DNA of 64,000 nt from Promicromonospora umidemergens. Lineage in GTDB: Bacteria; Actinomycetota; Actinomycetes; Actinomycetales; Cellulomonadaceae. The notes beneath the pieces are model-generated. The model saw only the letters and a list, made by a program, of their open reading frames with translations. It made no database searches and was not told where the DNA came from. Both the position numbers and the translations under genes were made by a program. The DNA is taken from positions 186,001-250,000 of the forward strand of contig NZ_JAMTCT010000003.1 in assembly GCF_024171995.1 (NCBI RefSeq), in the 5' to 3' direction. Below are positions 1-64,000 of this stretch, piece after piece (positions within the stretch are counted from its first letter, which is position 1; every line of letters begins with the position of its first letter).

Positions 1-2
1 TG

Positions 3-146
3 GCGATCGCGGCTCGCGCCGACCGCCAGTTCCGGCTGGCCGACGGCGTCCTGGTCCCGATCCACCTCGACGCGCCCGCCGCGGTGGCCGAGAACGCGGC
101 CGTCGCGACCATCGCCGTCGCCGAGACGGCGAGGCTGACCACATGA
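3..146 (+). CDS. ABC transporter ATP-binding protein, C-terminal fragment
   Basis: Only the last 47 codons lie in the window. The frame is open from the left edge and stops at the TGA at 144-146. The residues ARADRQFRLADGVLV match the end of a MacB/LolD-type ATPase, where the H-loop region is followed by a D-R-x-x-x-L-x-D-G strand. The stop overlaps the ATG of the permease (ATGA), so the two are translationally coupled and very probably form one efflux complex. The Walker motifs are outside the window, so the family call rests on this tail and the neighbour. Confidence 0.6.
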   Translation, partial: AIAARADRQFRLADGVLVPIHLDAPAAVAENAAVATIAVAETARLTT

Positions 147-1321
147 CCGGCATCGTCGGCGCGGTCCTCGAGGCCTGGGACGAGCTACGGATCCACCGGG
201 TGCGGGTGCTCCTGGCGCTGATCGGCGTCGCCTGCGCCGTCACCGCGATCACCGGCATCACGGCGGCCGTGACCATGGTCGGTCAGGCCATGCAGGAGGA
301 GACCGAGCGTATGTCCGGCCGGGACACCACCCTCCAGGCCTGGTCCATGGGCAGCGGGAACATGTCGCCCGCCGAGGTGGACGCCGCGGTCGACGGAGTC
401 ACCGAGCGGCACGACATCTCGTACCACTCCGTGCAGGCGACGGCCGACCTGAAGGTCCGTGGCGCCCAGCCCGGTGACTACGTCGAGTGGTCGGCCGTCG
501 ACGTCGACCACGAGACCATCACCCGCCAGGGCATGGAGGAGGGCCGCTGGTTCAGCGACACCGACACCGAGCGGCTGGCTCCCGTGCTCGTGGTCAACCA
601 GGCCTTCCTGGACACGTACGCCGACGGCGCCTCCGCCACGACGCACCCGACGGTCGTGATCGAAGGCGAGACGCCGGTCGCCGCCACCGTGATCGGCGAG
701 ATACCCGTGCAGTGGAACGACGAGGGGCCGCGTGCCCTGCTGCTGTTCGACCAGGCGATGCACTGGTTCCCGGACCGGGTCATGGCCGACGCGTACCGGT
801 TCTGGGTGCCGCCGGAGCTCGCCGAGGAGTTCGCCGCGGTGCTGCCTCGCGACCTGGCGGCGGCCGGCGTGCCGTTCGACGTGCAGCCGCCGCAGGAGGA
901 CCCGCTGGTGATCGACCGCGTGCTGCAGTACCTCGTGCTCGGCGTGGGCGGGTTCGCGCTGCTGCTGGGCGGGCTCGGCCTGCTCAACATCGCGCTCGTC
1001 ACGGTGCGCTACCGGATCCGGGAGATCGGCATCCGCCGGTCGTTCGGGGCGACGAGCGGCCGCGTGTTCTTCGGCGTCCTCATGGAGTCGGTGGTCGCGA
1101 CCACCGTCGCAGGCGTGGTCGGGGTGGTGATCGCCGTGGCGATCATCAAGAACATCCCGATCGACCGCATCTTCGGCCGGCCGATCGACGACCTGCCGGG
1201 CTTCCCGTTCGACGCCGCGCTGGTGGGCATGGCGTGCGCGATCGGCATCGGTGCCCTGGCGGGCCTGATCCCGGCGATCTACGCGGTCCGCGTCAAGGTC
1301 ATCGACGCGATCCGCTACTGA
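143..1321 (+). CDS. MacB/FtsX-family ABC transporter permease
   Basis: This 392-residue membrane protein is likely the transmembrane subunit of a MacB-like export complex. One N-terminal helix lies at about residues 20-45. A periplasm-type (here extracytoplasmic) MacB_PCD domain follows to about 255. Three C-terminal helices form the FtsX domain, with the typical cytoplasmic loop IREIGIRRSFGAT after the second helix. The start overlaps the stop of the upstream ATPase by 4 nt. The substrate cannot be told. The gene runs into a long palindrome (1365-1432) shared with the convergent exonuclease gene. Confidence 0.85.
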   Translation: MTGIVGAVLEAWDELRIHRVRVLLALIGVACAVTAITGITAAVTMVGQAMQEETERMSGRDTTLQAWSMGSGNMSPAEVDAAVDGVTERHDISYHSVQATADLKVRGAQPGDYVEWSAVDVDHETITRQGMEEGRWFSDTDTERLAPVLVVNQAFLDTYADGASATTHPTVVIEGETPVAATVIGEIPVQWNDEGPRALLLFDQAMHWFPDRVMADAYRFWVPPELAEEFAAVLPRDLAAAGVPFDVQPPQEDPLVIDRVLQYLVLGVGGFALLLGGLGLLNIALVTVRYRIREIGIRRSFGATSGRVFFGVLMESVVATTVAGVVGVVIAVAIIKNIPIDRIFGRPIDDLPGFPFDAALVGMACAIGIGALAGLIPAIYAVRVKVIDAIRY

Positions 1322-1364
1322 CGGCGGGCGTGGCCGGCCGGCGGCCAGGGCTGCGCCCGCCAGT

Positions 1365-1432
1365 CCCCTTCGAGACCTACGTTTCTTCGCTTTGGGCAGG
1401 CTGAAAGCGAAGGAACGTAGGTCTCGAAGGGG
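1365..1432. terminator. Bidirectional palindrome, TTTCTTCGCTTT family, copy 1
   Basis: Arms 1365-1393 and 1404-1432 are 29 bp each with one mismatch and a 10-nt loop. They lie between convergent genes ending at 1321 and 1455, so the palindrome can act as a terminator for both. The inner core TTTCTTCGCTTT and the CGAGACCTAC flank recur with small changes at 37037-37092 and 38189-38250, which makes it a dispersed family and not just a local hairpin. Confidence 0.75.
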
Positions 1433-1454
1433 AGCTGACGGGCGGGCGGCCCGT

Positions 1455-2279
1455 CTACGGCTCGTAGGTGGCCACTACCGGGGCGTGGTCGCTCCAGCGC
1501 TCGGCGTAGGTGGGGGCGCGGTCGACCTCGACCTTGCGGCACGCACCCGCGAGGGCCCGGTTGGCGAGCTGGTAGTCGATACGCCAGCCGGCGTCGTTGT
1601 CGTACGCCTTGCCGCGCCAGGACCACCACGTGTACGGGCCGGGTCCGTCGCCGGCGTGTGCGCGCCCGAGGTCGGTCCAGCCGAGCTCGTCGAGCCAGTG
1701 CGTCACGTACGCGCGCTCCTCGGGCAGGAAGCCGGCGCTCTTCAGGTTGCCCTTCCAGTTCTTCATGTCAACGTTCTGATGGGCGATGTTGAGGTCGCCG
1801 GCCACGACCGCGGGAGCCTCCGCAGCGGAGAGCTCTGCCAGGCGCGCCGACACCTTCTTCAGGTAGGCGTACTTGGCCACCATCGTGTGCTCCTCGCCCG
1901 GCTTGGTCGACCCGGAGTGGAGGTAGGCGGAGACGGCGGTGAGCGTGCCGCCGTCGGGCAGCTGGATGTCCGCCTCGACCCAGCGGCCGGTGTCAGGGCC
2001 CGACTCCACCGCACCGTCGGGGCCGTAGGCCGCCAGGCCCGTCCGCACCTCGCCGAGCGGCAGCCGGGACGCCACGAGCACCCCGGCGCGTCCCTTGACC
2101 TCGCTCTCGGCATGTGCAACGTGCCAGCCGTCGAGCAGCTCGCGGGCGACCTTGTCAGGAGCGCGCACCTCCTGCAGCAGGAGCACGTCGGGCGTACGTG
2201 TGGCGATCCAGGAGTCCATGCCGCGGCGGACGGCCGCGCGGATCCCGTTGACATTGGCAGTGGCGACGATCAGGGGCAC
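1455..2279 (-). CDS. Exonuclease III family apurinic/apyrimidinic endonuclease
   Basis: This is a 274-residue endonuclease/exonuclease/phosphatase-fold enzyme that cleaves DNA at abasic sites and has 3'-5' exonuclease activity in base excision repair. The sequence shows the metal and substrate motifs of the family: ANVNGIRAA at the N-terminus, LLQEVRA with the metal-binding Glu, GDLNIAH in the middle, RIDYQLA, and WSDHAPVVA with the catalytic Asp-His at the C-terminus. Length is normal for XthA/ExoA. It is a single gene, convergent with the permease. Specificity for AP sites over other phosphodiesters is inferred from the family. Confidence 0.92.
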   Translation of the reverse strand: MPLIVATANVNGIRAAVRRGMDSWIATRTPDVLLLQEVRAPDKVARELLDGWHVAHAESEVKGRAGVLVASRLPLGEVRTGLAAYGPDGAVESGPDTGRWVEADIQLPDGGTLTAVSAYLHSGSTKPGEEHTMVAKYAYLKKVSARLAELSAAEAPAVVAGDLNIAHQNVDMKNWKGNLKSAGFLPEERAYVTHWLDELGWTDLGRAHAGDGPGPYTWWSWRGKAYDNDAGWRIDYQLANRALAGACRKVEVDRAPTYAERWSDHAPVVATYEP

Positions 2280-2329
2280 CGGGGAAGCCTAACGGCCACC
2301 TCTGACAGCGGCCGCCGGCCCCGATCCCG

Positions 2330-2812
2330 TCACGCCCCGTCGTGGGCTGCCTTCAGCGCCGCGACGTCTATCTTGCCCATCTTGAGCATCGCGTTCATCG
2401 TGGCGATCTGCGCAGGCGTCGAGTACGTGCCGGAGAGCTGCTCGAGCTCCTGGGGGATCACCTGCCAGGACACCCCGAACTTGTCCTTGAGCCAGCCGCA
2501 GGCGCCGGGCTCGCCGCCGCCGGCGGTCAGGAGGTCCCAGTAGTGGTCGACCTCCTCCTGCCCCTCGACGGACAGGTAGAACGAGAACGACTCGTTCAGC
2601 GTGACGTGCGGCCCAGCGTTCAGCCCGGTGACGGGCAGACCGCCCACCGTGAACTCCACGACGAAGTCCGCGCCCGGCTCGGCACCCGGCGCGTCCTCCG
2701 GCGCCTTCACGACGTTGTCGACGGACGAGCCGGGGATGTGCTCTGCGTAGAACGCGGCGGCCTCACCGGCCTTGTTGTTGGCGAACCAGAGATGCGCTCG
2801 AACAGTGACCAT
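2330..2812 (-). CDS. VOC-superfamily protein (PhnB/3-dmu-9_3-mt type)
   Basis: This 160-residue protein has the PhnB-like glyoxalase fold: RAHLWFANNKAGEAAAFY at the start, a central NESFSFYLSVEG segment, and KFGVSWQVIP near the end. Members are small homodimeric proteins whose biochemical role is mostly unknown. The start at 2812 is chosen because CCAGGAGGACACG puts AGGAGG just upstream. The frame stays open further upstream but the added residues do not match the family. It stands alone between two minus-strand genes. Confidence 0.82.
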   Translation of the reverse strand: MVTVRAHLWFANNKAGEAAAFYAEHIPGSSVDNVVKAPEDAPGAEPGADFVVEFTVGGLPVTGLNAGPHVTLNESFSFYLSVEGQEEVDHYWDLLTAGGGEPGACGWLKDKFGVSWQVIPQELEQLSGTYSTPAQIATMNAMLKMGKIDVAALKAAHDGA

Positions 2813-2937
2813 CGTGTCCTCCTGGGTTGGTCGGGGGCGCCATCGGCCCCGTCCCCCAGTCCGACCCGCCGTTCGCGCGAAACTCATCGGCCACCGCCCA
2901 CGGCAGGACGGGCCCGCAACACGGCGAGGCCCAGGCC

Positions 2938-3573
2938 TTAGCGCGTGGGCAAGCCGCTGTGCGGCATCTGCCACGCCTCGGCCAGGCGCGACGGCCGGGC
3001 CAGGGAGCCGCCGCCGAAGAACTCGCAGAACTTCATGATCAACGGGTCCCAGCCCACGGGGTCAACGTGCTGCGTCCCGGGGATCACCAGCTCCTCGGCG
3101 ACGTGGCTACGCAGCACGCGGACCTGGAAGACCGCCGCCGCGGATCCCGGCGAGCCGAGCCGGGTCTCGTGGACCAGGGCGCATTCGAGCTGCACCGGGC
3201 ACTCGGCCACACGCGGCGCCTCGACCATGTCGGACACCTGCTCCGTGAGGCCGGCCAGGGCGAACTTGTCCCGGACGAACTCGTACCCCATCGCCGCCTT
3301 GCGCGGCGATGGCTCAGGCTTTCCCGTGGTGAGCGCCAGCTGATCCACGGCGTCGACCATGTCGGACGGGACCAGATTCAGCACGCACTCTCGTTCCCGG
3401 TGAAGGTTCGCGGATGTCTGGGCGGAGTCGCCCACGCCCAGCACGCAGTGGTCGTTGAGCCACCACGCGGACGAGATGGGCGCGAGGTTGGCCGACCCGT
3501 CGGGATTCCGTGTCGAGATGAGCACCACTGGCGTGCCGAAGTACATGACCTTGAGGTCGATCGTCCTGTGCAT
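2938..3573 (-). CDS. Flavin reductase-like (FMN-binding split barrel) protein
   Basis: The 211-residue protein begins MHRTIDLKVMYFGTPVVLIS, followed by NPDGSANLAPISSAWW. This is the FMN-binding opening of the flavin_reduct family. Such proteins bind FMN and either reduce it with NAD(P)H for a partner oxygenase or act on small molecules. No oxygenase gene is adjacent, so the partner is unknown. The start at 3573 is the ATG where family similarity begins. The open frame upstream runs through the noncoding spacer. Confidence 0.75.
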   Translation of the reverse strand: MHRTIDLKVMYFGTPVVLISTRNPDGSANLAPISSAWWLNDHCVLGVGDSAQTSANLHRERECVLNLVPSDMVDAVDQLALTTGKPEPSPRKAAMGYEFVRDKFALAGLTEQVSDMVEAPRVAECPVQLECALVHETRLGSPGSAAAVFQVRVLRSHVAEELVIPGTQHVDPVGWDPLIMKFCEFFGGGSLARPSRLAEAWQMPHSGLPTR

Positions 3574-3887
3574 ACGTCCAGCCTGGCGCTGCCCCGGCAC
3601 GGGGTCTGGCGGCATTCGGCCGTCGCGTGCGGGCCTGCACGAGCTCTGACGTTCGTTCAGCCGGCGCGGCCGTAGTCGGCGTAGAGGCGCATACGGAGCC
3701 CGACGCGATCCGAACGGGTTGCCACGAGCCCAGGCAGTAGCCGGCCATGGCTGTGCCGATCCGCCGACCGTAGGCTCAGTCGCTTTATGAGGGCCTATGC
3801 GGCTAGTACTCCTACGTTGGGCGGATGCAGCAGCGACTACTCCTACGTTCGACGACCCGGCGTGCGGGCCTCGGGCCCCAGCACAAC
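3574..3887. other. Gene-free spacer, no clear feature
   Basis: About 310 bp lie between the start of the flavin reductase-like gene and the folD terminator. I see no coding frame with family similarity. TACTCCTACGTT occurs twice, near 3807 and 3839. The spacer should hold the promoter of the 2938-3573 gene, but I cannot place it. Confidence 0.4.
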
Positions 3888-3935
3888 GGCCGACGCCGGG
3901 GCGTCTCCCCACAGGGGCACGCCCCGGCGTCGGCC
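3888..3935 (-). terminator. Terminator of the glyA-folD operon
   Basis: Perfect 17-bp arms (GGCCGACGCCGGGGCGT at 3888-3904 and its complement at 3919-3935) with a 14-nt loop lie 13 bp past the folD stop. There is no strong U-tract, as is common in actinobacteria. Confidence 0.75.
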
Positions 3936-3948
3936 GGAGAACAGGCGC

Positions 3949-4833
3949 TCAGCCCGCCAGCGCCCGCTCCGCCGACTCCACGACGTTCGCCAGCAGCATC
4001 GCCCGCGTCATAGGACCGACGCCGCCCGGGTTCGGCGACACCCAGCCCGCGACCTCGGCCGCCTCGGGCGACACGTCGCCCACGACGCGCGACTTGCCCG
4101 TCTCCGGGTCGGTCTCGCGCGAGACGCCGACGTCGATCAGCACGGCGCCCGGCTTGACCATGTCGCCGGAGACGATGCCCTTGACGCCCGCGGCGGCCAC
4201 GACGACGTCGGCCCGCCTGACCAGGCCGGCGAGGTCGGTGGTGCCCGTGTGCGTCAGGGTGACCGTGGCGTTCACGGCGCGCCGCGTGAGCAGCAGACCG
4301 ATCGGGCGGCCCACGGTGACACCGCGGCCAAGGACCACGATCTCCTTGCCCGCGAGCTTGATGCCGTGCCGCTCCACCAGCTCGATGATGCCGCGCGGGG
4401 TGCAGGGCAGCGAGGAGGTGATCTCCTCGTTGACCCGCAGCACGAGGCGCCCCAGGTTGGTGGGGTGCAGGCCGTCGGCGTCCTTGTCGGGGTCGACGAG
4501 CTCGAGCACCCGGTTGGTGTCGATGCCCTTCGGCAGCGGCAGCTGGACGATGTACCCGGTACAGGCCGGGTCCTCGTTCAGCCGGCGGACCGCTGCCTCG
4601 ATGTCCTCCTGCGTGGCGTCGGCCGGGAGGTCCTCCCGGATCGACGCGATGCCGACCTCGGCGCAGTCGCGGTGCTTGCCCGCGACGTACCACTGCGAGC
4701 CCGGGTCCTCGCCCACGAGCAGGGTGCCGAGCCCTGGCACGACGCCGCGCTCGCGGAGCGCCGTGACCCGCACCTTCAGCTCCGCCTTGATCGACGCGGC
4801 GGTGGCCTTCCCGTCCAAGATCTGTGCCGTCAT
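3949..4833 (-). CDS. folD: Bifunctional methylenetetrahydrofolate dehydrogenase/cyclohydrolase
   Basis: FolD interconverts 5,10-methylene-THF and 10-formyl-THF in the cytoplasm, with NADP as cofactor. The 294-residue protein shows [14 protein letters not shown], carrying the Tyr and the catalytic Lys, followed by the PLPKGID region. The Rossmann-side signature [16 protein letters not shown] is also present. It starts 3 bp after the glyA stop, so serine-derived one-carbon units from GlyA feed directly into formyl-THF for purine synthesis. Control is expected through the ZTP riboswitch upstream of glyA. Confidence 0.96.
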
Positions 4834-4836
4834 AGG

Positions 4837-6111
4837 TCAGAGCCCCGGGTAGAGCGGGAACTCGGCGGTCAGCTTCGCCACCCGCGCGGAGAGGGCGTCC
4901 ACGTCCGTCGCGGCGCCGTTCTTCAGGGCCGTCGCGATGATGTCGGCGACCTCGGTGAACTCGGCGTCGCCGAACCCGCGCGTGGCGAGCGCCGGCGTAC
5001 CGATCCGCAGGCCCGAGGTGACGCGCGGCGGCCGCGGGTCGAACGGGACGGCATTGCGGTTCACGGTGATCCCTGCGTCGTGCAGGAGATCCTCGGCCTG
5101 CTGGCCGTCCAGGTCCGAGTTCCGCAGGTCCACGAGCACCAGGTGCACGTCGGTGCCGCCGGTCAGGACGGACGCGCCGGCCGCTGCGACGTCGGGCTGG
5201 GAGAGGCGCTCCGCGATGATCGAGGCTCCCCGCAGCGTGCGCTCCTGCCGGTCCTTGAACGCGTCGGTCCCCGCGATCTTGAACGAGACCGCCTTGGCGG
5301 CGATCACGTGCATGAGCGGGCCGCCCTGCTGGCCAGGGAACACGGCGGAGTTGATCTTCTTGGCGTACTCCTCCTTGGAGAGGATGAAGCCGGAGCGCGG
5401 CCCGCCGATCGTCTTGTGCACGGTCGAGGAGACGACGTCGGCGTACGGCACCGGGGACGGGTGCAGGTCTGCCGCGACGAGCCCGGCGAAGTGCGCCATG
5501 TCGACCCACAGCTTGGCGCCCACCTCGTCGGCGACCTCGCGGAAGGCGGCGAAGTCGAGCTGACGCGGGTAGGCGGACCAGCCGGCGATGATGACGTCGG
5601 GCCGGTGCTCCAGCGCCTTCTTGCGGACCTCGTCCATCTCGATGCGGTAGGACTGCGGGTCCACACCGTACGAGCCGACGTCGTACAGCTTGCCGCTGAA
5701 GTTGATCTTCATGCCGTGCGTGAGGTGGCCGCCGTGGGCCAGCTCGAGCCCGAGGATCTTGTCACCGGCGTTGATCAGGGCATGCAGCACCGCCGCGTTG
5801 GCCTGGGCGCCGGAGTGCGGCTGGACGTTGGCGTGCTCGGCGCCGAACAGGTCCTTGGCGCGGGCGATCGCGAGGTTCTCCGCGATGTCGACCTGCTCAC
5901 AGCCACCGTAGTAGCGACGCCCCGGATAGCCCTCGGCGTACTTGTTCGTCAGGACCGAGCCCTGGGCCTCCAGGACTGCGCGCGGCACGAAGTTCTCGGA
6001 CGCGATCATCTCGAGCGTGTCGCGCTGGCGCGCCAGCTCACCGTCGAGGACGGCGGCGATCTCGGGGTCGAGCTCGGCGAGCGGGGTGGAGAGCGGGTCG
6101 GGAGCGCTCAT
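4837..6111 (-). CDS. glyA: Serine hydroxymethyltransferase
   Basis: This PLP enzyme converts serine and THF to glycine and 5,10-methylene-THF. The 424-residue protein contains [13 protein letters not shown] near the N-terminus, [13 protein letters not shown], and the PLP-lysine site [13 protein letters not shown]. The C-terminal [12 protein letters not shown] is also present. The start at 6111 has GAGG 5 bp upstream. An in-frame ATG five codons earlier (MNRGT) lacks family similarity. It is the first gene of a two-gene operon with folD. A ZTP riboswitch lies about 100 nt upstream. Confidence 0.96.
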
Positions 6112-6212
6112 GGTTCCTCGATTCATGCGGTACGGGGAGTGGTCGGACGGCGGTGGAGGGCACACGCACCGTGACATGTCTGCCCGGGCGCACACCCTTC
6201 ACGAGGTGACCC

Positions 6213-6292
6213 GGGGCCCAGGCGAACGACCCGTCGTCAGCATGACTCGTCGCTCCCCGGTGGTGATCCACCTGACGCCAGTCACGACCCGA
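6213..6292 (-). promoter_or_regulatory. ZTP (pfl) riboswitch aptamer upstream of glyA-folD
   Basis: Read on the minus strand, the segment has all the conserved blocks of the ZTP riboswitch. These are GGGTCGTGACTGGCG (6276-6290), ACCACCGGGGAGCGACGAG (6246-6264), and CGCCTGGGC (6216-6224). ZTP/ZMP riboswitches turn on folate one-carbon genes when AICAR (ZMP) accumulates, a sign of 10-formyl-THF shortage. The block GCCTGGGC can also pair with GCCCGGGC at 6182-6189 (eight pairs, one G-U). That gives a candidate alternative structure for the expression platform. The aptamer call is strong; the switching mechanism is inferred. Confidence 0.9.
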
Positions 6293-6429
6293 AGATCGTA
6301 GCAGCGGCGGTCGGAGCCCGTACCCGGCGACCGCCCGACGACTCCACCGTCGACTCCGACCTCGCGCCTGAGGCCCGTGATCACAACGAACGTACCTGAG
6401 ACCCTTTCGCGATTCACCCGTACGTCGCT

Positions 6430-7272
6430 ATGGTGCCGCCCATGCCCTACCCCGTGTCACCGGATGCAGGTGTCCCGGAACACCAGCCAGACCGTCCCGC
6501 CTCCGGCCAGTTCCAGCCCGGCGGACAGCCACAGCCCGGTCCCTTCCGAACGAACCAGCCACAGCCCCGGCCGGCCCCCGCCGACCACCCCCGGTCCGGC
6601 CAGTTCGCCACCCGTGCCCAGTCCCGCCATCTGCCGCCCGGCCCTGGCCGGCCGGCAGCGGATCCCTCCAGGAGCGACGACGACGGCAAGGGACGCAGGA
6701 CCGGCGGCCGACGGGACTGGATCTGGTCCGTCGTCGCGTTCCTGGTCGCCGCCGGCGTCATCGGCGGCGTCGGCTTCCACTTCTTCGGGCCCGACGCCAC
6801 CGAGGAGAGCACCGCGAGCTGGGCGGTCGACGCGTGTGCCGGACCGGACCCGACGGCCGCGGACGCCGGCGCCGCCACGGACACCTACCGCCCTCTGGCC
6901 TGCGACGACGCCGAGGCCACGGTCACGGTCCTCGACATCCAGGACGCGGTGTCCATCGGGCAGGCGCACTGTCCGACCGGTACCGACATCGTCTTTCAGA
7001 AGGATGGCCACGCCGGCGGCGCGACCCAGGCGGTATGTGCCCGCAACCTGTCGGACGACCACCCGGGTGACCCGGGGATGGGCGGCGGCCAGCTCATGAC
7101 CGGCGACTGCGTGACCGAGGACGGCCGCGAGGCGAAGTGCTCGTCGAAGGACACGCGCGAGGTGGTCGGTCTCACGATCGGCACCAGCAAGTGCCCGGAC
7201 GGGACCGCCGACCGGATCAAGCTCGGCTTCGACGCGCAGCGCAGCTACGAGACGATCTGCCTCGGCAAGTGA
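6430..7272 (+). CDS. Membrane-anchored protein with Pro/Gln-rich N-terminus and Cys-rich C-terminus
   Basis: Not recognised as a named gene. The 280 residues split into three parts. A disordered Pro/Gln-rich cytoplasmic tail covers about 1-95. One transmembrane helix (IWSVVAFLVAAGVIGGVGF) lies near 100-118. An outside domain of about 150 residues has at least seven cysteines (VDACAG, PLACDD, AHCPTG, AVCARN, GDCVTE, AKCSS, SKCPDG, TICLGK) likely paired in disulfides. This layout resembles LppU/SCO3897-type actinobacterial surface proteins. An alternative start is the ATG at 6442. The gene stands alone. Confidence 0.6.
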   Translation: MVPPMPYPVSPDAGVPEHQPDRPASGQFQPGGQPQPGPFRTNQPQPRPAPADHPRSGQFATRAQSRHLPPGPGRPAADPSRSDDDGKGRRTGGRRDWIWSVVAFLVAAGVIGGVGFHFFGPDATEESTASWAVDACAGPDPTAADAGAATDTYRPLACDDAEATVTVLDIQDAVSIGQAHCPTGTDIVFQKDGHAGGATQAVCARNLSDDHPGDPGMGGGQLMTGDCVTEDGREAKCSSKDTREVVGLTIGTSKCPDGTADRIKLGFDAQRSYETICLGK

Positions 7273-7346
7273 ACCTGACCTGCACCGTCATCTGCCGCTC
7301 ATCCGGCCGAAACCAGCGGTCACCGCACATTGGCTAGATTCGCGGT

Positions 7347-8783
7347 ATGACCGGTCTCCAGCGGACTGTCTTCGAGCGCAACGTCCCGGCCCGGGTCGTC
7401 GTCGACCATGCCCTTGGCGAGGCTCGGCACGTGGTGTTCTGGCTGGACGACCTGGCTGAGCGCGCCGGCTACCCCGCGCTGTCGGACCCGGTCCGGGCCG
7501 ACATCGCGGTGGTCGGCGGCGGGTACACCGGCCTGTGGTCGGCGCTGCGCGCGAAGCAGCGGCACCCCGGCGCTCGGGTGGTCCTGGTGGAGGGCCGTTC
7601 GGTGGGGTGGGCGGCGTCCGGGCGCAACGGCGGGTTCTGCGGGGCGCGCCTCACGCGCGGCGACAGTCACGACCGTGGCCGCCCGCCCGACGATCCCGAG
7701 ACCCTGGCGCGCCTCGGCCAGGAGAACCTCACGGCCATCGGGTCGGCGGTGAGCGACCTGGGCCTGGACTGCCAGTGGGAACGCACCGGCGTGATCGACC
7801 TGGCGGTCGAGCCGTACCAGATCGACTGGCTGCAGGACGCCGCCGCGCGTGCCGCCCGCACCGGTGCCACGCACACGTTCCTCGACCGCGCGAAGCTGCG
7901 CGCCGAGGTCTCGAGCCCCACCTATGAGGCGGGCCTCCTCCGGCCCGACGACGCCGCGCTGGTGCACCCCGCACGCCTGGCGACCGAGCTGGCACGGATC
8001 GCGAGCGAGCTCGGCGTGGAGATCTTCCAGCGGACCCGGGTGACCGGCCTGACCCGTGCGGGCCGCGGTGCGCGCGACGCCGTCGTCCTGCGCACGACGT
8101 CGCCCGCCGGCGAGGCGGCCGTGCTGGCTGACCGTGTGCTCCTCGGGACCAGCGCGTTCCCGTCCCTGCTGCGGCGCTACCGGCACCACACCGTTCCCGC
8201 CCGCGAGCACCTCATCGCGACGGAGCCGCTGTCCGCCGAGCTGCTGGGCGCGATCGGCTGGCGCGGGCGGCAGGGCCTCGCCGACCTGGCGAACCGGTCC
8301 CACTACTACCGGTTGACTGCCGATCACCGGATAGTCTTCGGCGGGCCCGACGCCGGGCCGGAGACGCACCGGCGGCTCGCCGAGCACCTGCTGACGACCT
8401 TCCCTCAGCTCGAGGGCATCCGGCTGACCCACCGGTGGTCGGGGGCGGTCGACCTGTCGACCCGGTCCGGAGCGTTCTTCGGCCAGGCGGCCGGCGGCCG
8501 GGTGCAGCACGCGGCCGGCCTCGCGGGCCGCGGCGTCGCAGGGAGCCACTTCGCCGCGCAGGTCATGCTGGACCGCCTCGACACCCTCGACGGTTCACCC
8601 GCCACCGAGCGCACGGCGCTGGCGCTGGTCCGGCGGACGCCGCTGCCGTTCCCGCCGGAGCCGATAGCGGCGCTCGGCCTCCGGGCCACCCGCCAGGCGC
8701 TGGACCAGGCAGATCACCAGGGCGGGCGCCGCAACACGCTGCTTCGGTCGCTCGATGCACTTGGCCTGAGCCTCGAGGCCTGA
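7347..8783 (+). CDS. FAD-dependent oxidoreductase (DAO family)
   Basis: This 478-residue flavoenzyme has a Rossmann FAD site at about residues 52-65 (ADIAVVGGGYTGLWSALRAK) and the second FAD strand VVLVEGRSVGWAASGRNGGFCG. The latter SGRNGG loop is typical of the DAO fold and gamma-glutamylputrescine oxidase-like enzymes that oxidise amines or amino acids. The C-terminal part has HRWSGAVDLSTRSG and GLAGRGVAGSHFAA, the flavin-closing region. The substrate is not decided by the sequence, and no polyamine pathway genes are next to it. Confidence 0.82.
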   Translation: MTGLQRTVFERNVPARVVVDHALGEARHVVFWLDDLAERAGYPALSDPVRADIAVVGGGYTGLWSALRAKQRHPGARVVLVEGRSVGWAASGRNGGFCGARLTRGDSHDRGRPPDDPETLARLGQENLTAIGSAVSDLGLDCQWERTGVIDLAVEPYQIDWLQDAAARAARTGATHTFLDRAKLRAEVSSPTYEAGLLRPDDAALVHPARLATELARIASELGVEIFQRTRVTGLTRAGRGARDAVVLRTTSPAGEAAVLADRVLLGTSAFPSLLRRYRHHTVPAREHLIATEPLSAELLGAIGWRGRQGLADLANRSHYYRLTADHRIVFGGPDAGPETHRRLAEHLLTTFPQLEGIRLTHRWSGAVDLSTRSGAFFGQAAGGRVQHAAGLAGRGVAGSHFAAQVMLDRLDTLDGSPATERTALALVRRTPLPFPPEPIAALGLRATRQALDQADHQGGRRNTLLRSLDALGLSLEA

Positions 8784-8821
8784 TTGGCTGCTCGTAACGC
8801 CCGACGTCGAAGGAGCACACG

Positions 8822-9214
8822 ATGACCAAGCCCCCGGTCCCCGAAAATATCGCGCAGATCCTCAAGCAGCCGAACCCCGCCGTCATGGCGACCGTCCGAC
8901 CCGACGGCGCGCCACTCTCGGTGGCCACCTGGTACCTGTACGACGACGGGCGGGTGCTGTTCAACCTCGACGGCACCCGCAAGCGTCTTGACCACCTGCG
9001 GGCGGACCCGCGGGTCTCCCTCACGGTGCTCGACGGCGACAGCTGGTACCGCCACACCAGCCTCCGGGGCCGCGTGACGATCACGCCCGACGAGGACCTC
9101 GCCGGCATCGACCGGCTCTCCACGCACTACACGGGCAACCCGTACCCGGACCGCGTCAGCCCGCGGTTCGACGCGTGGATGGAGATCGAGTCCTTCCACT
9201 CCTGGGGGTACTGA
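8822..9214 (+). CDS. PPOX-class (F420-dependent) oxidoreductase
   Basis: This 130-residue split-barrel flavin/deazaflavin-binding protein of the pyridoxamine-oxidase superfamily includes VMATVRPDGAPLSVATWYLYDDG, then RKRLDHLRADPRVSLTVLD and the conserved SLRGRVTI. The size and motifs match the F420-binding Rv1155-like group, though FMN cannot be ruled out from sequence alone. Strong ribosome site AAGGAG at 8810-8815. It lies 38 bp after the FAD oxidoreductase and is probably co-transcribed. The stop is followed by a small direct repeat of GTACTGAGGG. Confidence 0.8.
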   Translation: MTKPPVPENIAQILKQPNPAVMATVRPDGAPLSVATWYLYDDGRVLFNLDGTRKRLDHLRADPRVSLTVLDGDSWYRHTSLRGRVTITPDEDLAGIDRLSTHYTGNPYPDRVSPRFDAWMEIESFHSWGY

Positions 9215-9236
9215 GGGGTACTGAGGGGCTACTGAC

Positions 9237-9746
9237 CTACTTGTCCTGCGACACCGGCTGCGCACCCGCCGCGCCGAGCACCCGGCGCAGGTAGGTGTAC
9301 GTCAGATCACCGGCGGCCTTGTCGTACTGCTCCTCGTAGCCGTGCTTCGTGTACATCGCGAGGTTCTGCTTGGAGTCCTTGCCGGTGAAGACCCAGATCT
9401 CCTTGGTCTGCTCCGGCAGGTACGGGAGCACGGCGAAGAGCATCTCGGTGCCGATGCCGCGAGCCTGCTTGTCCGGGGCCACGGCGAGCCGGCCGAGCGT
9501 CGCCTTCTCGTCCTCGATCTCGACACGCACCGAACCGATCATCCGGTGGCCCTCCCATGCGCCGATCGTCACCACGTCATCCCGAGCCAGGTCGTCCCGC
9601 AGCTCCGCGAGCGTCTGGGTGAGCGGCGGGATGTGCGGGTCGTCGTACAGCTGGGCCTCGGTCACGAACGCCGCGCGCCGCAGCGTGAGAAGCTCGCCCG
9701 CATGGTCGTCCTCGACCAGCGCGATCGTCGTGGTGGAGTTGCTCAT
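9237..9746 (-). CDS. GNAT-family N-acetyltransferase
   Basis: The 169-residue protein has the acetyl-CoA loop in the form LAVAPDKQARGIGTEML (motif A, Q-x-x-G-x-G variant) and a C-terminal NLAMYTKHGYEEQ strand-helix typical of GNAT enzymes. The acceptor is unknown. The start at 9746 (MSNST) is the ATG where the fold begins. It is divergent from a second GNAT gene 88 bp away, and the shared gap should hold both promoters. Confidence 0.85.
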   Translation of the reverse strand: MSNSTTTIALVEDDHAGELLTLRRAAFVTEAQLYDDPHIPPLTQTLAELRDDLARDDVVTIGAWEGHRMIGSVRVEIEDEKATLGRLAVAPDKQARGIGTEMLFAVLPYLPEQTKEIWVFTGKDSKQNLAMYTKHGYEEQYDKAAGDLTYTYLRRVLGAAGAQPVSQDK

Positions 9747-9834
9747 GAGTCCATGGTCGCAGAGGTGGCGTGCCCAGGTCGACGGCGGTCGTGGTCCGGA
9801 CGGGCGTGTCAGAGGGGGCGCGTAGGTTCGGAGC

Positions 9835-10467
9835 ATGGAGGACCAGGGAGCCCGCCGGCCGGCCGAGATCGGTGAGCGAATCGAGGTGCGGCCCGCCGTC
9901 GGGCGGTACGACGACTTCTACGAGGTGGTGGGGGTCAAGAAGCCCGGCGGCAAGGGCTGCTGGTGCATGAGCTACCGGGACAGCCGTGTCCCCGTCGAGA
10001 GCCGCCCCGGCTACATGCGCGATCTCTGCGCCACCGACCCCGGCCCCGGCGTGCTCGTCTACCTGGACGACGTCGTGGTGGGCTGGTGCTCGATAGCGCC
10101 CCGGTCCACGTACCGCCGGCTCGTGAACACCCGCACCATCCCGTTCGTGGACGACCGGGACGCGTGGGTAGCGGTGTGCTTCGTGGTCCGCGCCGGGTAC
10201 CGCAAGCGCGGCCTCATGCATCATCTCCTCGCCGGAGCCGTTGAGCACGCTCGGGCGCACGGCGCCGAGGTGGTCGAGGGCTACCCGGCCGACGTCGGCC
10301 CCGACCGTGTCGACACGACCAGCGGGTATGTCGGAACAGTGGGCATGTTCGAGGCCGCGGGCTTCCACCGCGCGGCGGAGACCGCCGGGGTGAGCGGCGG
10401 CCGACGGCGCTGGGTGATGCGGCGCGAGCTCGTGCCGCGGGAGAGCTCAGGCGACCCGGCGGGTTAG
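9835..10467 (+). CDS. GNAT-family N-acetyltransferase
   Basis: The 210-residue protein carries the GNAT motif A AVCFVVRAGYRKRGLMHHLL (about 116-135) and the trailing GTVGMFEAAGFHRA. The N-terminal part has CWCMSYRDSR, a Cys-containing segment seen in a group of actinobacterial GNAT proteins. The stop is 9 bp before the purU start, so the two are likely on one transcript, although no functional link is evident. Confidence 0.82.
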   Translation: MEDQGARRPAEIGERIEVRPAVGRYDDFYEVVGVKKPGGKGCWCMSYRDSRVPVESRPGYMRDLCATDPGPGVLVYLDDVVVGWCSIAPRSTYRRLVNTRTIPFVDDRDAWVAVCFVVRAGYRKRGLMHHLLAGAVEHARAHGAEVVEGYPADVGPDRVDTTSGYVGTVGMFEAAGFHRAAETAGVSGGRRRWVMRRELVPRESSGDPAG

Positions 10468-10476
10468 CCTGACGGC

Positions 10477-11337
10477 GTGAACGCCGCGACCGAAGCCACC
10501 CACTGGATCCTCACCATGTCCTGCCCGGACCAGCCGGGCATCGTGCACGCGGTCGCGGGGATGCTCGCGGAGCACGGCGGGAACATCACCGAGTCGCAGC
10601 AGTTCGGCGATCCGACGTCCGGCCTGTTCTTCATGCGCGTGCAGGTCGAGTCGGCGGCGTCCAGCGACGAGCTCACCACCGCGATGTCGAAGGTGGCGGA
10701 CCGGTTCGGGATGACCTGGACGCTCGACGTCGTCGGCCGGCGCATCCGCACGCTGGTCATGGTGTCCAAGGCGGCGCACTGCCTCGTCGACCTGCTGTTC
10801 CGCGAGCGCTCGCAGCGCCTGCCGATCGAGGTCGTGGGGGTAGTGGGCAACCACCGCGACCTCGAGGACATCGCCACGTTCTACGGCAAGCCGTTCCACC
10901 ACGTCCCGGTCACCAAGGACACCAAGGCCGAGGCGGAGGCGACGCTCCGCGGCCTGGTCAAGGAGCTGGACGTCGAGGTAGTGGTGCTGGCCCGGTACAT
11001 GCAGATCCTGTCCGACGAGCTGTGCCGCGACCTGAGCGGGCAGATCATCAACATCCACCACTCGTTCCTGCCGTCGTTCAAGGGCGCCGGGCCGTACCGG
11101 CAAGCCCACGAACGCGGCGTGAAGATCATCGGCGCCACCTCCCACTACGTGACCGGCGACCTCGACGAGGGGCCGATCATCGAGCAGGACGTCGAGCGCG
11201 TGGACCACTCCCGCACGGTCGAGGACCTGGTGGGTATCGGCGAGGACGTCGAGCGGCGCACGCTCGCCCGCGCCGTCCGCTGGCACGCGGAGCGCCGGGT
11301 GCTCCTGGACGGGCGCCGCACGGTCGTCTTCCGCTGA
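10477..11337 (+). CDS. purU: Formyltetrahydrofolate deformylase
   Basis: PurU hydrolyses 10-formyl-THF to formate and THF, balancing the folate one-carbon pool. The 286-residue protein has an N-terminal ACT domain (about 8-90; SCPDQPGIVHAVAGMLAEHG) that senses methionine/glycine in known enzymes. A formyltransferase-like domain follows with NIHHSFLPSFKGAGPY and GATSHYVTGDLDEGPIIEQ, including the catalytic Asn-His-Asp set. GTG start. It shares the formyl-THF pool with GlyA, FolD, PurN and PurH in this window but has no ZTP riboswitch that I can find. Confidence 0.95.
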   Translation: MNAATEATHWILTMSCPDQPGIVHAVAGMLAEHGGNITESQQFGDPTSGLFFMRVQVESAASSDELTTAMSKVADRFGMTWTLDVVGRRIRTLVMVSKAAHCLVDLLFRERSQRLPIEVVGVVGNHRDLEDIATFYGKPFHHVPVTKDTKAEAEATLRGLVKELDVEVVVLARYMQILSDELCRDLSGQIINIHHSFLPSFKGAGPYRQAHERGVKIIGATSHYVTGDLDEGPIIEQDVERVDHSRTVEDLVGIGEDVERRTLARAVRWHAERRVLLDGRRTVVFR

Positions 11338-11354
11338 GCACCGGCCGAGCCCCG

Positions 11355-11422
11355 AGTGGTCGGCAGAACGTCAGGTGGTCGGTAGTCCGAGCTACCGACC
11401 ACCTGACGTTCTGCCGACCACT
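11355..11422. terminator. Perfect long palindrome between purU and the sugar permease
   Basis: Arms 11355-11385 and 11392-11422 are 31 bp and fully complementary, with a 6-nt loop TCCGAG. They sit between convergent genes (purU ends 11337, permease ends 11435), so bidirectional termination is likely. Each arm contains an internal near-repeat, GTGGTCGGCAG then GTGGTCGGTAG, 19 bp apart. Confidence 0.8.
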
Positions 11423-11434
11423 AGCGGTCTGCCG

Positions 11435-12325
11435 TCAGCCCTTCACGGCACCCGCCAGCGCGAAGGCCGAGCCCGAGATCCTCGTGACCAGCACGTACAG
11501 GCCCAGCACCGGCGCCGCGTAGAGCAGGGAGTACGCGGCGAGCTGCCCGTAGGCGACCGACCCGTACTGCCCGAAGAACGCGAAGATGCTCACGGCGGCC
11601 GGCTGCTTCTCCGGCGAGAGCAGCAGCACGAACGGGACGAAGAAGTTCCCCCACGCCTGCACGAACACGAAGATGAACACGACAGCGATCCCCGGCCGCA
11701 TGAGCGGAAGCACCACCTGCCGCAGCGCCTGCATGGCCGACGCCCCCTCGGTCCAGGCCGCCTCCTCCAGCGAGATCGGCACGGAGTCCATGAAGTTCTT
11801 CGTCATCCAGATCGCCATGGGCAGCGACGTCGCCGCCATGAAGAAGATGGTCCCCGGCAGCGAGTCCAGCAGGTTGAGCTGCACGAACAGCGAGTACACC
11901 GGGACCATGATCGCGGTGATCGGCAGGCACGTCCCGAACAGCACCGAGTACAGGAAGTACTTGCCGAACCGCATGCGGTACCGCGACAGCGGGTACGCCG
12001 CGAGCACCGCGACCACCACCGTGATGGCTCCCGCGCCGAAGGACAGCACGAACGCGTTCCACAGCGGCAGCCACGTCAGCTCGGGCGTCATGATCGCGGC
12101 GAAGTTGTCCGTCGTCAGCGCGTCGGGCACCCCGAACGAGAGGGTGGCCTGCGCGTCGAACGAAGCGACGACCACCCACGCCATCGGGAGCACGAACAGC
12201 AGCGCGATCACGAGCAGCACCAGGTTCGCCGCCATCTTGGTCGGCTTGATGCGCGGTCCTGCCAGCTGGCCGGCCGTCCCGGCACGTCTCGTCTGCACGG
12301 CGGGCGCCGTCATCTGGCCGGCCAT
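11435..12325 (-). CDS. Carbohydrate ABC transporter permease (MalG type)
   Basis: This 296-residue inner subunit of a sugar importer has about six transmembrane helices. Its EAA loop reads SLEEAAWTEGASAMQALRQV, followed by LPLMRPGIAVV, and contacts the ATPase. Its ATG shares one base with the stop of the upstream permease (TGATG), indicating translational coupling. It is the last gene of the binding protein-permease-permease operon. No ATPase gene follows, so the complex probably uses a shared MsiK-type ATPase encoded elsewhere, as in streptomycetes (inference). Confidence 0.92.
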   Translation of the reverse strand: MAGQMTAPAVQTRRAGTAGQLAGPRIKPTKMAANLVLLVIALLFVLPMAWVVVASFDAQATLSFGVPDALTTDNFAAIMTPELTWLPLWNAFVLSFGAGAITVVVAVLAAYPLSRYRMRFGKYFLYSVLFGTCLPITAIMVPVYSLFVQLNLLDSLPGTIFFMAATSLPMAIWMTKNFMDSVPISLEEAAWTEGASAMQALRQVVLPLMRPGIAVVFIFVFVQAWGNFFVPFVLLLSPEKQPAAVSIFAFFGQYGSVAYGQLAAYSLLYAAPVLGLYVLVTRISGSAFALAGAVKG

Positions 12326-13200
12326 CAGTCCACCTCCGGTCGGAGCGCGCGGATGTAGATCACGGAGAAGACCGCACCCACGATGATCATCACCGTCGCG
12401 ATGGCCGTGCCGTAGCCGACCTGCGCGAACTTGAACGCCTCCTGGTAGGCCAGGATCGGCAGCGTCGAGCTGTCCGTGCCCGGGCCACCGCCGGTCATCA
12501 CGTAGATCAGCGTGAACACGGACAGGGTCTGCAGCGTGGTGAGCATGAGGTTGGTCGAGATGCTGCGCCGGATGACCGGGATGGTCACCCACGCCAGCCG
12601 CTGGAACCCGTTCGCACCGTCGAGCTGGGCGGCCTCGGTGAGCTCCGGCGGCACCTCGGCGAGCGCCGCCGAGTAGACCATCATCGAGAAGGCCGTGCCG
12701 CGCCAGATGTTGGCGAGAATCACCGCGAGCATCGGGGTCGAGTACAGCCAGTCGGGCCCGGCGATCCCGACCCCGGCGAGCATGGTGTTGAGCGTGCCCT
12801 CGGAGTGGAAGAACGCGTACGCGGCGAACGCTGCGACGATCTCGGGCAGCACCCAGGCGGCGACCACGACGGTCGAGGCGATGGACCGCACCGGCTTGAC
12901 CGCCGAGCGCAGCAGGCCGGCCAGCAGGATACCCATCACGTTCTGCCCCACGACGGCGGAGAGGAACACGAAGACGACCGTGAGCCAGAGCGACTTCGGG
13001 AAGTCGGGGTCGCCGAACAGTGCCGTGTAGTTGTCGAGCCCGATCCACTCGGGGTTCAGGGCGGCGGGCCCCGTGAGCGCGGCATTCGTGAACGAGCCGT
13101 AGAACGACCAGACCACGGGACCCAGCATGAAGAGCGCAAGAAGGACGACGGCGGGCGCGAGTGGAACCACCCGCGCCGCGCCGCGGGATGTGACAGCCAT
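12325..13200 (-). CDS. Carbohydrate ABC transporter permease (MalF type)
   Basis: The 291-residue protein has six predicted membrane helices and the EAA motif EVPPELTEAAQLDGANGFQR followed by WVTIPVIRRS. This is the CUT1 sugar-permease signature. It starts 4 bp after the stop of the solute-binding gene and overlaps the next permease by one base. The pairing with a nearby secreted amylopullulanase suggests maltodextrin or pullulan-derived oligosaccharide import. Confidence 0.92.
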   Translation of the reverse strand: MAVTSRGAARVVPLAPAVVLLALFMLGPVVWSFYGSFTNAALTGPAALNPEWIGLDNYTALFGDPDFPKSLWLTVVFVFLSAVVGQNVMGILLAGLLRSAVKPVRSIASTVVVAAWVLPEIVAAFAAYAFFHSEGTLNTMLAGVGIAGPDWLYSTPMLAVILANIWRGTAFSMMVYSAALAEVPPELTEAAQLDGANGFQRLAWVTIPVIRRSISTNLMLTTLQTLSVFTLIYVMTGGGPGTDSSTLPILAYQEAFKFAQVGYGTAIATVMIIVGAVFSVIYIRALRPEVD

Positions 13201-13204
13201 CGAG

Positions 13205-14554
13205 TCAGCCCTGGATCGTGTTCTCGTCGCCGACGATGCCTGCTACTGCTTCGTCGTAGACGGCGGCCGCCTCCTCCGGCGTCTGCTGCCCGGTCATCAC
13301 GGACTCCATCGCGACCATGATCTCGTTGGAGACCTTCGGGTAGTCCGAGGTCGCGGGCCGGAAGTGGGTCACGTCGACCAGGTCGGTGAAGAACTCGGTG
13401 GTCGGGTTCGACTTGGTGTACTCGGGGTCCTCGGCGACGTCGGTCCGTACGGCGATCTGGCTGTTCGCGACGTCGAACCAGAGGGAGTTCTCCCGGTTCA
13501 GGGCCATGGAGATGAACTCGAACGCGGCGTCCGGGTTCTCGGAGCCGGCGCCCATGGCGAGGGTCCAGCCGCCGGACATGCTCACGGCACCCGGCTCCTG
13601 GCCCTCCTGGGTGGGCATCGGAGCCGTGCCCATCGTCTCGGACCACTCGGGCCAGGGCGCGACGCCGGACTCGAGCCAGTTGCCCGCCACCCACGAGCCG
13701 TCGAGCGCGATGCCGACCTTGCCCTCAGGCAGCCACTCGGCCTGCACCGTGTTGCCGATGTTGGTGTCGAGCGCCTGCTGCGGGGTGGGCGCGAGGCCCT
13801 CGGTGAACACCGTCTCGATGAACTCGAGGGACTCGACGAAGCCCTGCGAGCCGAGCACCCACTTGCCGTCCTCGTAGAGCGTGTCGCCGGTGCCGTACAG
13901 CAGCATCTCGAAGCCCTGCATCACTGCCGCCTCGCCCTGGGGCTTGCCGGAGTACATGTTGAACGGGATGACGTCGGGGTCGGACTCCTTGATCGCCCGG
14001 GCCCCCTCGAGCAGCTCGTCCCACGACGTCGGCGCCCAGTCCTCCGGCAGGTCCGCCTTGGCGAGCACGTCCTTGTTGAACCAGAGGCCGCGGGTGTCAG
14101 TACCCATGGAGACGCCGTAGGTCTTGCCGTCGTCGCCCGCACCGGCCTCCTTGGCGCTGTCGACGAACTGGTCCCACTCGTCCCACTCGGCGAGGTAGTC
14201 GTCCAGCGGCTGCAGGTACCCGGCCTCGACGTCGGACTTGATCATGTACGTGTCCTCGTACATGACGTCAGGTGCGGTGCTGGGCGACCGGTTCATCAGG
14301 GCGAGCTTCGTGAAGTAGTCGTTCTGCTGCGCCTCGATGGGTACCAGCTCGACGGTGACGCCGGGGTTCGCCTCCTCGAAGTCGACCTTGACGTCCTTGA
14401 ACAGCTCGTCGGCCTGCGTGAAGTTGCCGAACTTCTGGTAGGCCACCTTGATCGTGGCGTCGTCGGACCCACCGTCGCCGGAGCCGCAGGCACCGAGCGA
14501 GAGGGCGAGCGCCGCTGCCGTGACGGGTGCGATGAGGAATCGTGCCGTGCGCAT
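13205..14554 (-). CDS. Extracellular sugar-binding lipoprotein (CUT1 family)
   Basis: The 449-residue precursor has a lipoprotein signal ending in LALSLGAC (lipobox LGAC, lipidated Cys at about 23) and a family 1 solute-binding fold. It includes KVAYQKFGNFTQADELFKDV and the family-typical GKVGIALDGSWVAGNW and AFEFISMAL segments. It delivers oligosaccharides to the two permeases encoded downstream. Start at 14554 with GGGAG upstream. An operator-like palindrome (14580-14595) lies about 26 bp before the start, and part of it is shared with the amylopullulanase promoter. Confidence 0.9.
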   Translation of the reverse strand: MRTARFLIAPVTAAALALSLGACGSGDGGSDDATIKVAYQKFGNFTQADELFKDVKVDFEEANPGVTVELVPIEAQQNDYFTKLALMNRSPSTAPDVMYEDTYMIKSDVEAGYLQPLDDYLAEWDEWDQFVDSAKEAGAGDDGKTYGVSMGTDTRGLWFNKDVLAKADLPEDWAPTSWDELLEGARAIKESDPDVIPFNMYSGKPQGEAAVMQGFEMLLYGTGDTLYEDGKWVLGSQGFVESLEFIETVFTEGLAPTPQQALDTNIGNTVQAEWLPEGKVGIALDGSWVAGNWLESGVAPWPEWSETMGTAPMPTQEGQEPGAVSMSGGWTLAMGAGSENPDAAFEFISMALNRENSLWFDVANSQIAVRTDVAEDPEYTKSNPTTEFFTDLVDVTHFRPATSDYPKVSNEIMVAMESVMTGQQTPEEAAAVYDEAVAGIVGDENTIQG

Positions 14555-14579
14555 GAAGCTCCCTTGCGTCGTGCGAAGC

Positions 14580-14595
14580 CCGGCAACATTGCCGG
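14580..14595. promoter_or_regulatory. Candidate LacI-type operator before the binding-protein gene
   Basis: CCGGCAACATTGCCGG has inverted 7-bp halves CCGGCAA/TTGCCGG around a 2-bp centre, 26 bp from the start codon. LacI-family sites for sugar genes are short palindromes of this type, and the core AACATTGC recurs before the amylopullulanase at 20408-20415. No regulator gene is in the window. Confidence 0.5.
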
Positions 14596-14709
14596 ACAAG
14601 CTGAGGCACACGATTCACCCCTGGCGGGCCCGAGTCAAGAGACTGTCCGGACCATTTGTCAGCGCTGTCAGTTTGTCGGCTCCTGACGACCACCGGGGCA
14701 CCCTGTTCA

Positions 14710-14828
14710 CGACTGCAGACTTGGTCGCGGCCTGATCCGCCGAGTGCAGAGCTGGTGCGGTTAGAGCCCTTCTCATCGCAACCAGCTCTGCACTCGGAGC
14801 TGGCGACAGCAACCAAGTCTGCAGTCGG
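14710..14828. repeat. Inverted array of four 20-bp boxes, 31 bp apart
   Basis: Two forward boxes near 14710-14729 and 14741-14760 (CCGAGTGCAGAGCTGGTGCG type) lie 31 bp apart. Two reverse boxes, 14778-14797 and 14809-14828, are also 31 bp apart. Box 1 pairs with box 4 (one mismatch over 18 bp) and box 2 with box 3 (one bulged base). RNA could thus fold into a two-tier hairpin just past the amylopullulanase stop at 14849. The equal spacing is more than a terminator needs. Confidence 0.8.
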
Positions 14829-14848
14829 CAATCAACCCTGGCGGGGCA

Positions 14849-17800
14849 TCAACCCTGGGAGTCGGCCAGGACCGCTACCGTGCGTCCCGGTACCGTGACT
14901 GTCCCGGCCGCGCGGTCCCAGGTGGTCTGCCGCACGACGGCGTCCGCCCCGCGCGCCTGCACCGGCGAGAGCGCGTAGCCACGGCCCGCGAGCTCAGGAA
15001 CCTGGACGGTGGCCTGCTCCGGCGACGCGTTGAAGACCACGAGCACGCCGTCGAGCTTCCGGTCGACGTCGGTGGCGCCCGCCCGGTCGTCGACCGACAT
15101 GGTGATCACGCCAGGCGACGCGTCCGGACCCGAGCCGGGGAAGGTCACCTTCTCCCGGATGAGCTCGGCGGACCCCAGCCGGAACAGCTCGGTAGAGTGC
15201 CGCAGCTCCAGCAGCTCGGCCGCCTGGTCCGCGGCGAACCTGATGTCGTCAGGGCTCGGCTTGAGCGCGGCGTCGGCCAGGAGCGGGCCCTGGAGCGGCC
15301 ACTTGTCCTCGTTGTCCGCCGCCATCGGCAGGCCGCGCCCGAACCCGTTGTCCTGCCCCGACCAGTCGATGGCGTTGAACCAGTCCCCGGAGTCGTACGA
15401 GTTGCGGTCCAGCGACTTGGAGCGCAGCAGGTCCGTTCCGGCGTGCCAGAACGACGGCGACTGCGACAGTGCGGCCGTCGCGAGCGACACCGTGTTCATC
15501 CGGACCCGGTCGGTCATCGGGGTGTCCGCGGGCAGCTTGAGCGTCAGCAGGTCGAACAGCGTCTCGTTGTCGTGCGCGTCGACGTAGGTGACTACCTCCT
15601 CGGGCGAGTCCGCGTACCCCGCTGGCGAGCCCCGGTAGTCCAGCTCGTCGCCCCTGACCTGCTCCCCCGATGAGGTGGTGACCTCGTAGGAGCGCAGGTT
15701 CCCGGCCAGCCCGAGCTTCACGAGATCGCTCTGGTGGGCCAGGTCCGCCGCCTCGTCGGCTCCGCCGTCGTTGACCGACGCCGGGTCGCCGAGCCGCGCC
15801 TCCCTGCCGTTCGGGTCGGTGAACAGCCCCGTACCGAAGCCCTGCGTGAACAGCGACGCGCCGTCGACGGGCGAGCCGCCGTGGACGGCGTCGCGCAGGC
15901 GGTCGCTGAACGTTCCGATGCCCGTGCCGCCGAGCTGGCCCTGCGTGGCCTGCTCGAAGCGAGCGTTGCCGGCCACCTCACCGAAGTCCCAGCCCTCGCC
16001 GTACAGGTACACGCTCGACCCGTCGACGCCGTCCTCCTCCAGGGTCAGGGAGTCCAGCGCCGCCCGGACCGCCTCCAGGTTGGCGCGGGAGTGGTGGCCC
16101 ATGAGGTCGAACCGGAACCCGTCCACGTGGTAGTCGCGGGCCCAGGTGACCACCGAGTCGACCATCAGCTTCTGCGCCATGGCATGCTCCGTGGCGACGT
16201 TCTGGCAGCAGGTGCTGGTCTCGACGTCGCCGCTGGTCGGGTTCTGCCGGTGGTAGTACCCAGGGACCACACGGTCCAGCACCGACTTGGGGTCCTGGCC
16301 CGACGCCGCCGTGTGGTTGAACACCTGGTCCAGCACCACCTGCAGCCCGGACCGGTGGAGGTTGCCGACCATCGAGCGGAACTCTGCGACACGCTCTCCG
16401 CCATCGGCCTGGATCGCGTAGGAGCCCTCCGGCGCCATGAAGTGGTACGGGTCGTAGCCCCAGTTGAAGCCGTCCTTCCCCTGGACCTCCGCGACGGCGG
16501 CCTGCTGCTCCTCGCTGTCGGGCGCGAGGCCCGACAGGTCGGCGGTCGTGGCCTGCTCCGCACGGCTCTCGGGGATCGTGGCGATGTCGAACGTGGGCAG
16601 CAGGTGCACGGTGGTGAGCCCGGCGTCGGCCAGCGAGCGCAGGTGCTTCATCCCGTCCGAGCGGCTGGCGCCGAACGCGCCGTAGGTGCCGCGCAGCCGT
16701 TCGGGCACCGTCTCGTCGGCGATCGAGAAGTCCCGCACGTGCAGCTCGTAGATCGTCTGGTCGACCGCCCGCTCCACGACCGGCGCGGGGGTGGTCCGCC
16801 AGACCCTCGGCCGCCAGGCGCGAGCGTCGAGGCCCACCGCCACGGAGTGCGTCGAGTCGAGCGTGAGGCCCACCGAGTAGGGGTCGGTCACGACGTTGGT
16901 CTCGACCTGGCCCGTGCTCGGCACGTACACCTCGACGGCGTACCGGTAGCGCGCGCCCTGCCAGCCGTCCCTCGGGCCACCCAGCTTCTTGGCGACCTGC
17001 CCCCCGTCGAGCGTCCAGGCTCCGTCGTCCTGCCGGGCCATCTCGAAGGTTCGGGGCTCGGCATCGAGCGGCGTCCGCGCAGGCCAGGCCTGCAGGGTCA
17101 CCGCACGGGCCGTAGGCGCCCACAGCGCGAACGACGCCCGCTTGCTGCCCTGCCACGTCACGCCCAGCGCCCGGTCCGTGGCGAACAGGTCGTCCAGCAC
17201 GCCGGGGATCTGCACGCCCGTTGCGGCGGTGAGCGTCTCGCCGTCATACCGGGTCAGCCGGAGCGCTCCCTGCAGGGCCGACGTCGCCGCGGCCCGGTCC
17301 AGGCCCTCGACCTCCAGGGCGAGATGGCCCGCCAGGTGAGGGAAGCTCTCGGCAACGTCGGCGGGCACCTCGCCCGGGACCAGCTGGTACGACGTCGGGG
17401 CCTCCGCGGAGCCGGTCTCGAGCGCCCAGCGGTCGCCGGCGCCGAAGCCGTCGGCCGGCACCAGGATCAGGTCCCCGCGTACCCAGTGCGCGGCCTGCTG
17501 GCCCTCCCCTGGTGTGCCGGGCGATCCGACCTGCACGCTGGGCACCTTGCTCTCCGGGTCCCAGGTGAACGTGACGGGGCCGCCGCCGGTGGAGTACGGG
17601 ACGTTGGCGCCGTCGCGGGCGCCGTCGGCCCCGTAGTTCTCCGCCCAGGAGCCGTTGAGGGCCACCTTGAACTCGTACGAACCGGCGGGCAGCTCGAACG
17701 TGCCGGTGTAGGTACCGTCGTCGGCCAGGGTGAGGCGCGCGGCCTCGCAGTCCGGCGTCCAGTCGCCGGCGCAGCCCATCTCGCTGTTGTGCGAACCGGC

Positions 17801-20347
17801 GACGGTGACCATCTCGATGTCGGGATCGGTGCCATCGGAGACCACGCCGCTCACGTCGATGCCCACCGACGCGTACGAGCTGGCGGCGGCGCGGTCGCCG
17901 TCGGCGTCCTGGGTGACCGTGCGGTACTCGACCAGCGTGCCGTCGGGCAGGTCGGCGCCGTTGGCGCTCACGTCGTGGAACACCCGCGGGGACGTGTCCT
18001 CGGCGGTGCCGAGGTGGTGCCACTCGTCGGTGCCGACCGCACGCCAGGCGAACGAGGTCTCCGCCCACGCGTCGTCGATCCCCGCGGCCACCGGGGCCAC
18101 GCCGGACACCGCGGCGCCCGGCCGGGCGCTCGTGCCCGGGACGACGGTGACGGTGCCAGCGGTGTCGGCTCCTACAGTGCGGTCGGCGACCAGCACGATC
18201 GCGGAGCGCGCCGGGACGGTGAGCGTGACCGCGCCGTCGTCGTCGGCCGTCAGCGGGGTGTCGGTGCCGTACAGCGGGGCGAACGTCGCGCCAGGGGTGA
18301 GGGTGTCGAGGGTGACGGTCCGCCCGGCGCCCGCGTTGTTGGTGGCGACCAGGTGCTCGACCTGCTCGTCGCGGTGCACGCGGGAGAAGGCGTACACGCC
18401 CGCGCCGTCGTCCGCGTGGCGCTCGATCTGGGCGCCCGTGGCGAGGGCGGGGTGGGCCTCGCGGAGGTCGGCGAGCGCCGCGATGTGCTCGTAGAGCGGC
18501 GCGTCGGTGCCGTACCGGTCCACGCTCCCGGCCTGCTCGCCCGTCACCAGCGGCTGGTCCGCATACTCGTCGACCTGGGTGGCGAACAGGGTCTGCCGGG
18601 CGTCCTTGTCGCCGCCGGTGCCCGCGAAGCCCTGCTCGTCGCCGTAGTAGACCACCGGCTGGCCGCGCGTGAGGTACATCAGCTCGTGCGCGAGCTCGTC
18701 GCGGGCGAGCGGGTCGTCGGAGCCGGCCAGCAGGTAGCCCACGCGGCCCATGTCGTGGTTGCCGAGGAACGTCGGCAGGGCCGAGCCGCTGCTGCGCGGC
18801 GTCGTGTACAGGTCGTCGGAGGCGTACAGGTCGGCGAGCCGCTGCGCGCTGTTGCCGCTCGCGTAGCTCGTGGCGGCGGCCTGGAACGAGAAGTCGAGCA
18901 CGGAGCTCATGGCGGTGCGCCGCACGTACGGGGAGGTCTTGGCGGCGTCGGCGTCGTACACCTCGCCGAACGTGAAGAACTCGTCCTTGCCCTGAGCGTG
19001 CGCGTACTCCTCGATCTCGGCCGACCACTCCTCCCAGAACTCGAAGTTCACGTGCTTGACCGTGTCGATGCGGAATCCGTCGATGCCGAGGTCGATCCAG
19101 GCCTTGTAGATCTCCTCGAAGCCGTCGACCACGTCTCCGTGCTCGGTCATGAGGTCGTCCAGGCCGCTGAAGTCGCCGTAGGTGACAGACTCGCCGGCCC
19201 ACGTCGAGTTGCCCCTGTTGTGGTACAGCGTCGGGTCGTTGAGCCAGGCCGGGACCTTCACGTCCTGATCGGCCGGGTCGATGACCGGCGTGTACGGAAA
19301 GCTGGTCGCGGCGTCGAGCTCGGGGAAGCTGCCCGTCCCGGCGTGGTCGGCCGGGTCGAACGGGTTGCCTGCGGCGTCCTGGTACGGGCTGGTGGCCTGG
19401 TCCACGTAGTCGTAGGTGCCTTCGGCGTAGTCGACGACGTCGGCGGTGTGGTTGGTGATGATGTCGAAGTAGACCTTGAGGCCGCGCGCGTGGGCGTCGT
19501 CGATCAGGGCCTCGAGCTCGGCGTTGGTACCCAGGTGCGGGTCGATCTGCGTGAAGTCGGTGATCCAGTAGCCGTGGTACCCGGCACTCACGTCGGCGCC
19601 GGAGCCCTGCACCGGCCGGTTGAGGAAGCTCGGGGTGAGCCAGATCGCCGTCGTGCCCAGGTCCTCGATGTAGTCGAGGTTCTGGCGCAGGCCGGCGAGG
19701 TCGCCGCCCTGGTAGAAGCCCTTGTCCTCCGGGTCGAAGCCGGTGTCGAGCCGGTCGCCCGTCAGGCCTCCTTCGTCGTTGGACGGGTCGCCGTTGGCGA
19801 ACCGGTCGGTCATCACGAAGTAGAAGCGCTCGTCGCTGCCGGGCTGGCGGACGGGCTCGTGCACCAGGGCTTCGTCCGGCTCCGTGTACTCGCCGGCGAG
19901 CGTCAGGGGGGTCAGGGCGGTGCGGTGGGTGGTGTCGTCGTAGGTGACACGGACGGTGGCCGGAGCTTCGAGGTGGAGCGGGGCGTTGTCCTGGCCGCCG
20001 TCGCGGCCGTAGGCCTCGTCCCACGAGTCGTTCAGCGCCACCTTGTACTCGTAGGTGCCGGCCGGCAGCTCGAGCTCCGCGCTGAACGTGCCGTCACCCT
20101 GGGCGACCAGCTCGGTGTCCGCGCAGGCCGGGTCCCAGTCGGCGGCGCAGCCGAGCTCGTCCTGGAGGCTGCCCACGAGGGCGGCGGTGCGATCCTGCGC
20201 CTCGTTCGCGGTCGCGGCGGGTACGGGCGTGCCGGTCGTGCCGGGCGCCGCCGACGCCGAAGCGGCGAGCCCGACCGAGGCCGCGAGCGCGATCGAGACG
20301 ACGGCCGCGCCGAGCTGTGTGGGGCGCGGGCGCGCGGTGCGAGACAT
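14849..20347 (-). CDS. Secreted bifunctional alpha-amylase/pullulanase (amylopullulanase)
   Basis: This 1832-residue secreted enzyme carries two glycoside hydrolase 13 catalytic units. In order: signal peptide to about residue 34 (ASASAAPG); an X25/starch-binding-like module at 50-150; and an alpha-amylase unit at about 173-720 with nucleophile D428 (DGFRID), acid/base E462 (FGEVYD) and D532 (NHD). A second X25-like module follows at 845-940. The last part is a pullulanase unit from about 1050 on, with YELHVRDF, nucleophile D1414 (FRFDLMGHH), acid/base E1451 (YGEGWD) and D1593 (AHDNET). It should cut both alpha-1,4 and alpha-1,6 bonds of starch and pullulan. The maltodextrin products suit the sugar ABC genes just downstream on the same strand. 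Confidence 0.92.
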   Translation of the reverse strand: MSRTARPRPTQLGAAVVSIALAASVGLAASASAAPGTTGTPVPAATANEAQDRTAALVGSLQDELGCAADWDPACADTELVAQGDGTFSAELELPAGTYEYKVALNDSWDEAYGRDGGQDNAPLHLEAPATVRVTYDDTTHRTALTPLTLAGEYTEPDEALVHEPVRQPGSDERFYFVMTDRFANGDPSNDEGGLTGDRLDTGFDPEDKGFYQGGDLAGLRQNLDYIEDLGTTAIWLTPSFLNRPVQGSGADVSAGYHGYWITDFTQIDPHLGTNAELEALIDDAHARGLKVYFDIITNHTADVVDYAEGTYDYVDQATSPYQDAAGNPFDPADHAGTGSFPELDAATSFPYTPVIDPADQDVKVPAWLNDPTLYHNRGNSTWAGESVTYGDFSGLDDLMTEHGDVVDGFEEIYKAWIDLGIDGFRIDTVKHVNFEFWEEWSAEIEEYAHAQGKDEFFTFGEVYDADAAKTSPYVRRTAMSSVLDFSFQAAATSYASGNSAQRLADLYASDDLYTTPRSSGSALPTFLGNHDMGRVGYLLAGSDDPLARDELAHELMYLTRGQPVVYYGDEQGFAGTGGDKDARQTLFATQVDEYADQPLVTGEQAGSVDRYGTDAPLYEHIAALADLREAHPALATGAQIERHADDGAGVYAFSRVHRDEQVEHLVATNNAGAGRTVTLDTLTPGATFAPLYGTDTPLTADDDGAVTLTVPARSAIVLVADRTVGADTAGTVTVVPGTSARPGAAVSGVAPVAAGIDDAWAETSFAWRAVGTDEWHHLGTAEDTSPRVFHDVSANGADLPDGTLVEYRTVTQDADGDRAAASSYASVGIDVSGVVSDGTDPDIEMVTVAGSHNSEMGCAGDWTPDCEAARLTLADDGTYTGTFELPAGSYEFKVALNGSWAENYGADGARDGANVPYSTGGGPVTFTWDPESKVPSVQVGSPGTPGEGQQAAHWVRGDLILVPADGFGAGDRWALETGSAEAPTSYQLVPGEVPADVAESFPHLAGHLALEVEGLDRAAATSALQGALRLTRYDGETLTAATGVQIPGVLDDLFATDRALGVTWQGSKRASFALWAPTARAVTLQAWPARTPLDAEPRTFEMARQDDGAWTLDGGQVAKKLGGPRDGWQGARYRYAVEVYVPSTGQVETNVVTDPYSVGLTLDSTHSVAVGLDARAWRPRVWRTTPAPVVERAVDQTIYELHVRDFSIADETVPERLRGTYGAFGASRSDGMKHLRSLADAGLTTVHLLPTFDIATIPESRAEQATTADLSGLAPDSEEQQAAVAEVQGKDGFNWGYDPYHFMAPEGSYAIQADGGERVAEFRSMVGNLHRSGLQVVLDQVFNHTAASGQDPKSVLDRVVPGYYHRQNPTSGDVETSTCCQNVATEHAMAQKLMVDSVVTWARDYHVDGFRFDLMGHHSRANLEAVRAALDSLTLEEDGVDGSSVYLYGEGWDFGEVAGNARFEQATQGQLGGTGIGTFSDRLRDAVHGGSPVDGASLFTQGFGTGLFTDPNGREARLGDPASVNDGGADEAADLAHQSDLVKLGLAGNLRSYEVTTSSGEQVRGDELDYRGSPAGYADSPEEVVTYVDAHDNETLFDLLTLKLPADTPMTDRVRMNTVSLATAALSQSPSFWHAGTDLLRSKSLDRNSYDSGDWFNAIDWSGQDNGFGRGLPMAADNEDKWPLQGPLLADAALKPSPDDIRFAADQAAELLELRHSTELFRLGSAELIREKVTFPGSGPDASPGVITMSVDDRAGATDVDRKLDGVLVVFNASPEQATVQVPELAGRGYALSPVQARGADAVVRQTTWDRAAGTVTVPGRTVAVLADSQG

Positions 20348-20392
20348 GGATGACCCCTTCGTCGTCCGGAACCCAGTGTGAGCCGAACGCGA

Positions 20393-20415
20393 CTGTAACG
20401 CTTGCAGAACATTGC
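20393..20415. promoter_or_regulatory. Candidate operator before the amylopullulanase gene
   Basis: CTGTAACGCTTGCAG (20393-20407) is an imperfect dyad of the LacI-family form. It is followed at once by AACATTGC (20408-20415), the same 8-mer as in the palindrome before the sugar-binding gene. It lies 46-68 bp upstream of the start codon, where a repressor site is expected. Which half is the true site is unclear. Confidence 0.45.
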
Positions 20416-20464
20416 AGCAAGGGTCACCGAGGTCGAATCTGCCGCCACCAGGCGGCGCAGCGGA

Positions 20465-20542
20465 AAGGTCCGCTTCCACCATGCCGTTGGGCCTGCTGCG
20501 CGGCCCGGGAGCAGGCGCACGTGCTTGGTGGAGGCGGACCTT
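20465..20542 (-). terminator. Two-tier hairpin after the GNAT gene
   Basis: Outer arms AAGGTCCGCTTCCACCA (20465-20481) and 20526-20542 pair with one G-U. An inner stem GCCTGCT/AGCAGGC lies within 20491-20516. It starts 14 bp past the stop of the minus-strand acetyltransferase gene, so termination is the likely role. Confidence 0.7.
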
Positions 20543-20555
20543 CGCGGTGCGAGAG

Positions 20556-21002
20556 TCAGAGCGGGAGCTTGAAGCCCTCGTGCGACTGGTCGTAGCCCAG
20601 GCCGCGGTAGAACCGGTGCGCCTTCGGCCGCTGCTTGTCCGACGTGAGCTGGGCCAGCACGCAGCCCCGTTCCCGGCCGCGCTCGTGGGCGTGCTCCATA
20701 AGGAGCCGGCCTATGCCCTGGCCGCGCAGCTCGCTGCTCACGCGCACCGCCTCGACGAGCAGACGGGAGGCGCCGTTGCGCGAGATGCCGGGGATGAACG
20801 TCAGCTGCATCACGCCGATCACCACACCGTCTGACTCCGCGACGACCAGCTCGGTGTCCGGGCTCGCGGTAATGGCCTCGAAGGCTCGCAGGTGCGGCTC
20901 GCCGTACGTGCCGGTGCGGCGGGCGGCGACGGCGTCGTCGGCGATGAGCTCGACAACGCGTTCGAGGTCGTCGAGGTTCGCCTCGCGAAAGATCAGGTCC
21001 AT
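20556..21002 (-). CDS. GNAT-family N-acetyltransferase
   Basis: The 148-residue single-domain GNAT protein has motif A RVSSELRGQGIGRLLMEHAH (about 88-107), with the Q/R-x-x-G-x-G acetyl-CoA loop. The C-terminal KAHRFYRGLGYDQSHEGFK is typical of the group. The acceptor substrate is unknown. It is divergent from the MFS exporter gene, 81 bp away. Confidence 0.9.
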   Translation of the reverse strand: MDLIFREANLDDLERVVELIADDAVAARRTGTYGEPHLRAFEAITASPDTELVVAESDGVVIGVMQLTFIPGISRNGASRLLVEAVRVSSELRGQGIGRLLMEHAHERGRERGCVLAQLTSDKQRPKAHRFYRGLGYDQSHEGFKLPL

Positions 21003-21083
21003 GCGCTCACCCTAAGGAGCAACCCCCTGGTTGGTGCGCATACGATCTTGGGGTTCACCCGTCCCCCGAGAGGCGCACTTTCT

Positions 21084-22550
21084 GTGACCAGCTCCCCCGC
21101 GCCCGCCACCCCGGACGCCACCCCGCGCAGCTCGTGGATCGCGCTCGCGGTGCTCATCCTCGGTGTCTCGATGGCCCTCCTCGACACGACCATCGTCAAC
21201 GTCGCGCTGCCGACCATCCGCACGTCGCTCGACGCGTCCGAGAGCACCCTGTCCTGGATCATCTCCGGCTACGCGCTCGCCTACGGCCTGGCCCTCATCC
21301 CCGCCGGCCGGATAGGTGACCGCGTGGGCCACAAGTGGGTCTTCGTCGTGGGCCTGGCCGGGTTCACGCTCGCCAGCCTCTGGTGCGGCCTCGCGGACGG
21401 CTCCACCGAGCTGATCGTCGCCCGCGTGGCCCAGGGCCTCTGCGGCGGCATCTTCTTCCCGGCCGTTACGGCGCTGATCCAGCTGATGTTCGCCGGCCGC
21501 ACGCGCGGCAAGGCGTTCGCCGTGATGGGCGCCGCCATCGGGTTCTCCACGGCCCTCGGGCCGATCGTCGGCGGGCTCCTCATCGAGGCGTTCGGCGAGA
21601 CAGAGGGCTGGCGCTCGATCTTCTTCGTCAACCTGCCGTTCGGGGTGATCGCCGTCGCCGCGGCGGTCGTGCTGCTGCCGAGGATCGTCGTCGGGGCCAC
21701 CTCGCGCGGGGTCGACGGCGTAGGGCTGCTGCTGGTCACCGTCGCGCTCGTCGCCGTGCTGGTACCGCTCATCGAGGGCGAGGACGCCGGCTGGCCGTGG
21801 TGGACCTGGGTGTCCCTGGTGGCTGGCCTGCTGCTGCTCGTCGCGTTCGCGTTCTGGGAGCGCCGTGTCGTGGCGCGCGGCAACAGCCCGCTCGTCCCGC
21901 CGCACCTGTTCTCGCACGCGGCCTTCACCGGCGGCGTCATCCTCGCGCTGGTCTATTTCGCGGCGTTCACCAGCATCTTCTTCACCATCTCGATCTTCTG
22001 GCAGTCCGGGCTCGGTCACTCGGCGCTGGCATCCGGGATCGTGTCGGTGCCGTTCGCCATCGGGTCGATCGTCGGCGCGACGCAGAGCGAGCGCCTGGCC
22101 CACCGCCTGGGCCGGCTCGTGCTCGTGATCGGCACCGGCATGGTCGCCGTCGGCCTCGTGTCGCTGTGGCTCGTGCTCTGGCTGGTGCCGGCCGGCGACC
22201 TGACGCACTGGACCCTGGCAGCACCGCTCCTGGTCGGCGGCGTCGGCAGCGGCCTGTTCATCGCGCCCAACGCCCAGTTCATCGTCGCCACCGTCGATCG
22301 AGCCGAGGCGGGGGCGGCCTCCGGCGTGATCGGCACCATGCAGCGGATCGGGTCGGCCGCGGGGATCGCCGTCATCGGCTCCGTGCTCTTCGGGTCGCTG
22401 TCGTTCCCGCCCGGCCGCCCGACGCCGGAGGTGGTCGCCGACGCCTTCGCCCACGCGGCGACCATGGCGATGGGCACCAGCGCCGCGCTCTCGGTGGCGG
22501 CGTTCCTGCTGGTCTTCGCGCTGCCGCGGCGGGCGGCCCCGGCGCGGTAG
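21084..22550 (+). CDS. MFS transporter, DHA2 (14-TM drug:H+ antiporter) family
   Basis: The 488-residue protein is an EmrB/QacA-type exporter. Motif LDTTIVNVALPTI in helix 1 is the DHA2 hallmark. Motif A appears as GRIGDRVGHKWVF after helix 2, and motif C as GFSTALGPIVGGLL in helix 5. About 14 membrane helices are visible. The GTG at 21084, with GAGAGG upstream, is preferred. The frame remains open farther upstream but overlaps the divergent acetyltransferase gene. The substrate is unknown. Confidence 0.9.
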   Translation: MTSSPAPATPDATPRSSWIALAVLILGVSMALLDTTIVNVALPTIRTSLDASESTLSWIISGYALAYGLALIPAGRIGDRVGHKWVFVVGLAGFTLASLWCGLADGSTELIVARVAQGLCGGIFFPAVTALIQLMFAGRTRGKAFAVMGAAIGFSTALGPIVGGLLIEAFGETEGWRSIFFVNLPFGVIAVAAAVVLLPRIVVGATSRGVDGVGLLLVTVALVAVLVPLIEGEDAGWPWWTWVSLVAGLLLLVAFAFWERRVVARGNSPLVPPHLFSHAAFTGGVILALVYFAAFTSIFFTISIFWQSGLGHSALASGIVSVPFAIGSIVGATQSERLAHRLGRLVLVIGTGMVAVGLVSLWLVLWLVPAGDLTHWTLAAPLLVGGVGSGLFIAPNAQFIVATVDRAEAGAASGVIGTMQRIGSAAGIAVIGSVLFGSLSFPPGRPTPEVVADAFAHAATMAMGTSAALSVAAFLLVFALPRRAAPAR

Positions 22551-22581
22551 AGGGGTCGGAGGCATCGGCTAGCCTGCACGG

Positions 22582-22962
22582 ATGGAGAACCTGCTCGTCA
22601 CGGTGGTGACTGTGCTGGTCATCAGTTCCCTCGTCGTGCTCGCCGTCCAGCACGACGTCCGTGGCCGCGCCCGACGCCGGGCGGAGCCGACATTCAGCCC
22701 GGCCACCGCCAGCAGCGGATCCGGGATGCTCGGGGAGCTCGTCGAAGTGTTTCAACCGAGCCGCGAGCACGTCACGGCGGAAGTCGAGCGCCAACGCCTC
22801 GACATGGCGCAGCGGCCCGTCGAAGGCGATCCGTTCGACGACGTCGACCTCGATGCCGGGACAGCGGGCTCAAGAATCCACCCGCACCTCCCCTGGCGCA
22901 CCACCGCGAGCGGCCGATACCTTCCGGACCATGGCGGAGACGTCCGCACCACCCGACCCTGA
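22582..22962 (+). CDS. Small membrane protein, DUF6191-like
   Basis: This 126-residue protein has one N-terminal helix (LLVTVVTVLVISSLVVLAV) followed by a basic stretch. The soluble segment MLGELVEVFQPSREHVTAEVERQRLDM resembles a small actinobacterial family with the pattern G-x-L-x-E-x-F-x-P-S. The last 30 or so residues look less protein-like. The 3' end overlaps the next gene by 32 nt in another frame. Function unknown. Confidence 0.55.
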   Translation: MENLLVTVVTVLVISSLVVLAVQHDVRGRARRRAEPTFSPATASSGSGMLGELVEVFQPSREHVTAEVERQRLDMAQRPVEGDPFDDVDLDAGTAGSRIHPHLPWRTTASGRYLPDHGGDVRTTRP

Positions 22963-24478
22963 CCTGACGTCGGCGCACCGTGCCGACGGCAAGCTCGCCG
23001 ACGCCCGGCCAGCCGTCGCGTGGGGTCCGGTGGGCGCAGCGGTGCTGGTCCTTGGCATGCTGCTCACGGCGACCAGCACCCGGTACGGATACCACCGGGA
23101 CGAGCTGTACTTCCGCATGCTCGACCCCGCCTGGGGGTACGTGGACCAGCCGCCGCTGACCCCCTGGCTGGCACGGACGTTCGCCGAGCTGTTCGGCGAC
23201 ACGCTGCTGGTCATGCGGGTCCCGGCGACGCTGGCCCACCTGGCCGCGATCGTCGTGATCGCGCTCGTCGCCCGTGAGCTGGGCGGACGCGCCGGAGCGC
23301 AGGCACTGGCGGCCTGGGGCTACGGGACGGCGGCGATCCCGCTGGCGTTCGGGCACACGTTCCTCACCGCGAGCCTCGACCTGGTGGTGTGGCCAGCGGT
23401 GCTGCTGTGCATGATCCGGGCCGTGCAGCGCGACCCCCGCTGGTGGCTCGCGGCCGGGCTGGTCACGGGCGTCGCGCTGTACAACAAGCTGCTCGTGGTG
23501 GCGCTGCTCGCCGGGATCCTGCTGGGCCTGCTGGTGGCCTGGCCGTGGCGGGCGCTGCGCGCCTCGGCTGCCGCCACCCGGTGGCCGCTCGCGACGCCCT
23601 GGCCCTGGGCCGGCGTGGTGCTCGCGCTGCTGGTGGGGCTGCCGAACCTGGTCTACCAGGCCACGAACGGGTGGCCGCAGCTCGCGATGGGCGCGGCCCT
23701 CGGCGAGAACAACGCCGCCGACGTCCGTTCCGAGATGTGGCTCTTCCAGCTGCTCACGCTCGGCCCGCCGTTGGCTCTGGTCTGGGTCGTCGGGCTGGTG
23801 TGGGTCTGGCGACGTCGGCCGACGCTGCGGTTCCTGGTGGTCGCGTACCCGGTGCTGCTCCTGTTCACCTACGCGGCCGGGTCCCAGACGTACTACACGA
23901 CCGGCCTGCTGTCGGTGCTGTTCGCGGCGGGGTGCGTGCCGGTGGCCAACCGCGTCCGGCGGGGCACGATCATCGCCGTCGTGCTGGGCAACGCCGTGGC
24001 CTGCCTCGTCATCAGCCTGCCGCTGGTACCGGTCGGCCTGCTGGGCAGGACGCCGATCGCCGACATCAACTCCTCGGCCCAGGACGCCGTCGGCTGGCCC
24101 GAGTACGTGCGGCAGATCACCGACGTGCACGCCGCGCTCCCGGAGGCCGACCGGGAGCAGTCGGTGATCCTGACCCAGAACTACGGCGAGGCCGGCGCTG
24201 TCGACCGGTTCGGCCCTGACCTCGGGCTTCCTCCCGCGTACTCCGGGCACAACCAGCTGTGGGAGTACGGGCCGCCGCCGGACTCGGCCACCGTAGCCCT
24301 GGTGCTCACGGAGAGCCCTGGCGCCTGGGACGACCGCTTCGCCGAGTGCACGGCCAAGGGGCAGCTCGACAACGGAGTCGGCGTCGACAACGAGGAGCAG
24401 GGCGTGTCGATCCTCGTGTGCCGGGACCCCGTCGGCGGCTGGGCCACGCTGTGGCCGGAGCTGCGCCACCTCGACTGA
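22931..24478 (+). CDS. Polytopic glycosyltransferase of the GT39/ArnT superfamily
   Basis: The 515-residue membrane protein has roughly ten helices. An early extracytoplasmic loop YGYHRDELYFRMLDPAWGYVDQPPL holds the Asp-Glu pair that marks GT-C lipid-phosphosugar-dependent transferases. FLTASLDLVVWP in helix 4 and the loop NAWDDR-like tail fit the same fold. The enzyme probably moves a sugar from a polyprenyl-phosphate donor to a protein or cell-wall glycan. Donor and acceptor are unknown. The start at 22931 overlaps the preceding small gene. Confidence 0.75.
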   Translation: MAETSAPPDPDLTSAHRADGKLADARPAVAWGPVGAAVLVLGMLLTATSTRYGYHRDELYFRMLDPAWGYVDQPPLTPWLARTFAELFGDTLLVMRVPATLAHLAAIVVIALVARELGGRAGAQALAAWGYGTAAIPLAFGHTFLTASLDLVVWPAVLLCMIRAVQRDPRWWLAAGLVTGVALYNKLLVVALLAGILLGLLVAWPWRALRASAAATRWPLATPWPWAGVVLALLVGLPNLVYQATNGWPQLAMGAALGENNAADVRSEMWLFQLLTLGPPLALVWVVGLVWVWRRRPTLRFLVVAYPVLLLFTYAAGSQTYYTTGLLSVLFAAGCVPVANRVRRGTIIAVVLGNAVACLVISLPLVPVGLLGRTPIADINSSAQDAVGWPEYVRQITDVHAALPEADREQSVILTQNYGEAGAVDRFGPDLGLPPAYSGHNQLWEYGPPPDSATVALVLTESPGAWDDRFAECTAKGQLDNGVGVDNEEQGVSILVCRDPVGGWATLWPELRHLD

Positions 24479-24501
24479 CCTGGCCCCGCGCGGGGCCAGG
24501 T
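24478..24501. terminator. Perfect 24-bp palindrome after the GT39-like gene
   Basis: ACCTGGCCCCGC followed directly by its complement begins at the last base of the stop codon. There is no loop in the DNA, but RNA could fold with a small one. A 20-bp direct repeat with one mismatch (24519-24538 and 24542-24561) follows before the convergent reductase gene. Confidence 0.65.
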
Positions 24502-24560
24502 CGATCGCGTGGGGCCCTGTCGACGGCGTCCGCCGGATGTCGTCGACGCCGTCCGCCGGA

Positions 24561-25169
24561 TCAGTCGTTGGCGAGGTGCTCCCTGACCTCCTCGTAGGCC
24601 ACCTCGTCGGGTGCACCCTCGGTCGGCTCGAACACCATGAGCTGCACACCCCTGGGGAACGCCTCCGACGACACCAGCTTCAGGTGCGTCGTAGGGCCGT
24701 CAACAGGGAAGAGCCGCTCGCCCTTGCCCGCCAGCACCGGGTGGACGAACAGGTTGAGCTCGTCCAGCAGGCCGTGCCGCAGGAGCTGGCGCACCACCGA
24801 CGGTGATCCCGACAGGAAGATGTCGCCCTCCTCCTGCTTGAGCGCCGTGACCGCGTCGACGAAGTCGCCCGTGAGCTGCTCGGAGTTGCGCCAGGTGAAC
24901 TCGAGCGGTGAGCGGGACAGCACGTACTTGCGCTTGTCGCCGAGGTCCTTTGCCATCTGCGCGTCGTCCTCGCCGGCCTGCTCGCGTTCGGGCCAGGCGC
25001 CGGCGAAGCTGTCGTACGTCACGCGCCCGAAGATCATCCGCGGGGGTGCGTGCGTCCGGGTCACCGCCTCGCCCATGGGCTCGTCGAAGTACGGGAAGTG
25101 CCACTCGCCCTCGCCGACCTCGACGACGCCGTCGAGCGAGATGAACATGCTGGAGCTGAGCTTGGCCAT
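24561..25169 (-). CDS. RibD C-terminal/dihydrofolate reductase-fold protein
   Basis: The 202-residue protein begins LSSSMFISLDGVVEVG and contains PRMIFGRVTYDSFAGAWPE and EGDIFLSGSPSVVRQLLRHGLLDELNLFVHPVLAGKGERLFP. That is the standard pattern of DHFR-fold RibD_C proteins, which use NADPH on unknown substrates. It has no deaminase domain, so a riboflavin role is unlikely. Start at 25169 with GGGAG upstream. It is convergent with the GT39-like gene. Confidence 0.85.
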   Translation of the reverse strand: MAKLSSSMFISLDGVVEVGEGEWHFPYFDEPMGEAVTRTHAPPRMIFGRVTYDSFAGAWPEREQAGEDDAQMAKDLGDKRKYVLSRSPLEFTWRNSEQLTGDFVDAVTALKQEEGDIFLSGSPSVVRQLLRHGLLDELNLFVHPVLAGKGERLFPVDGPTTHLKLVSSEAFPRGVQLMVFEPTEGAPDEVAYEEVREHLAND

Positions 25170-25277
25170 GATGATCTCCCTGGAGTGTTGTCGCTCGGTT
25201 CTACCCGGTTCTGACCACGGGCGCGCGGCAAACTCATCGATCGCCGGCCGGCGAACCTCGCCGGCCGGCAGAGATCG

Positions 25278-28200
25278 TCAGCCGGCCAGGTGGCTCCACC
25301 TCGGCGCGATGACGGCCCACGGACCGACGTCGGCCACCTTGCCGTCCACCAGCACGACGACGCGGTCGGCGCGCGCGAGTGCCGCGCGCTTCGACGTCGC
25401 GCCCACCACCGTGGTGCCCCGCTCGCGCAGGGCGGCCCACAGCTCGATCTCGGTCGAGGCGTCGAGCGCGCTGGAGACGTCGTCCGCCAGCAGGAGCTCC
25501 GTGTCCGCGGCGAGCGCCCTGGCGAGCGCGAGCCGCTGCACCTGGCCGCCGGACAGGCGTACGCCGCGGTGCCCCACGAGCGCGTGCGGGCCGCCGGCCT
25601 CCTCCATGTCCTGCGCGAGGCGTGCGCCCTGCACCGGGCCGACGATGTCGCGCGCGTGGTCGAGCCGGACGTTGTCGGCGAACGAGCCCGACAGCACCCG
25701 CGGCACCTGGGCCACGTGGGCCACCTGGCCGGGACGCAGGAACGCCTGGGCATCGGTCACCTCGGTCCCGTTCCAGCGGACCTCTCCGGTGTGCTCCATG
25801 AGCCCGGCCAGCGCGGACAGCAGCGACGACTTGCCCGACCCGACCTGCCCGAGCAGGAGCACCAGCTCGCCACGACGGATCTCGAGGTCGACGTCCGAGA
25901 CGCCGATCGTGCCGTCGTCGTGCACGGCGGTCAGGTTACGCAGCTCCAGGCTGTCCAAGGGCTCACGTCGGGTCGACTCGGGTGCGGGGGCAGTGCCCTC
26001 CACGAGGTCCACGCCGGGCTCTCGCGAGACGAGGTCGACGCCGCCCGCAAAGCGGGCCGTGGCGACCTGCCAGGCCCGGGTTCCGGGTGCCTCGGTGACC
26101 ACTGCGCCCGCGACGACACCGAACCACGCGAAACCCATCACGGCGCTCGAGACGAGCAGCGTCGTGGCCAGGTCCCACCTCTCGGTCAGGAAGAACGCCC
26201 ACGCGGCGACGACGCCCACGTAAAGGGCCACCAGCGGCACCGAGTCGAGCACCGCCTGCACCCGGTGCTCGAAGATCGCAGCCTTGACGCGACCGGAGTC
26301 GACCTCGCCGAGGTGCCTGCGTACGTCGGGGGTCCGCGCGGCCAGCTTCACCGTGCGGGCCGAGTCGAGCGCGGAGACCAGGGCGCGGCCGAACCGGGCG
26401 CGTGCCGCCGAGGAGCCGGCGGCCGAGCGGCCCGCGATCGGCCGGCCGATCGCCGAGGCCGCCGCCGACACCACCATGACCGCCAGCAGGACCGCACCCG
26501 CGGTCCAGGTCCCGCTGATCAGGGCCGTGACCGCGACGATCGCGAGCCCGTTGACGAAGTCGACCCAGCGGTCCGCGTACCGCACGAACCGGTCGGCGTC
26601 CATCGACCGGGCCACCACCTCGCCGGGCGGCGTGGCGGGCAGCCGGTACTGCCGGGTCTGCCCGTGCATGACCGACATCCGGATCCGCAGCAGCACCTCG
26701 ACCCACCAGCGCGGGTACACGCCCAGCGCGCGGGAGATGAACAGCGGCTGCATCAGCAGCAGCACCGCGAGCGCGACGAGCAGCCCGACGGGCAGCTCGC
26801 CCGTGCCTACCTCCTCGACCGTGCGACCCCACAGGAACCCGCTGACCGCACCCTGGGCGGCGACGAGGCTCGCCAGGAGGAAGAGGACCGCGCCGAACAG
26901 GCCCCACTTCGGGCGCACGAACAGTGCGTGCAGCACGGCACGCGCGAGGCTCGGCCCGTCGCCGGGCGGGGTCAGGTCGGGCGGAGTCCCGGACCGACGA
27001 CGGCCGCCGACCGCATCGGGCTCGGTGGTGCCTCGTTCGGTGGTGCCAAGTTCCGTGGCGCCGCGCTCGGCAGCCGCTGACCGGTCCGCGGCGGGAGCCG
27101 TCACCGACTGGGCACGTGCCTCGGCCGCGTCGCTGGTTCCCGGCCCGACCGCCGCGTCGTCCAGCGACCCGTCGCTCGCGCCGGCCTCCAGCAGTGTGCG
27201 GAAGGGGCCCCGCATGCGGGCAAGGGCCGCGCGCGAGCCCTGCTGCACCACGCGGCCGTGGTCGAGGACCGCCACGAGGCCTGCCCGCTCGATGGTGCCG
27301 AGCCGATGTGCGATCAGTACGCCCGTGCGTCCGCTGAGCAGCCGGTCCGACGCCGCGACGACACGCGCCTCGGTGAGGGGGTCCATCCGCGCGGTCGCCT
27401 CGTCGAGCACCACGAGCTGCACGTGCCGCACGAGGAGGCGCGCGAACGCGACGAGCTGCTCCTCACCCGCCGACAGCGTGGTGCCGCCAGGGCCGAGGAG
27501 CGTGTCGAGGCCGTCGGGCATGCCGGCTGCCCAGTCGGTCAGCCCGAGCTCGCGCACGGCGGCTTCGATGTCCGAGCGCGGGACGTCGGAGAACAGTGCG
27601 ATGTTCTCCGCGAGCGTCCCCGCGATGATCTCGGTGCGCTGCGTCACCACGCCGACGGCGCCGCGCAGCTTCTGCAGGTCCAGGTCGCGCACGTCGGCTC
27701 CGCCGAGGAACACCGACCCGCGCTCCGGCTCGACCGCGCGCGACAGCAGCGCGGCGAGCGTCGACTTGCCCGATCCTGTGCGGCCGACGAGCGCGATCGT
27801 CTCGCCGGCGGGGACCGTCAGGTCGACGTCGCTCAGGGCGAACGTGCCCTCCGCGTAGGCGAAGGTCAGGTCGCGCAGCTCGAGTCCGAGCGGCCCGTCC
27901 GGCAGGTCGTCGCCGCCGTCGGGCTCCGGCTCGACGGCCAGCATCTGCCGGATGCGCAGCACGGCGCCGAGGCCCTCCTGGATGTCCGGCAGGTGATGCA
28001 CCAGGTTGTCCATCTGCCCCACGAACATCGCGGTGACCAGGAACAGCGTGACGAGCTGATCCACCGACAGGCCACCGTCCGCAGCGACCACCGCGCAGAC
28101 GACGACGGTCCCGGCCAGCAGGGCGTACATCACCAGTCCGGCCCGCCGCAGCAGGCGCTCCTCGACGCGCACCACCGCACGGAACTTGTCGTGCACGATC

Positions 28201-28925
28201 GCCGAGAGCTGCGCCACCCGGCGCACGGCGAACGCCTGCCCCAGGCTGGTACGCAGGTCGTTCCGGGCGGCCACGGCCTCCTCGAAGGCAGCGGCGTGGT
28301 CGGTCCACGCGGCCTCCTCGATGACCTTGCGGCGCGAGATCTCGCCGAGCAGCGGCCGGGTGAGCAGTGCGACGACCCCGCCGAGCACGGGGAACAGGAA
28401 CCAGGCCGGCCACCAGGTGATGCCCGCGATGATCCACATGGGAACGACACCGACGACCGTGCGTCCGGCGCCCCACAGCTGGCGGCGCACCAGGGTGCCG
28501 ACCGCGTGCGTGTCGTCGTCGACCCGGTCGAGGACCTCGCCGACCGCCTGCTCGGAGAGCGTCGCCAGCGGCTGGCGCAGTGCCGCGCTGAGCAGGTCGC
28601 TCCGGAGCCTGCCCTCGGCGCGGTCCACGACACTGGCCCAGACCACCTGACCGACACCGTCGAACAGCGCGCCGCCCACCACGCACGCGGCGAGCAGCAT
28701 CAGCCCGACGACGGTGGCGCCCGCCGCCAGCTGCCCGGCCGCGACCGTGCCGAGGGCCTGGCCGATGGCGCCAGCGGTGAGGGCAAGGAGGGCCACGACG
28801 GCGGCCGGACCACGCAGCCTGCGCCAGTCGAGCCGGCGTGCCGGGTCGTCCGTCAGGAGGTGTGCAGGGCGAGGCAACGCCTCAGGAACGGGCGCTGTCT
28901 CGGGGGTCTGCGGTGCGTCGATCAT
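25278..28925 (-). CDS. Single-chain double ABC exporter (TMD-NBD-TMD-NBD) with one degenerate ATP site
   Basis: Two full exporter halves are fused in 1215 residues. TMD1 spans about 40-325 and NBD1 345-580 (Walker A GRTGSGKST at 381, signature LSAGE at 484, Walker B VVLDE with E509, H-loop H540). A low-complexity Ala/Thr/Glu linker runs about 585-660, with TMD2 about 665-945. NBD2 spans 990-1205 (Walker A GQVGSGKSS at 1026, signature LSGGQ at 1124, Walker B LLLADD with D1149 in place of Glu, and T1177 where the H-loop His should be). One composite site is therefore complete and the other degenerate. The substrate is unknown; single-chain lipid/drug exporters are the nearest type. Confidence 0.9.
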   Translation of the reverse strand: MIDAPQTPETAPVPEALPRPAHLLTDDPARRLDWRRLRGPAAVVALLALTAGAIGQALGTVAAGQLAAGATVVGLMLLAACVVGGALFDGVGQVVWASVVDRAEGRLRSDLLSAALRQPLATLSEQAVGEVLDRVDDDTHAVGTLVRRQLWGAGRTVVGVVPMWIIAGITWWPAWFLFPVLGGVVALLTRPLLGEISRRKVIEEAAWTDHAAAFEEAVAARNDLRTSLGQAFAVRRVAQLSAIVHDKFRAVVRVEERLLRRAGLVMYALLAGTVVVCAVVAADGGLSVDQLVTLFLVTAMFVGQMDNLVHHLPDIQEGLGAVLRIRQMLAVEPEPDGGDDLPDGPLGLELRDLTFAYAEGTFALSDVDLTVPAGETIALVGRTGSGKSTLAALLSRAVEPERGSVFLGGADVRDLDLQKLRGAVGVVTQRTEIIAGTLAENIALFSDVPRSDIEAAVRELGLTDWAAGMPDGLDTLLGPGGTTLSAGEEQLVAFARLLVRHVQLVVLDEATARMDPLTEARVVAASDRLLSGRTGVLIAHRLGTIERAGLVAVLDHGRVVQQGSRAALARMRGPFRTLLEAGASDGSLDDAAVGPGTSDAAEARAQSVTAPAADRSAAAERGATELGTTERGTTEPDAVGGRRRSGTPPDLTPPGDGPSLARAVLHALFVRPKWGLFGAVLFLLASLVAAQGAVSGFLWGRTVEEVGTGELPVGLLVALAVLLLMQPLFISRALGVYPRWWVEVLLRIRMSVMHGQTRQYRLPATPPGEVVARSMDADRFVRYADRWVDFVNGLAIVAVTALISGTWTAGAVLLAVMVVSAAASAIGRPIAGRSAAGSSAARARFGRALVSALDSARTVKLAARTPDVRRHLGEVDSGRVKAAIFEHRVQAVLDSVPLVALYVGVVAAWAFFLTERWDLATTLLVSSAVMGFAWFGVVAGAVVTEAPGTRAWQVATARFAGGVDLVSREPGVDLVEGTAPAPESTRREPLDSLELRNLTAVHDDGTIGVSDVDLEIRRGELVLLLGQVGSGKSSLLSALAGLMEHTGEVRWNGTEVTDAQAFLRPGQVAHVAQVPRVLSGSFADNVRLDHARDIVGPVQGARLAQDMEEAGGPHALVGHRGVRLSGGQVQRLALARALAADTELLLADDVSSALDASTEIELWAALRERGTTVVGATSKRAALARADRVVVLVDGKVADVGPWAVIAPRWSHLAG

Positions 28926-29009
28926 CGTTTTCTGAGGCTACGTCGAGACACCGACAGTCCCCGCCTCTTTTTCCACGGAGCGACCAACCTCACGCCTTGC
29001 CCAGGACAG

Positions 29010-29049
29010 GTCAGACCCCCAGGTCACTCCGGTGAGCTGGGGGTCTGAC
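29010..29049 (-). terminator. Terminator of the isocitrate dehydrogenase gene
   Basis: GTCAGACCCCCAG (29010-29022) pairs exactly with 29037-29049. An inner TCAC/GTGA stem extends it, so almost the whole 40 bp can fold. It begins 15 bp past the icd stop. Confidence 0.8.
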
Positions 29050-29063
29050 GCATCAGGGGGACG

Positions 29064-31274
29064 TCAGAGGGACGCGAGCGCCTCGTTGAACGTCTTGCTC
29101 GGGCGCATCACCGCGGTCGCCTTGGCGTCGTCCGGACGGTAGTACCCGCCGATCTCGGCAGGCTTGCCCTGGACCGCGAGCAGCTCCTCCACGATCGCCT
29201 GCTCGCCCGTGGTCAGCGCCTCGGCGAGCGGCTTGAAGGTGGCGGCCAGCTCGGCGTCGTCGGACTGCGTGGCCAGCTCGCGGGCCCAGTACAGGGCGAG
29301 GTAGAAGTGCGAGCCGCGGTTGTCGATGGTGCCGAGCTTGCGGCCCGGGGAGCGGTCCTCGGCGAGGAACGTCCCGGTCGCGCGGTCGAGCGTGTCGGCA
29401 AGGACCTGGGCGCGCGCGTTGCCCTCGCTGGTCGCGAGGTGCTCGAAGGACGCGGCCAGCGCGAAGAACTCACCGAGCGAGTCCCAGCGCAGGTAGTCCT
29501 CCTCGACGAGCTGCTGCACGTGCTTCGGCGCCGAGCCGCCGGCGCCCGTCTCGAACAGGCCGCCACCGTTCATCAGCGGCACGATCGACAGCATCTTCGC
29601 CGACGTGCCGACCTCGAGGATCGGGAAGAGGTCGGTGTTGTAGTCGCGCAGCACGTTGCCGGTCACCGAGATGGTGTCCAGCCCCTTGCGGATGCGGGCC
29701 AGCGAGTACGCCGTCGCCTCCGCCGGGTCCATGACGAGGATCTCGAGGCCCTCGGTGTCGTGCTCCGGCAGGTACTGCTCGATCTTCTGGATCAGGTTGG
29801 CGTCGTGCTCGCGGCGCGAGTTCAGCCAGAACACGGCCGGGGTCGCGGAGGCGCGGGCACGGGTGACGGCCAGCTTGATCCAGTCGCGGATCGGGGCGTC
29901 CTTGGTCTGGCAGGCACGCCAGACGTCGCCGACGCTGACCGCGTGCTCCATGACGACGTCGCCGGCGCCGTTGACGATCCGGACGGTGCCATCAGCGGAG
30001 ATCTCGAACGTCTTGTCGTGCGAGCCGTACTCCTCGGCGGCCTGCGCCATGAGGCCCACGTTCGGCACGGAGCCCATCGTGGCCGGGTCGAGGGCGCCGT
30101 TGGCGCGGCAGTCGTCGATGACGGTCTGGTAGATGCCTGCGTAGGACGAGTCCGGGATCACCGCGAGGGTGTCGGCCTCTTCGCCCTCCGGCCCCCACAT
30201 GTGGCCGCCGATGCGGATCATGGCGGGCATCGAGGCATCGACGATGACGTCGGACGGCACGTGCAGGTTGGTGATGCCCTTGTCGGAGTTCACCATGGCC
30301 ATCTTCGGGCCGTCCGCCAGCGCGGCGTCGAACGCGGCGCGGATCTCGGTGCCGTTCGGCAGGGACGCGAGGCCGGCGAAGATGCCGCCGAGGCCGTCGT
30401 TCGCCGAAAGGCCGGCAGCAGCCAGGTCCTGGCCGTACTTCTCGAAGACCGGCTTGAAGAAGGCCCGCACGACGTGGCCGAAGATGATCGGGTCGGAGAC
30501 CTTCATCATCGTCGCCTTGAGGTGCACGGAGAACAGCACACCCTCCGCCTTCGCCCGCTCGATCGACTCGAGCAGGAACGCGTCCAGCGCGGCGCCGTCG
30601 ATGAACGTGCCGTCCACCACCTCGCCCGCGAGGACGGGCAGCGACTCCTTGAGCACGGTCACGGTGCCGTCAGCGGCGACGTGCTCGATGCGCAGGGTGT
30701 CGTCGGCTGCCATGACCAAGGACTTCTCGTTGGAGAAGAAGTCGTCGTGGCCCATCGTCGCGACGGCCGTCTTCGACTCCGGCGACCATGCGCCCATGCG
30801 GTGCGGGTGCGCCTTCGCGTAGTTCTTGACCGACGCCGGGGCACGGCGGTCGGAGTTGCCCTGGCGCAGCACCGGGTTCACGGCGGAGCCCATGACGCGG
30901 CCGTACCGCTCGCGCGCGTCCTTCTCGGCGTCGGTCTTGACGCTCTCCGGGACGTCCGGGAGGTCGTAGCCGAGGCTCCGCAGCTCCGCGACGGCAGCCT
31001 TCAGCTGCGGCAGCGACGCGGAGACGTTGGGCAGCTTGATGATGTTGGCCGACGGGTCGTGCGCCAGCTCGCCCAGCTCGGCGAGGGCGTCAGGCTGACG
31101 CTGCTCTGCCGTGAGCCGCTCCGGGAACTGAGCGATGATGCGGCCGGCGAGCGAGATGTCGCGGGTCTCGACGTCCACACCGGCCTTGGCCGCGTACGCC
31201 GAGACGATCGGCAGGAACGAGTACGTCGCAAGAAGCGGGGCTTCGTCCGTATGGGTATAGATGATCTTGGACAT
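29064..31274 (-). CDS. icd: NADP-dependent isocitrate dehydrogenase, monomeric type
   Basis: This enzyme oxidatively decarboxylates isocitrate to 2-oxoglutarate in the TCA cycle, making NADPH. At 736 residues it is the large monomeric IDH-II form common in actinobacteria, about twice the dimeric enzyme. Family segments visible include [18 protein letters not shown] at the N-terminus, [18 protein letters not shown], and the C-terminal [18 protein letters not shown] and PSKTFNEAL. It is a single gene, with mdh about 170 bp upstream on the same strand and sucCD 17 kb away. Confidence 0.97.
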
Positions 31275-31447
31275 GGGTGTGGCTGACTCCCCGGGTGTTG
31301 GAAATGTGCCGATCTCTCGACATCAAGATACCTGAGACCCCCGCACCCTCCAGAATCGCGAGAACCACCCCCTGGTTGTGAGCGCGACCGTTGCGACTGC
31401 ACGCCCGTTCTAGGCGCACCGGTCACGCCCACGACCAAGGGGGCGGG

Positions 31448-32581
<1,134 letters not shown>

Positions 32582-32682
32582 TCAGGTTTTGCTCAGCCAG
32601 GTAATGGCAGGATGTGCGCGACATCGTACGCATGCCGCCACCACGCGCGCCGAATGGTGCGCCACTGAAAGGATCTGACTTC

Positions 32683-33726
32683 ATGTCCCAGGACCTCGCC
32701 GCGACCCGCGGCGTCTCCGAGGTCGAAGAGCGGTCTTCGAGCCTGCTCTCCCGCCTGCTCGCCGAGACCTTCGGCACGTTCCTGCTGACGCTCGTGATCG
32801 TGGGGATGCTCGTCTACAGCCCGCTGAACTCGGCTCAGGCGCTCGGCGTCGCACTCGGTGGCGCCTTTGCGTACATCGCTGCCGCCGCAGCGGTCGGCCG
32901 TGTCTCCGGCGCGCACTTCAACCCGGCGATCTCGCTGGGCACCTGGCTCGGTGGGCGTATCTCGGTCAGCAGCATGTTCAGCTACTGGGGCGCACAGCTC
33001 GTCGGCGCCCTCCTGGCCGGCGCCGTGCTCTTCGCGACCTTCCCCAGGACGCTCGTCACTCTGCTGCAGGGCCAGAACCCGGCCCTGCAGAACGTCTCGG
33101 ACGTCTTCGACTCCGCCGTGAACGGCTTCTCGGAGAAGTCTCCGCTCTACCTGCAGACGCAGGGTGGCGCGCAGTTCGACTGGCTGCCCGCGCTGCTCGT
33201 CGAGATCATCATCTCCGCGGTGCTCGTGGGCGTGTACCTGGGTGCGTACGACTCTCGCCGCAGGACCGGCTACGGCCCCGTCGCCGTCGGTAGCGCCATC
33301 GCCGCGCTGACCCTGGTGTCGTGGTTCGTCACCAACGCCGGCATGAACCCGGCCCGCTCGACCGCGGCCGCGATCTTCGCCAACGACTGGGGCAGCGACG
33401 GCTCGGGCCGCCAGCTCTGGCTGTTCTGGCTCGCCCCGCTGATCGGCGCCGCCCTCGCAGCCCTGTTCTACCGCGCGTTCGCCTCCGAGGCCGAGGAGCT
33501 CGAGGACCTCGACGAGGACGATGACGATGACGACGAGGACGAGGACGAGGACGACGAGAAGGCACCCGCCGCCGTCGCGTCGACCCCCGTTGCGTCGACC
33601 CCCGAGGCCGGCACCGCCGACGTCAAGACCGCCGAGGCCGAGTCCACGGAGCCGGCCTCGACCGTCGCGGGCCCCGATGCGGCTGTCGAGCCCAAGACCG
33701 CGAAGAAGACCGGCGACAAGGCCTGA
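32683..33726 (+). CDS. MIP-family aquaporin/glycerol channel with acidic C-terminal tail
   Basis: The 347-residue protein has six membrane helices and both half-helix NPA motifs: HFNPAIS at 79-85 and MNPARST at 221-227, with the pore Arg at 225. The channel ends near residue 265. A very acidic run follows (about 269-292, nearly all Asp and Glu). Beyond it is an Ala/Thr/Pro/Lys-rich low-complexity tail to 347, which ordinary bacterial MIPs lack. Water versus small-solute selectivity is not clear. Start at 32683 with AAAGGA upstream. A strong terminator follows. Confidence 0.9.
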   Translation: MSQDLAATRGVSEVEERSSSLLSRLLAETFGTFLLTLVIVGMLVYSPLNSAQALGVALGGAFAYIAAAAAVGRVSGAHFNPAISLGTWLGGRISVSSMFSYWGAQLVGALLAGAVLFATFPRTLVTLLQGQNPALQNVSDVFDSAVNGFSEKSPLYLQTQGGAQFDWLPALLVEIIISAVLVGVYLGAYDSRRRTGYGPVAVGSAIAALTLVSWFVTNAGMNPARSTAAAIFANDWGSDGSGRQLWLFWLAPLIGAALAALFYRAFASEAEELEDLDEDDDDDDEDEDEDDEKAPAAVASTPVASTPEAGTADVKTAEAESTEPASTVAGPDAAVEPKTAKKTGDKA

Positions 33727-33740
33727 CCGCCGGCAAGCGT

Positions 33741-33798
33741 CCGCACGACGTCGGGGCCGCACCTTCCGTACGGGAGGTGCGGCCCCGACGTCGTGCGG
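33741..33798 (+). terminator. Strong hairpin after the MIP channel gene
   Basis: Perfect 24-bp arms at 33741-33764 and 33775-33798 flank a 10-nt loop TCCGTACGGG that is itself partly self-complementary. It begins 15 bp past the channel stop codon. Confidence 0.85.
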
Positions 33799-33882
33799 GC
33801 GCTGTGTCCCGCTTGCGTAGACCGTGCGCTGATCGGCCACCGTTTGCCGGAGCGCCACCCCGCGGCGATACGATCCCGCATC

Positions 33883-35028
33883 ATGGCCGACACGAAACAG
33901 ACACCCGGGGAGGAACCGGAACCCGTTGCGATCACAGCGGAGCCGGCCACCGGATCAGCATCCGAGAAGACTGCCCCGGAGGCCGACAAGGCCACCCCCG
34001 AGGAGCCGGACGGCGACCCTGAGTCAGCCGACGCGGACGACGCGCCTGAGTCAGCCGACTCCGAGCCCGACTCTGACTCTGAGCCTGACTCCGACTCTGA
34101 CTCTGACTCCGCCGACGCCGCCGACGACGCACCAGCCGGCCCCTATCCGACCCGGGTGGGCTGGGTGGTCGCCGCGTTCCTGTTCTTCTGGCCGCTCGCC
34201 ATCCCCGCACTTGTGCTGTCGATGCGCACGGCCGAGGCCAACGGCACGGGGAACACGCGGCGCGCGAAGAAGTCTTCGGTGCATGCCCTCGACTTCGCCC
34301 TTGGCGCCGTCGTCCTCGGCGCGGTCGGCGTCGTCGGGCTCGCGGTCGGCATCGCGGCCGCGCCGACGTACGCGTCATCGCTCCCCGCGGGGTTCGTCTC
34401 GACGGTCAGGTCCTTCGTCCCGCCGGCCCTGGCGGGGCCGCTCGGCATCACGCAGCCCGACGACGGCGCCGAGCTCACCGCACCGACGTCGTCCCCCACC
34501 CCGAGCGACGAACCGTATGCGACCGCCGACCCGGAAGCCCCGGAGCCGGAGGTGGAGGCTGACGGCCCGATCGCGTTGCCGAGGCCGGAGATCGGGGACC
34601 ACACGGAGCCGTCCGACGATCCGACCTCTCCGTCGGACCCGGCCACGGCCGGGGCGGAGATCCCCGACCTGGAGGTGGGCGACTGCTTCGACACGGCGGC
34701 GACGGCGGGCCAGACCACGCTGTACCGGATCCCGGTGGTGGCATGCACCACGGCGCACGGCGGCGAGATCTACGCGGAGACGACGGCGCCGGACAGCCTC
34801 GCGAAGAACGGCGAGACACCCACCCAGCAGGAGCTGTGGGACGCGGCCGACGCGTACTGCTACCCGCAGTTCACGAAGTTCGTCGGTATGCGCTGGGCCA
34901 GGTCCGAGCTGCAGTACTGGCCGATCGCGCCGTCGGAGCAGAGCTGGGCCGACGGCGACCGGCGCGTCCTGTGCGTCGTCGAGTCGGAGGAGCCGGTGAC
35001 GGGCTCCCTCGAGGGCGCGGAGCGCTGA
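33883..35028 (+). CDS. Membrane protein with CD225-like helices and Septum_form domain
   Basis: The 381-residue protein has an acidic disordered N-terminus of about 90 residues rich in Ser-Asp dipeptides. A CD225/dispanin-like pair of helices follows at about 98-170 (GWVVAAFLFFWPLAIPALVLS and LGAVVLGAVGVVGLAVGIA). The rest is an outside domain with VGDCFDT, PVVACTTAHGGEIYA, AYCYPQF and RRVLCVVES, the spaced cysteines of the Septum_form family. Some members affect cell division in actinobacteria, but most are untested. Start at 33883. It is convergent with the DUF3017 gene. Confidence 0.75.
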   Translation: MADTKQTPGEEPEPVAITAEPATGSASEKTAPEADKATPEEPDGDPESADADDAPESADSEPDSDSEPDSDSDSDSADAADDAPAGPYPTRVGWVVAAFLFFWPLAIPALVLSMRTAEANGTGNTRRAKKSSVHALDFALGAVVLGAVGVVGLAVGIAAAPTYASSLPAGFVSTVRSFVPPALAGPLGITQPDDGAELTAPTSSPTPSDEPYATADPEAPEPEVEADGPIALPRPEIGDHTEPSDDPTSPSDPATAGAEIPDLEVGDCFDTAATAGQTTLYRIPVVACTTAHGGEIYAETTAPDSLAKNGETPTQQELWDAADAYCYPQFTKFVGMRWARSELQYWPIAPSEQSWADGDRRVLCVVESEEPVTGSLEGAER

Positions 35029-35045
35029 CGGCGACCCGCCGTCAG
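35025..35045. terminator. Short hairpin holding both convergent stop codons
   Basis: CTGACGGCG (35025-35033), a 3-nt loop, and the exact complement (35037-35045). The stop codons of the Septum_form gene (35026-35028) and of the DUF3017 gene (35042-35044) both lie inside the stem. Confidence 0.6.
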
Positions 35046-35488
35046 ATGCTGGGCGTCGCCACGGCGAGCACGCCGATCATGACCGCCGTGGCGCCGTACA
35101 GCACGATGTCCACCGTCCTTGTCCGGATGACGAGACCTACCGGGCGGTCGAGCACCGCGCGGAAGATCGCGCAGACCACCAGGACCACACCGATCCCGAT
35201 CGCACCCGCCCGCGCGCCCACGGTCATGCCGAGCAGGACCGAGATGACGACGCCGACAAGAACGAGCCAGATGGCGAGGTTGCTGCGCTGCAGCTCCGGG
35301 ATCATGTCGGGGCCCTCGCCGCTGAGTGGCTCACTGCGGTCGAGCTCCTGGCTGGTCGTCGTTGTGGCCGTGGTCAGACGGGCCTCTCTGGTGCGTTCGA
35401 GCGTAGCCGTTCCGGCCGAGCCCGGCTCGAGGAGCGTCGTAGCGCCACCCGGTGCGCCGGGGGCAGTCCGCGTCTCACTGAGGTCCAC
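35042..35488 (-). CDS. DUF3017-family small membrane protein
   Basis: The recognisable part is the C-terminal 90 residues, with three helices (LAIWLVLVGVVISVLLGMTVG, AIGIGVVLVVCAIFRAVL, TVDIVLYGATAVMIGVLAV). This is the DUF3017 pattern, often found near mdh and purH in actinobacteria, as here. The N-terminal 55 residues are low in complexity. The GTG at 35488 is a guess without a clear ribosome site. The true start may be nearer the helices, for example the ATG before IPELQRSN. Function unknown. Confidence 0.6.
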   Translation of the reverse strand: MDLSETRTAPGAPGGATTLLEPGSAGTATLERTREARLTTATTTTSQELDRSEPLSGEGPDMIPELQRSNLAIWLVLVGVVISVLLGMTVGARAGAIGIGVVLVVCAIFRAVLDRPVGLVIRTRTVDIVLYGATAVMIGVLAVATPSI

Positions 35489-35597
35489 GGGATGAGGGTA
35501 CAGCCGAAACGTCGCGATCCTGGAGGGCCGTGACCTGCTTGCAACCTGAATACCAGCACGTTCCCAGGTTGGCGGCCTGCGAGCTACCGTGAGGTCC

Positions 35598-36992
35598 ATG
35601 CCCACGCCCTCAGCACAGGTCCTCAGCAGCGTCGTCGTCGTGGGTGCTGGACTCGCGGGAGCGCAAACCGCCGCGGCGCTGCGCAAGCACGGTTTCGAGG
35701 GCCGGGTGACGGTGCTCGGTGCGGAAGGACTGCCGCCCTACGACCGCCCGCCGCTGTCCAAGGAGCTGCTCAAACGGACCGAGCCGGTATGGCTCTCCGA
35801 CGACCTCGGCGTCGACCTGCCCGCCCTCGTCGACGACCTGCGGCTCGCCGACCCGGCGGTCCGCCTCGAGGTGGACAGGGAGCGCGTGGTGGTGCGGACG
35901 GCGTCGGGCGACGACGTCGTGGCCGACGCCGTGGTGCTCGCCTCCGGCAGCGAACCCGTCCGCCCGGCAGGCTGGGACTCCGCCGTCACGCTGCACACGG
36001 CCGCCGACGCGGAGCGGCTGCGCGCCGCCCTCGTGCCGGGCATGCGGCTCGTCGTGGTGGGCGCCGGCTGGATCGGCGCGGAGGTCGCAGGGGTCGCGGC
36101 AGGCGCCGGCGCACGCGTCACGGTCGTCGAAGCGGGTCCGGTGCCGCTGGAGCGGCAGCTCGGCCGCAGGGTGGGCAGCCTCCTCGCCCCCTGGTACGAC
36201 GCCGCCGGGGTCACCCTGGTCACGGACGTCGCCGTCGACCAGGTGCTGCCCGGTTCGCACGAGGGCTCGCCGGACGGCGCGCGCGTGACACTCGCCGACG
36301 GCAGGGTGCTGGAGGCCGACCTGGTGCTGGCCGCAGTGGGCGCGCGGCCGGCGTCGGGCTGGCTCGCCGGCTCCCTGCCGCGCGAGGCGAACGGCGGGCT
36401 GCGGGTCAACCGCGCCGGCCGGTTCATGGGAGTGCGCCACCCCACCGACCCGGCGGGCAGGCTGCACCTCGACGCCCTCCGGCGCGTCTGGGTGGTGGGC
36501 GACCTCGCGACGCGGGAGCACCCAGTGTTCGGGGCGGTCCCCGGCGGTCACTGGTCTGCGGCGCTGCACGACCCCGACGTCACCGTGCGGGCCCTCCTCG
36601 GCCTCGACGAGCGCGCGGCGGAACCCGAGCACGTGCGGGCGCGGCTCGGGCTCGCACCCATCCCGGCGCACGCGCCGTACGTCTTCTCCCAGCAGCTGGC
36701 GCACGACCTGGCGCTGTTCGGCGTGCCGTCCCCGTTCGACGAGGTGGTGCTGCGGGGCGACCCGGCGGCGTCGGGCGGCTGGGCCGCGCTCTACCTGGAG
36801 AACGCGCTGGACCGGCACCCGCGCCGCACCCCGGACGGCCACCGGGTGGTGACCGTCCGGGCGGCGCTGCTCGTCGACTCCCCGCGCGAGGTGGGGCAGG
36901 TCCGCAAGCTGATGAACCGCGACGAGCCCCTCAGGCTGGACCTGACCCGGTCCCTGGACCCGACGATCAAGCTCAAGGACGCCGTGGTCTGA
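35598..36992 (+). CDS. FAD-dependent ferredoxin/rubredoxin reductase-like oxidoreductase
   Basis: This 464-residue pyridine nucleotide-disulfide-type flavoenzyme has FAD loop VVVVGAGLAGAQTAAALRK near residue 13 and YDRPPLSKELL. The NAD(P) loop VVVGAGWIGAEVAGVAAGAG lies at about 152, and VWVVGDLATREHPVFG is near the flavin. A C-terminal reductase dimerisation domain follows. Enzymes of this type pass electrons from NAD(P)H to ferredoxin or rubredoxin for P450s or dioxygenases. No partner gene is near. ATG at 35598 is preferred over the GTG nine bases before. Confidence 0.85.
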   Translation: MPTPSAQVLSSVVVVGAGLAGAQTAAALRKHGFEGRVTVLGAEGLPPYDRPPLSKELLKRTEPVWLSDDLGVDLPALVDDLRLADPAVRLEVDRERVVVRTASGDDVVADAVVLASGSEPVRPAGWDSAVTLHTAADAERLRAALVPGMRLVVVGAGWIGAEVAGVAAGAGARVTVVEAGPVPLERQLGRRVGSLLAPWYDAAGVTLVTDVAVDQVLPGSHEGSPDGARVTLADGRVLEADLVLAAVGARPASGWLAGSLPREANGGLRVNRAGRFMGVRHPTDPAGRLHLDALRRVWVVGDLATREHPVFGAVPGGHWSAALHDPDVTVRALLGLDERAAEPEHVRARLGLAPIPAHAPYVFSQQLAHDLALFGVPSPFDEVVLRGDPAASGGWAALYLENALDRHPRRTPDGHRVVTVRAALLVDSPREVGQVRKLMNRDEPLRLDLTRSLDPTIKLKDAVV

Positions 36993-37036
36993 TCCCCTCC
37001 CCTGGGGGCCGAGCCGACCTCGTCCGACCTCGTCAA

Positions 37037-37092
37037 CGAGGTCTAAGTTTCTTCGCTTTGAGGCCCCTCAAAGCGAAGAAACTTAGACCTCG
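37037..37092. repeat. Perfect palindrome, TTTCTTCGCTTT family, copy 2
   Basis: The 27-bp arms 37037-37063 and 37066-37092 are exactly complementary, with a 2-nt centre. Flank CGAGGTCTAAG and core TTTCTTCGCTTT match copy 3 at 38189 and, less closely, copy 1 at 1365. It sits between two plus-strand genes and may end the reductase transcript. Confidence 0.8.
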
Positions 37093-37111
37093 AAAAGCGC
37101 GGACGGGGACG

Positions 37112-37120
37112 TTATCCACA
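37112..37120 (+). promoter_or_regulatory. Isolated DnaA-box match
   Basis: TTATCCACA matches the DnaA-box consensus at all nine bases, 53 bp before the AbiEi-like gene. No second box of equal quality is near and no replication gene is present, so this could be a single regulatory site or chance. Confidence 0.3.
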
Positions 37121-37172
37121 GGACCATGTGGTTTCATCTGTGTTGGTGCCGGTTGGGTGGTGATATTGGCGC

Positions 37173-38201
37173 ATGCGACCGCTGAAGCCACTGCCTCCCC
37201 AGCTCGCCATTGTCACGTCCCGGCAAGAGGGCCTGGTGTCCTCCGTACAGCTCGACGAGATGGGGGTCGACGCCGCCTGGCGGCACCGCCTCGTCCGCCA
37301 GTGCCGTCTGATCCGGGTCACGCACGGTGTGTACGACATCGATCTCGTCCCTCCGGACCAGCGGTCACGCACCGACCTCCTGGACCATCTGCGCCGCCGA
37401 CCGGCGTGGGTCGGCCTGCTCGCGGGCGGCCCTGGTTCGACAGCGGTCGGCTTGTGCGCCCTCGCGCTGTACAGGGTCAAGGGTCTGCCGCGCACCATCC
37501 GGCCCGAGGTGGTGGCGCCGGGTGGCAGATGGCGGCCGGCCCGGGACGGCATCGTGTTCCGGAAGCTCGGCGGCATGGTGACCGGTCGGTTCAGTGGTGA
37601 CTTCCGGATCGCGAGCATCACCGATGCCCTCGCTCTCGGCGTCGCGCAGATGGGCCGGGACGACGCCGTCGCTGTGATGGACGATCTGCTCCACACGCGG
37701 ACCGCCACGGTTGACGACCTCGCCCGCGCGCACGACCTGGCACGTGGGCACCGGGGTGTCGACACGACGCATCCCTGGTGGCGGATGGCGACCGGCCGAG
37801 CGGAGTCGCCGCTCGAGTCCGCCGCGCGAATGGCGTGCCTCGATGCCGGGATTCCGCCGGATGCCCTGCAGCTGGTCGTCCGGGATCCGGCGGGCAAGCA
37901 CCTCGGCCGGATCGACCTCGCGTGGCGGCTACCGGACGGCACGTGGCTGCTCGTCGAGATAGACGGCGCCGATGTGCACAGCACCCCCGAGGCCGTGTTC
38001 CGGGACCGGAGCCGCCAGAACGACCTGATGTCGGCGGGTGGAGCCCGCGTCCTCCGGTTCACGGCCAGGGACATCCGGAGCCGGATGGTCGCGACAGTGT
38101 CCCCGATCCTGCACGAGGCCGGCTGGAAACCCGGACTCTACGACGACCACGGTCAGCCCGTGACGCTCGGTGCCCGCGTCCTCAACCTCAACGAGGCCTA
38201 A
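37173..38201 (+). CDS. AbiEi-type winged-helix/DUF559-like nuclease-fold protein
   Basis: The 342-residue protein starts with an AbiEi antitoxin-type helix-turn-helix region (IVTSRQEGLVSSVQLDEMG, then RVTHGVYDI). It ends with a DUF559-like, PD-(D/E)XK-type core: ESPLESAARM, GRIDLAWRLPDG and WLLVEIDGADVH, followed by RQNDLMSAGGARVLRFTARD. The Glu, Asp and Glu-x-Asp positions suit a metal-binding nuclease site. No AbiEii toxin partner follows, so it is an orphan of a type common in actinobacteria, with unknown function. Palindromes flank it on both sides, and copy 3 contains its stop codon. Confidence 0.75.
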   Translation: MRPLKPLPPQLAIVTSRQEGLVSSVQLDEMGVDAAWRHRLVRQCRLIRVTHGVYDIDLVPPDQRSRTDLLDHLRRRPAWVGLLAGGPGSTAVGLCALALYRVKGLPRTIRPEVVAPGGRWRPARDGIVFRKLGGMVTGRFSGDFRIASITDALALGVAQMGRDDAVAVMDDLLHTRTATVDDLARAHDLARGHRGVDTTHPWWRMATGRAESPLESAARMACLDAGIPPDALQLVVRDPAGKHLGRIDLAWRLPDGTWLLVEIDGADVHSTPEAVFRDRSRQNDLMSAGGARVLRFTARDIRSRMVATVSPILHEAGWKPGLYDDHGQPVTLGARVLNLNEA

Positions 38202-38250
38202 GTTTCTTCGCTTTGAGCGGCCTCAAAGCGAAGGAGCTTAGGCCTCGTTG
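38189..38250. repeat. Palindrome, TTTCTTCGCTTT family, copy 3
   Basis: The 29-bp arms 38189-38217 and 38222-38250 pair with two G-U-type mismatches. The left arm starts inside the last codons of the AbiEi-like gene and covers its stop at 38199-38201. The right arm ends 38 bp before the convergent purH stop. It is probably a bidirectional terminator. Confidence 0.8.
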
Positions 38251-38288
38251 GGAAGGGAACCGGGCGCTCAGGACGCGAGCACTTCCGG

Positions 38289-39941
38289 TCAGTGAGCGAA
38301 GTGGCGGGTGCCCGTGAGGTACATCGTCACACCAGCCGCCTCTGCGGCCTTGACGACCTCCTCGTCGCGGATCGAGCCGCCCGGCTGCACGACGGCGGTG
38401 ACCCCGGCGTCGAGCAGCACCTGCAGGCCGTCCGCGAACGGGAAGAAGGCGTCCGACGCCGCGACGGCGCCCCGGGCCCGCTCGACGCCGGCGGCCAGGG
38501 TGTTGGCGCGCTCGACCGAGAGCCGGCACGAGTCCACGCGGTTCACCTGTCCCATGCCGATTCCGACGGCGGCGCCGCCGCTGGCCAGCAGGATCGCGTT
38601 CGACTTGGCGGCCCGCACGGCCTTCCACGCGAACTCGAGGTCCGCGAGCACCTCGGGCGACGCCGCCTCACCGGTTGCGAGGGTCCAGCTCTCCGGGGCG
38701 TCGCCGTCGGCCTGGAACCGGTCGGTGGCCTGCATGAGCAGCCCGCCCGAGATGGGCCGGGTCTCGACGTCCGCCGACGGCGCCGACGGCACGACCAGCA
38801 GCCGGATGTTCTTCTTGGCCCCCAGGATCTCCAGCGCCTCGGGCTCGAACCCGGTGGCCACGACGACCTCGGTGAACACGGGAGCGATCTGCGCCGCCGC
38901 AGCCGCGGTGATCACGCCATTGGCGGCGATCACGCCGCCGTACGCGCTGACCGGGTCGGTCGCGTGGGCCTTCGCGTGCGCCGCGGCGATGTCGCTGCCC
39001 ACGGCGATCCCGCACGGGTTGGCGTGCTTGATGATCGCCACCGCAGGACCCTCGTGGTCCCAGGCGGCCCGCCACGCGGCGTCGGCGTCGACGTAGTTGT
39101 TGTAGCTCATGGCCTTGCCGTGCAGCTGCTCGGCCTGGGCAAGACCCGTCACCCCGTCGCCGCGCGTGTACAGGGCGGCCCGCTGGTGCGGGTTCTCGCC
39201 GTAGCGGAGCACGTCCGCGCGCTCCCAGGTGCCGCCGGCCCAGGCCGGGAAGCCGGTCGAGACGGGTCCGTCGGCGCCGTCCACCACGTCGGTCGGCGCG
39301 AGCACCGAGCCCATCCAGGAGGCCACGGCGACGTCGTACGTCGCGGTGTGCACGAACGCCGCGGCGGCGAGCGTCTTGCGCTGGGCGTAGGTGAAGCCGC
39401 CGGCCTGGACGGCCGCCGCGACGTCGTCGTACCGCGCGGGGTCCACGACCACCGCGACCGAGGGGTGGTTCTTCGCCGCGGCACGCACCATGGACGGCCC
39501 GCCGATGTCGATCTGCTCGACGACGGCGTCCGGCTCGGCGCCCGACGCGACCGTGGCGGCGAACGGGTAGAGGTTCACGACGACGAGCTCGAACGGCGCG
39601 ATCTCCAGGTCCGCGAGCTGGTCGAGGTGGTCCTGCTTGCGGGTGTCGGCCAGGATGCCCGCGTGCACGCGGGGGTGCAGCGTCTTGACGCGGCCCTCGA
39701 GGCACTCGGGGAACCCGGTCAGCTGCTCGACGGGGGTGACGGGGATCCCTGCGTCGGCGATCCTCGACGCGGTGGAGCCGGTCGAGACGAGCTCGACGCC
39801 CGCGCCGTGCAGCGCTGTGGCGAGCTCGATCAGGCCGGTCTTGTCGTAGACGCTCAGCAGGGCGCGCCGGACGGAGCGCTGCGAGTCGTCGGTGAGCTGG
39901 CCAGCTGGGCTGGCAGAGTGTGTGGACTGGGCGCCGGACAT
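38289..39941 (-). CDS. purH: Bifunctional AICAR transformylase/IMP cyclohydrolase
   Basis: PurH carries out the last two steps of IMP synthesis: formyl transfer from 10-formyl-THF to AICAR (ZMP), then ring closure. The 550-residue protein has the MGS-like cyclohydrolase domain (about 18-190; [33 protein letters not shown]) and the transformylase domain, with [26 protein letters not shown]. Start at 39941 after CGAGGAG. Its substrate ZMP is a ligand of the ZTP riboswitch found just upstream, a direct feed-forward loop. Confidence 0.97.
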
Positions 39942-39970
39942 GGCGGTTCTCCTCGGAGGTAGCTTCGCGG

Positions 39971-40060
39971 AAAACCCTGGCACCCAGGCGGGCGGCGCGC
40001 ATCACGGGTCGCTCGGCCGCTCCCCGGTGGTGACCCACCCTCGCCAGTCACGGCCACCGG
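39971..40060 (-). promoter_or_regulatory. ZTP (pfl) riboswitch upstream of purH
   Basis: On the minus strand the blocks are CCGTGACTGGCG (40042-40053), ACCACCGGGGAGCGG (40017-40031) and GCCTGGGTGCC (39979-39989), all conserved in the ZTP aptamer. The last block is also part of a small hairpin CCTGG-GTG-CCAGG (39976-39988) followed by GTTTT (39971-39975). That reads as a weak intrinsic terminator which ligand binding could prevent. The aptamer is clear; the termination mechanism is inferred from the overlap. Confidence 0.88.
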
Positions 40061-40150
40061 AAGTCTAGCCGGGCCCCGTCGGACGGCGAACCGCGTGCCG
40101 TTCGCGGGCTGTCGGGCGCCGAACGGCGAGTTGGTGGTCGATCCTGGGTG

Positions 40151-40225
40151 CCGAGTCGCAACCTGCGTGTCCAGCGGGGGCCGAGCCGCAAGCTGGTCGT
40201 GGTCGGGGCCCCGAACCGCAACCTG
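40151..40225. repeat. Three 15-bp boxes at exact 30-bp spacing
   Basis: CCGAGTCGCAACCTG (40151-40165), CCGAGCCGCAAGCTG (40181-40195) and CCGAACCGCAACCTG (40211-40225) are all in the same orientation. A weaker relative, CCGAACGGCGAGTTG, sits at 40119. They lie between purH's riboswitch and the 3' end of the PPOX gene. The same box is found in eight copies at 59924-60196. No reverse copy is present here, so this array cannot fold as one hairpin. Confidence 0.75.
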
Positions 40226-40257
40226 CCGGTGATGCCGTGTGTCGGTATGGGCCCAGG

Positions 40258-40683
40258 TCAGTACGTGTAGCGGTGCACCGCCTCCGGGTGGATGACGACG
40301 CGGACCTGTTCGCCGGCCAGGATCGCGGCGAGGTCGCCCGCCCGCACCGGGTCGGCGAGGTCCCAGTACCGCGCGGCGAGGCGGGCGGCCAGCTCGTGCG
40401 CCCCGTCGGCCTCCACCGTGGCGCGGCCGGCGACCGCCACCCAGCGCTCGCGCTCACCCACCGGCGCTGCGACCACCAGCGAGGCGCGAGGGTCGCGGCC
40501 GAGACGCCGGATCTTCAGCGAGTCGGGCTCGGTGAAGATCTGGACGGTCCCCTCCGCCGTGGCCTCGAACCACACGGGCCGAGGCTGCGGCGGCTGCGCC
40601 CCGCCGGCGACGGACAGGAATCCGTGCAGCGGGCGCCCGAGGAACTCGAGGTCGTCGGCGGTCAGGCTCGTGCTGTTGGTCAT
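40258..40683 (-). CDS. Pyridoxamine 5'-phosphate oxidase-family protein
   Basis: The 141-residue split-barrel protein has FLSVAGGAQPPQPRPVWFEATAEG, then SLKIRRLGRDPRASLVVAAPVGERERWVAVAGRATVE. That is the usual FMN- or F420-binding pattern of PPOX-like proteins. The substrate is unknown. It is shorter than true PNP oxidases and lacks their C-terminal dimerisation segment, so a vitamin B6 role is unlikely. The 3' side carries the three-box array. Confidence 0.8.
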   Translation of the reverse strand: MTNSTSLTADDLEFLGRPLHGFLSVAGGAQPPQPRPVWFEATAEGTVQIFTEPDSLKIRRLGRDPRASLVVAAPVGERERWVAVAGRATVEADGAHELAARLAARYWDLADPVRAGDLAAILAGEQVRVVIHPEAVHRYTY

Positions 40684-40752
40684 GACGCCGAGTCAACCCC
40701 ACCTCGCCGGACGGATCCATGGGTGAGAGGCCCGACCACCTTCGTGATCGTC

Positions 40753-41811
40753 TTACGCTCCGCTCGCAGGCAGGTCCGAGAGGTCCAGGACGAACCGGTA
40801 GCGCACGTCGTTCGCAGCGAGCCGGCGCATCGCCGTGGCCACCTGCGCGGACGGCAGCACCTCGACGTCGGCGGTGATGCCGTGCTCACCGCAGAAGTCG
40901 AGGAGCTCCTGCGTGCTCGGCCTGCCACCGCTGCCGGCCGACGCCAGGCTCTTGCGGCCCACGAGCAGGTCCATCGTCTCGAGCGAGATCGGCCCCAGGT
41001 AGCCCAGGGAGCACAGGGTGCCGTCGAGTGCGACGAGGCGCAGCAGCTGCCCGAGGTCGTGCGGCGCGGAGATCGTGTCGATCAGCAGGTCGATGCTGCT
41101 CACCGCGCGCGCCAGGTCGTGCTCGTCGGTGGTGACGACCACGTCGTCGGCCCCGAGCTTCCGGGCGTCGGCCGACTTCCCGGGCGTCCGGGTCAGCAAC
41201 ACCACCCGTGCACCCAGCGCCTTCGCGAGGCGCACCGCGAGGTGCCCGAGGCCGCCGAGGCCGGCCACACCGACGGTCATGCCCGGTCCGGCACACCATC
41301 GGCGCAGCGGCTCCCAGACCGTCACGCCCGCACACAGCAGGGGCGCGACGGCGGCCGGGTCGAGGTTCTCCGGGCGGTGGTAGGCGAAGCTCTCGCGGAC
41401 CACGTACTCGCCGGAGAACCCGCCGAGCGTCGGCGTCCCGTCGTGCCGGTCGCGACCGCCGTAGGTGAGCGTCGGGAACTGGACGCAGAAGTTCTCCTGG
41501 CCCGCCCGGCACATGGCGCAGGCCCCGCAGGAGTCGACGATGTTGCCGACGGCCACCTGATCGCCGACCCGGAACCGCGTGACGTCGGTCCCGGCGGCCA
41601 CCACCTCGCCCACGAACTCGTGGCCGGGAACCAGCAGGTCGTCCCCGCCGCGGTCGGACAGCGTCCGCAGCGCCGACAGGTCGGTGAAGCAGACCCCGCA
41701 GTAGGTGACGCGCACGGCAAGGTCGTCCGGGCGCAGCTCCCTGCGCTCGATGGTCCGGAGCGTGAGCTGCCCCTCGGGGCGCAGTGCCCCATAACCGGTG
41801 GTGCTGCGCAT
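40753..41811 (-). CDS. Zinc-dependent alcohol dehydrogenase (YahK/cinnamyl type)
   Basis: This 352-residue medium-chain dehydrogenase shows the catalytic zinc ligands in YCGVCFTDLS and PGHEFVGEV. The structural zinc set is CGACAMCRAGQENFC and the nucleotide loop is GVAGLGGLGHLAVRLAKALGA. GGFSGEYVVRESFAYHRPENLD is typical of NADPH-dependent aldehyde reductases of the YahK group. It is divergent from a TetR gene, and the 93-bp gap holds a TetR-like operator, so aldehyde or alcohol stress control is likely (inference). Confidence 0.92.
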   Translation of the reverse strand: MRSTTGYGALRPEGQLTLRTIERRELRPDDLAVRVTYCGVCFTDLSALRTLSDRGGDDLLVPGHEFVGEVVAAGTDVTRFRVGDQVAVGNIVDSCGACAMCRAGQENFCVQFPTLTYGGRDRHDGTPTLGGFSGEYVVRESFAYHRPENLDPAAVAPLLCAGVTVWEPLRRWCAGPGMTVGVAGLGGLGHLAVRLAKALGARVVLLTRTPGKSADARKLGADDVVVTTDEHDLARAVSSIDLLIDTISAPHDLGQLLRLVALDGTLCSLGYLGPISLETMDLLVGRKSLASAGSGGRPSTQELLDFCGEHGITADVEVLPSAQVATAMRRLAANDVRYRFVLDLSDLPASGA

Positions 41812-41824
41812 GTGCGCTCCTCAG

Positions 41825-41848
41825 AATAAACAGACTGTTCGGTCTATT
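41825..41848. promoter_or_regulatory. Candidate TetR operator between adh and tetR genes
   Basis: The 24-bp imperfect dyad has halves AATAAACAGAC and GGTCTATT with 8 of 12 positions symmetric, including the AGAC/GTCT type core often used by TetR proteins. It lies 14 bp before the dehydrogenase start and 57 bp before the regulator start, so one site could control both. Confidence 0.65.
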
Positions 41849-41904
41849 ACGAGACTACGGCACTCACAGCGAGGCAGGCAAGCGAGCGACGGTATGGTCG
41901 CCAC

Positions 41905-42495
41905 GTGGCAGACAGGAAGCCCCTCACCGCGCGCGGTGCGGCGACATGGGACCGGATCCTGGACGCGGCGACCGCCGAGTTCGCCCAGCACGGCTTCTCC
42001 GGCGCCCGGATCGAGCGCATCACGAGCACCGCCCGGACGAACAAGGCGCAGCTCTACGGCTACTTCGGCACCAAGGACGAGCTCTTCGACGCCGTCCTGG
42101 CCGCGTCGTTCCGCCAGATCATCGACCTCGCCACCATCGATGCGAACGATCTCCCGGGCTGGGCCGTGCGGCTCTACGACGAATACCTGGCACACCCCGA
42201 CATCATCCGGCTGGCCACGTGGTCGAGGCTGGAACGGAGCCCCCGTGGGCACCTCGTGGCCGAGGCCGAGCGCCAGGACCGGGAGAAGCTGGCCGCGATC
42301 GCCGGCGCCCAGCAGGCCGGGGCCGTCGTGCCTGGTGACCCGTTCGACGTGATGGCCATGGTGATCAGCATGTCGATGGCCTGGTCGCCGGTCAGCAACG
42401 TGTACGCGGCACACTCCGACGAGGACCCGGCGGAGCACCGGCGACGGCGGGAGTTCCTGCGCGAGGCGGTCCGCCGCGCGGTCACCCCCGACTGA
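41905..42495 (+). CDS. TetR-family transcriptional regulator
   Basis: The 196-residue protein has an N-terminal TetR HTH (about 12-58): ATWDRILDAATAEFAQHGF, then ITSTARTNKAQLYGYFGTKDELF. A helical ligand domain follows, with a C-terminal segment of the TetR_C type found in RutR-like repressors. GTG start at 41905. It likely represses itself and the divergent alcohol dehydrogenase through the dyad between them. The ligand is unknown. It is convergent with the BCCT gene, 18 bp apart. Confidence 0.92.
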   Translation: MADRKPLTARGAATWDRILDAATAEFAQHGFSGARIERITSTARTNKAQLYGYFGTKDELFDAVLAASFRQIIDLATIDANDLPGWAVRLYDEYLAHPDIIRLATWSRLERSPRGHLVAEAERQDREKLAAIAGAQQAGAVVPGDPFDVMAMVISMSMAWSPVSNVYAAHSDEDPAEHRRRREFLREAVRRAVTPD

Positions 42496-42513
42496 CGGCG
42501 CCCACAGGGCCGG

Positions 42514-44172
42514 CTATGAGCGGTTCTCGATGTGCTCGGCCACCCGCTCCGCGAACCATTCTCGCTGTTTCCTCTGCCGCACCTTCTGCTCACGGAGGAG
42601 AGCCTTGGCGGTGGAGACGGCGAGCAGCACCAGCACCACGCTGAACGGGAGCGCCAACAGGATCGCCATGGTCTGCAACGCACTCAGCGGATCGATTCCC
42701 GCGTCTGGGTTGGCGGCGGCCGCCCGAGCGCCCACGACGAGCAGCACCGCCGCGACCGCACCCTCGACACAGCCCCAGAACGCACGGCTCCACTTCGGCG
42801 GGTCCGGGTTACCGCCCGAGGCGAGCATGTCCACCACGAACGACGCCGAGTCGGAGCTCGTGACGAAGAAGATCACGATCAGGGCGATCCCGAGCACGCT
42901 GAGGATCGTGGACCCGGGAAGCGTGTCGAACAGCTGGAACAGCGCGGTGTCGGTGCTCACCGTGCCGTCCTCGGCGATCATCCCGCCACCGCCGAAGATC
43001 TCCCGGTACAGCGCCGACCCACCCAGCACCGAGAACCAGAGGAACGTCACCAGCGTGGGCACGAGGAGCACGCCCATCACGAACTCGCGGATCGTGCGGC
43101 CCTTGGAGATGCGGGCGATGAAGACGCCGACGAACGGCGCCCAGCTCATCCACCAGCCCCAGTAGAACGTGGTCCAGCTGCCGAGCCACGCCGCGCCGTC
43201 CTCCTGGAACGGGCGGGCGTTGAACGTGAGGAGGAAGAAGTTCTGGAGGTACGAGCCGATCTGGGTGATGAAGTCGCTCAGGATGAACACCGTGGGGCCT
43301 GCGATGAGCACGAACGCGAGGATCGCCGCGGCGAGGCCCATGTTGATGTTCGACAACCACTTGATGCCCTTGTCCACGCCCGTGACCACCGAGGTCACCG
43401 CGAGCGCCGTGATGACGATGATGAGCACGACCAGCAACCAGGTGCTGGGTTCGTCGATGACCTCGAGATAGGCCAGGCCGGCGCCGATCTGGGTGACCCC
43501 GAGACCGAGCGAGGTCGCGACGCCGAACAGCGTGCCCAGCACGGCGATCACGTCGATGACGTCGCCCCAGAAGCCCTTGATGCGGTCGCCGAGCAGTGGC
43601 CGGAGCGCCCAGCGGATCGAGACCGGGTTGCCGAGGCGGTGCACGGAGTAGGCGATGGCGAGGCCGACGACCACGTAGACGGCCCAGGCGTGCAGGCCCC
43701 AGTGCAGGAACGTGACGTCCATGGCCGCGCGGGCGGCGGCGGCCGGCGTGTCGGCGATGGCGCCCGGCGGTGTCACGCTGAAGTGGTTGAGGGGTTCCGC
43801 CACTCCCCAGAAGACGAGGCCTATTCCCATCCCGGCCGCGAACAGCATGGCGAACCAGGAGCCGAGCTTGAACTCCGGCTCGTCGTTGGGGTCCTTGCCG
43901 AGCACGATGCTGCCCATGGGCGAGACCGCGAGCCAGATGGCGAAGAAGACGCAGGCGGCGACCAGACCGATGTAGTACCAGCCCAGGTCCTGGACGACGG
44001 TCTCGTTGGCCGCGGCGATCAGGTCGCCCACCTGCTCCGGGATGATCGCTGTGGTCACCACGAAGGCGAGCAGCAGACCGGCTGCGGGGTAGAAGACCCG
44101 CGGCCCGTGGATCAGCCGGCGCCTCCCGGTCCCAGGGGGTGCGGCTGTCGTTCCTGTCTTCTGGTCAGGCAT
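42514..44172 (-). CDS. BCCT-family transporter (betaine/choline/carnitine)
   Basis: The 552-residue protein has 12 membrane helices. The glycine-rich stretch AAGMGIGLVFWGVAEPLNHF is in helix 3. The Trp-rich segment TTFYWGWWMSWAPFVGVFIARISKGRTIREF spans helix 8 and the following loop, where Trp residues form the trimethylammonium cage. Such carriers import osmoprotectants with Na+ or H+. The exact substrate is open. The start at 44172 has AAAGG upstream, partly inside a small hairpin (44182-44206). Confidence 0.93.
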   Translation of the reverse strand: MPDQKTGTTAAPPGTGRRRLIHGPRVFYPAAGLLLAFVVTTAIIPEQVGDLIAAANETVVQDLGWYYIGLVAACVFFAIWLAVSPMGSIVLGKDPNDEPEFKLGSWFAMLFAAGMGIGLVFWGVAEPLNHFSVTPPGAIADTPAAAARAAMDVTFLHWGLHAWAVYVVVGLAIAYSVHRLGNPVSIRWALRPLLGDRIKGFWGDVIDVIAVLGTLFGVATSLGLGVTQIGAGLAYLEVIDEPSTWLLVVLIIVITALAVTSVVTGVDKGIKWLSNINMGLAAAILAFVLIAGPTVFILSDFITQIGSYLQNFFLLTFNARPFQEDGAAWLGSWTTFYWGWWMSWAPFVGVFIARISKGRTIREFVMGVLLVPTLVTFLWFSVLGGSALYREIFGGGGMIAEDGTVSTDTALFQLFDTLPGSTILSVLGIALIVIFFVTSSDSASFVVDMLASGGNPDPPKWSRAFWGCVEGAVAAVLLVVGARAAAANPDAGIDPLSALQTMAILLALPFSVVLVLLAVSTAKALLREQKVRQRKQREWFAERVAEHIENRS

Positions 44173-44498
44173 GTGCGGCCTTTCGTTGTGGACATTTCTC
44201 AACGAATCGCAGTCATTACCGACTTGTCACGGTCAAGAGGGATGGGGCTCTTCCACCGTATCGAGCCTCCCGCTCGCTTGCTTCCTGAGCGCCCTGGGGT
44301 TGTCGGCTCCCCGAACGTGCCCACCCGGCACCGATCGTCTGGGCGAACCGTCCGGTGGTCAGGAGGGCAGGTGTGACCAGCGAGCCACCCCACTCCACGG
44401 CCGACTGCAGGTTGTCCAAGTAGAACAGGGCACGTCCGGGCAAGTCCCAGCACAAACCGATCCCAGCAGAACAGCCGCAGCGCAACCCGCGCTCCGCC
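44173..44498. other. 326-bp spacer between purN and the BCCT gene
   Basis: No coding frame with recognisable similarity. It contains the short inverted repeat at 44182-44206 near the BCCT start and must hold the BCCT promoter and the purN 3' end. I see no strong terminator here. Confidence 0.4.
44182..44206 (-). promoter_or_regulatory. Leader hairpin next to the BCCT ribosome site
   Basis: In the transcript, TTCGTTG (complement of 44200-44206) pairs with CAACGAA (complement of 44182-44188) across an 11-nt loop. The second arm runs straight into GAAAGG, the likely Shine-Dalgarno of the transporter, so folding could hide it. Confidence 0.4.
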
Positions 44499-45143
44499 TC
44501 AGCGCCCGATCGACGCCTTGCGGCCCGTCACGTACAGGCCTTCGCGAGCGATGCGGCCAACGGTCTCGACCAGGAGCGCTCGCTCGGCGACCTTGATCCG
44601 CTCGGTCAGCGCGTGCTCGTCGTCGTTGTCGAGGACCGGCACCGCCGTCTGGGCGATGATCGGGCCGGTGTCCACGCCGTCGTCGACCAGGTGCACCGTG
44701 CAGCCGGTGACCCTGACCCCGTGGGCGAGCGTGTCCCGCACCGGGTGCGCACCGGGGAAGCTCGGCAGGAGAGCCGGGTGGGTGTTCATCATCCGACCCT
44801 CGAACTTCCGCACGACGCTCGGGGCGAGGATGCGCATGAATCCCGCCAGCACCAGGTAGTCGGGCTGGAACACCGACACCGCTTCGAGCACGCCGTCGTT
44901 CCAGGCGGCGCGGTCGTCGAAGTCCTTCATGGCGACGACGGCGGAGGCCACCCCGGCGTCGCGTGCCAGGTCGAGTGCGCCCGCGTCGGGACGGTCCGTC
45001 ACGACACCGACCACGCGCGCGCCGTAGGCCGCGTCGTCGTGCGCGGCGAGAAGTGCGGCGAGGTTGGATCCGCCGCCCGAGGCGAGCACCACCAGGCGCT
45101 TGGCGGAACGGGACTCGACGGGGTGACCGGAGGGCGTCTGCAC
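44499..45143 (-). CDS. purN: Phosphoribosylglycinamide formyltransferase
   Basis: PurN transfers a formyl group from 10-formyl-THF to GAR in purine synthesis. The 214-residue protein has LVVLASGGGSNLAALLAA (phosphate loop), LAGFMRILAPSVV, and NTHPALLPSFPGAHPVRDTLAHGVRVTGCTVHLVDDGVDTGPII, with the catalytic Asn, His and Asp. The GTG at 45143 is preferred. An upstream extension of 13 codons is possible. No ZTP riboswitch was found upstream, unlike purH. Confidence 0.94.
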   Translation of the reverse strand: MQTPSGHPVESRSAKRLVVLASGGGSNLAALLAAHDDAAYGARVVGVVTDRPDAGALDLARDAGVASAVVAMKDFDDRAAWNDGVLEAVSVFQPDYLVLAGFMRILAPSVVRKFEGRMMNTHPALLPSFPGAHPVRDTLAHGVRVTGCTVHLVDDGVDTGPIIAQTAVPVLDNDDEHALTERIKVAERALLVETVGRIAREGLYVTGRKASIGR

Positions 45144-45237
45144 GAGTCCCAGCCTACGTGGACACCGGCCCGCCCCCAGCACTCCGGAGGGCGCGGCACT
45201 CCGGGTGCCGAGGGAGTGCGAGCCGGTGGCCGAGCCG

Positions 45238-46620
45238 TCAGTCGGCGCGCCACACGCTCAAGGTCGCACGGTCGCCACGGACGCCGTCCACGCCTGTCCC
45301 GACCTTGTCGTTGAGGACCAGCTCGCCTCCCGGGCCGCCGCTCCAGGTCGCGTATCCGTCGCCCGACGAGATGCTCCCGCCGTTGCTGGAGAACGACCGG
45401 ATGTACCCGCCCAGCTGAGCTGTGACGGACTTGTCGTGGACCCAGACCAGGAGCTCGTACGGCCCGCCGGGTCCGCCGATCGGGACCAGGGTCCCCGACG
45501 TCACGCGCACCTGGCATCGCGCGTCCGCGCACGCGTCGAGGTTCGACCCGTCCGCAGGGTGGTCTGCGTTCGCCATGGCACGGTCACGCATCCGCTGGTG
45601 CCGGATGCTCTCCACCAGCTCGTCGTGCACCTTCCGCACCGACTTCGCGCCGGGTGCGTCGGCGTAGGTCTCGAGGTACTCGCCGTACAGGGAGCGGGCG
45701 GCGGCGAGCTTCCCGGCGGCCTGCCGCGCCTGGGCGCAGCCCGCGAGCAGATCGTCACCCCGGTCGTCCGTCGACGCGATCGGTTCGGCGAGCTCCGGCT
45801 CCGTCCACCCACCGTCGTGCAGCCACAGGTACTCGTCCCGAGCCGCACAGGCCTCCGAAGCCAGTGACTCCTCGTCGACCGGCTCGATGTACCCGGCCGG
45901 TCCGGGATACACCGTCGGCTCGATGTACCACTCCTTCTTGAACCGCCCGACATACGTCGACATCGCGTCGCGCACCGACGCAGACTCCTCGGGGTACGCC
46001 GCGAGCGTCTCGGCCAGCTGCTCGACGGCGCCCTCCGGGTCGCGGCCCGGAGCGTCCCAGCTGCCGTTCCCGCTGCTGGCCGACGACGTGAACAGCAGGT
46101 CCGCGCGGACGACGCCCGCGTGCGCCCACCGCGCGCCACGATGAGCGAGGTAGTCGTCGAGGCCGTCCAGCTCGAGGTCCCCGTCGGTGCTGGTCGCGTC
46201 GAGGAGCACCTCGCACGCGCGACGGCCCTGCACCGACGAGTCGACGACGTCGCCGGCCACGAGACGGTGCAGCGGTCCGAGCTCCTCGAGCGCCGCGGCC
46301 GAGTCCTGGCAGTCCCCGCCGGTGTGCCGAGCGTCGGCCTGGTTCACCAGCCGGGACGCCTCAGCCCGCACGGCGACGACGACACCACCGGTGGCGACCA
46401 GCGCCACCGCGGCAGCCACCACGACCACGACCTGCCACCGCCGGGCCAGAAACCGCTTCGTCCCGCGCCTCCACGTGCGGATCGTGGCCTCCCGCTCAGG
46501 CGGGTGTCGTACCGCCCGTTCCTGCGGCGGGCTGTCCGGGCTCGTCAGGTCCCCCGCGTCCGTCGGGTCCGTCGGGTCCGCCGGACCGTTCGGCGGCGTC
46601 GTCTCCTGATCCTTCGTCAT
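45238..46620 (-). CDS. Uncharacterised single-pass membrane protein with large outside domain
   Basis: Not recognised. The 460-residue protein has an acidic Pro-rich cytoplasmic tail and one helix (WQVVVVVAAAVALVATGGVVVAV) near residues 62-84. An outside part of about 370 residues is rich in helices. A C-terminal beta-like segment (QVRVTSGTLVPIGGPGGPYELLVWVHD) contains the pair CADARC. The start at 46620 overlaps the end of the DUF6350 gene by 125 nt in another frame. A later start inside the overlap is possible. Both genes are probably co-transcribed upstream of purN. Confidence 0.55.
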   Translation of the reverse strand: MTKDQETTPPNGPADPTDPTDAGDLTSPDSPPQERAVRHPPEREATIRTWRRGTKRFLARRWQVVVVVAAAVALVATGGVVVAVRAEASRLVNQADARHTGGDCQDSAAALEELGPLHRLVAGDVVDSSVQGRRACEVLLDATSTDGDLELDGLDDYLAHRGARWAHAGVVRADLLFTSSASSGNGSWDAPGRDPEGAVEQLAETLAAYPEESASVRDAMSTYVGRFKKEWYIEPTVYPGPAGYIEPVDEESLASEACAARDEYLWLHDGGWTEPELAEPIASTDDRGDDLLAGCAQARQAAGKLAAARSLYGEYLETYADAPGAKSVRKVHDELVESIRHQRMRDRAMANADHPADGSNLDACADARCQVRVTSGTLVPIGGPGGPYELLVWVHDKSVTAQLGGYIRSFSSNGGSISSGDGYATWSGGPGGELVLNDKVGTGVDGVRGDRATLSVWRAD

Positions 46621-48007
46621 GCGGCAAGCCGACCACGGCACCCTCGGGACCCCTCCCGGCGTCGTCGCCCGGATCGCGCACGCGCCCCAGCAGGCCGACG
46701 GCGTCGACCTTGGCGCCCAGCAGCACGGCAGCCGCTCCCCCACCGACCTCCGCCGCCACCAGGCCGGCGGTCACCAGCGGGTTCGCGCCGACGTCGGACA
46801 GCCGGCCCGGGCCGCCCGCCCCCGCCGCGACCCACTGCCCGAGCAGCATGACGACGCCCGGCGTGACGACGATCCCGGCGAACACCCAGCCGACGTCGGA
46901 CCAGCGGACCAGTGTCGGCTCCAGCCTGCGCCACGCGAACACGCCCGCCACCACGCCGCACGCCACCACGAGCACGGGTGTCCAGGCGCTGACCGGGTTG
47001 ACCCATTCGTCCCCGGGCAACGCTCCGAGGAGCGGGATCGCGGGCAGCGGGCCCGAGATCGTGCCGAACGGTGTGAAGCTGGTCCCCACGCCGACGGCGA
47101 AGCCGGGACCCGCGAGCCAGGCGGCCGCCCACAGCACGAGGTTGGGCAGCAGCGCGAGCTGGGCCACCGCGAACACGATGCCGCCGGTCGCGCCCGGTTC
47201 GAGGGCGGTGATGATGTCCGACGAGGTGGCGCGCCCCGCCACCGTCCACCCCGCCACCAGGAGCGCCGCCCCACCGATCAGCAGCGTGACGGCCACTGCC
47301 CCGCCCCGCAGCCCGAGCCGCAGCGTCGCGGGCACGAGGTCGGCACCGGTGAGCCTGCGGGCCAGCTCCTCTGCCCGTTCGCCGATCTCGGCGGCGGTCG
47401 GGGCGTCCGGGCGCGCCAGGATGCCGAGCAGCATGCCGAGCCCGCCCAGCACGAGGCCGGCGACGGCCGCCATCAGGAGCCCCCAGCGGGGGTCGGTGCC
47501 CGCGATGGCCGCCACCGCCGTCGTGCACAGGGCGTAGGTGACCGCGCCCGCCGCCCAGGCAGGCACCGTCGTGGTGGCGAAGCGCTTGGCCGAGACGTAC
47601 GTGGCGAACAGCGCGAGGGCCGCGACGCCGAGCGGCGCGAGGGTGAGGGTCACGGCGTCGGCCGTGAGCGGGACGCCGTGACCCAGCAGCCAGATCCCCA
47701 TCGCGACGTCGATCGCCGAGCCCACCTGAGCGGCGTCGTCAGGGGCGCCCGTGGGTGTGGCCGGCGTGGCCGTGCCGACGAGGTACGCGACCACCGCGGG
47801 CAGGACCACCACGGCGAGCGACAGGACCACGGCCTGACCGGCCGAGACGACGCCGGCCACGATGTGCGACAGCCGCGCCTGCCTCGGCTCTGCCGGGGCC
47901 GGCTCCTCGACCAGCCGGCTGCGGCGGGCGGGCGGGCGGCTGCCCGGGCGGCTCGTCCGGGCGCCGGGGGTACGGGATGTCGCGCTCGGGCGGGGTGGTG
48001 CGCTCAC
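46496..48007 (-). CDS. DUF6350-family polytopic membrane protein
   Basis: The 503-residue protein has about ten hydrophobic helices. It begins with a basic Arg/Pro/Ser-rich tail and ends with a Gly/Asp/Pro-rich tail of some 60 residues. The DUF6350 family sits between sucCD and purN/purH in many actinobacteria, matching the order here. Its function is unknown; the placement hints at a role tied to central metabolism or the envelope. The last 125 nt overlap the next gene in a different frame. Confidence 0.75.
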   Translation of the reverse strand: MSAPPRPSATSRTPGARTSRPGSRPPARRSRLVEEPAPAEPRQARLSHIVAGVVSAGQAVVLSLAVVVLPAVVAYLVGTATPATPTGAPDDAAQVGSAIDVAMGIWLLGHGVPLTADAVTLTLAPLGVAALALFATYVSAKRFATTTVPAWAAGAVTYALCTTAVAAIAGTDPRWGLLMAAVAGLVLGGLGMLLGILARPDAPTAAEIGERAEELARRLTGADLVPATLRLGLRGGAVAVTLLIGGAALLVAGWTVAGRATSSDIITALEPGATGGIVFAVAQLALLPNLVLWAAAWLAGPGFAVGVGTSFTPFGTISGPLPAIPLLGALPGDEWVNPVSAWTPVLVVACGVVAGVFAWRRLEPTLVRWSDVGWVFAGIVVTPGVVMLLGQWVAAGAGGPGRLSDVGANPLVTAGLVAAEVGGGAAAVLLGAKVDAVGLLGRVRDPGDDAGRGPEGAVVGLPHDEGSGDDAAERSGGPDGPDGRGGPDEPGQPAAGTGGTTPA

Positions 48008-48140
48008 GAGCCAATCTTCACCCGCCCGGTGCTGTCACACGGGGGACCCGCCTCGGCGTGGCCCGGGTGAAGTTCGGAAAAATCACGGAGAAGCATGGAG
48101 CTCCCGCGTCACCTGATGTAATGAAGCGCACCGAAACCGC

Positions 48141-48201
48141 GTTGAGTGCGGGACGTTCGCCCGTCCAGACGTCCTGGAAGAGCGAACATCCCGCACTCGA
48201 C
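48141..48201 (-). terminator. sucCD terminator, box-like 20-bp arms
   Basis: Arms 48141-48160 (GTTGAGTGCGGGACGTTCGC) and 48182-48201 pair with two G-U positions. A second small CCAG/CTGG stem lies inside. It begins 17 bp after the sucD stop. The CGAGTGC start of the arms resembles the boxes at 14710-14828. Confidence 0.75.
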
Positions 48202-48217
48202 GGAGGGTGCGGACCTG

Positions 48218-49114
48218 TCAGAGGGAGCGGAGGATCTCGCGCATCAGGTCAGCGGCCTCGGTCGGCGTCTTGCCGACCTTGACGCCGACGGCCTCGAGGG
48301 CCTCCTTCTTCGCCGCGGCGGTGCCGGACGAGCCGGACACGATCGCACCGGCGTGACCCATCGTCTTGCCCTCGGGGGCGGTGAAGCCCGCGACGTAGCC
48401 GACGACCGGCTTGGTGACGTGCTCCTTGATGTAGGCGGCCGCACGCTCCTCGGCGTCGCCGCCGATCTCGCCGATCATCACGATCGCCTTGGTCTCCGGG
48501 TCGTTCTCGAAGGCCTCGAGCGCATCGATGTGCGTGGTGCCGACGATCGGGTCGCCGCCGATGCCGATGGCGGTCGAGAAGCCGAGGTCCTTCAGCTCGT
48601 ACATCATCTGGTAGGTCAGCGTGCCCGACTTGGACACGAGACCGATCGGGCCCTTGCCCGTGATGGTGTGCGGCGTGATGCCGGCCAGCGACTCGCCAGG
48701 GGTGATGATGCCGGGGCAGTTCGGCCCGATCATCCGGGTCTCCTTGCCCTGCAGGTAGGCCCACACCTCTGCGGTGTCCTGCACGGGCACGCCCTCGGTG
48801 ATGACCACGAGCAGGCTGATGCCCGCGTCGATGGCCTCGATGGCCGCGTCCTTGGTGAAGGCCGGGGGCACGAAGACGACGGAGACGTCCGCGCCGGTCT
48901 CGGCCATGGCCTCCTTGACGGTGCCGAAGACGGGCAGCGTGACGTCGTTGCCCTCGTGGTCCTTGTGCTCCACCGTGGTGCCGGCCTTGCGGGCGTTCAC
49001 GCCGCCGACGATCGTCGCGCCCGAGTCGAGCATGAGGGCGGTGTGCTTGGCACCCATGCCGCCCGTGATGCCCTGGACGATGATCTTCGAGTCCTGGTTC
49101 AGGTAGATAGACAT
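48218..49114 (-). CDS. sucD: Succinyl-CoA synthetase, alpha subunit
   Basis: This subunit binds CoA and carries the phosphohistidine. The 298-residue protein has [21 protein letters not shown] at the N-terminus, [18 protein letters not shown], and the active-site [18 protein letters not shown] with the His. It is 39 bp downstream of sucC on the same strand. The complex makes ATP or GTP from succinyl-CoA in the TCA cycle, alongside Icd and Mdh from this window. Confidence 0.96.
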
Positions 49115-49153
49115 TGTCTCGTTGTCTCTGCTTTCGAAGTCTTCAGCGGGCGG

Positions 49154-50320
49154 TCAGGCGTTGGCCAGCTGGGCAGCCTTGTCGGCGCCGCCGTCCATCG
49201 TGTCGGCAAGGGTGACGAGCGGGTGGTTGCGCTCGGCCAGGATCTGGCGGCCCAGCTCGACGTTGTTGCCGTCGAGGCGGACGACCAGCGGCTTGGTGGC
49301 GTGGTCGCCCAGCAGGTCGAGCGCGCCCACGATGCCGTTGGCCACCTCGTCACAGGCGGTGATGCCGCCGAAGACGTTCACGAACACTGCCTTGACCTGC
49401 TCGTCCCCGAGGATGACGTCGAGCCCGTTCGCCATGACCTTGGCGTTCGCGCCGCCGCCGATGTCGAGGAAGTTGGCCGGCTTGACGCCGCCGTGCTTCT
49501 CACCGGCGTACGCGACGACGTCGAGCGTGGACATGACCAGGCCCGCGCCGTTGCCGATGATGCCGACCTCGCCGTCGAGCTTGACGTAGTTGAGGTCGTT
49601 CTCCTTGGCCTTGGCCTCGAGCGGGTCGGCAGCGGCCGAGTCCTCGAGCTCCGCGTGGTCCGCGTGGCGGAAGCCGGCGTTCTCGTCGAGCGTCACCTTG
49701 CCGTCCAGGGCGACGATCTCGCCGTCCTCGGTCTTGACCAGCGGGTTCACCTCGACCAGCGTGGCGTCCTCAGCCTTGAACACCGTCCACAGGCCGCGGA
49801 TCACGTCGGCGACCTTGCCCTTGATGTCGTCGGCGAAGCCGGCGGCGTCAACGATCTCCGCGGCCTTGGCCTCGTCGATGCCGACAGCCGGGTCGACGGC
49901 GATGCGGGCCAGCGCCTCGGGGCGCTCGACGGCCAGCTGCTCGATCTCCATACCGCCCTCGACGGAGCACATGGCGAGGTAGTTGCGGTTCGACCGGTCC
50001 AGGAGCACGGAGAAGTAGAACTCCTCGGCGATCTTGGCACCCTGCGCCACCATCACCCGGTGCACGGTGTGGCCCTTGATGTCCATGCCGAGGATCTCGC
50101 CGGCCTTCTCAGCGGTCTCTTCCGGCGAGTGGGCCAGCTTGACGCCGCCCGCCTTGCCACGACCACCGGTCTTGACCTGGGCCTTCACGACGACAGTTCC
50201 GCCGCCCAGCTTCTCGGCGCCTTCGCGAGCCTCTTCGGGGGTCGTCGCGACAACCCCACCAAGCACGGGCACGCCGTGCTTCTCGAAGATGTCGCGCGCC
50301 TGGTATTCGAACAGGTCCAC
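49154..50320 (-). CDS. sucC: Succinyl-CoA synthetase, beta subunit
   Basis: The 388-residue ATP-grasp subunit binds nucleotide and succinate. It begins [19 protein letters not shown] and contains [38 protein letters not shown] and [20 protein letters not shown], the family landmarks. The GTG at 50320 is chosen because AAGGA lies 9 nt upstream and the length then equals the family norm. An ATG six codons earlier is also in frame. sucC and sucD form one operon. Confidence 0.96.
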
Positions 50321-50543
50321 CCTGCTGCGTCCTTCCATCGGGATGCGGCCCTCGGACGTCGTAGGCGCCCGGAGCCCGGCTGAAGCGATGTCTCGACGTC
50401 AAGACATCCCGGTACAGGGTAGCCCTGGATCGCCCGTGCTTCCGAACGAAGCGGCGACATTCCGCGGCTCGACGCCGACCGCCGCGCGGCCTGTGGTGCA
50501 CGTCTCGGTGCTGACCCGCCCCACGGGCTTGCAGCACCCAATC

Positions 50544-50561
50544 TGTCAACCACGGTTGACA
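50544..50561. promoter_or_regulatory. Palindromic operator O1 of the HTH/ClpN-like pair
   Basis: TGTCAACCACGGTTGACA is a perfect 16-of-18 dyad (only the central CA/CG pair is not self-complementary). It is 28 bp centre to centre from the second copy, and nothing else in the window matches. The halves contain TTGACA, which could double as a -35 hexamer. Confidence 0.8.
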
Positions 50562-50571
50562 GATCTGCGAC

Positions 50572-50589
50572 TGTCAACCATGGTTGACA
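50572..50589. promoter_or_regulatory. Palindromic operator O2 of the HTH/ClpN-like pair
   Basis: TGTCAACCATGGTTGACA is a perfect 18-bp palindrome that ends one base before the start codon at 50591. This leaves no room for a normal ribosome site, so the transcript may be leaderless or the true start may be further in. Confidence 0.8.
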
Positions 50590-50590
50590 C

Positions 50591-50800
50591 ATGAGCCAGC
50601 AAGCACTCGTCGCATCCGCCGCCGGGGACGACCCCGCCGACGGGCTGCGCGCCGTCCGGGCCCTGCGCGAGCTGGCCGACCGTCTCGAGGCGCTCCAGGT
50701 GGAACGTGCGCGGCGGCTCGGCTGGTCGTGGCAGGAGATTGCCGCCGCACTCGGCGTCTCCCGGCAGGCGGTCCACAAGAAGCACAACAGGAGGATCTGA
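50591..50800 (+). CDS. Small helix-turn-helix DNA-binding protein
   Basis: The 69-residue protein has an N-terminal helix (ADGLRAVRALRELADRLEALQVERA) and a C-terminal HTH (GWSWQEIAAALGVSRQAVHKKH). Proteins of this size next to a Clp N-domain gene recur in actinobacteria and are thought to be local regulators. Its gene lies directly behind two 18-bp palindromes, so autoregulation is the simplest reading. The stop overlaps the next start (TGATG). No clear ribosome site precedes it. Confidence 0.8.
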   Translation: MSQQALVASAAGDDPADGLRAVRALRELADRLEALQVERARRLGWSWQEIAAALGVSRQAVHKKHNRRI

Positions 50801-51342
50801 TGTTCGAGAGGTTCACGAAGGACGCCCGCTCCGCCGTCGTCGACGCCCAGCAGGTCGCCCGTGCCGCGCACAGCGACCAGATCGACAGCCGCCACCTGCT
50901 CGTCGCCCTCGCCGAGAGCGAGGGCCTTGCCCGCACCGCTCTGGCCGACGGCGGCCTCGACGTGACCGACGTCGTCGCGCGTGCCCGGGCAAGCATCGAG
51001 GCGGGCGACGCGCTCGACCACGGCGCGCTGGCCGCCGTCGGCATCGACCTCGACGAGGTCACGCGCCGCACCGAGGCCACGTTCGGCGAGGGTGCGCTCG
51101 CGCGCGCCGGCCGGGTCCTGCGCGTGCGCCGCAAGCACATCCCGTTCACCCCGGACGCGAAGAAGTCGCTGGAGCTCGCGCTGCGCGAGGCGATCCGGCT
51201 GGGCTCCAAGGAGATCAACGGCGGGCACCTGCTGCTCGGCCTCACGCGCGCCGAGTCACCTGGCCGTCGCGTCCTGGCGGACGCCGGAGCGGACCTCGAG
51301 CGCGTCCGGCGCCACGCGGAGGGCGCGAGCGAGGCGGTGTAG
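50800..51342 (+). CDS. Clp N-terminal (ClpN) double-domain protein without ATPase
   Basis: The 180-residue protein has two Clp_N repeats: FTKDARSAVVDAQQVARAAHSDQIDSRHLLVALAE at the start, and TPDAKKSLELALREAIRLGSKEINGGHLLLGLTR near 110-145. These normally bind adaptors or substrates at the N-terminus of ClpA/ClpC. There is no AAA+ module, so it may act as an adaptor, decoy or anti-adaptor for ClpC (inference). AGGAGG at 50789-50794 gives a strong start. Coupled to the HTH gene. Confidence 0.85.
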   Translation: MFERFTKDARSAVVDAQQVARAAHSDQIDSRHLLVALAESEGLARTALADGGLDVTDVVARARASIEAGDALDHGALAAVGIDLDEVTRRTEATFGEGALARAGRVLRVRRKHIPFTPDAKKSLELALREAIRLGSKEINGGHLLLGLTRAESPGRRVLADAGADLERVRRHAEGASEAV

Positions 51343-51375
51343 GCGGACTCGCCTGACCTACGACGACAGCGGTGC

Positions 51376-52263
51376 CTACTGGGTGATCACCTGAGCCTCA
51401 CCCATAACGATGTCCGTGGAGTCCTCAAGGGTAAACTCGATCGTTCCGGTATCGCCGATGCCCTGCCACTGCAAGATCCAGTACGAGGTGGCCGTGACCT
51501 TGTACTCGCCCTGCCGCGTGTAGCGGTGCCCGCAGTCGGGGGAATCTGCGATGTCGTACTTGTCTTCGTACGGGGTGCCGGAGCCGACACAGGTCACCGT
51601 GGTTCCGTCGCCCATGTTCCACACGATCTTGTCGACTCTGGCTGTCGCCGTCACCGAGAAGTTCCCGGCCGTCGCTGTCTCCGTGATCGGACCCATGGTG
51701 TGCCGGCCAGGATCCACGACCCACATCCACTGGGGCATCCCGACGATCCCGATGCTGCCAGGCTCGTCCTCGGGCACGATTCCGATGTCGATCGCGCGCA
51801 GGTTCATCTGGGCCCGGGCCTGCTCGGCGAGCTCCGCAGGGTCCGGCGTCGGCGGAGCTTCGGGGGCATCAGGCGCCCAGAACTCGGCTTCGACCGTGGG
51901 TCCGAATCGTTGGTTCGCGCCGCACAGTGCGGTGTGGATCGCGCCGTCCTCGTTCCCCTCCCAGACAGGCCTGTCCCTCGGAGGTTGTGGGTCTGCCAGG
52001 CCGATGTACAGGCAGCTCTGGCCGTCGACGGTTATACGCAGGTCGCCTCCACCGTCTGAACCGTCATCATTGCCGCTCCCGCCACTAGCATCGCCGCCGG
52101 TGTCCCCGTCGCCTCCGCCGCTGCCAGGGTCATCGGCTGTGACCTCACACTTCATTCCGTTGTCGCTCCACTGCACACATTCAGGCTCGGCAGCGGCTGC
52201 AGACCGCGCGAACAATGCCAGGGAAAGGGCGAGAACCAGCACGGCCACAGAGCGTCTCAGCAT
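51376..52263 (-). CDS. Secreted protein with Gly/Asp-rich linker and PKD-like domain
   Basis: The 295-residue precursor has a signal peptide to about residue 25 (LALFARSAAAAEP) and CVQWSDNGMKCEV. A linker of Gly, Ser and Asp follows (about 45-75). The C-terminal beta domain reads VDKIVWNMGDGTTVTCVGSG, then CGHRYTRQGEYKVTATSYW, the W-x-x-G-D-G and H-x-Y-x-x-x-G-x-Y pattern of PKD/Ig-like folds. Its start overlaps the stop of the upstream lipoprotein by 7 nt (ATGCTGA), so it is the last gene of the minus-strand operon. Confidence 0.65.
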   Translation of the reverse strand: MLRRSVAVLVLALSLALFARSAAAAEPECVQWSDNGMKCEVTADDPGSGGGDGDTGGDASGGSGNDDGSDGGGDLRITVDGQSCLYIGLADPQPPRDRPVWEGNEDGAIHTALCGANQRFGPTVEAEFWAPDAPEAPPTPDPAELAEQARAQMNLRAIDIGIVPEDEPGSIGIVGMPQWMWVVDPGRHTMGPITETATAGNFSVTATARVDKIVWNMGDGTTVTCVGSGTPYEDKYDIADSPDCGHRYTRQGEYKVTATSYWILQWQGIGDTGTIEFTLEDSTDIVMGEAQVITQ

Positions 52264-52886
52264 GACGTGAGCTCCGGGCCATCGGTGAAGTCGACCAGCC
52301 AGGGCCCCTTCGGGTACTCGTAGTTGGCCACGCCAACCTGGAGCGCCACGCGATCAGGCCTTGCGTCCGTGACGATCGACGTGCCGTCCTCGGTGACCAC
52401 GTCGACGTCGCTGAGGTCGTAGCAGACCGTAAAGATGACGTTCGGGATCTCCGGCGGAACCTCGTTCGGCCTGTTCGTCAGGCTGACTTCGGGGTCCTTG
52501 ATCGACTCGACCTTGATCCCTCCGACCTGGTGCACCCCCTGGTAGGCATGAGAGTTGACTCCGTTCCGCAGATCGGACAGCGCCGTCGTGATGGCGACCT
52601 TCTTGAAGTCCTCGACGTTGAAGTTCTTCGGGTCTCGCAGGGAGACTTCCATCACCCGGAAGTACTTACGAACCGCCGTTTCAGCCTTGGTGATCGCTTT
52701 CTCCTCGGGCGACGGCACGGTTGGCGACGGTGATGCGGACTGCGCGGCCGACGTCGACGTCGTCTCCGACGCAGCCGGCTCGACGGACGATCCCTGCTCG
52801 GCCGAGCAGGCAGTCAGACCGATCCCGAGGGAAAGGGCGGCACCCACGCTCAGTACGCGAGTGGCAAAACGGGGAGTGCGAGACAT
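52257..52886 (-). CDS. Lipoprotein of unknown function (gene C)
   Basis: The 209-residue precursor has signal VLSVGAALSLGIGLTAC with lipobox LTAC (Cys27). A Ser/Thr/Pro-rich linker follows to about 60. The soluble domain contains KAETAVRKYFRVMEVSLRDP and KVAITTALSDLRNG. Its first 54 codons and 5' flank are duplicated as a broken copy at 53567-53722. The stop overlaps the PKD-like gene start. Not recognised beyond this; a surface role is implied by the lipid anchor. Confidence 0.65.
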   Translation of the reverse strand: MSRTPRFATRVLSVGAALSLGIGLTACSAEQGSSVEPAASETTSTSAAQSASPSPTVPSPEEKAITKAETAVRKYFRVMEVSLRDPKNFNVEDFKKVAITTALSDLRNGVNSHAYQGVHQVGGIKVESIKDPEVSLTNRPNEVPPEIPNVIFTVCYDLSDVDVVTEDGTSIVTDARPDRVALQVGVANYEYPKGPWLVDFTDGPELTSC

Positions 52887-52964
52887 CTGAGGGCTTCTCC
52901 TTGGCTGATTCAGGCGGGACCGTGTGCCGCTCGCGCGTCGATTGCGATGCGGCGCTAGCGCAGA

Positions 52965-53492
52965 CTACGAGCGGTTCGTCGACGGGCTGACGACTGAAAC
53001 CGAGAGGTTCTGCGGAGCGGGCGGTTCCTTGATCATGAACGCCAGCTCGACATACCAGCCCTCACCCAGGTCGTCAGACTTCCTGAACCCGTGCTGGGCT
53101 TTCTCGACACCACCGCGAGGTTCATCAGCAGTCCATCCATCGTCTTCGAGAACCTTGGTCATTCGCTCGGCGGCTTGTTCCGGGGATATCTCGGCGTCGG
53201 GAGCAAGCTCGATATGGGCGTCCCACTGCCAGTACCGCCGACCGTTTGGGTCCTCGTCGTTAACTTCGGCGTTCTCCCACCGCAGTCCGCCACCGGCGAT
53301 GTCGTCCTGGTAGCGGTCGACGCCGTCGATCGTCGCGGTCAGTGCCTGCCCGACCTCTTCGGAACGCTCTTGAAGTTGCGTAACTGTCACGTCGCTCCTT
53401 GGGGTACATGCCGTGGTCAGGGTCATGGTCAGCGCGATAGGGCCCGCGAGGACAAGGCGCGACCGTCGCCTGCTCACGCGTGTCCTGTCCAC
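52965..53492 (-). CDS. Small lipoprotein, duplicated copy (A2)
   Basis: The 175-residue precursor has a basic N-terminus (SRRRSRLVLAG) and a hydrophobic stretch ending LTTAC. The mature domain includes NDEDPNGRRYWQWD and SPEQAAERMTKVLEDDGWTADEP, close to copy A1. The GTG at 53492 follows AGGA at the same distance as in A1. A longer in-frame start (ATG 53555, or fusion into the gene C remnant at 53684) is possible. The lipobox TTAC is slightly non-standard. Function unknown. Confidence 0.65.
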   Translation of the reverse strand: MDRTRVSRRRSRLVLAGPIALTMTLTTACTPRSDVTVTQLQERSEEVGQALTATIDGVDRYQDDIAGGGLRWENAEVNDEDPNGRRYWQWDAHIELAPDAEISPEQAAERMTKVLEDDGWTADEPRGGVEKAQHGFRKSDDLGEGWYVELAFMIKEPPAPQNLSVSVVSPSTNRS

Positions 53493-53566
53493 ATCCAAGC
53501 TTCCTGTGCGCGATGGCATCGGCCGGCTCCGTTTCCCTGTGTGATCACTCGACATCGAGATACTCG

Positions 53567-53722
53567 GCGATGCGGATGGCGAGGCCGACATCGACGTCGT
53601 CTCCGACGCAGCGGGCTCGACGGACGATCCCTGCTCAGCCGTGCAGGCAGTCAGACCTATCCCGAGGGAATGGGCGGCGCCCACGCGCAGTACGCGAGTG
53701 CGAATCGGGGAGTGCGAGACAC
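53567..53722 (-). pseudogene. Truncated, frameshifted remnant of lipoprotein gene C
   Basis: It matches the first 54 codons of gene C (52725-52886) including GIGLTAC and AEQGSSVEPAASETTS. The start codon is GTG instead of ATG, and one base is missing around codon 8, which shifts the frame. It ends abruptly at the duplication junction and runs on into the copied 3' tail of the DUF1023 gene. It was left behind by the tandem duplication. Confidence 0.8.
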
Positions 53723-53805
53723 CTGGGACTTCTCCTTGGAGACTCTCAGGGTTGAAGCACCACCACGCGGCCCACGCACGGGGTGCGACGCCGTTGTTGC
53801 GCGCA

Positions 53806-54333
53806 CTACGGACGGTTCGTAGAAGGACTGACGACAGTCACGAACAGGTTCTGAGGATCGGGCGGCGGGTCCTTCCAGTACGTGATCTCGACGGACCAGC
53901 CCTCACCCAAGTCGTCAGACTTGTGAAACCCGAGGCGGTCACTACCCGTATCTACCGCCGGCTCGCCAGCGGTCCACCCGTCCTCTTCCAGGACCTTGAT
54001 CATGCGCTCCGCAGCCTGTTCCGGAGTCAGCTCCGCATCGGCTGCGAGGACGATCGTCGCATCCCACTGCCAGTACCTCCTGCCGTTTGGGTCCTCGTCG
54101 TTGACTTCGGCGTTCTCCCAGCGCAGTCCGCCACCGGTGTGGTCGTCCTGGTAGCGGTCGACGCCGTCGATCGTCGCGGTCAGGGACTGCCCGATCTGTT
54201 CGGAGCGCTCCTGAAGTTGTGCAACTGTCACGTCGCTCCTTGGGGTACATGCCGTGGTGAGGGTCATGGTCAGCGCGATCAGGCCCGCCAGGACAAGGCG
54301 CGACCGTCGCCTGTTCGCGTGTGTCCGGTACAC
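53806..54333 (-). CDS. Small lipoprotein, original copy (A1)
   Basis: The 175-residue precursor resembles A2 along its full length: RRRSRLVLAG, LTTACTPRSDV, DGVDRYQDD, NDEDPNGRRYWQWD, and the C-terminal TVVSPSTNRP. The GTG at 54333 has AGGA 9 nt upstream. An in-frame ATG at 54396 would overlap the DUF1023 stop by 11 nt and would give a 196-residue form. It directly follows the hydrolase gene, so the two are in one operon. The domain is not recognised. Confidence 0.65.
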   Translation of the reverse strand: MYRTHANRRRSRLVLAGLIALTMTLTTACTPRSDVTVAQLQERSEQIGQSLTATIDGVDRYQDDHTGGGLRWENAEVNDEDPNGRRYWQWDATIVLAADAELTPEQAAERMIKVLEEDGWTAGEPAVDTGSDRLGFHKSDDLGEGWSVEITYWKDPPPDPQNLFVTVVSPSTNRP

Positions 54334-54385
54334 GTCCAAAGTTCCTGTGGGCGATGACATCGGCCAGCTCCGTTTCCCTGTGTGA

Positions 54386-56290
54386 TCACTCGACATCGAG
54401 GTACCTCGGCTCGTAGCCCTCGGCGTCGATCCCGTCGATGTTGTACAACTGTCCGCCCGTCACCAAGATCTCGTCGCCCGCGTATGCCTCGACGCGTGTG
54501 CCGGTGATGACACCGACGATGTTGTTGAACGAGGTCGAACCCTTGGTATAGACGCTGGAATGACTCTCGAAGACACCGGTGGACTCGATGTCGCCCTCGC
54601 TCCAGTTCGCGGCGTTGATATACCCGGTCTCCAGCCGAGTCACCTCAGGATCGCGCAACGCGGAGGCGCCGTGTCCAAGCTCGCCCGCGTCTGCACCCTG
54701 GATCAGGCCGACGACACTGTCGCGGCGGGCCATCTGTGTGTAGTGCGGCACGTCCTTGGTGTACGGGAAGTCCTGCACCGAGGTGTTGTCGTTACCCAGC
54801 CCTGCACCAGCGACATACATGACGCGGTCCACCCTTAGCCCCTCGCTCTCGGCGATGCCGAGCGCGGCGCTCCCGTAGGAGTGCGCCTCGGCCGTCAGCG
54901 TCGAGTCCGGGTGCACATCGATCGCGTGGATGAAGTCACGAAGCTTGGGCCCCAGGTCACGCGAGTAGCTCGCGCTCGCCGCCTCCGGGATGTTCTGGGG
55001 GAACTCGCCACCGGCCCACGCGAATACCGCTGTCGATCCGGCACTCTTGATGCGGTTCGCCGCGTCGTACAGGTTGTATACGTCGGTGTCGATCTCGTTG
55101 AAGTCGTCCATCCGCGTCGTAGTTCCCGGGACATGGACGGCCACGTTGTCCACCCAGTCCGGCACATCGCCGGCCTCGTCGTACGGGCCGCGATAGGTCG
55201 CGATGCTTGATCTGTTCGGGTCGAACGCCACCAGTTCTACGGTCGTGCGCGGAGGACTGACGGGCAACCCGTGTCTGTCGTATTGCTCCTGCGCCTTGTC
55301 CAGACCCCGATACTGCTCGTAGGAGTCGATCGCAGCCTGCAGCCGGTCGAGCTCCATCGCCAGCCTCAGGTCCGGCACGTACTGCCTACGTGCGCTGCTG
55401 AACCGGCTCGCCATGGCGGCCATCCGCAGCTCCTCTTCAATCCGCGCCTTCTCGGCTTCCAGCCGGTCGATCTCGGTCGCGAGGTTGATCCGGTTGGCGT
55501 CGGCACGGAACTTGACCGGGACCCCGTTCAGATTTCCGATCACCATCGGCATGGCGGCTACCAACGCTGTTCGTTGCTCCGGGGTCAGGGTGTCCCACCA
55601 CTCCCGCACCTCCGACGCCAACCCGTCCAGGATCGTCTTCGTCGGCGCGAACTCGGCCACGCTCGGCGGGCCCACCGGCGACCACGCACCGGTCGAGGAG
55701 AACAGACCCGTGCGCCCCGTCAAGGCCGGGCCCAGACCCCTGGCGACCGGCACGATCTGCTCGTCCAGTGCCTTGATCCGGTCCGCGCACCGTTGCTCGG
55801 CCTCAAGGAGCACTGCGAACACCTGCTGAGCCCGGACGATCAGGTCCTGGTTCTGGTCGACCGTGTCCAGTTCCTGCAGCAGCATGGTGGCCACCCCGCC
55901 CGGGTTCGCGGCCCGTACCCGTGCCAGGAACGCGCCCGCTTCCACCTCAAGGTTCGCCAGCCGCTGCTTGACCACACCGACCTCGTCGACGTAGTCGTCC
56001 AGATACCGGGCCGCGTCCGAGAACTTCTCCTGCTCCCGCGACGCCGCACCGAGCGCAGGGTCCATCGCGCGATACAGGTCATCGGCCTCAGGAGCCTGGT
56101 AGTACTCAGGCAACCGGGACCACGCCGAGTGGACGTCCTGAACACTCTCCGCGGCCTGCTGCCCCATGGTCCGGGAGACCCGAGCCTGCTCCTGCGCCCA
56201 CTCCAACCCCAGAGCGTCGGACCGCTGCGGGAACACCGAGGGGTCGATCAACCCGCCAGCATCGGTCACGCGCACGTAAACCGCCACCAC
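54386..56290 (-). CDS. WXG-like/DUF1023 alpha-beta hydrolase
   Basis: The 634-residue protein has a long helical N-terminal half with an ESX-like W-x-x-L segment (HSAWSRLPEYY, about 54-64) and coiled-coil-like stretches to about 340. The linker motif REWWDTLTPEQRTALVAAMP is followed by IGNLNGVPVKFRADANRINL (229-270). A DUF1023 alpha/beta hydrolase domain (about 350-600) contains AHSYGSAAL with the probable nucleophile S471. No signal peptide is visible. ESX-type export or a cytoplasmic role are both possible. The GTG at 56290 has AAGGGG upstream. Its 3' end is the source of the duplication that follows. Confidence 0.8.
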   Translation of the reverse strand: MVAVYVRVTDAGGLIDPSVFPQRSDALGLEWAQEQARVSRTMGQQAAESVQDVHSAWSRLPEYYQAPEADDLYRAMDPALGAASREQEKFSDAARYLDDYVDEVGVVKQRLANLEVEAGAFLARVRAANPGGVATMLLQELDTVDQNQDLIVRAQQVFAVLLEAEQRCADRIKALDEQIVPVARGLGPALTGRTGLFSSTGAWSPVGPPSVAEFAPTKTILDGLASEVREWWDTLTPEQRTALVAAMPMVIGNLNGVPVKFRADANRINLATEIDRLEAEKARIEEELRMAAMASRFSSARRQYVPDLRLAMELDRLQAAIDSYEQYRGLDKAQEQYDRHGLPVSPPRTTVELVAFDPNRSSIATYRGPYDEAGDVPDWVDNVAVHVPGTTTRMDDFNEIDTDVYNLYDAANRIKSAGSTAVFAWAGGEFPQNIPEAASASYSRDLGPKLRDFIHAIDVHPDSTLTAEAHSYGSAALGIAESEGLRVDRVMYVAGAGLGNDNTSVQDFPYTKDVPHYTQMARRDSVVGLIQGADAGELGHGASALRDPEVTRLETGYINAANWSEGDIESTGVFESHSSVYTKGSTSFNNIVGVITGTRVEAYAGDEILVTGGQLYNIDGIDAEGYEPRYLDVE

Positions 56291-56540
56291 CTGATCCCCT
56301 TGTCCACGCCGGCCGCTGACGCCGGAGCCTACCCACCGGGATCCGGCGTGTACACGAATTGCATTCGGTGATCCCCCTCGCCCCTGGCCCGTGCGCCGTC
56401 AACCACGCGGACGGCGCGGGGGGCGGCGTGCCGCCGGTTTCGGCCGGACGTCTGACGAACTCACCGACTCCGGTCGGTTCCGGGGCTGCCGGAGACATAT
56501 GCACCGAAGATGCCGATCTGCACCGCTACGATCATGCGCC

Positions 56541-57242
56541 ATGAAGCATGCCCGCAATGCCGGCCCCGACCTCGCGTTCCGGCTCACCCGCCGCGTGGTC
56601 ACGGCCGTCGCCGACGACATGTCGACGACGCAGCGCGTCGGGGCCGGCGCGGTAGCGGCGCTCGTCGCGATCTCCCCGTTCGGAGCGTGGAGCGAGGTAG
56701 AGGTACAAGCCGACCCGCTGACAGGCGGCGTGCCCGTCGAGGTGGGGCCGTTCGAGGTGACCGTCGAGAAGGCCGCTACCGCCGACGAGCTCGGTCACCT
56801 CGTGCCGCAGCCGGGCAACCACATGCTCGCCGTCGTCGCCGACGTCACCAACACGGGCGACGTCCCCGAGTACGGCGTCACGCTCAGCAGCGCCATCCCG
56901 GCCCCGCAGGACGCCGGGATCGTGCCGGAGGAACCCGGGAAGCCCAAGCTCCCGTCCGCGACGATCATCAACATCGAGGACGGCACCAGCATCAGCATCC
57001 TCAACCCGGGCGTGACGCACCGGGTCGCGCTGATCTGGGAGCAGAGCGGCGAGTGGTCGGGCACGGAGCTGCCGCTCGAGGTGGTGGAGCTGGAGTGGGT
57101 CGAGGAGGACCCGCTAGGTCTGGACGACGGGCACTGGTTCGCGAACGAGATCGCCTTCCAGGGGGAGATCCCGGTCAAGCCCGCCGCACCGGAGGCGAGC
57201 GCCGGCGAGCAGGGCGCGAGCACCGAGGCGGAACAGCAGTGA
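56541..57242 (+). CDS. Membrane-anchored beta-domain protein 1
   Basis: Not recognised by name. The 233-residue protein has one helix near 30-50 (VGAGAVAALVAISPFGAW). An outside domain contains VEVGPFEVTVEKA and NHMLAVVADVTNTGDVPEYGVTL, the strand pattern of DUF4352/Ig-like domains that are common on actinobacterial surfaces. Its stop overlaps the next start (GTGA). It opens a three-gene coupled run. Confidence 0.65.
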   Translation: MKHARNAGPDLAFRLTRRVVTAVADDMSTTQRVGAGAVAALVAISPFGAWSEVEVQADPLTGGVPVEVGPFEVTVEKAATADELGHLVPQPGNHMLAVVADVTNTGDVPEYGVTLSSAIPAPQDAGIVPEEPGKPKLPSATIINIEDGTSISILNPGVTHRVALIWEQSGEWSGTELPLEVVELEWVEEDPLGLDDGHWFANEIAFQGEIPVKPAAPEASAGEQGASTEAEQQ

Positions 57243-57859
57243 GGCACGGGCGGCGCCGGATCACCTGGAAGGGCACCGCGCTCGTCGTCGGCGCGGTGAC
57301 GGCGGGGTGCGCCCTCGTGACGTATCTGCCGCAGGACGACGCCGTGGACGCGCCGTTCATCGTCGAGGGCGAGGTCGGACAGCCGCTCGACCTCACGTAC
57401 GCCGAGCTGACCGTGACCGAGGTGCGGGTCGCCGACGTCCTGACGAGCCCCGCCGAGGCAGCGGCCGCAGCAGGCACGTTCCTCGTGGTGGACGCGACCT
57501 GGCGCGCCACGCAGGGCGAGACGACGTTCAGCGGGGCCGAGGTCACCGACGAGCAGGGACGCAGGTTCTGGCCGAGCTCGCGAGGCGGCTGCTCGACGTC
57601 GGCCAGCGCCCAGCCGGGCTACGCCTGGCGCACCACGTACTGCTTCGACGTGCCGCGGGACGCGCTGGAGGGAGCGACCGTGCGCCTCGCCCGCGGCGAC
57701 CAGACCGAGGAGCACGGCGGTCAGCGGCGCGACGCCGTCGCCGTGGTGGACCTCGGCATCACGGCGAGCGAGGCCGACGCACTGTGGAAGGCGGCGGAGA
57801 CCGTGTCGCCCGAGGCTCCGGGTTATCCCCCGGCGAGCGCAGGAGGTAGCGAGGGATGA
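57239..57859 (+). CDS. Membrane-anchored beta-domain protein 2
   Basis: The 206-residue protein has an N-terminal helix (TALVVGAVTAGCALVTYL). The outside domain LDLTYAELTVTEVRVAD, then GTFLVVDATWRATQGETTFSGAEVTDEQGRRFWP, matches the DUF4352-like pattern of the first gene. Two cysteines (GGCSTS and TYCFDV) may form a disulfide. The GTG start and the stop overlap both neighbours by 4 nt, so synthesis of the three proteins is tied together. Confidence 0.65.
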   Translation: MRHGRRRITWKGTALVVGAVTAGCALVTYLPQDDAVDAPFIVEGEVGQPLDLTYAELTVTEVRVADVLTSPAEAAAAAGTFLVVDATWRATQGETTFSGAEVTDEQGRRFWPSSRGGCSTSASAQPGYAWRTTYCFDVPRDALEGATVRLARGDQTEEHGGQRRDAVAVVDLGITASEADALWKAAETVSPEAPGYPPASAGGSEG

Positions 57860-58578
57860 CGACGCTGGTGACCCCGGCGGTGCCCGGGCCAGGCCGAGGA
57901 ACACCGCCCGGAGCGGCGCCGAGCCTGCAACCGGGGATGCTCCCGGGCAGTGTCCCGCCCGACCTCCCTGCCCCCGCTCGGCGCAGGGGCTGGTGGCGGC
58001 GGAACATCGTCTGGCTGGTGCTGCTTCCGATAGCGGTCGCGGCGGCCGCGGGGGCGTCGTCGTTCCGGGTGTGGGCGTACTGGTGGCCGGTCGGCCTGCA
58101 CCACGAGGTGGACCGCGTCTCCGTCGGCGAGCCCGCGCACATGGCCGCCGAGTACTACGACCTCGGGCTCAGCGTGCCGGAGCGGGCGAACACCACGGTG
58201 CTCCGGGAGATCGACGCGACGGTGACGGGCATCGAACAGGTGGAGCGGTTGCCGCCGCCCCTCTACAGCGACCCTGTCGCGATCCCCGACGGGTCGGTCG
58301 CGTACGAGGTGCAGGTGCACTTCGCGGCAGAGCCGCAGACCGACGTCGCGCTGTGCCAGATCATCCTCGTGGCCGAGGACGGCGCGCGGTACGGGGAGTC
58401 GAACACGGACTTGCTGGGCGGACCCAACCGCTGCCTGCCACCAGACGCGGAGGGTTCCCTCAGCGAGCAGCCCGAGTGGGACGTCTCGTCGTTCCTCCTC
58501 GCCGATCCCGACGCGGAGATCACCCAGGTGCGACTGGGGTTCGGCGGGCCCGAGTACGTGACGGTCGACCTGCCGTAG
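57856..58578 (+). CDS. Membrane-anchored beta-domain protein 3
   Basis: The 240-residue protein has a Pro/Gly-rich cytoplasmic tail and one helix (NIVWLVLLPIAVAAAAGASSF) near 50-70. The outside domain carries VAYEVQVHFAAEPQTDVALCQIILVAEDGARYG. It follows gene 2 with an ATGA overlap. Its last 59 nt overlap the end of a convergent membrane-protein gene, which is unusual. Function unknown. Confidence 0.65.
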   Translation: MTTLVTPAVPGPGRGTPPGAAPSLQPGMLPGSVPPDLPAPARRRGWWRRNIVWLVLLPIAVAAAAGASSFRVWAYWWPVGLHHEVDRVSVGEPAHMAAEYYDLGLSVPERANTTVLREIDATVTGIEQVERLPPPLYSDPVAIPDGSVAYEVQVHFAAEPQTDVALCQIILVAEDGARYGESNTDLLGGPNRCLPPDAEGSLSEQPEWDVSSFLLADPDAEITQVRLGFGGPEYVTVDLP

Positions 58579-59842
58579 CGGCGTCGTCCTCGCGCACCAC
58601 GAGGCCGCGCTCGACCAGCACCTCGACGGTCGCGGCGATCAGCGCGGCGGCCAGCGCCAGGGAGAGCGCGAGGCCGGCCGCCGACTCCATGGTGCTGAAG
58701 GCCAGCCAGGTGTTGGTCTCGACAGGTCCGGTCACGGCACGCACGAGCCAGCCGACGCCCTGAGGCGCCCGCATGACGACGAGGTAGCCCAGGCAGAAGA
58801 CGAGCATGGGGCCGAGCCCGCCGTCGACGATCATCTTCAGGCCGTTCCACAGGGCGGAGAAGCGGGCCCGCAGGTCGTCGGTGAGGGACTCGAGGATCGC
58901 GCGCAGCCCGCCCGGGAGCCAGGTCATGCGGTCGAGCCAGCGGTGCTCGGTCGACGGCGGCTCCATCAGCCGGTGCCCCAGCACGACGGCACCGATCGCG
59001 AGCCACGCCAGAGGTGCGACGAGGACGACATCGAGCGACTCGACGACTGTCACCGCCCCCTCGGCGAGGAAGACGACGGCCTCGCTGCCCGACTCCCCCA
59101 CGGTCTCCTGCGCGGCTCCGACGGTACCGACGGCGGCGGACACGAGCTGCCGGTCCGTCGCGACATCCCACAGGCCGAGCTCGATGGCTTCGATCTGGCC
59201 CGCCACCTGGCTGGTCCAGTAGATCTCGAGGCATCCGCCGAGCACCGCGATACCGAGAAAGTGGAGCTTGCCCTCGAGTCTGCCGAGCAGCCAGCGCAGC
59301 AGGAACGCGCCCACCACGATGGCGATGAGCGTCCAGCCCGACCAGACGCCGAGCCGGGAGGTCCAGTCGAGACCGCCCGGGCTGAACAGGTCGTTGAACA
59401 GCTCGTCGGCGGAGGCCTCGTTGATGAACCGGTCCCGGTCGGCGTCCATCAGACCCTCGACCTCGTAGACCAGGAGGAACGGCACCAGCACGGACAGTGC
59501 GACGTCGATGAGGCGCCGCTCGCGCCGCTCCGACGGCATGATCGGGACACCGTGGGTGGGAAGCATGCCGGGGACCAGGCCAGCGGCCCCCGTGGCCGGA
59601 AGGGGCCGCGGACTCAGGTGGGGCAGGGACTGGCGACAGACCCACAGCATTCCGATGACCGGCATCAGGTACCCGAGCGGGCTGACGATCAGCAGGAGCT
59701 GCGCCACGAACGAGTTCCACTGGCTCAGCTCGACGGCGCCCCACATCGCGCCGTTCCGCACGGCGACGCCGAGCAGCCCCAGCGTCAGGAGCGCGGGCCA
59801 GTGCGCCACGAACAGCCGGCCGGCGGAAACCAGGATCCTCAT
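58520..59842 (-). CDS. Uncharacterised polytopic membrane protein
   Basis: The 440-residue protein has about nine hydrophobic segments, beginning VSAGRLFVAHWPALLTLGLLGVAV, with several more between 40 and 420. The pattern is seen in actinobacterial membrane proteins without known role. The last segments read LALSLALAAALIAATVEVLVERGLV. The start at 59842 (MRILVSAG) is the ATG nearest the first helix. Its 3' end overlaps the convergent beta-domain gene. The next gene upstream on the same strand is pcrA, with a 15-bp-box array in between. Confidence 0.6.
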   Translation of the reverse strand: MRILVSAGRLFVAHWPALLTLGLLGVAVRNGAMWGAVELSQWNSFVAQLLLIVSPLGYLMPVIGMLWVCRQSLPHLSPRPLPATGAAGLVPGMLPTHGVPIMPSERRERRLIDVALSVLVPFLLVYEVEGLMDADRDRFINEASADELFNDLFSPGGLDWTSRLGVWSGWTLIAIVVGAFLLRWLLGRLEGKLHFLGIAVLGGCLEIYWTSQVAGQIEAIELGLWDVATDRQLVSAAVGTVGAAQETVGESGSEAVVFLAEGAVTVVESLDVVLVAPLAWLAIGAVVLGHRLMEPPSTEHRWLDRMTWLPGGLRAILESLTDDLRARFSALWNGLKMIVDGGLGPMLVFCLGYLVVMRAPQGVGWLVRAVTGPVETNTWLAFSTMESAAGLALSLALAAALIAATVEVLVERGLVVREDDAATAGRPSRTRARRTPVAPG

Positions 59843-59923
59843 GTCGACACATAGTGGCCTAAAGCGGGCGGTATGCGCCAAGCCTGGTCATGCGCGCGGG
59901 TTGGTCGGGTGCCACCGGGCCCG

Positions 59924-60196
59924 CCGAACCGCAAACTACGCGTCATCTGACCCGTCGATCCGCAACCTGCACGTCCATGGGGCGTCCCGGCGGCGCCGAA
60001 CCGCAACCTACGCGTCATCTGACCCGCCGATCCGCAACCTGCACGTCCATCGGGCGTCTGAAGGACCCACAGGTTGCGATTCGGCCAGCTATGTACGAGC
60101 AACTTGCGGTTCGGCCCACGAAGCACGAGCAGACCACGAGCAACTTGCGGTTCGGCCCACGAAGCACGAGCACGCCACGAGCAACTTGCGGTTCGG
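59924..60196. repeat. Array of eight 15-bp boxes in two opposed sets
   Basis: Forward boxes of the CCGAACCGCAACCTG type start at 59924, 59955, 59996 and 60027 (spacing 31, 41, 31). They form a 63-bp unit repeated twice with three mismatches, period 72. Reverse boxes (CAACTTGCGGTTCGG type) start at 60070, 60100, 60141 and 60182 (spacing 30, 41, 41). The whole spacer between pcrA and the membrane-protein gene (415 bp) contains no other feature I can see. Confidence 0.85.
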
Positions 60197-60257
60197 CGTC
60201 GTAGGTGGCGCAGACCGCGGGCCCCCTCCGGACAGGAGCCGCGCGCGCTCGGGGCCG

Positions 60258-62999
60258 TCAGAGCTTGGTGACCGCCGTGTACTTCAGCGCGATGCGCTTG
60301 GTGCCGTTGCTGCCGAAGTCGATCTTGACCACAGAGTTGGCCTCGACGTCCACCACGGTGCCGAGCCCGTAGGAGTCGTGGGTGACGCGGTCACCGATCT
60401 CCAGGTTCGGGATGCTCTTCTGGACGTTGATGCCGCCGAAGCCGCCCTTCGCGCCCGCCTTCTTCTCCGGCGCGAACGGCTTGCTCTGTCCGCCGTCCGA
60501 CGACGCGGTGGTGCCGGTGCGTGAGGCCCCGGACCGGCCTGCCGACCACGTCGACCCCGTACCCGAGCCGCGCCCGCCGGAGCCGTAACCGCCCGACCCG
60601 TAGCCACCGCTCCAGCCTCCACGGCCGGCGCGGATCGCCGCCGTCGACGACTCCCGGCGCCGCCAGTCCCACAGCTCCTCGGGGATCTCCTGCAGGAACC
60701 GGCTCTCCGGGAACTCGTTGGCCATGCCGAAGGCTGCCCGCACCGAAGATCGGGTGATGTACAGCCGCTCGCGTGCGCGGGTGATGCCCACGTAGGCAAG
60801 GCGGCGCTCCTCGGCGAGCTCTGCGTCGTCGTGCAGGGAACGCATGTGGGGGAACGTCCCGTCCTCCATGCCCGTGAGGAACACGACGGGGAACTCCAGG
60901 CCCTTGGCGGTGTGCAGGGTCATGAGCGTGACGACGCCCTGGTCCTTCTTGGGAGCCTCCTCCGCCGCGCCGTCGGCCACGTCATCGGAGGGGATCTGGT
61001 CGCTGTCGGCGACCAGTGAGACCCGCTCCAGGAAGTCCGTCAGCGAGCCCTCCGGGTCGGTCTCGCCGAAGTCGACCGCCACGGCGTGCAGCTCGGCCAG
61101 GTTCTCGACGCGCCCCTCGTCCTGCGGGTCGTCGCTCGCGCGCAGCTCAGCGAGGTAACCCGTGCGGTCGAGCACCGCGCCCAGCACCTCCGCAGGCGGG
61201 GCGCCCTGGTCGACCAGGGCGCGCAGCTCCCGCATCATGTCGCGGAAGACGAGCAACGGCTTGAGCGAGCGGTTGGTCATGCCGGGGATCTCGTCGGCAC
61301 GTTCCAGGGCTGCGCCGAACGACGTCCGCTCCCGCTCCGCGAACGACGCGACGAGCGACTCGGCGCGGTCGCCGAGCCCGCGCTTGGGCACGTTGAGGAC
61401 CCGGCGCAGGTTCACGTCGTCGTCCTCGTTGGCCAGCGCGCGCAGGTACGCGACCGCGTCCTTGACCTCGCGCCGCTCGTAGAACCGGGTGCCGCCCACC
61501 ACCTTGTACGGCAGGCCGACGCGGACCAGCACCTCCTCGAGCGCACGAGACTGCGCGTTGGTGCGGTAGAAGATCGCGACGTCGCCCGGCCGCACCCCGT
61601 CGGAGTCGCCCAGCCTGTCGATCTCGTCGGCGACGAACCGTGCCTCCTGGTGCTCGTCGTCCGCCACGTAGCCGACGACCTTGGCCCCGGCTCCCGAGTC
61701 GGTCCACAGGCGCTTGGGCGTGCGGCCGGCGTTGCGGGAGATCACCGCGTTGGCGGCGCTCAGGATGTTCTGCGTGGAGCGGTAGTTCTGCTCCAGCAGG
61801 ATCGTCGTCGCGTCCGGGTAGTCCTGTTCGAACTCCAGGATGTTGCGGATCGTGGCGCCGCGGAACGCGTAGATGGACTGGTCGGAGTCGCCCACGACGG
61901 TGAGCTCTGCGGGATCCAGCCCACCGTTCGTCGAGCCGGCAGAGCCGTCGGAGGTACCGACCCCCGCCAGCTCGCGGACCAGCGTGTACTGCGCGTGGTT
62001 CGTGTCCTGGTACTCGTCCACCATGACGTGCCGGAACCGGCGGCGGTAGTGCTCGGCGACGTTCGGGAACGCCTGGAGCAGGTTCACCGTGGTCATGATG
62101 ATGTCGTCGAAGTCGAGCGCGTTCGCCTGCGCGAGGCGCGCCTGGTAGCGGGTATAGACGTCCGCCAGGACCTGGTCGAACTTGGGCGCCGCCGTGTTGC
62201 GTTCGTCGGCCGACTGTCCGCCCCACGGCCTGCGGATGGCACCGGCCTCCGCCGCCGCGGCTTCCGCGAGCGCCTCCTGGGTGGCGTGGGCGCCGGTCTG
62301 CTGCGCGTAGGTCTCGGGATCGACCAGCTCGTTCTTCAGGTCGCTGATCTTGTTGGAGAGCCCGCGGGCCGGGTACTTCTTGGGATCAAGGTTGAGCTCG
62401 CGCGTCACCAGGGTGATGAGCCGCTGGCTGTCCGCGGCGTCGTAGATGCTGAAGCTCGACCTCAGTCCGAGGGTCGTCGCCTCGCGGCGCAGGATCCGCA
62501 CGCAGGCCGAGTGGAACGTGGACACCCACATGCGGTTCGCTGCCGGACCCACCAGGCCGCCAACTCGCTCGCGCATCTCGGCGGCTGCCTTGTTGGTGAA
62601 CGTGATGGCGAGGACCTCGCCCGCCCGCGCACGTCCGGTGGCCAGGAGGTGGGCGATGCGGTGCGTCAGCACGCGCGTCTTGCCCGACCCCGCGCCTGCC
62701 ACGATGAGGAGCTGCCCGCCCTCGTGCACCACCGCTGCTCGCTGCTGCGGGTTGAGGCCGTCCAGCAGCTCGTCCGGGTCGAGGTGCGCGTAGGCCCCGC
62801 GGGCTCGCGGCGCCTCGGACTCGTGCGGCAGGCCCGCGAGCCAGTCCGGCTCGGCGGGAAGTGCTGCCTCGCCCGGGTCGCCGGCGTCCGCCGCCCCGTC
62901 GTCGTCCCACTGCGGTGCCGTGCTCGGCAGGCGCGAGATCGGTCCGGGCGACGCAAGGTCGAGGCCGGGCAGGGAGAGGCTGTCGAAGAGGGAAGTCAT
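60258..62999 (-). CDS. pcrA: ATP-dependent DNA helicase PcrA/UvrD
   Basis: The 913-residue SF1A helicase unwinds DNA 3'-5' in repair and replication restart. Motifs in order: Q-motif GLNPQQRAAVVHEGG, motif I GAGSGKTRVLTHRIAHLL, motif II DEYQDTN, motif III GDSDQSIYAFRGA, motif IV EQNYRST, motif V TLHTAKGLEFPVVF, and motif VI YVGITRARERL. An 80-residue N-terminal extension precedes them. A Gly/Ser-rich linker and a C-terminal Tudor-like domain (IGDRVTHDSYGLGTVVDV) close it; the latter binds RNA polymerase in known PcrA. Start at 62999 with AGGA upstream. Confidence 0.96.
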   Translation of the reverse strand: MTSLFDSLSLPGLDLASPGPISRLPSTAPQWDDDGAADAGDPGEAALPAEPDWLAGLPHESEAPRARGAYAHLDPDELLDGLNPQQRAAVVHEGGQLLIVAGAGSGKTRVLTHRIAHLLATGRARAGEVLAITFTNKAAAEMRERVGGLVGPAANRMWVSTFHSACVRILRREATTLGLRSSFSIYDAADSQRLITLVTRELNLDPKKYPARGLSNKISDLKNELVDPETYAQQTGAHATQEALAEAAAAEAGAIRRPWGGQSADERNTAAPKFDQVLADVYTRYQARLAQANALDFDDIIMTTVNLLQAFPNVAEHYRRRFRHVMVDEYQDTNHAQYTLVRELAGVGTSDGSAGSTNGGLDPAELTVVGDSDQSIYAFRGATIRNILEFEQDYPDATTILLEQNYRSTQNILSAANAVISRNAGRTPKRLWTDSGAGAKVVGYVADDEHQEARFVADEIDRLGDSDGVRPGDVAIFYRTNAQSRALEEVLVRVGLPYKVVGGTRFYERREVKDAVAYLRALANEDDDVNLRRVLNVPKRGLGDRAESLVASFAERERTSFGAALERADEIPGMTNRSLKPLLVFRDMMRELRALVDQGAPPAEVLGAVLDRTGYLAELRASDDPQDEGRVENLAELHAVAVDFGETDPEGSLTDFLERVSLVADSDQIPSDDVADGAAEEAPKKDQGVVTLMTLHTAKGLEFPVVFLTGMEDGTFPHMRSLHDDAELAEERRLAYVGITRARERLYITRSSVRAAFGMANEFPESRFLQEIPEELWDWRRRESSTAAIRAGRGGWSGGYGSGGYGSGGRGSGTGSTWSAGRSGASRTGTTASSDGGQSKPFAPEKKAGAKGGFGGINVQKSIPNLEIGDRVTHDSYGLGTVVDVEANSVVKIDFGSNGTKRIALKYTAVTKL

Positions 63000-63048
63000 C
63001 GGTCCTAAGCCTAGGCGGGCTGACTGACAGTGCCGACGGGCCGCGCGG

Positions 63049-63834
63049 TCAGGCCTTCTCCCAGACCGAGACCTGCTTGGTGCTCTCGTGCTCGAACGGG
63101 GCCCGGTCCCAGTTCGCCCAACGGTGCTTGAGCCGCATCCCGGCGATGCGGGCCATGAGGTCCATCTCGGCGGGCCACGCGTACCGGAAGGGGACCACGC
63201 GGAACCGGCCGCCGTCCGGGGTCACCGTCACGTGGTTGGACGTGAAGAGCTGCGTCGCGACGTCGTACCGGTCGAAGCCGACGTACCCGCCCCCGTCGTC
63301 GGGCGCGACGGTGAACGGCACGGTGTCCTGGCCGGGCGGCATGCGCCGCAGGTCCGGGATGCCCACCTCGACGAGGAACAGGCCGCCAGGGCGCAGGTGC
63401 GCAGCGGCGTTGCGGAAGACGTCGACCTGCCCGTCCTGGGTGGTGACGTTGGAGATCGTGTTGAAGACCAGGTAGACCAGCGAGAACTCGCCGGGCACCC
63501 GGGTGGAGGTCATGTCGCCGATCGTGACGTCGATGCGCTCGCCGCCCGGCTTGCCGCCGATGCGGGCGGCCATCGCCTTGCTCAGCTCGATGCCGCTCAC
63601 CGGCACTCCGCGTGCGGCCAGCGGCACGGCGATCCGGCCGGTCCCTGTCGCGAGCTCCAGCACCGGACCGCCGTCGGCCAGGTCTGCCAGCACGTCGACC
63701 ACCGGGTCGATCACCTCGGGCGTGTTCGCGTCCTCCGGGTCGTCGTACCCGGCGGCCACGCTCTCGGGGAACAAGCCGTCGCTCGGGTCGTCGATGGTCG
63801 TCCTGCTCGCGTCGTCGCGCGCCGTTTCGCTCAC
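63049..63834 (-). CDS. Class I SAM-dependent methyltransferase
   Basis: The 261-residue protein has the SAM-binding motif I GPVLELATGTGRIAVPLAARG (about 55-75), the acidic GIELSKAMAARI after it, and IGDMTSTRVPGEFSLVYLVFNTISN as motifs II and III. The C-terminal half is beta-rich. The substrate is unknown. GTG start at 63834. It lies 49 bp upstream of pcrA on the same strand and may share its transcript. Confidence 0.85.
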   Translation of the reverse strand: MSETARDDASRTTIDDPSDGLFPESVAAGYDDPEDANTPEVIDPVVDVLADLADGGPVLELATGTGRIAVPLAARGVPVSGIELSKAMAARIGGKPGGERIDVTIGDMTSTRVPGEFSLVYLVFNTISNVTTQDGQVDVFRNAAAHLRPGGLFLVEVGIPDLRRMPPGQDTVPFTVAPDDGGGYVGFDRYDVATQLFTSNHVTVTPDGGRFRVVPFRYAWPAEMDLMARIAGMRLKHRWANWDRAPFEHESTKQVSVWEKA

Positions 63835-64000
63835 GGCCTCGACGTTATGCCCGGTGGCGGCGTCGGCTCACGTCTATTTCCGGCTCCGCGATGCGCCGGG
63901 TGAGAAAACCAGTTCACCCCTCCCCGACCCGCCAGGGCAGGACACGCCGGCCGTAACCTGAACAGGCCTGCCCCACTCAGCTGCGACACGATCGCTGGAG
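63835..64000. other. Right-edge spacer, no feature seen
   Basis: 166 bp upstream of the methyltransferase start. It should contain that gene's promoter. No reading frame with family similarity was found in either direction. Confidence 0.3.

What the first reader, a model, noticed from the sequence alone, without database searches (positions are those of the whole stretch)
52725..54402. Recent tandem duplication with both breakpoints readable
An 840-bp unit (tail of the DUF1023 gene, lipoprotein A, 5' part of lipoprotein C) is present twice. The join near 53564 fuses codon 54 of a dead gene C copy to the last six codons (EYLDVE-stop) of the hydrolase gene, which fixes the event's order. Copy A1/A2 divergence and the frameshift in the C remnant show that A was kept as two genes while C' decayed.
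Basis: seen in the sequence. Interest (0 to 1): 0.6.

Follow-up and report, generated by a model that had tools for sequence, protein, structure and literature searches.

The report
Mosaic duplicated immunity-type lipoprotein gene
A bacterium of the genus Promicromonospora carries two side-by-side copies of a lipoprotein gene next to a probable secreted toxin; the copies are a patchwork of young and old sequence, which suggests that bacteria build up protection against rival toxins by copying and reshuffling such genes.

Summary
The duplication is real. A unit of about 840 bp (hydrolase tail, lipoprotein A, 5' part of lipoprotein C) occurs twice, and its junction is readable at 53565-53567 with a 3-nt CCG microhomology. 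"Recent duplication, then drift" does not fit: A1/A2 have dS 0.22 in codons 1-112 and 1.30 in codons 113-196, with a sharp break at 54062 (0 of 2000 shuffles). Recombination besides duplication shaped the copies.

Best reading: a type VII secretion (T7SS) effector with lipoprotein immunity genes. The neighbour gene has a helical N-terminus shared with other large proteins of the genome and an Abhydrolase_8 C-terminus. A-family lipoproteins directly follow such hydrolases in 5 of 6 loci found; in the sixth, A follows FtsK/SpoIIIE-ATPase and WXG100 genes. Of 20 hydrolase loci, 12 have a lipoprotein directly downstream and 4 of those 12 have tandem paralogues. Three of the 4 pairs are mosaic, each beyond all 90 ortholog controls. 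This parallels esaG/tipC immunity recombination in Firmicutes (PMC9484751).

Immunity and secretion are inferred, not shown. Unresolved: whether one copy's middle was replaced or the ends were homogenised.

The parts
54386..56290 (-). Putative T7SS effector: helical N-terminal domain plus Abhydrolase_8 (DUF1023) C-terminal domain
   Evidence: PF06259 E 1.9e-11, residues 377-504; N-terminal part shared with large proteins elsewhere in G000 and G002; AlphaFold2 model confident only for some N-terminal helices
53806..54396 (-). Lipoprotein A2, proposed immunity protein, adjacent to the effector
   Evidence: Open frame 196 aa with lipobox LTTAC; homologues directly downstream of hydrolases
54062..54396 (-). 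Conserved block of A2 (91% to A1; dS 0.22)
53740..54061 (-). Divergent block: 3' part of A2 (dS 1.30 to A1) and most of the spacer (end near 53740 approximate)
53565..53722 (-). C', dead 5' remnant of lipoprotein C
   Evidence: 143 of 158 ungapped columns identical to C; one-base gap
53565..53567 (-). Duplication junction, CCG microhomology
52965..53555 (-). Lipoprotein A1, second copy; frame open upstream into C' to 53684
52257..52886 (-). Lipoprotein C, intact; homologues beside other modules with the shared N-terminal domain
51376..52263 (-). Gene D, secreted protein with weak PKD match; homologues at T7SS-linked modules
51341..56518 (.). Accessory module absent from this site in 12 of 12 other genus genomes examined

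Best explanation
The locus is an effector-immunity module tied to a type VII secretion system. The hydrolase (helical N-terminus, Abhydrolase_8 C-terminus) is the effector, probably a lipase or esterase acting outside the membrane; lipoprotein A is its membrane-anchored immunity protein. An illegitimate join (CCG microhomology) between the hydrolase tail and codon ~53 of C duplicated A and left the dead fragment C'. Homologous recombination then made the two A genes a mosaic: either a divergent A allele replaced the middle of one copy (3' half of A plus spacer), or an older pair was homogenised at its ends by gene conversion. Two non-identical A proteins would widen protection against hydrolase variants. 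Shown here: duplication, junction, mosaic structure, gene linkage, recurrence in relatives. Inferred: secretion, toxicity, immunity, benefit.
For: dS 0.22/dN 0.066 in codons 1-112 against dS 1.30/dN 0.27 in codons 113-196; 0 of 2000 shuffles reach the break with all sites or with third positions only. C' is 90.5% identical to C although dead, while the spacer is far more diverged. A-family lipoproteins (6 loci with E below 1e-11): directly downstream of Abhydrolase_8 genes in the window, Promicromonospora sp. AC04, Myceligenerans indicum, G262 and G470; in G163 directly after an FtsK/SpoIIIE ATPase gene and a WXG100 gene. Own genome has EccC (660 bits), EccD and WXG100 genes; C and D homologues lie next to that EccC locus and beside other large proteins sharing the effector's N-terminus. 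12 of 20 hydrolase loci have a lipoprotein within -106 to +28 nt of the stop; 4 of these 12 have tandem paralogues. Mature-part mosaic test: window LR 14.9, L060 12.7, L067 18.3 (each 0 of 1000), against a maximum of 10.7 in 90 ortholog controls.
Against: No functional data. One of the 4 tandem pairs (L063) is not mosaic (LR 2.3, 393 of 1000), and the G262 pair reaches only LR 9.0 (3 of 1000), under the control maximum. Two of 90 controls also reached 0 of 300 shuffles. 8 of 20 hydrolase loci gave no downstream lipoprotein by the rule used (2 end within 200 bp, a third within 1 kb). dN/dS in the divergent part is about 0.2, so no sign of positive selection. No Pfam, NCBIfam or PDB-sequence family for A above cut-off. 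The hydrolase gene is about 5 kb from any EccC gene only in other modules, not in the window; secretion rests on linkage by homology.
Confidence: 0.72

Rival explanations
1. Single recent tandem duplication followed only by drift and selection.
For: Unit, junction and homology at both ends are those of a tandem duplication.
Against: Synonymous divergence differs about six-fold between the halves of A with a sharp break; the noncoding spacer is more diverged than dead C'. None of 90 ortholog segments reached this contrast.
Confidence: 0.05
2. Old duplication whose two ends (5' half of A; C/C') were later homogenised by gene conversion inside the genome, with no outside donor.
For: Tandem repeats convert readily; young ends and an old middle fit; in L067 the last ~50 codons of the mature part are identical at third positions, as after conversion.
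Against: Needs two separate tracts, and preservation or refreshing of a dead C' fragment; replacement of the middle needs one event.
Confidence: 0.35
3. Replacement of the middle of one copy by a divergent allele from another strain (one event); outgroups slightly favour A2 as the changed copy.
For: Where A1 and A2 differ in codons 113-196, AC04 matches A1 8 times and A2 3 times, M. indicum 7 and 3; in codons 1-112 2:2 and 1:1. Spacer homology shows the donor had the same A-C arrangement.
Against: The 8:3 and 7:3 counts are small and not independent; no donor found in the genomes searched or in plasmids.
Confidence: 0.45
4. A is not an immunity protein but an exported accessory or chaperone lipoprotein of the secretion module; its duplication is dosage or neutral.
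For: The A2 model weakly resembles DcrB, DUF4853, LpqN and the T6SS chaperones SciW/EagT6 (Z 6-9, near background). C and D are also conserved with the modules.
Against: A follows hydrolase effectors specifically, while C and D also sit beside other effectors; lipobox implies a location outside the cytoplasm; recurrent mosaic tandem copies fit immunity arrays.
Confidence: 0.2

Closest known systems
Tandem T7SS immunity genes esaG (S. aureus) and tipC (S. mitis), PMC9484751 (abstract, passages and section 18 read)
   Same: Tandem non-identical immunity paralogues beside a T7SS toxin, conserved blocks and a variable part, recombination between paralogues; tipC has a predicted lipoprotein signal.
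   Different: Firmicutes T7SSb, nuclease or lipid II phosphatase toxins, up to 12-15 copies; here Actinomycetota, hydrolase effector, two copies, another lipoprotein family, and a duplication unit spanning three genes with a dead by-product.
TslA lipase toxin and TilA immunity lipoprotein, PMC10730906 (passages read)
   Same: T7SS lipase with an immunity lipoprotein; multiple non-identical tilA-related copies; authors suggest protection against TslA variants.
   Different: TslA has reversed domain order and Firmicutes partners; A has no Pfam match to DUF576.
M. tuberculosis lppA/lppB, PMC4770551 (passages read)
   Same: Adjacent lipoprotein genes with reported recombination and sites under selection.
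   Different: No immunity role reported in the passages seen. That a DUF1023 gene lies beside them is recalled from memory and was not tested here.
Polymorphic toxin class Tox-AB hydrolase3, PMC3482391 (passages read)
   Same: Alpha/beta hydrolase toxin domains with GHSxG linked to WXG-type T7SS proteins in Actinobacteria.
   Different: Listed immunity families are Imm66 and Imm69; A was not compared with them beyond Pfam. The text held has no mention of DUF1023 (first 300,000 characters).

Membership tests
Recombining tandem T7SS immunity genes (esaG/tipC type) | Tandem non-identical paralogues beside the effector gene | tested here: met
   A2 and A1 beside the hydrolase; 4 of 12 lipoprotein-bearing hydrolase loci have tandem paralogues
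Recombining tandem T7SS immunity genes (esaG/tipC type) | Mosaic divergence: conserved blocks and variable blocks with recombination | tested here: met
   0 of 2000 shuffles; window, L060, L067 beyond 90 controls; L063 not. Parents of the mosaic not identified
Recombining tandem T7SS immunity genes (esaG/tipC type) | Protein neutralises the cognate toxin | not testable with these tools
   Needs experiment
T7SS polymorphic effector | N-terminal secretion-type helical domain shared by proteins with different C-termini | tested here: met
   31-33% identity to N-termini of four other proteins; C-terminal families differ where found: Abhydrolase_8, Lipase_3/PGAP1, XopAD-like; two had no Pfam match
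T7SS polymorphic effector | Match to Pfam WXG100 or LXG domain | tested here: not met
   Only Abhydrolase_8 above cut-off in the hydrolase
T7SS polymorphic effector | T7SS machinery in the genome | tested here: met
   EccC 660 bits, EccD, EccCa/EccCb over cut-off, WXG100
TilA/DUF576 immunity lipoprotein | DUF576 sequence family | tested here: not met
   No DUF576 in Pfam scan of A1 and A2 at E up to 1
Simple recent tandem duplication | Even synonymous divergence along the unit | tested here: not met
   dS 0.22 against 1.30
Mog1/PsbP/DUF1795-like fold | Structural match clearly above background | tested here: inconclusive
   Best Z 8.9 (PA1624), 8.3 (DcrB), 8.2 (DUF4853), 7.1 (SciW), 6.1 (LpqN); background best Z 7-8

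The most novel reading that the evidence does not exclude
Actinobacterial (mycobacterial-type) T7SS is an antibacterial weapon in this group: it exports DUF1023-type lipases, and cells keep pace with rival lipases by duplicating and recombining adjacent immunity lipoprotein genes, the same evolutionary engine known from Firmicutes T7SSb but with unrelated machinery subtype and immunity family. Recombining lipoprotein pairs in mycobacteria such as lppA/lppB might belong to the same kind.
Probability: 0.45. Interest if true: 0.75.

Novelty: new variant of a known kind. Interest (0 to 1): 0.5.

Why it matters
Recombination between tandem immunity genes is described for T7SS toxins of Firmicutes. 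If this reading holds, the same process acts on lipoproteins next to hydrolase effectors linked to the actinobacterial T7SS, which is mostly discussed for mycobacterial virulence. It gives a named pair of proteins and a testable prediction (A1 and A2 protect against different hydrolase variants), and it shows how a duplication scar with a dead by-product can record both the duplication and later reshuffling.

Tried and rejected
Pfam and NCBIfam scans gave no family for A1, A2 or C above cut-off, and a PDB sequence search with the A alignment gave one chance-level hit. NCBIfam's weak IS110 transposase match to the hydrolase (17 bits, cut-off 140) was discarded. The genome-contig scan with the hydrolase found only 3 loci. 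The hydrolase structure model is poor (mean pLDDT 43.8) and was not searched. A tblastn search of plasmids found nothing. Assembly error as the source of the repeat was rejected because the copies differ by 9-32%. Positive selection was looked for and not seen (dN/dS about 0.2-0.3 in both halves). An idea that the first 21 codons of A are non-coding was tested and not supported clearly (codons 1-21 pS 0.14, pN 0.08, like codons 22-50). One search translated the AC04 hydrolase region in the wrong frame and was used only for gene D. My first gene call for the second G262 lipoprotein was too short and lacked its signal; one search shows the signal in frame. Four further A-profile matches at E 1e-4 to 5e-4 (G039, G123, G400, G028) were not counted as A loci. 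G163's second hydrolase place (L070) and L068 were outside the count of 20, which holds the 20 best places (E up to 1.3e-20). A lipoprotein-like gene after the hydrolase in L065 missed the lipobox rule and was counted as a miss. Weak structural matches were not used as evidence of function. Literature searches for an actinobacterial report: (listings; no paper reporting DUF1023 effectors with recombining lipoprotein immunity genes was seen, in this open-licence library only).
Full report
What is there. On the minus strand the order is: hydrolase (56290-54386), lipoprotein A2 (54396-53806), C' remnant (53722-53565), lipoprotein A1 (53555-52965), lipoprotein C (52886-52257), gene D (52263-51376). 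Direct repeats at spacing 836-841 confirm the duplication. The junction joins C near codon 53 to the last codons of the hydrolase gene; CCG is shared by the three places involved. C' is identical to C in 143 of 158 ungapped columns, with a one-base gap and a GTG where C has ATG. C' is in frame with A1, so one open frame runs 53684-52965.

The copies are mosaic. Over A, dS is 0.22 and dN 0.066 in codons 1-112, and dS 1.30 and dN 0.27 in codons 113-196; the best single break is at 54062 and no shuffle of 2000 reaches it, with all sites or with third positions only. The spacer after A is still homologous between copies (0 of 2000 mononucleotide shuffles for the whole spacer, 6 of 2000 without its last 22 nt) but poorly conserved, while dead C' is 90.5% identical to C. 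A single duplication followed by drift does not give an old middle between two young ends. Either the middle of one copy was replaced by a divergent allele, or old copies were homogenised at their ends. Outgroups lean slightly to A2 as the changed copy: in codons 113-196, where A1 and A2 differ, AC04 matches A1 8 times and A2 3 times, M. indicum 7 and 3; in codons 1-112 the counts are 2:2 and 1:1. This is weak.

How unusual the mosaic is. The same third-position test on 90 ortholog segments of flanking genes (window against the other genus genomes) gave a median LR of 2.5 and a maximum of 10.7; 2 of 90 reached 0 of 300 shuffles. On the mature part only, the window pair has LR 14.9, the L060 pair 12.7, the L067 pair 18.3 (each 0 of 1000); the L063 pair has 2.3 (393 of 1000), and the between-species pair L058/L062 has 0.8 (921 of 1000). 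Two modules in one genome (L060_0 against L061_0) give 8.6 (1 of 1000) and the G262 tandem pair 9.0 (3 of 1000), both under the control maximum.

Genomic context. The genome is of 6.6 Mb. The module 51341-56518 is missing from this site in 12 of 12 other genus genomes: in 5 the two flanking genes are 53-312 bp apart, in 6 an S8-type protease gene of about 1250 codons sits there (one of them split into two frames), and in 1 (L114) a different frame is found and the left flank aligns only in part. A search for the hydrolase found it in 2 of 13 genus genomes.

Effector side. The hydrolase has PF06259 (Abhydrolase_8) at residues 377-504 (E 1.9e-11). Its N-terminal part matches four other large proteins, two in this genome and two in AC04 (31-33% identity). 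Some of these have other C-terminal domains (Lipase_3/PGAP1, XopAD-like), and two have no Pfam match. That is a polymorphic-toxin arrangement. No WXG100 or LXG Pfam match was found in the hydrolase. The model of the full protein is poor, confident only in N-terminal helices. The genome has T7SS genes: EccC (EccCa and EccCb over cut-off), EccD, WXG100. Homologues of C and D lie next to that EccC locus and in modules with the shared N-terminal domain.

Immunity side. A-family proteins were found at 6 loci with E below 1e-11: the window (two copies), AC04 (one, plus a 5' remnant 92 of 131 columns identical), M. indicum, G163, G262 (two copies) and G470. In 5 of the 6 the gene directly upstream is an Abhydrolase_8 protein; in G163 it is a WXG100 gene preceded by an FtsK/SpoIIIE ATPase gene, with no hydrolase motif within the 18.5 kb held. 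Of the 20 best hydrolase places in 221 family genomes, 12 have a lipoprotein gene starting between -106 and +28 nt of the hydrolase stop; 2 of the 8 misses end within 200 bp and one within 1 kb. Four of the 12 have a second, 77-85% identical lipoprotein in tandem. The lipoproteins of the other loci form a second family that matches the A family in profile comparison (95.6%, E 1.1e-8, 80 columns, small alignments). The A2 model (mean pLDDT 70.9) gives only borderline structural matches.

Comparison with what is known. Garrett et al. 2022 (PMC9484751; abstract, passages and section 18 read) report recombination between tandem esaG and tipC T7SS immunity genes through conserved blocks; tipC encodes a predicted lipoprotein. 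TslA/TilA (PMC10730906; passages read) is a T7SS lipase with immunity lipoprotein, and the authors suggest that multiple non-identical tilA copies protect against TslA variants. PMC4770551 (passages read) reports recombination and selection signals in M. tuberculosis lppA and lppB. PMC3482391 (passages read) lists an alpha/beta hydrolase toxin class with WXG-type T7SS in Actinobacteria. The present case works like esaG/tipC; it is not a member of EsaG, TipC or TilA by any test made here.

Verdict. The duplication is confirmed; the simple history is not. The best-supported account is an effector with duplicated, recombining immunity lipoproteins. Function is inferred.

Noticed in passing
L073:6059-6181 (AC04): A 5' remnant of an A-like gene lies downstream of the intact A gene, so duplication and decay of A happened in this relative too.
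   Followed up: partly
window 55-56 kb region, hydrolase residues 469-473: The window hydrolase has AHSYG where the two relatives have GHSYG at the nucleophile motif.
   Followed up: no
window 52965-53684: The C' remnant is in frame with A1, giving a 239-codon open frame that could yield a chimeric lipoprotein from an internal GTG.
   Followed up: no
L110, L111, L112, L113, L116, L117: The same chromosomal site holds a large S8-type protease gene in 6 of 12 genus genomes; in L116 it is split into two frames.
   Followed up: partly
G000 contig 3 end and contig 23 start: The same WXG100 match (60.7 bits) occurs at both contig ends, so these contigs may adjoin at a T7SS locus.
   Followed up: no
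L014:8132-8488 and L088:13472-13819: Small DUF6507 proteins (about 115 aa) recur beside these modules and may be secretion partners.
   Followed up: no
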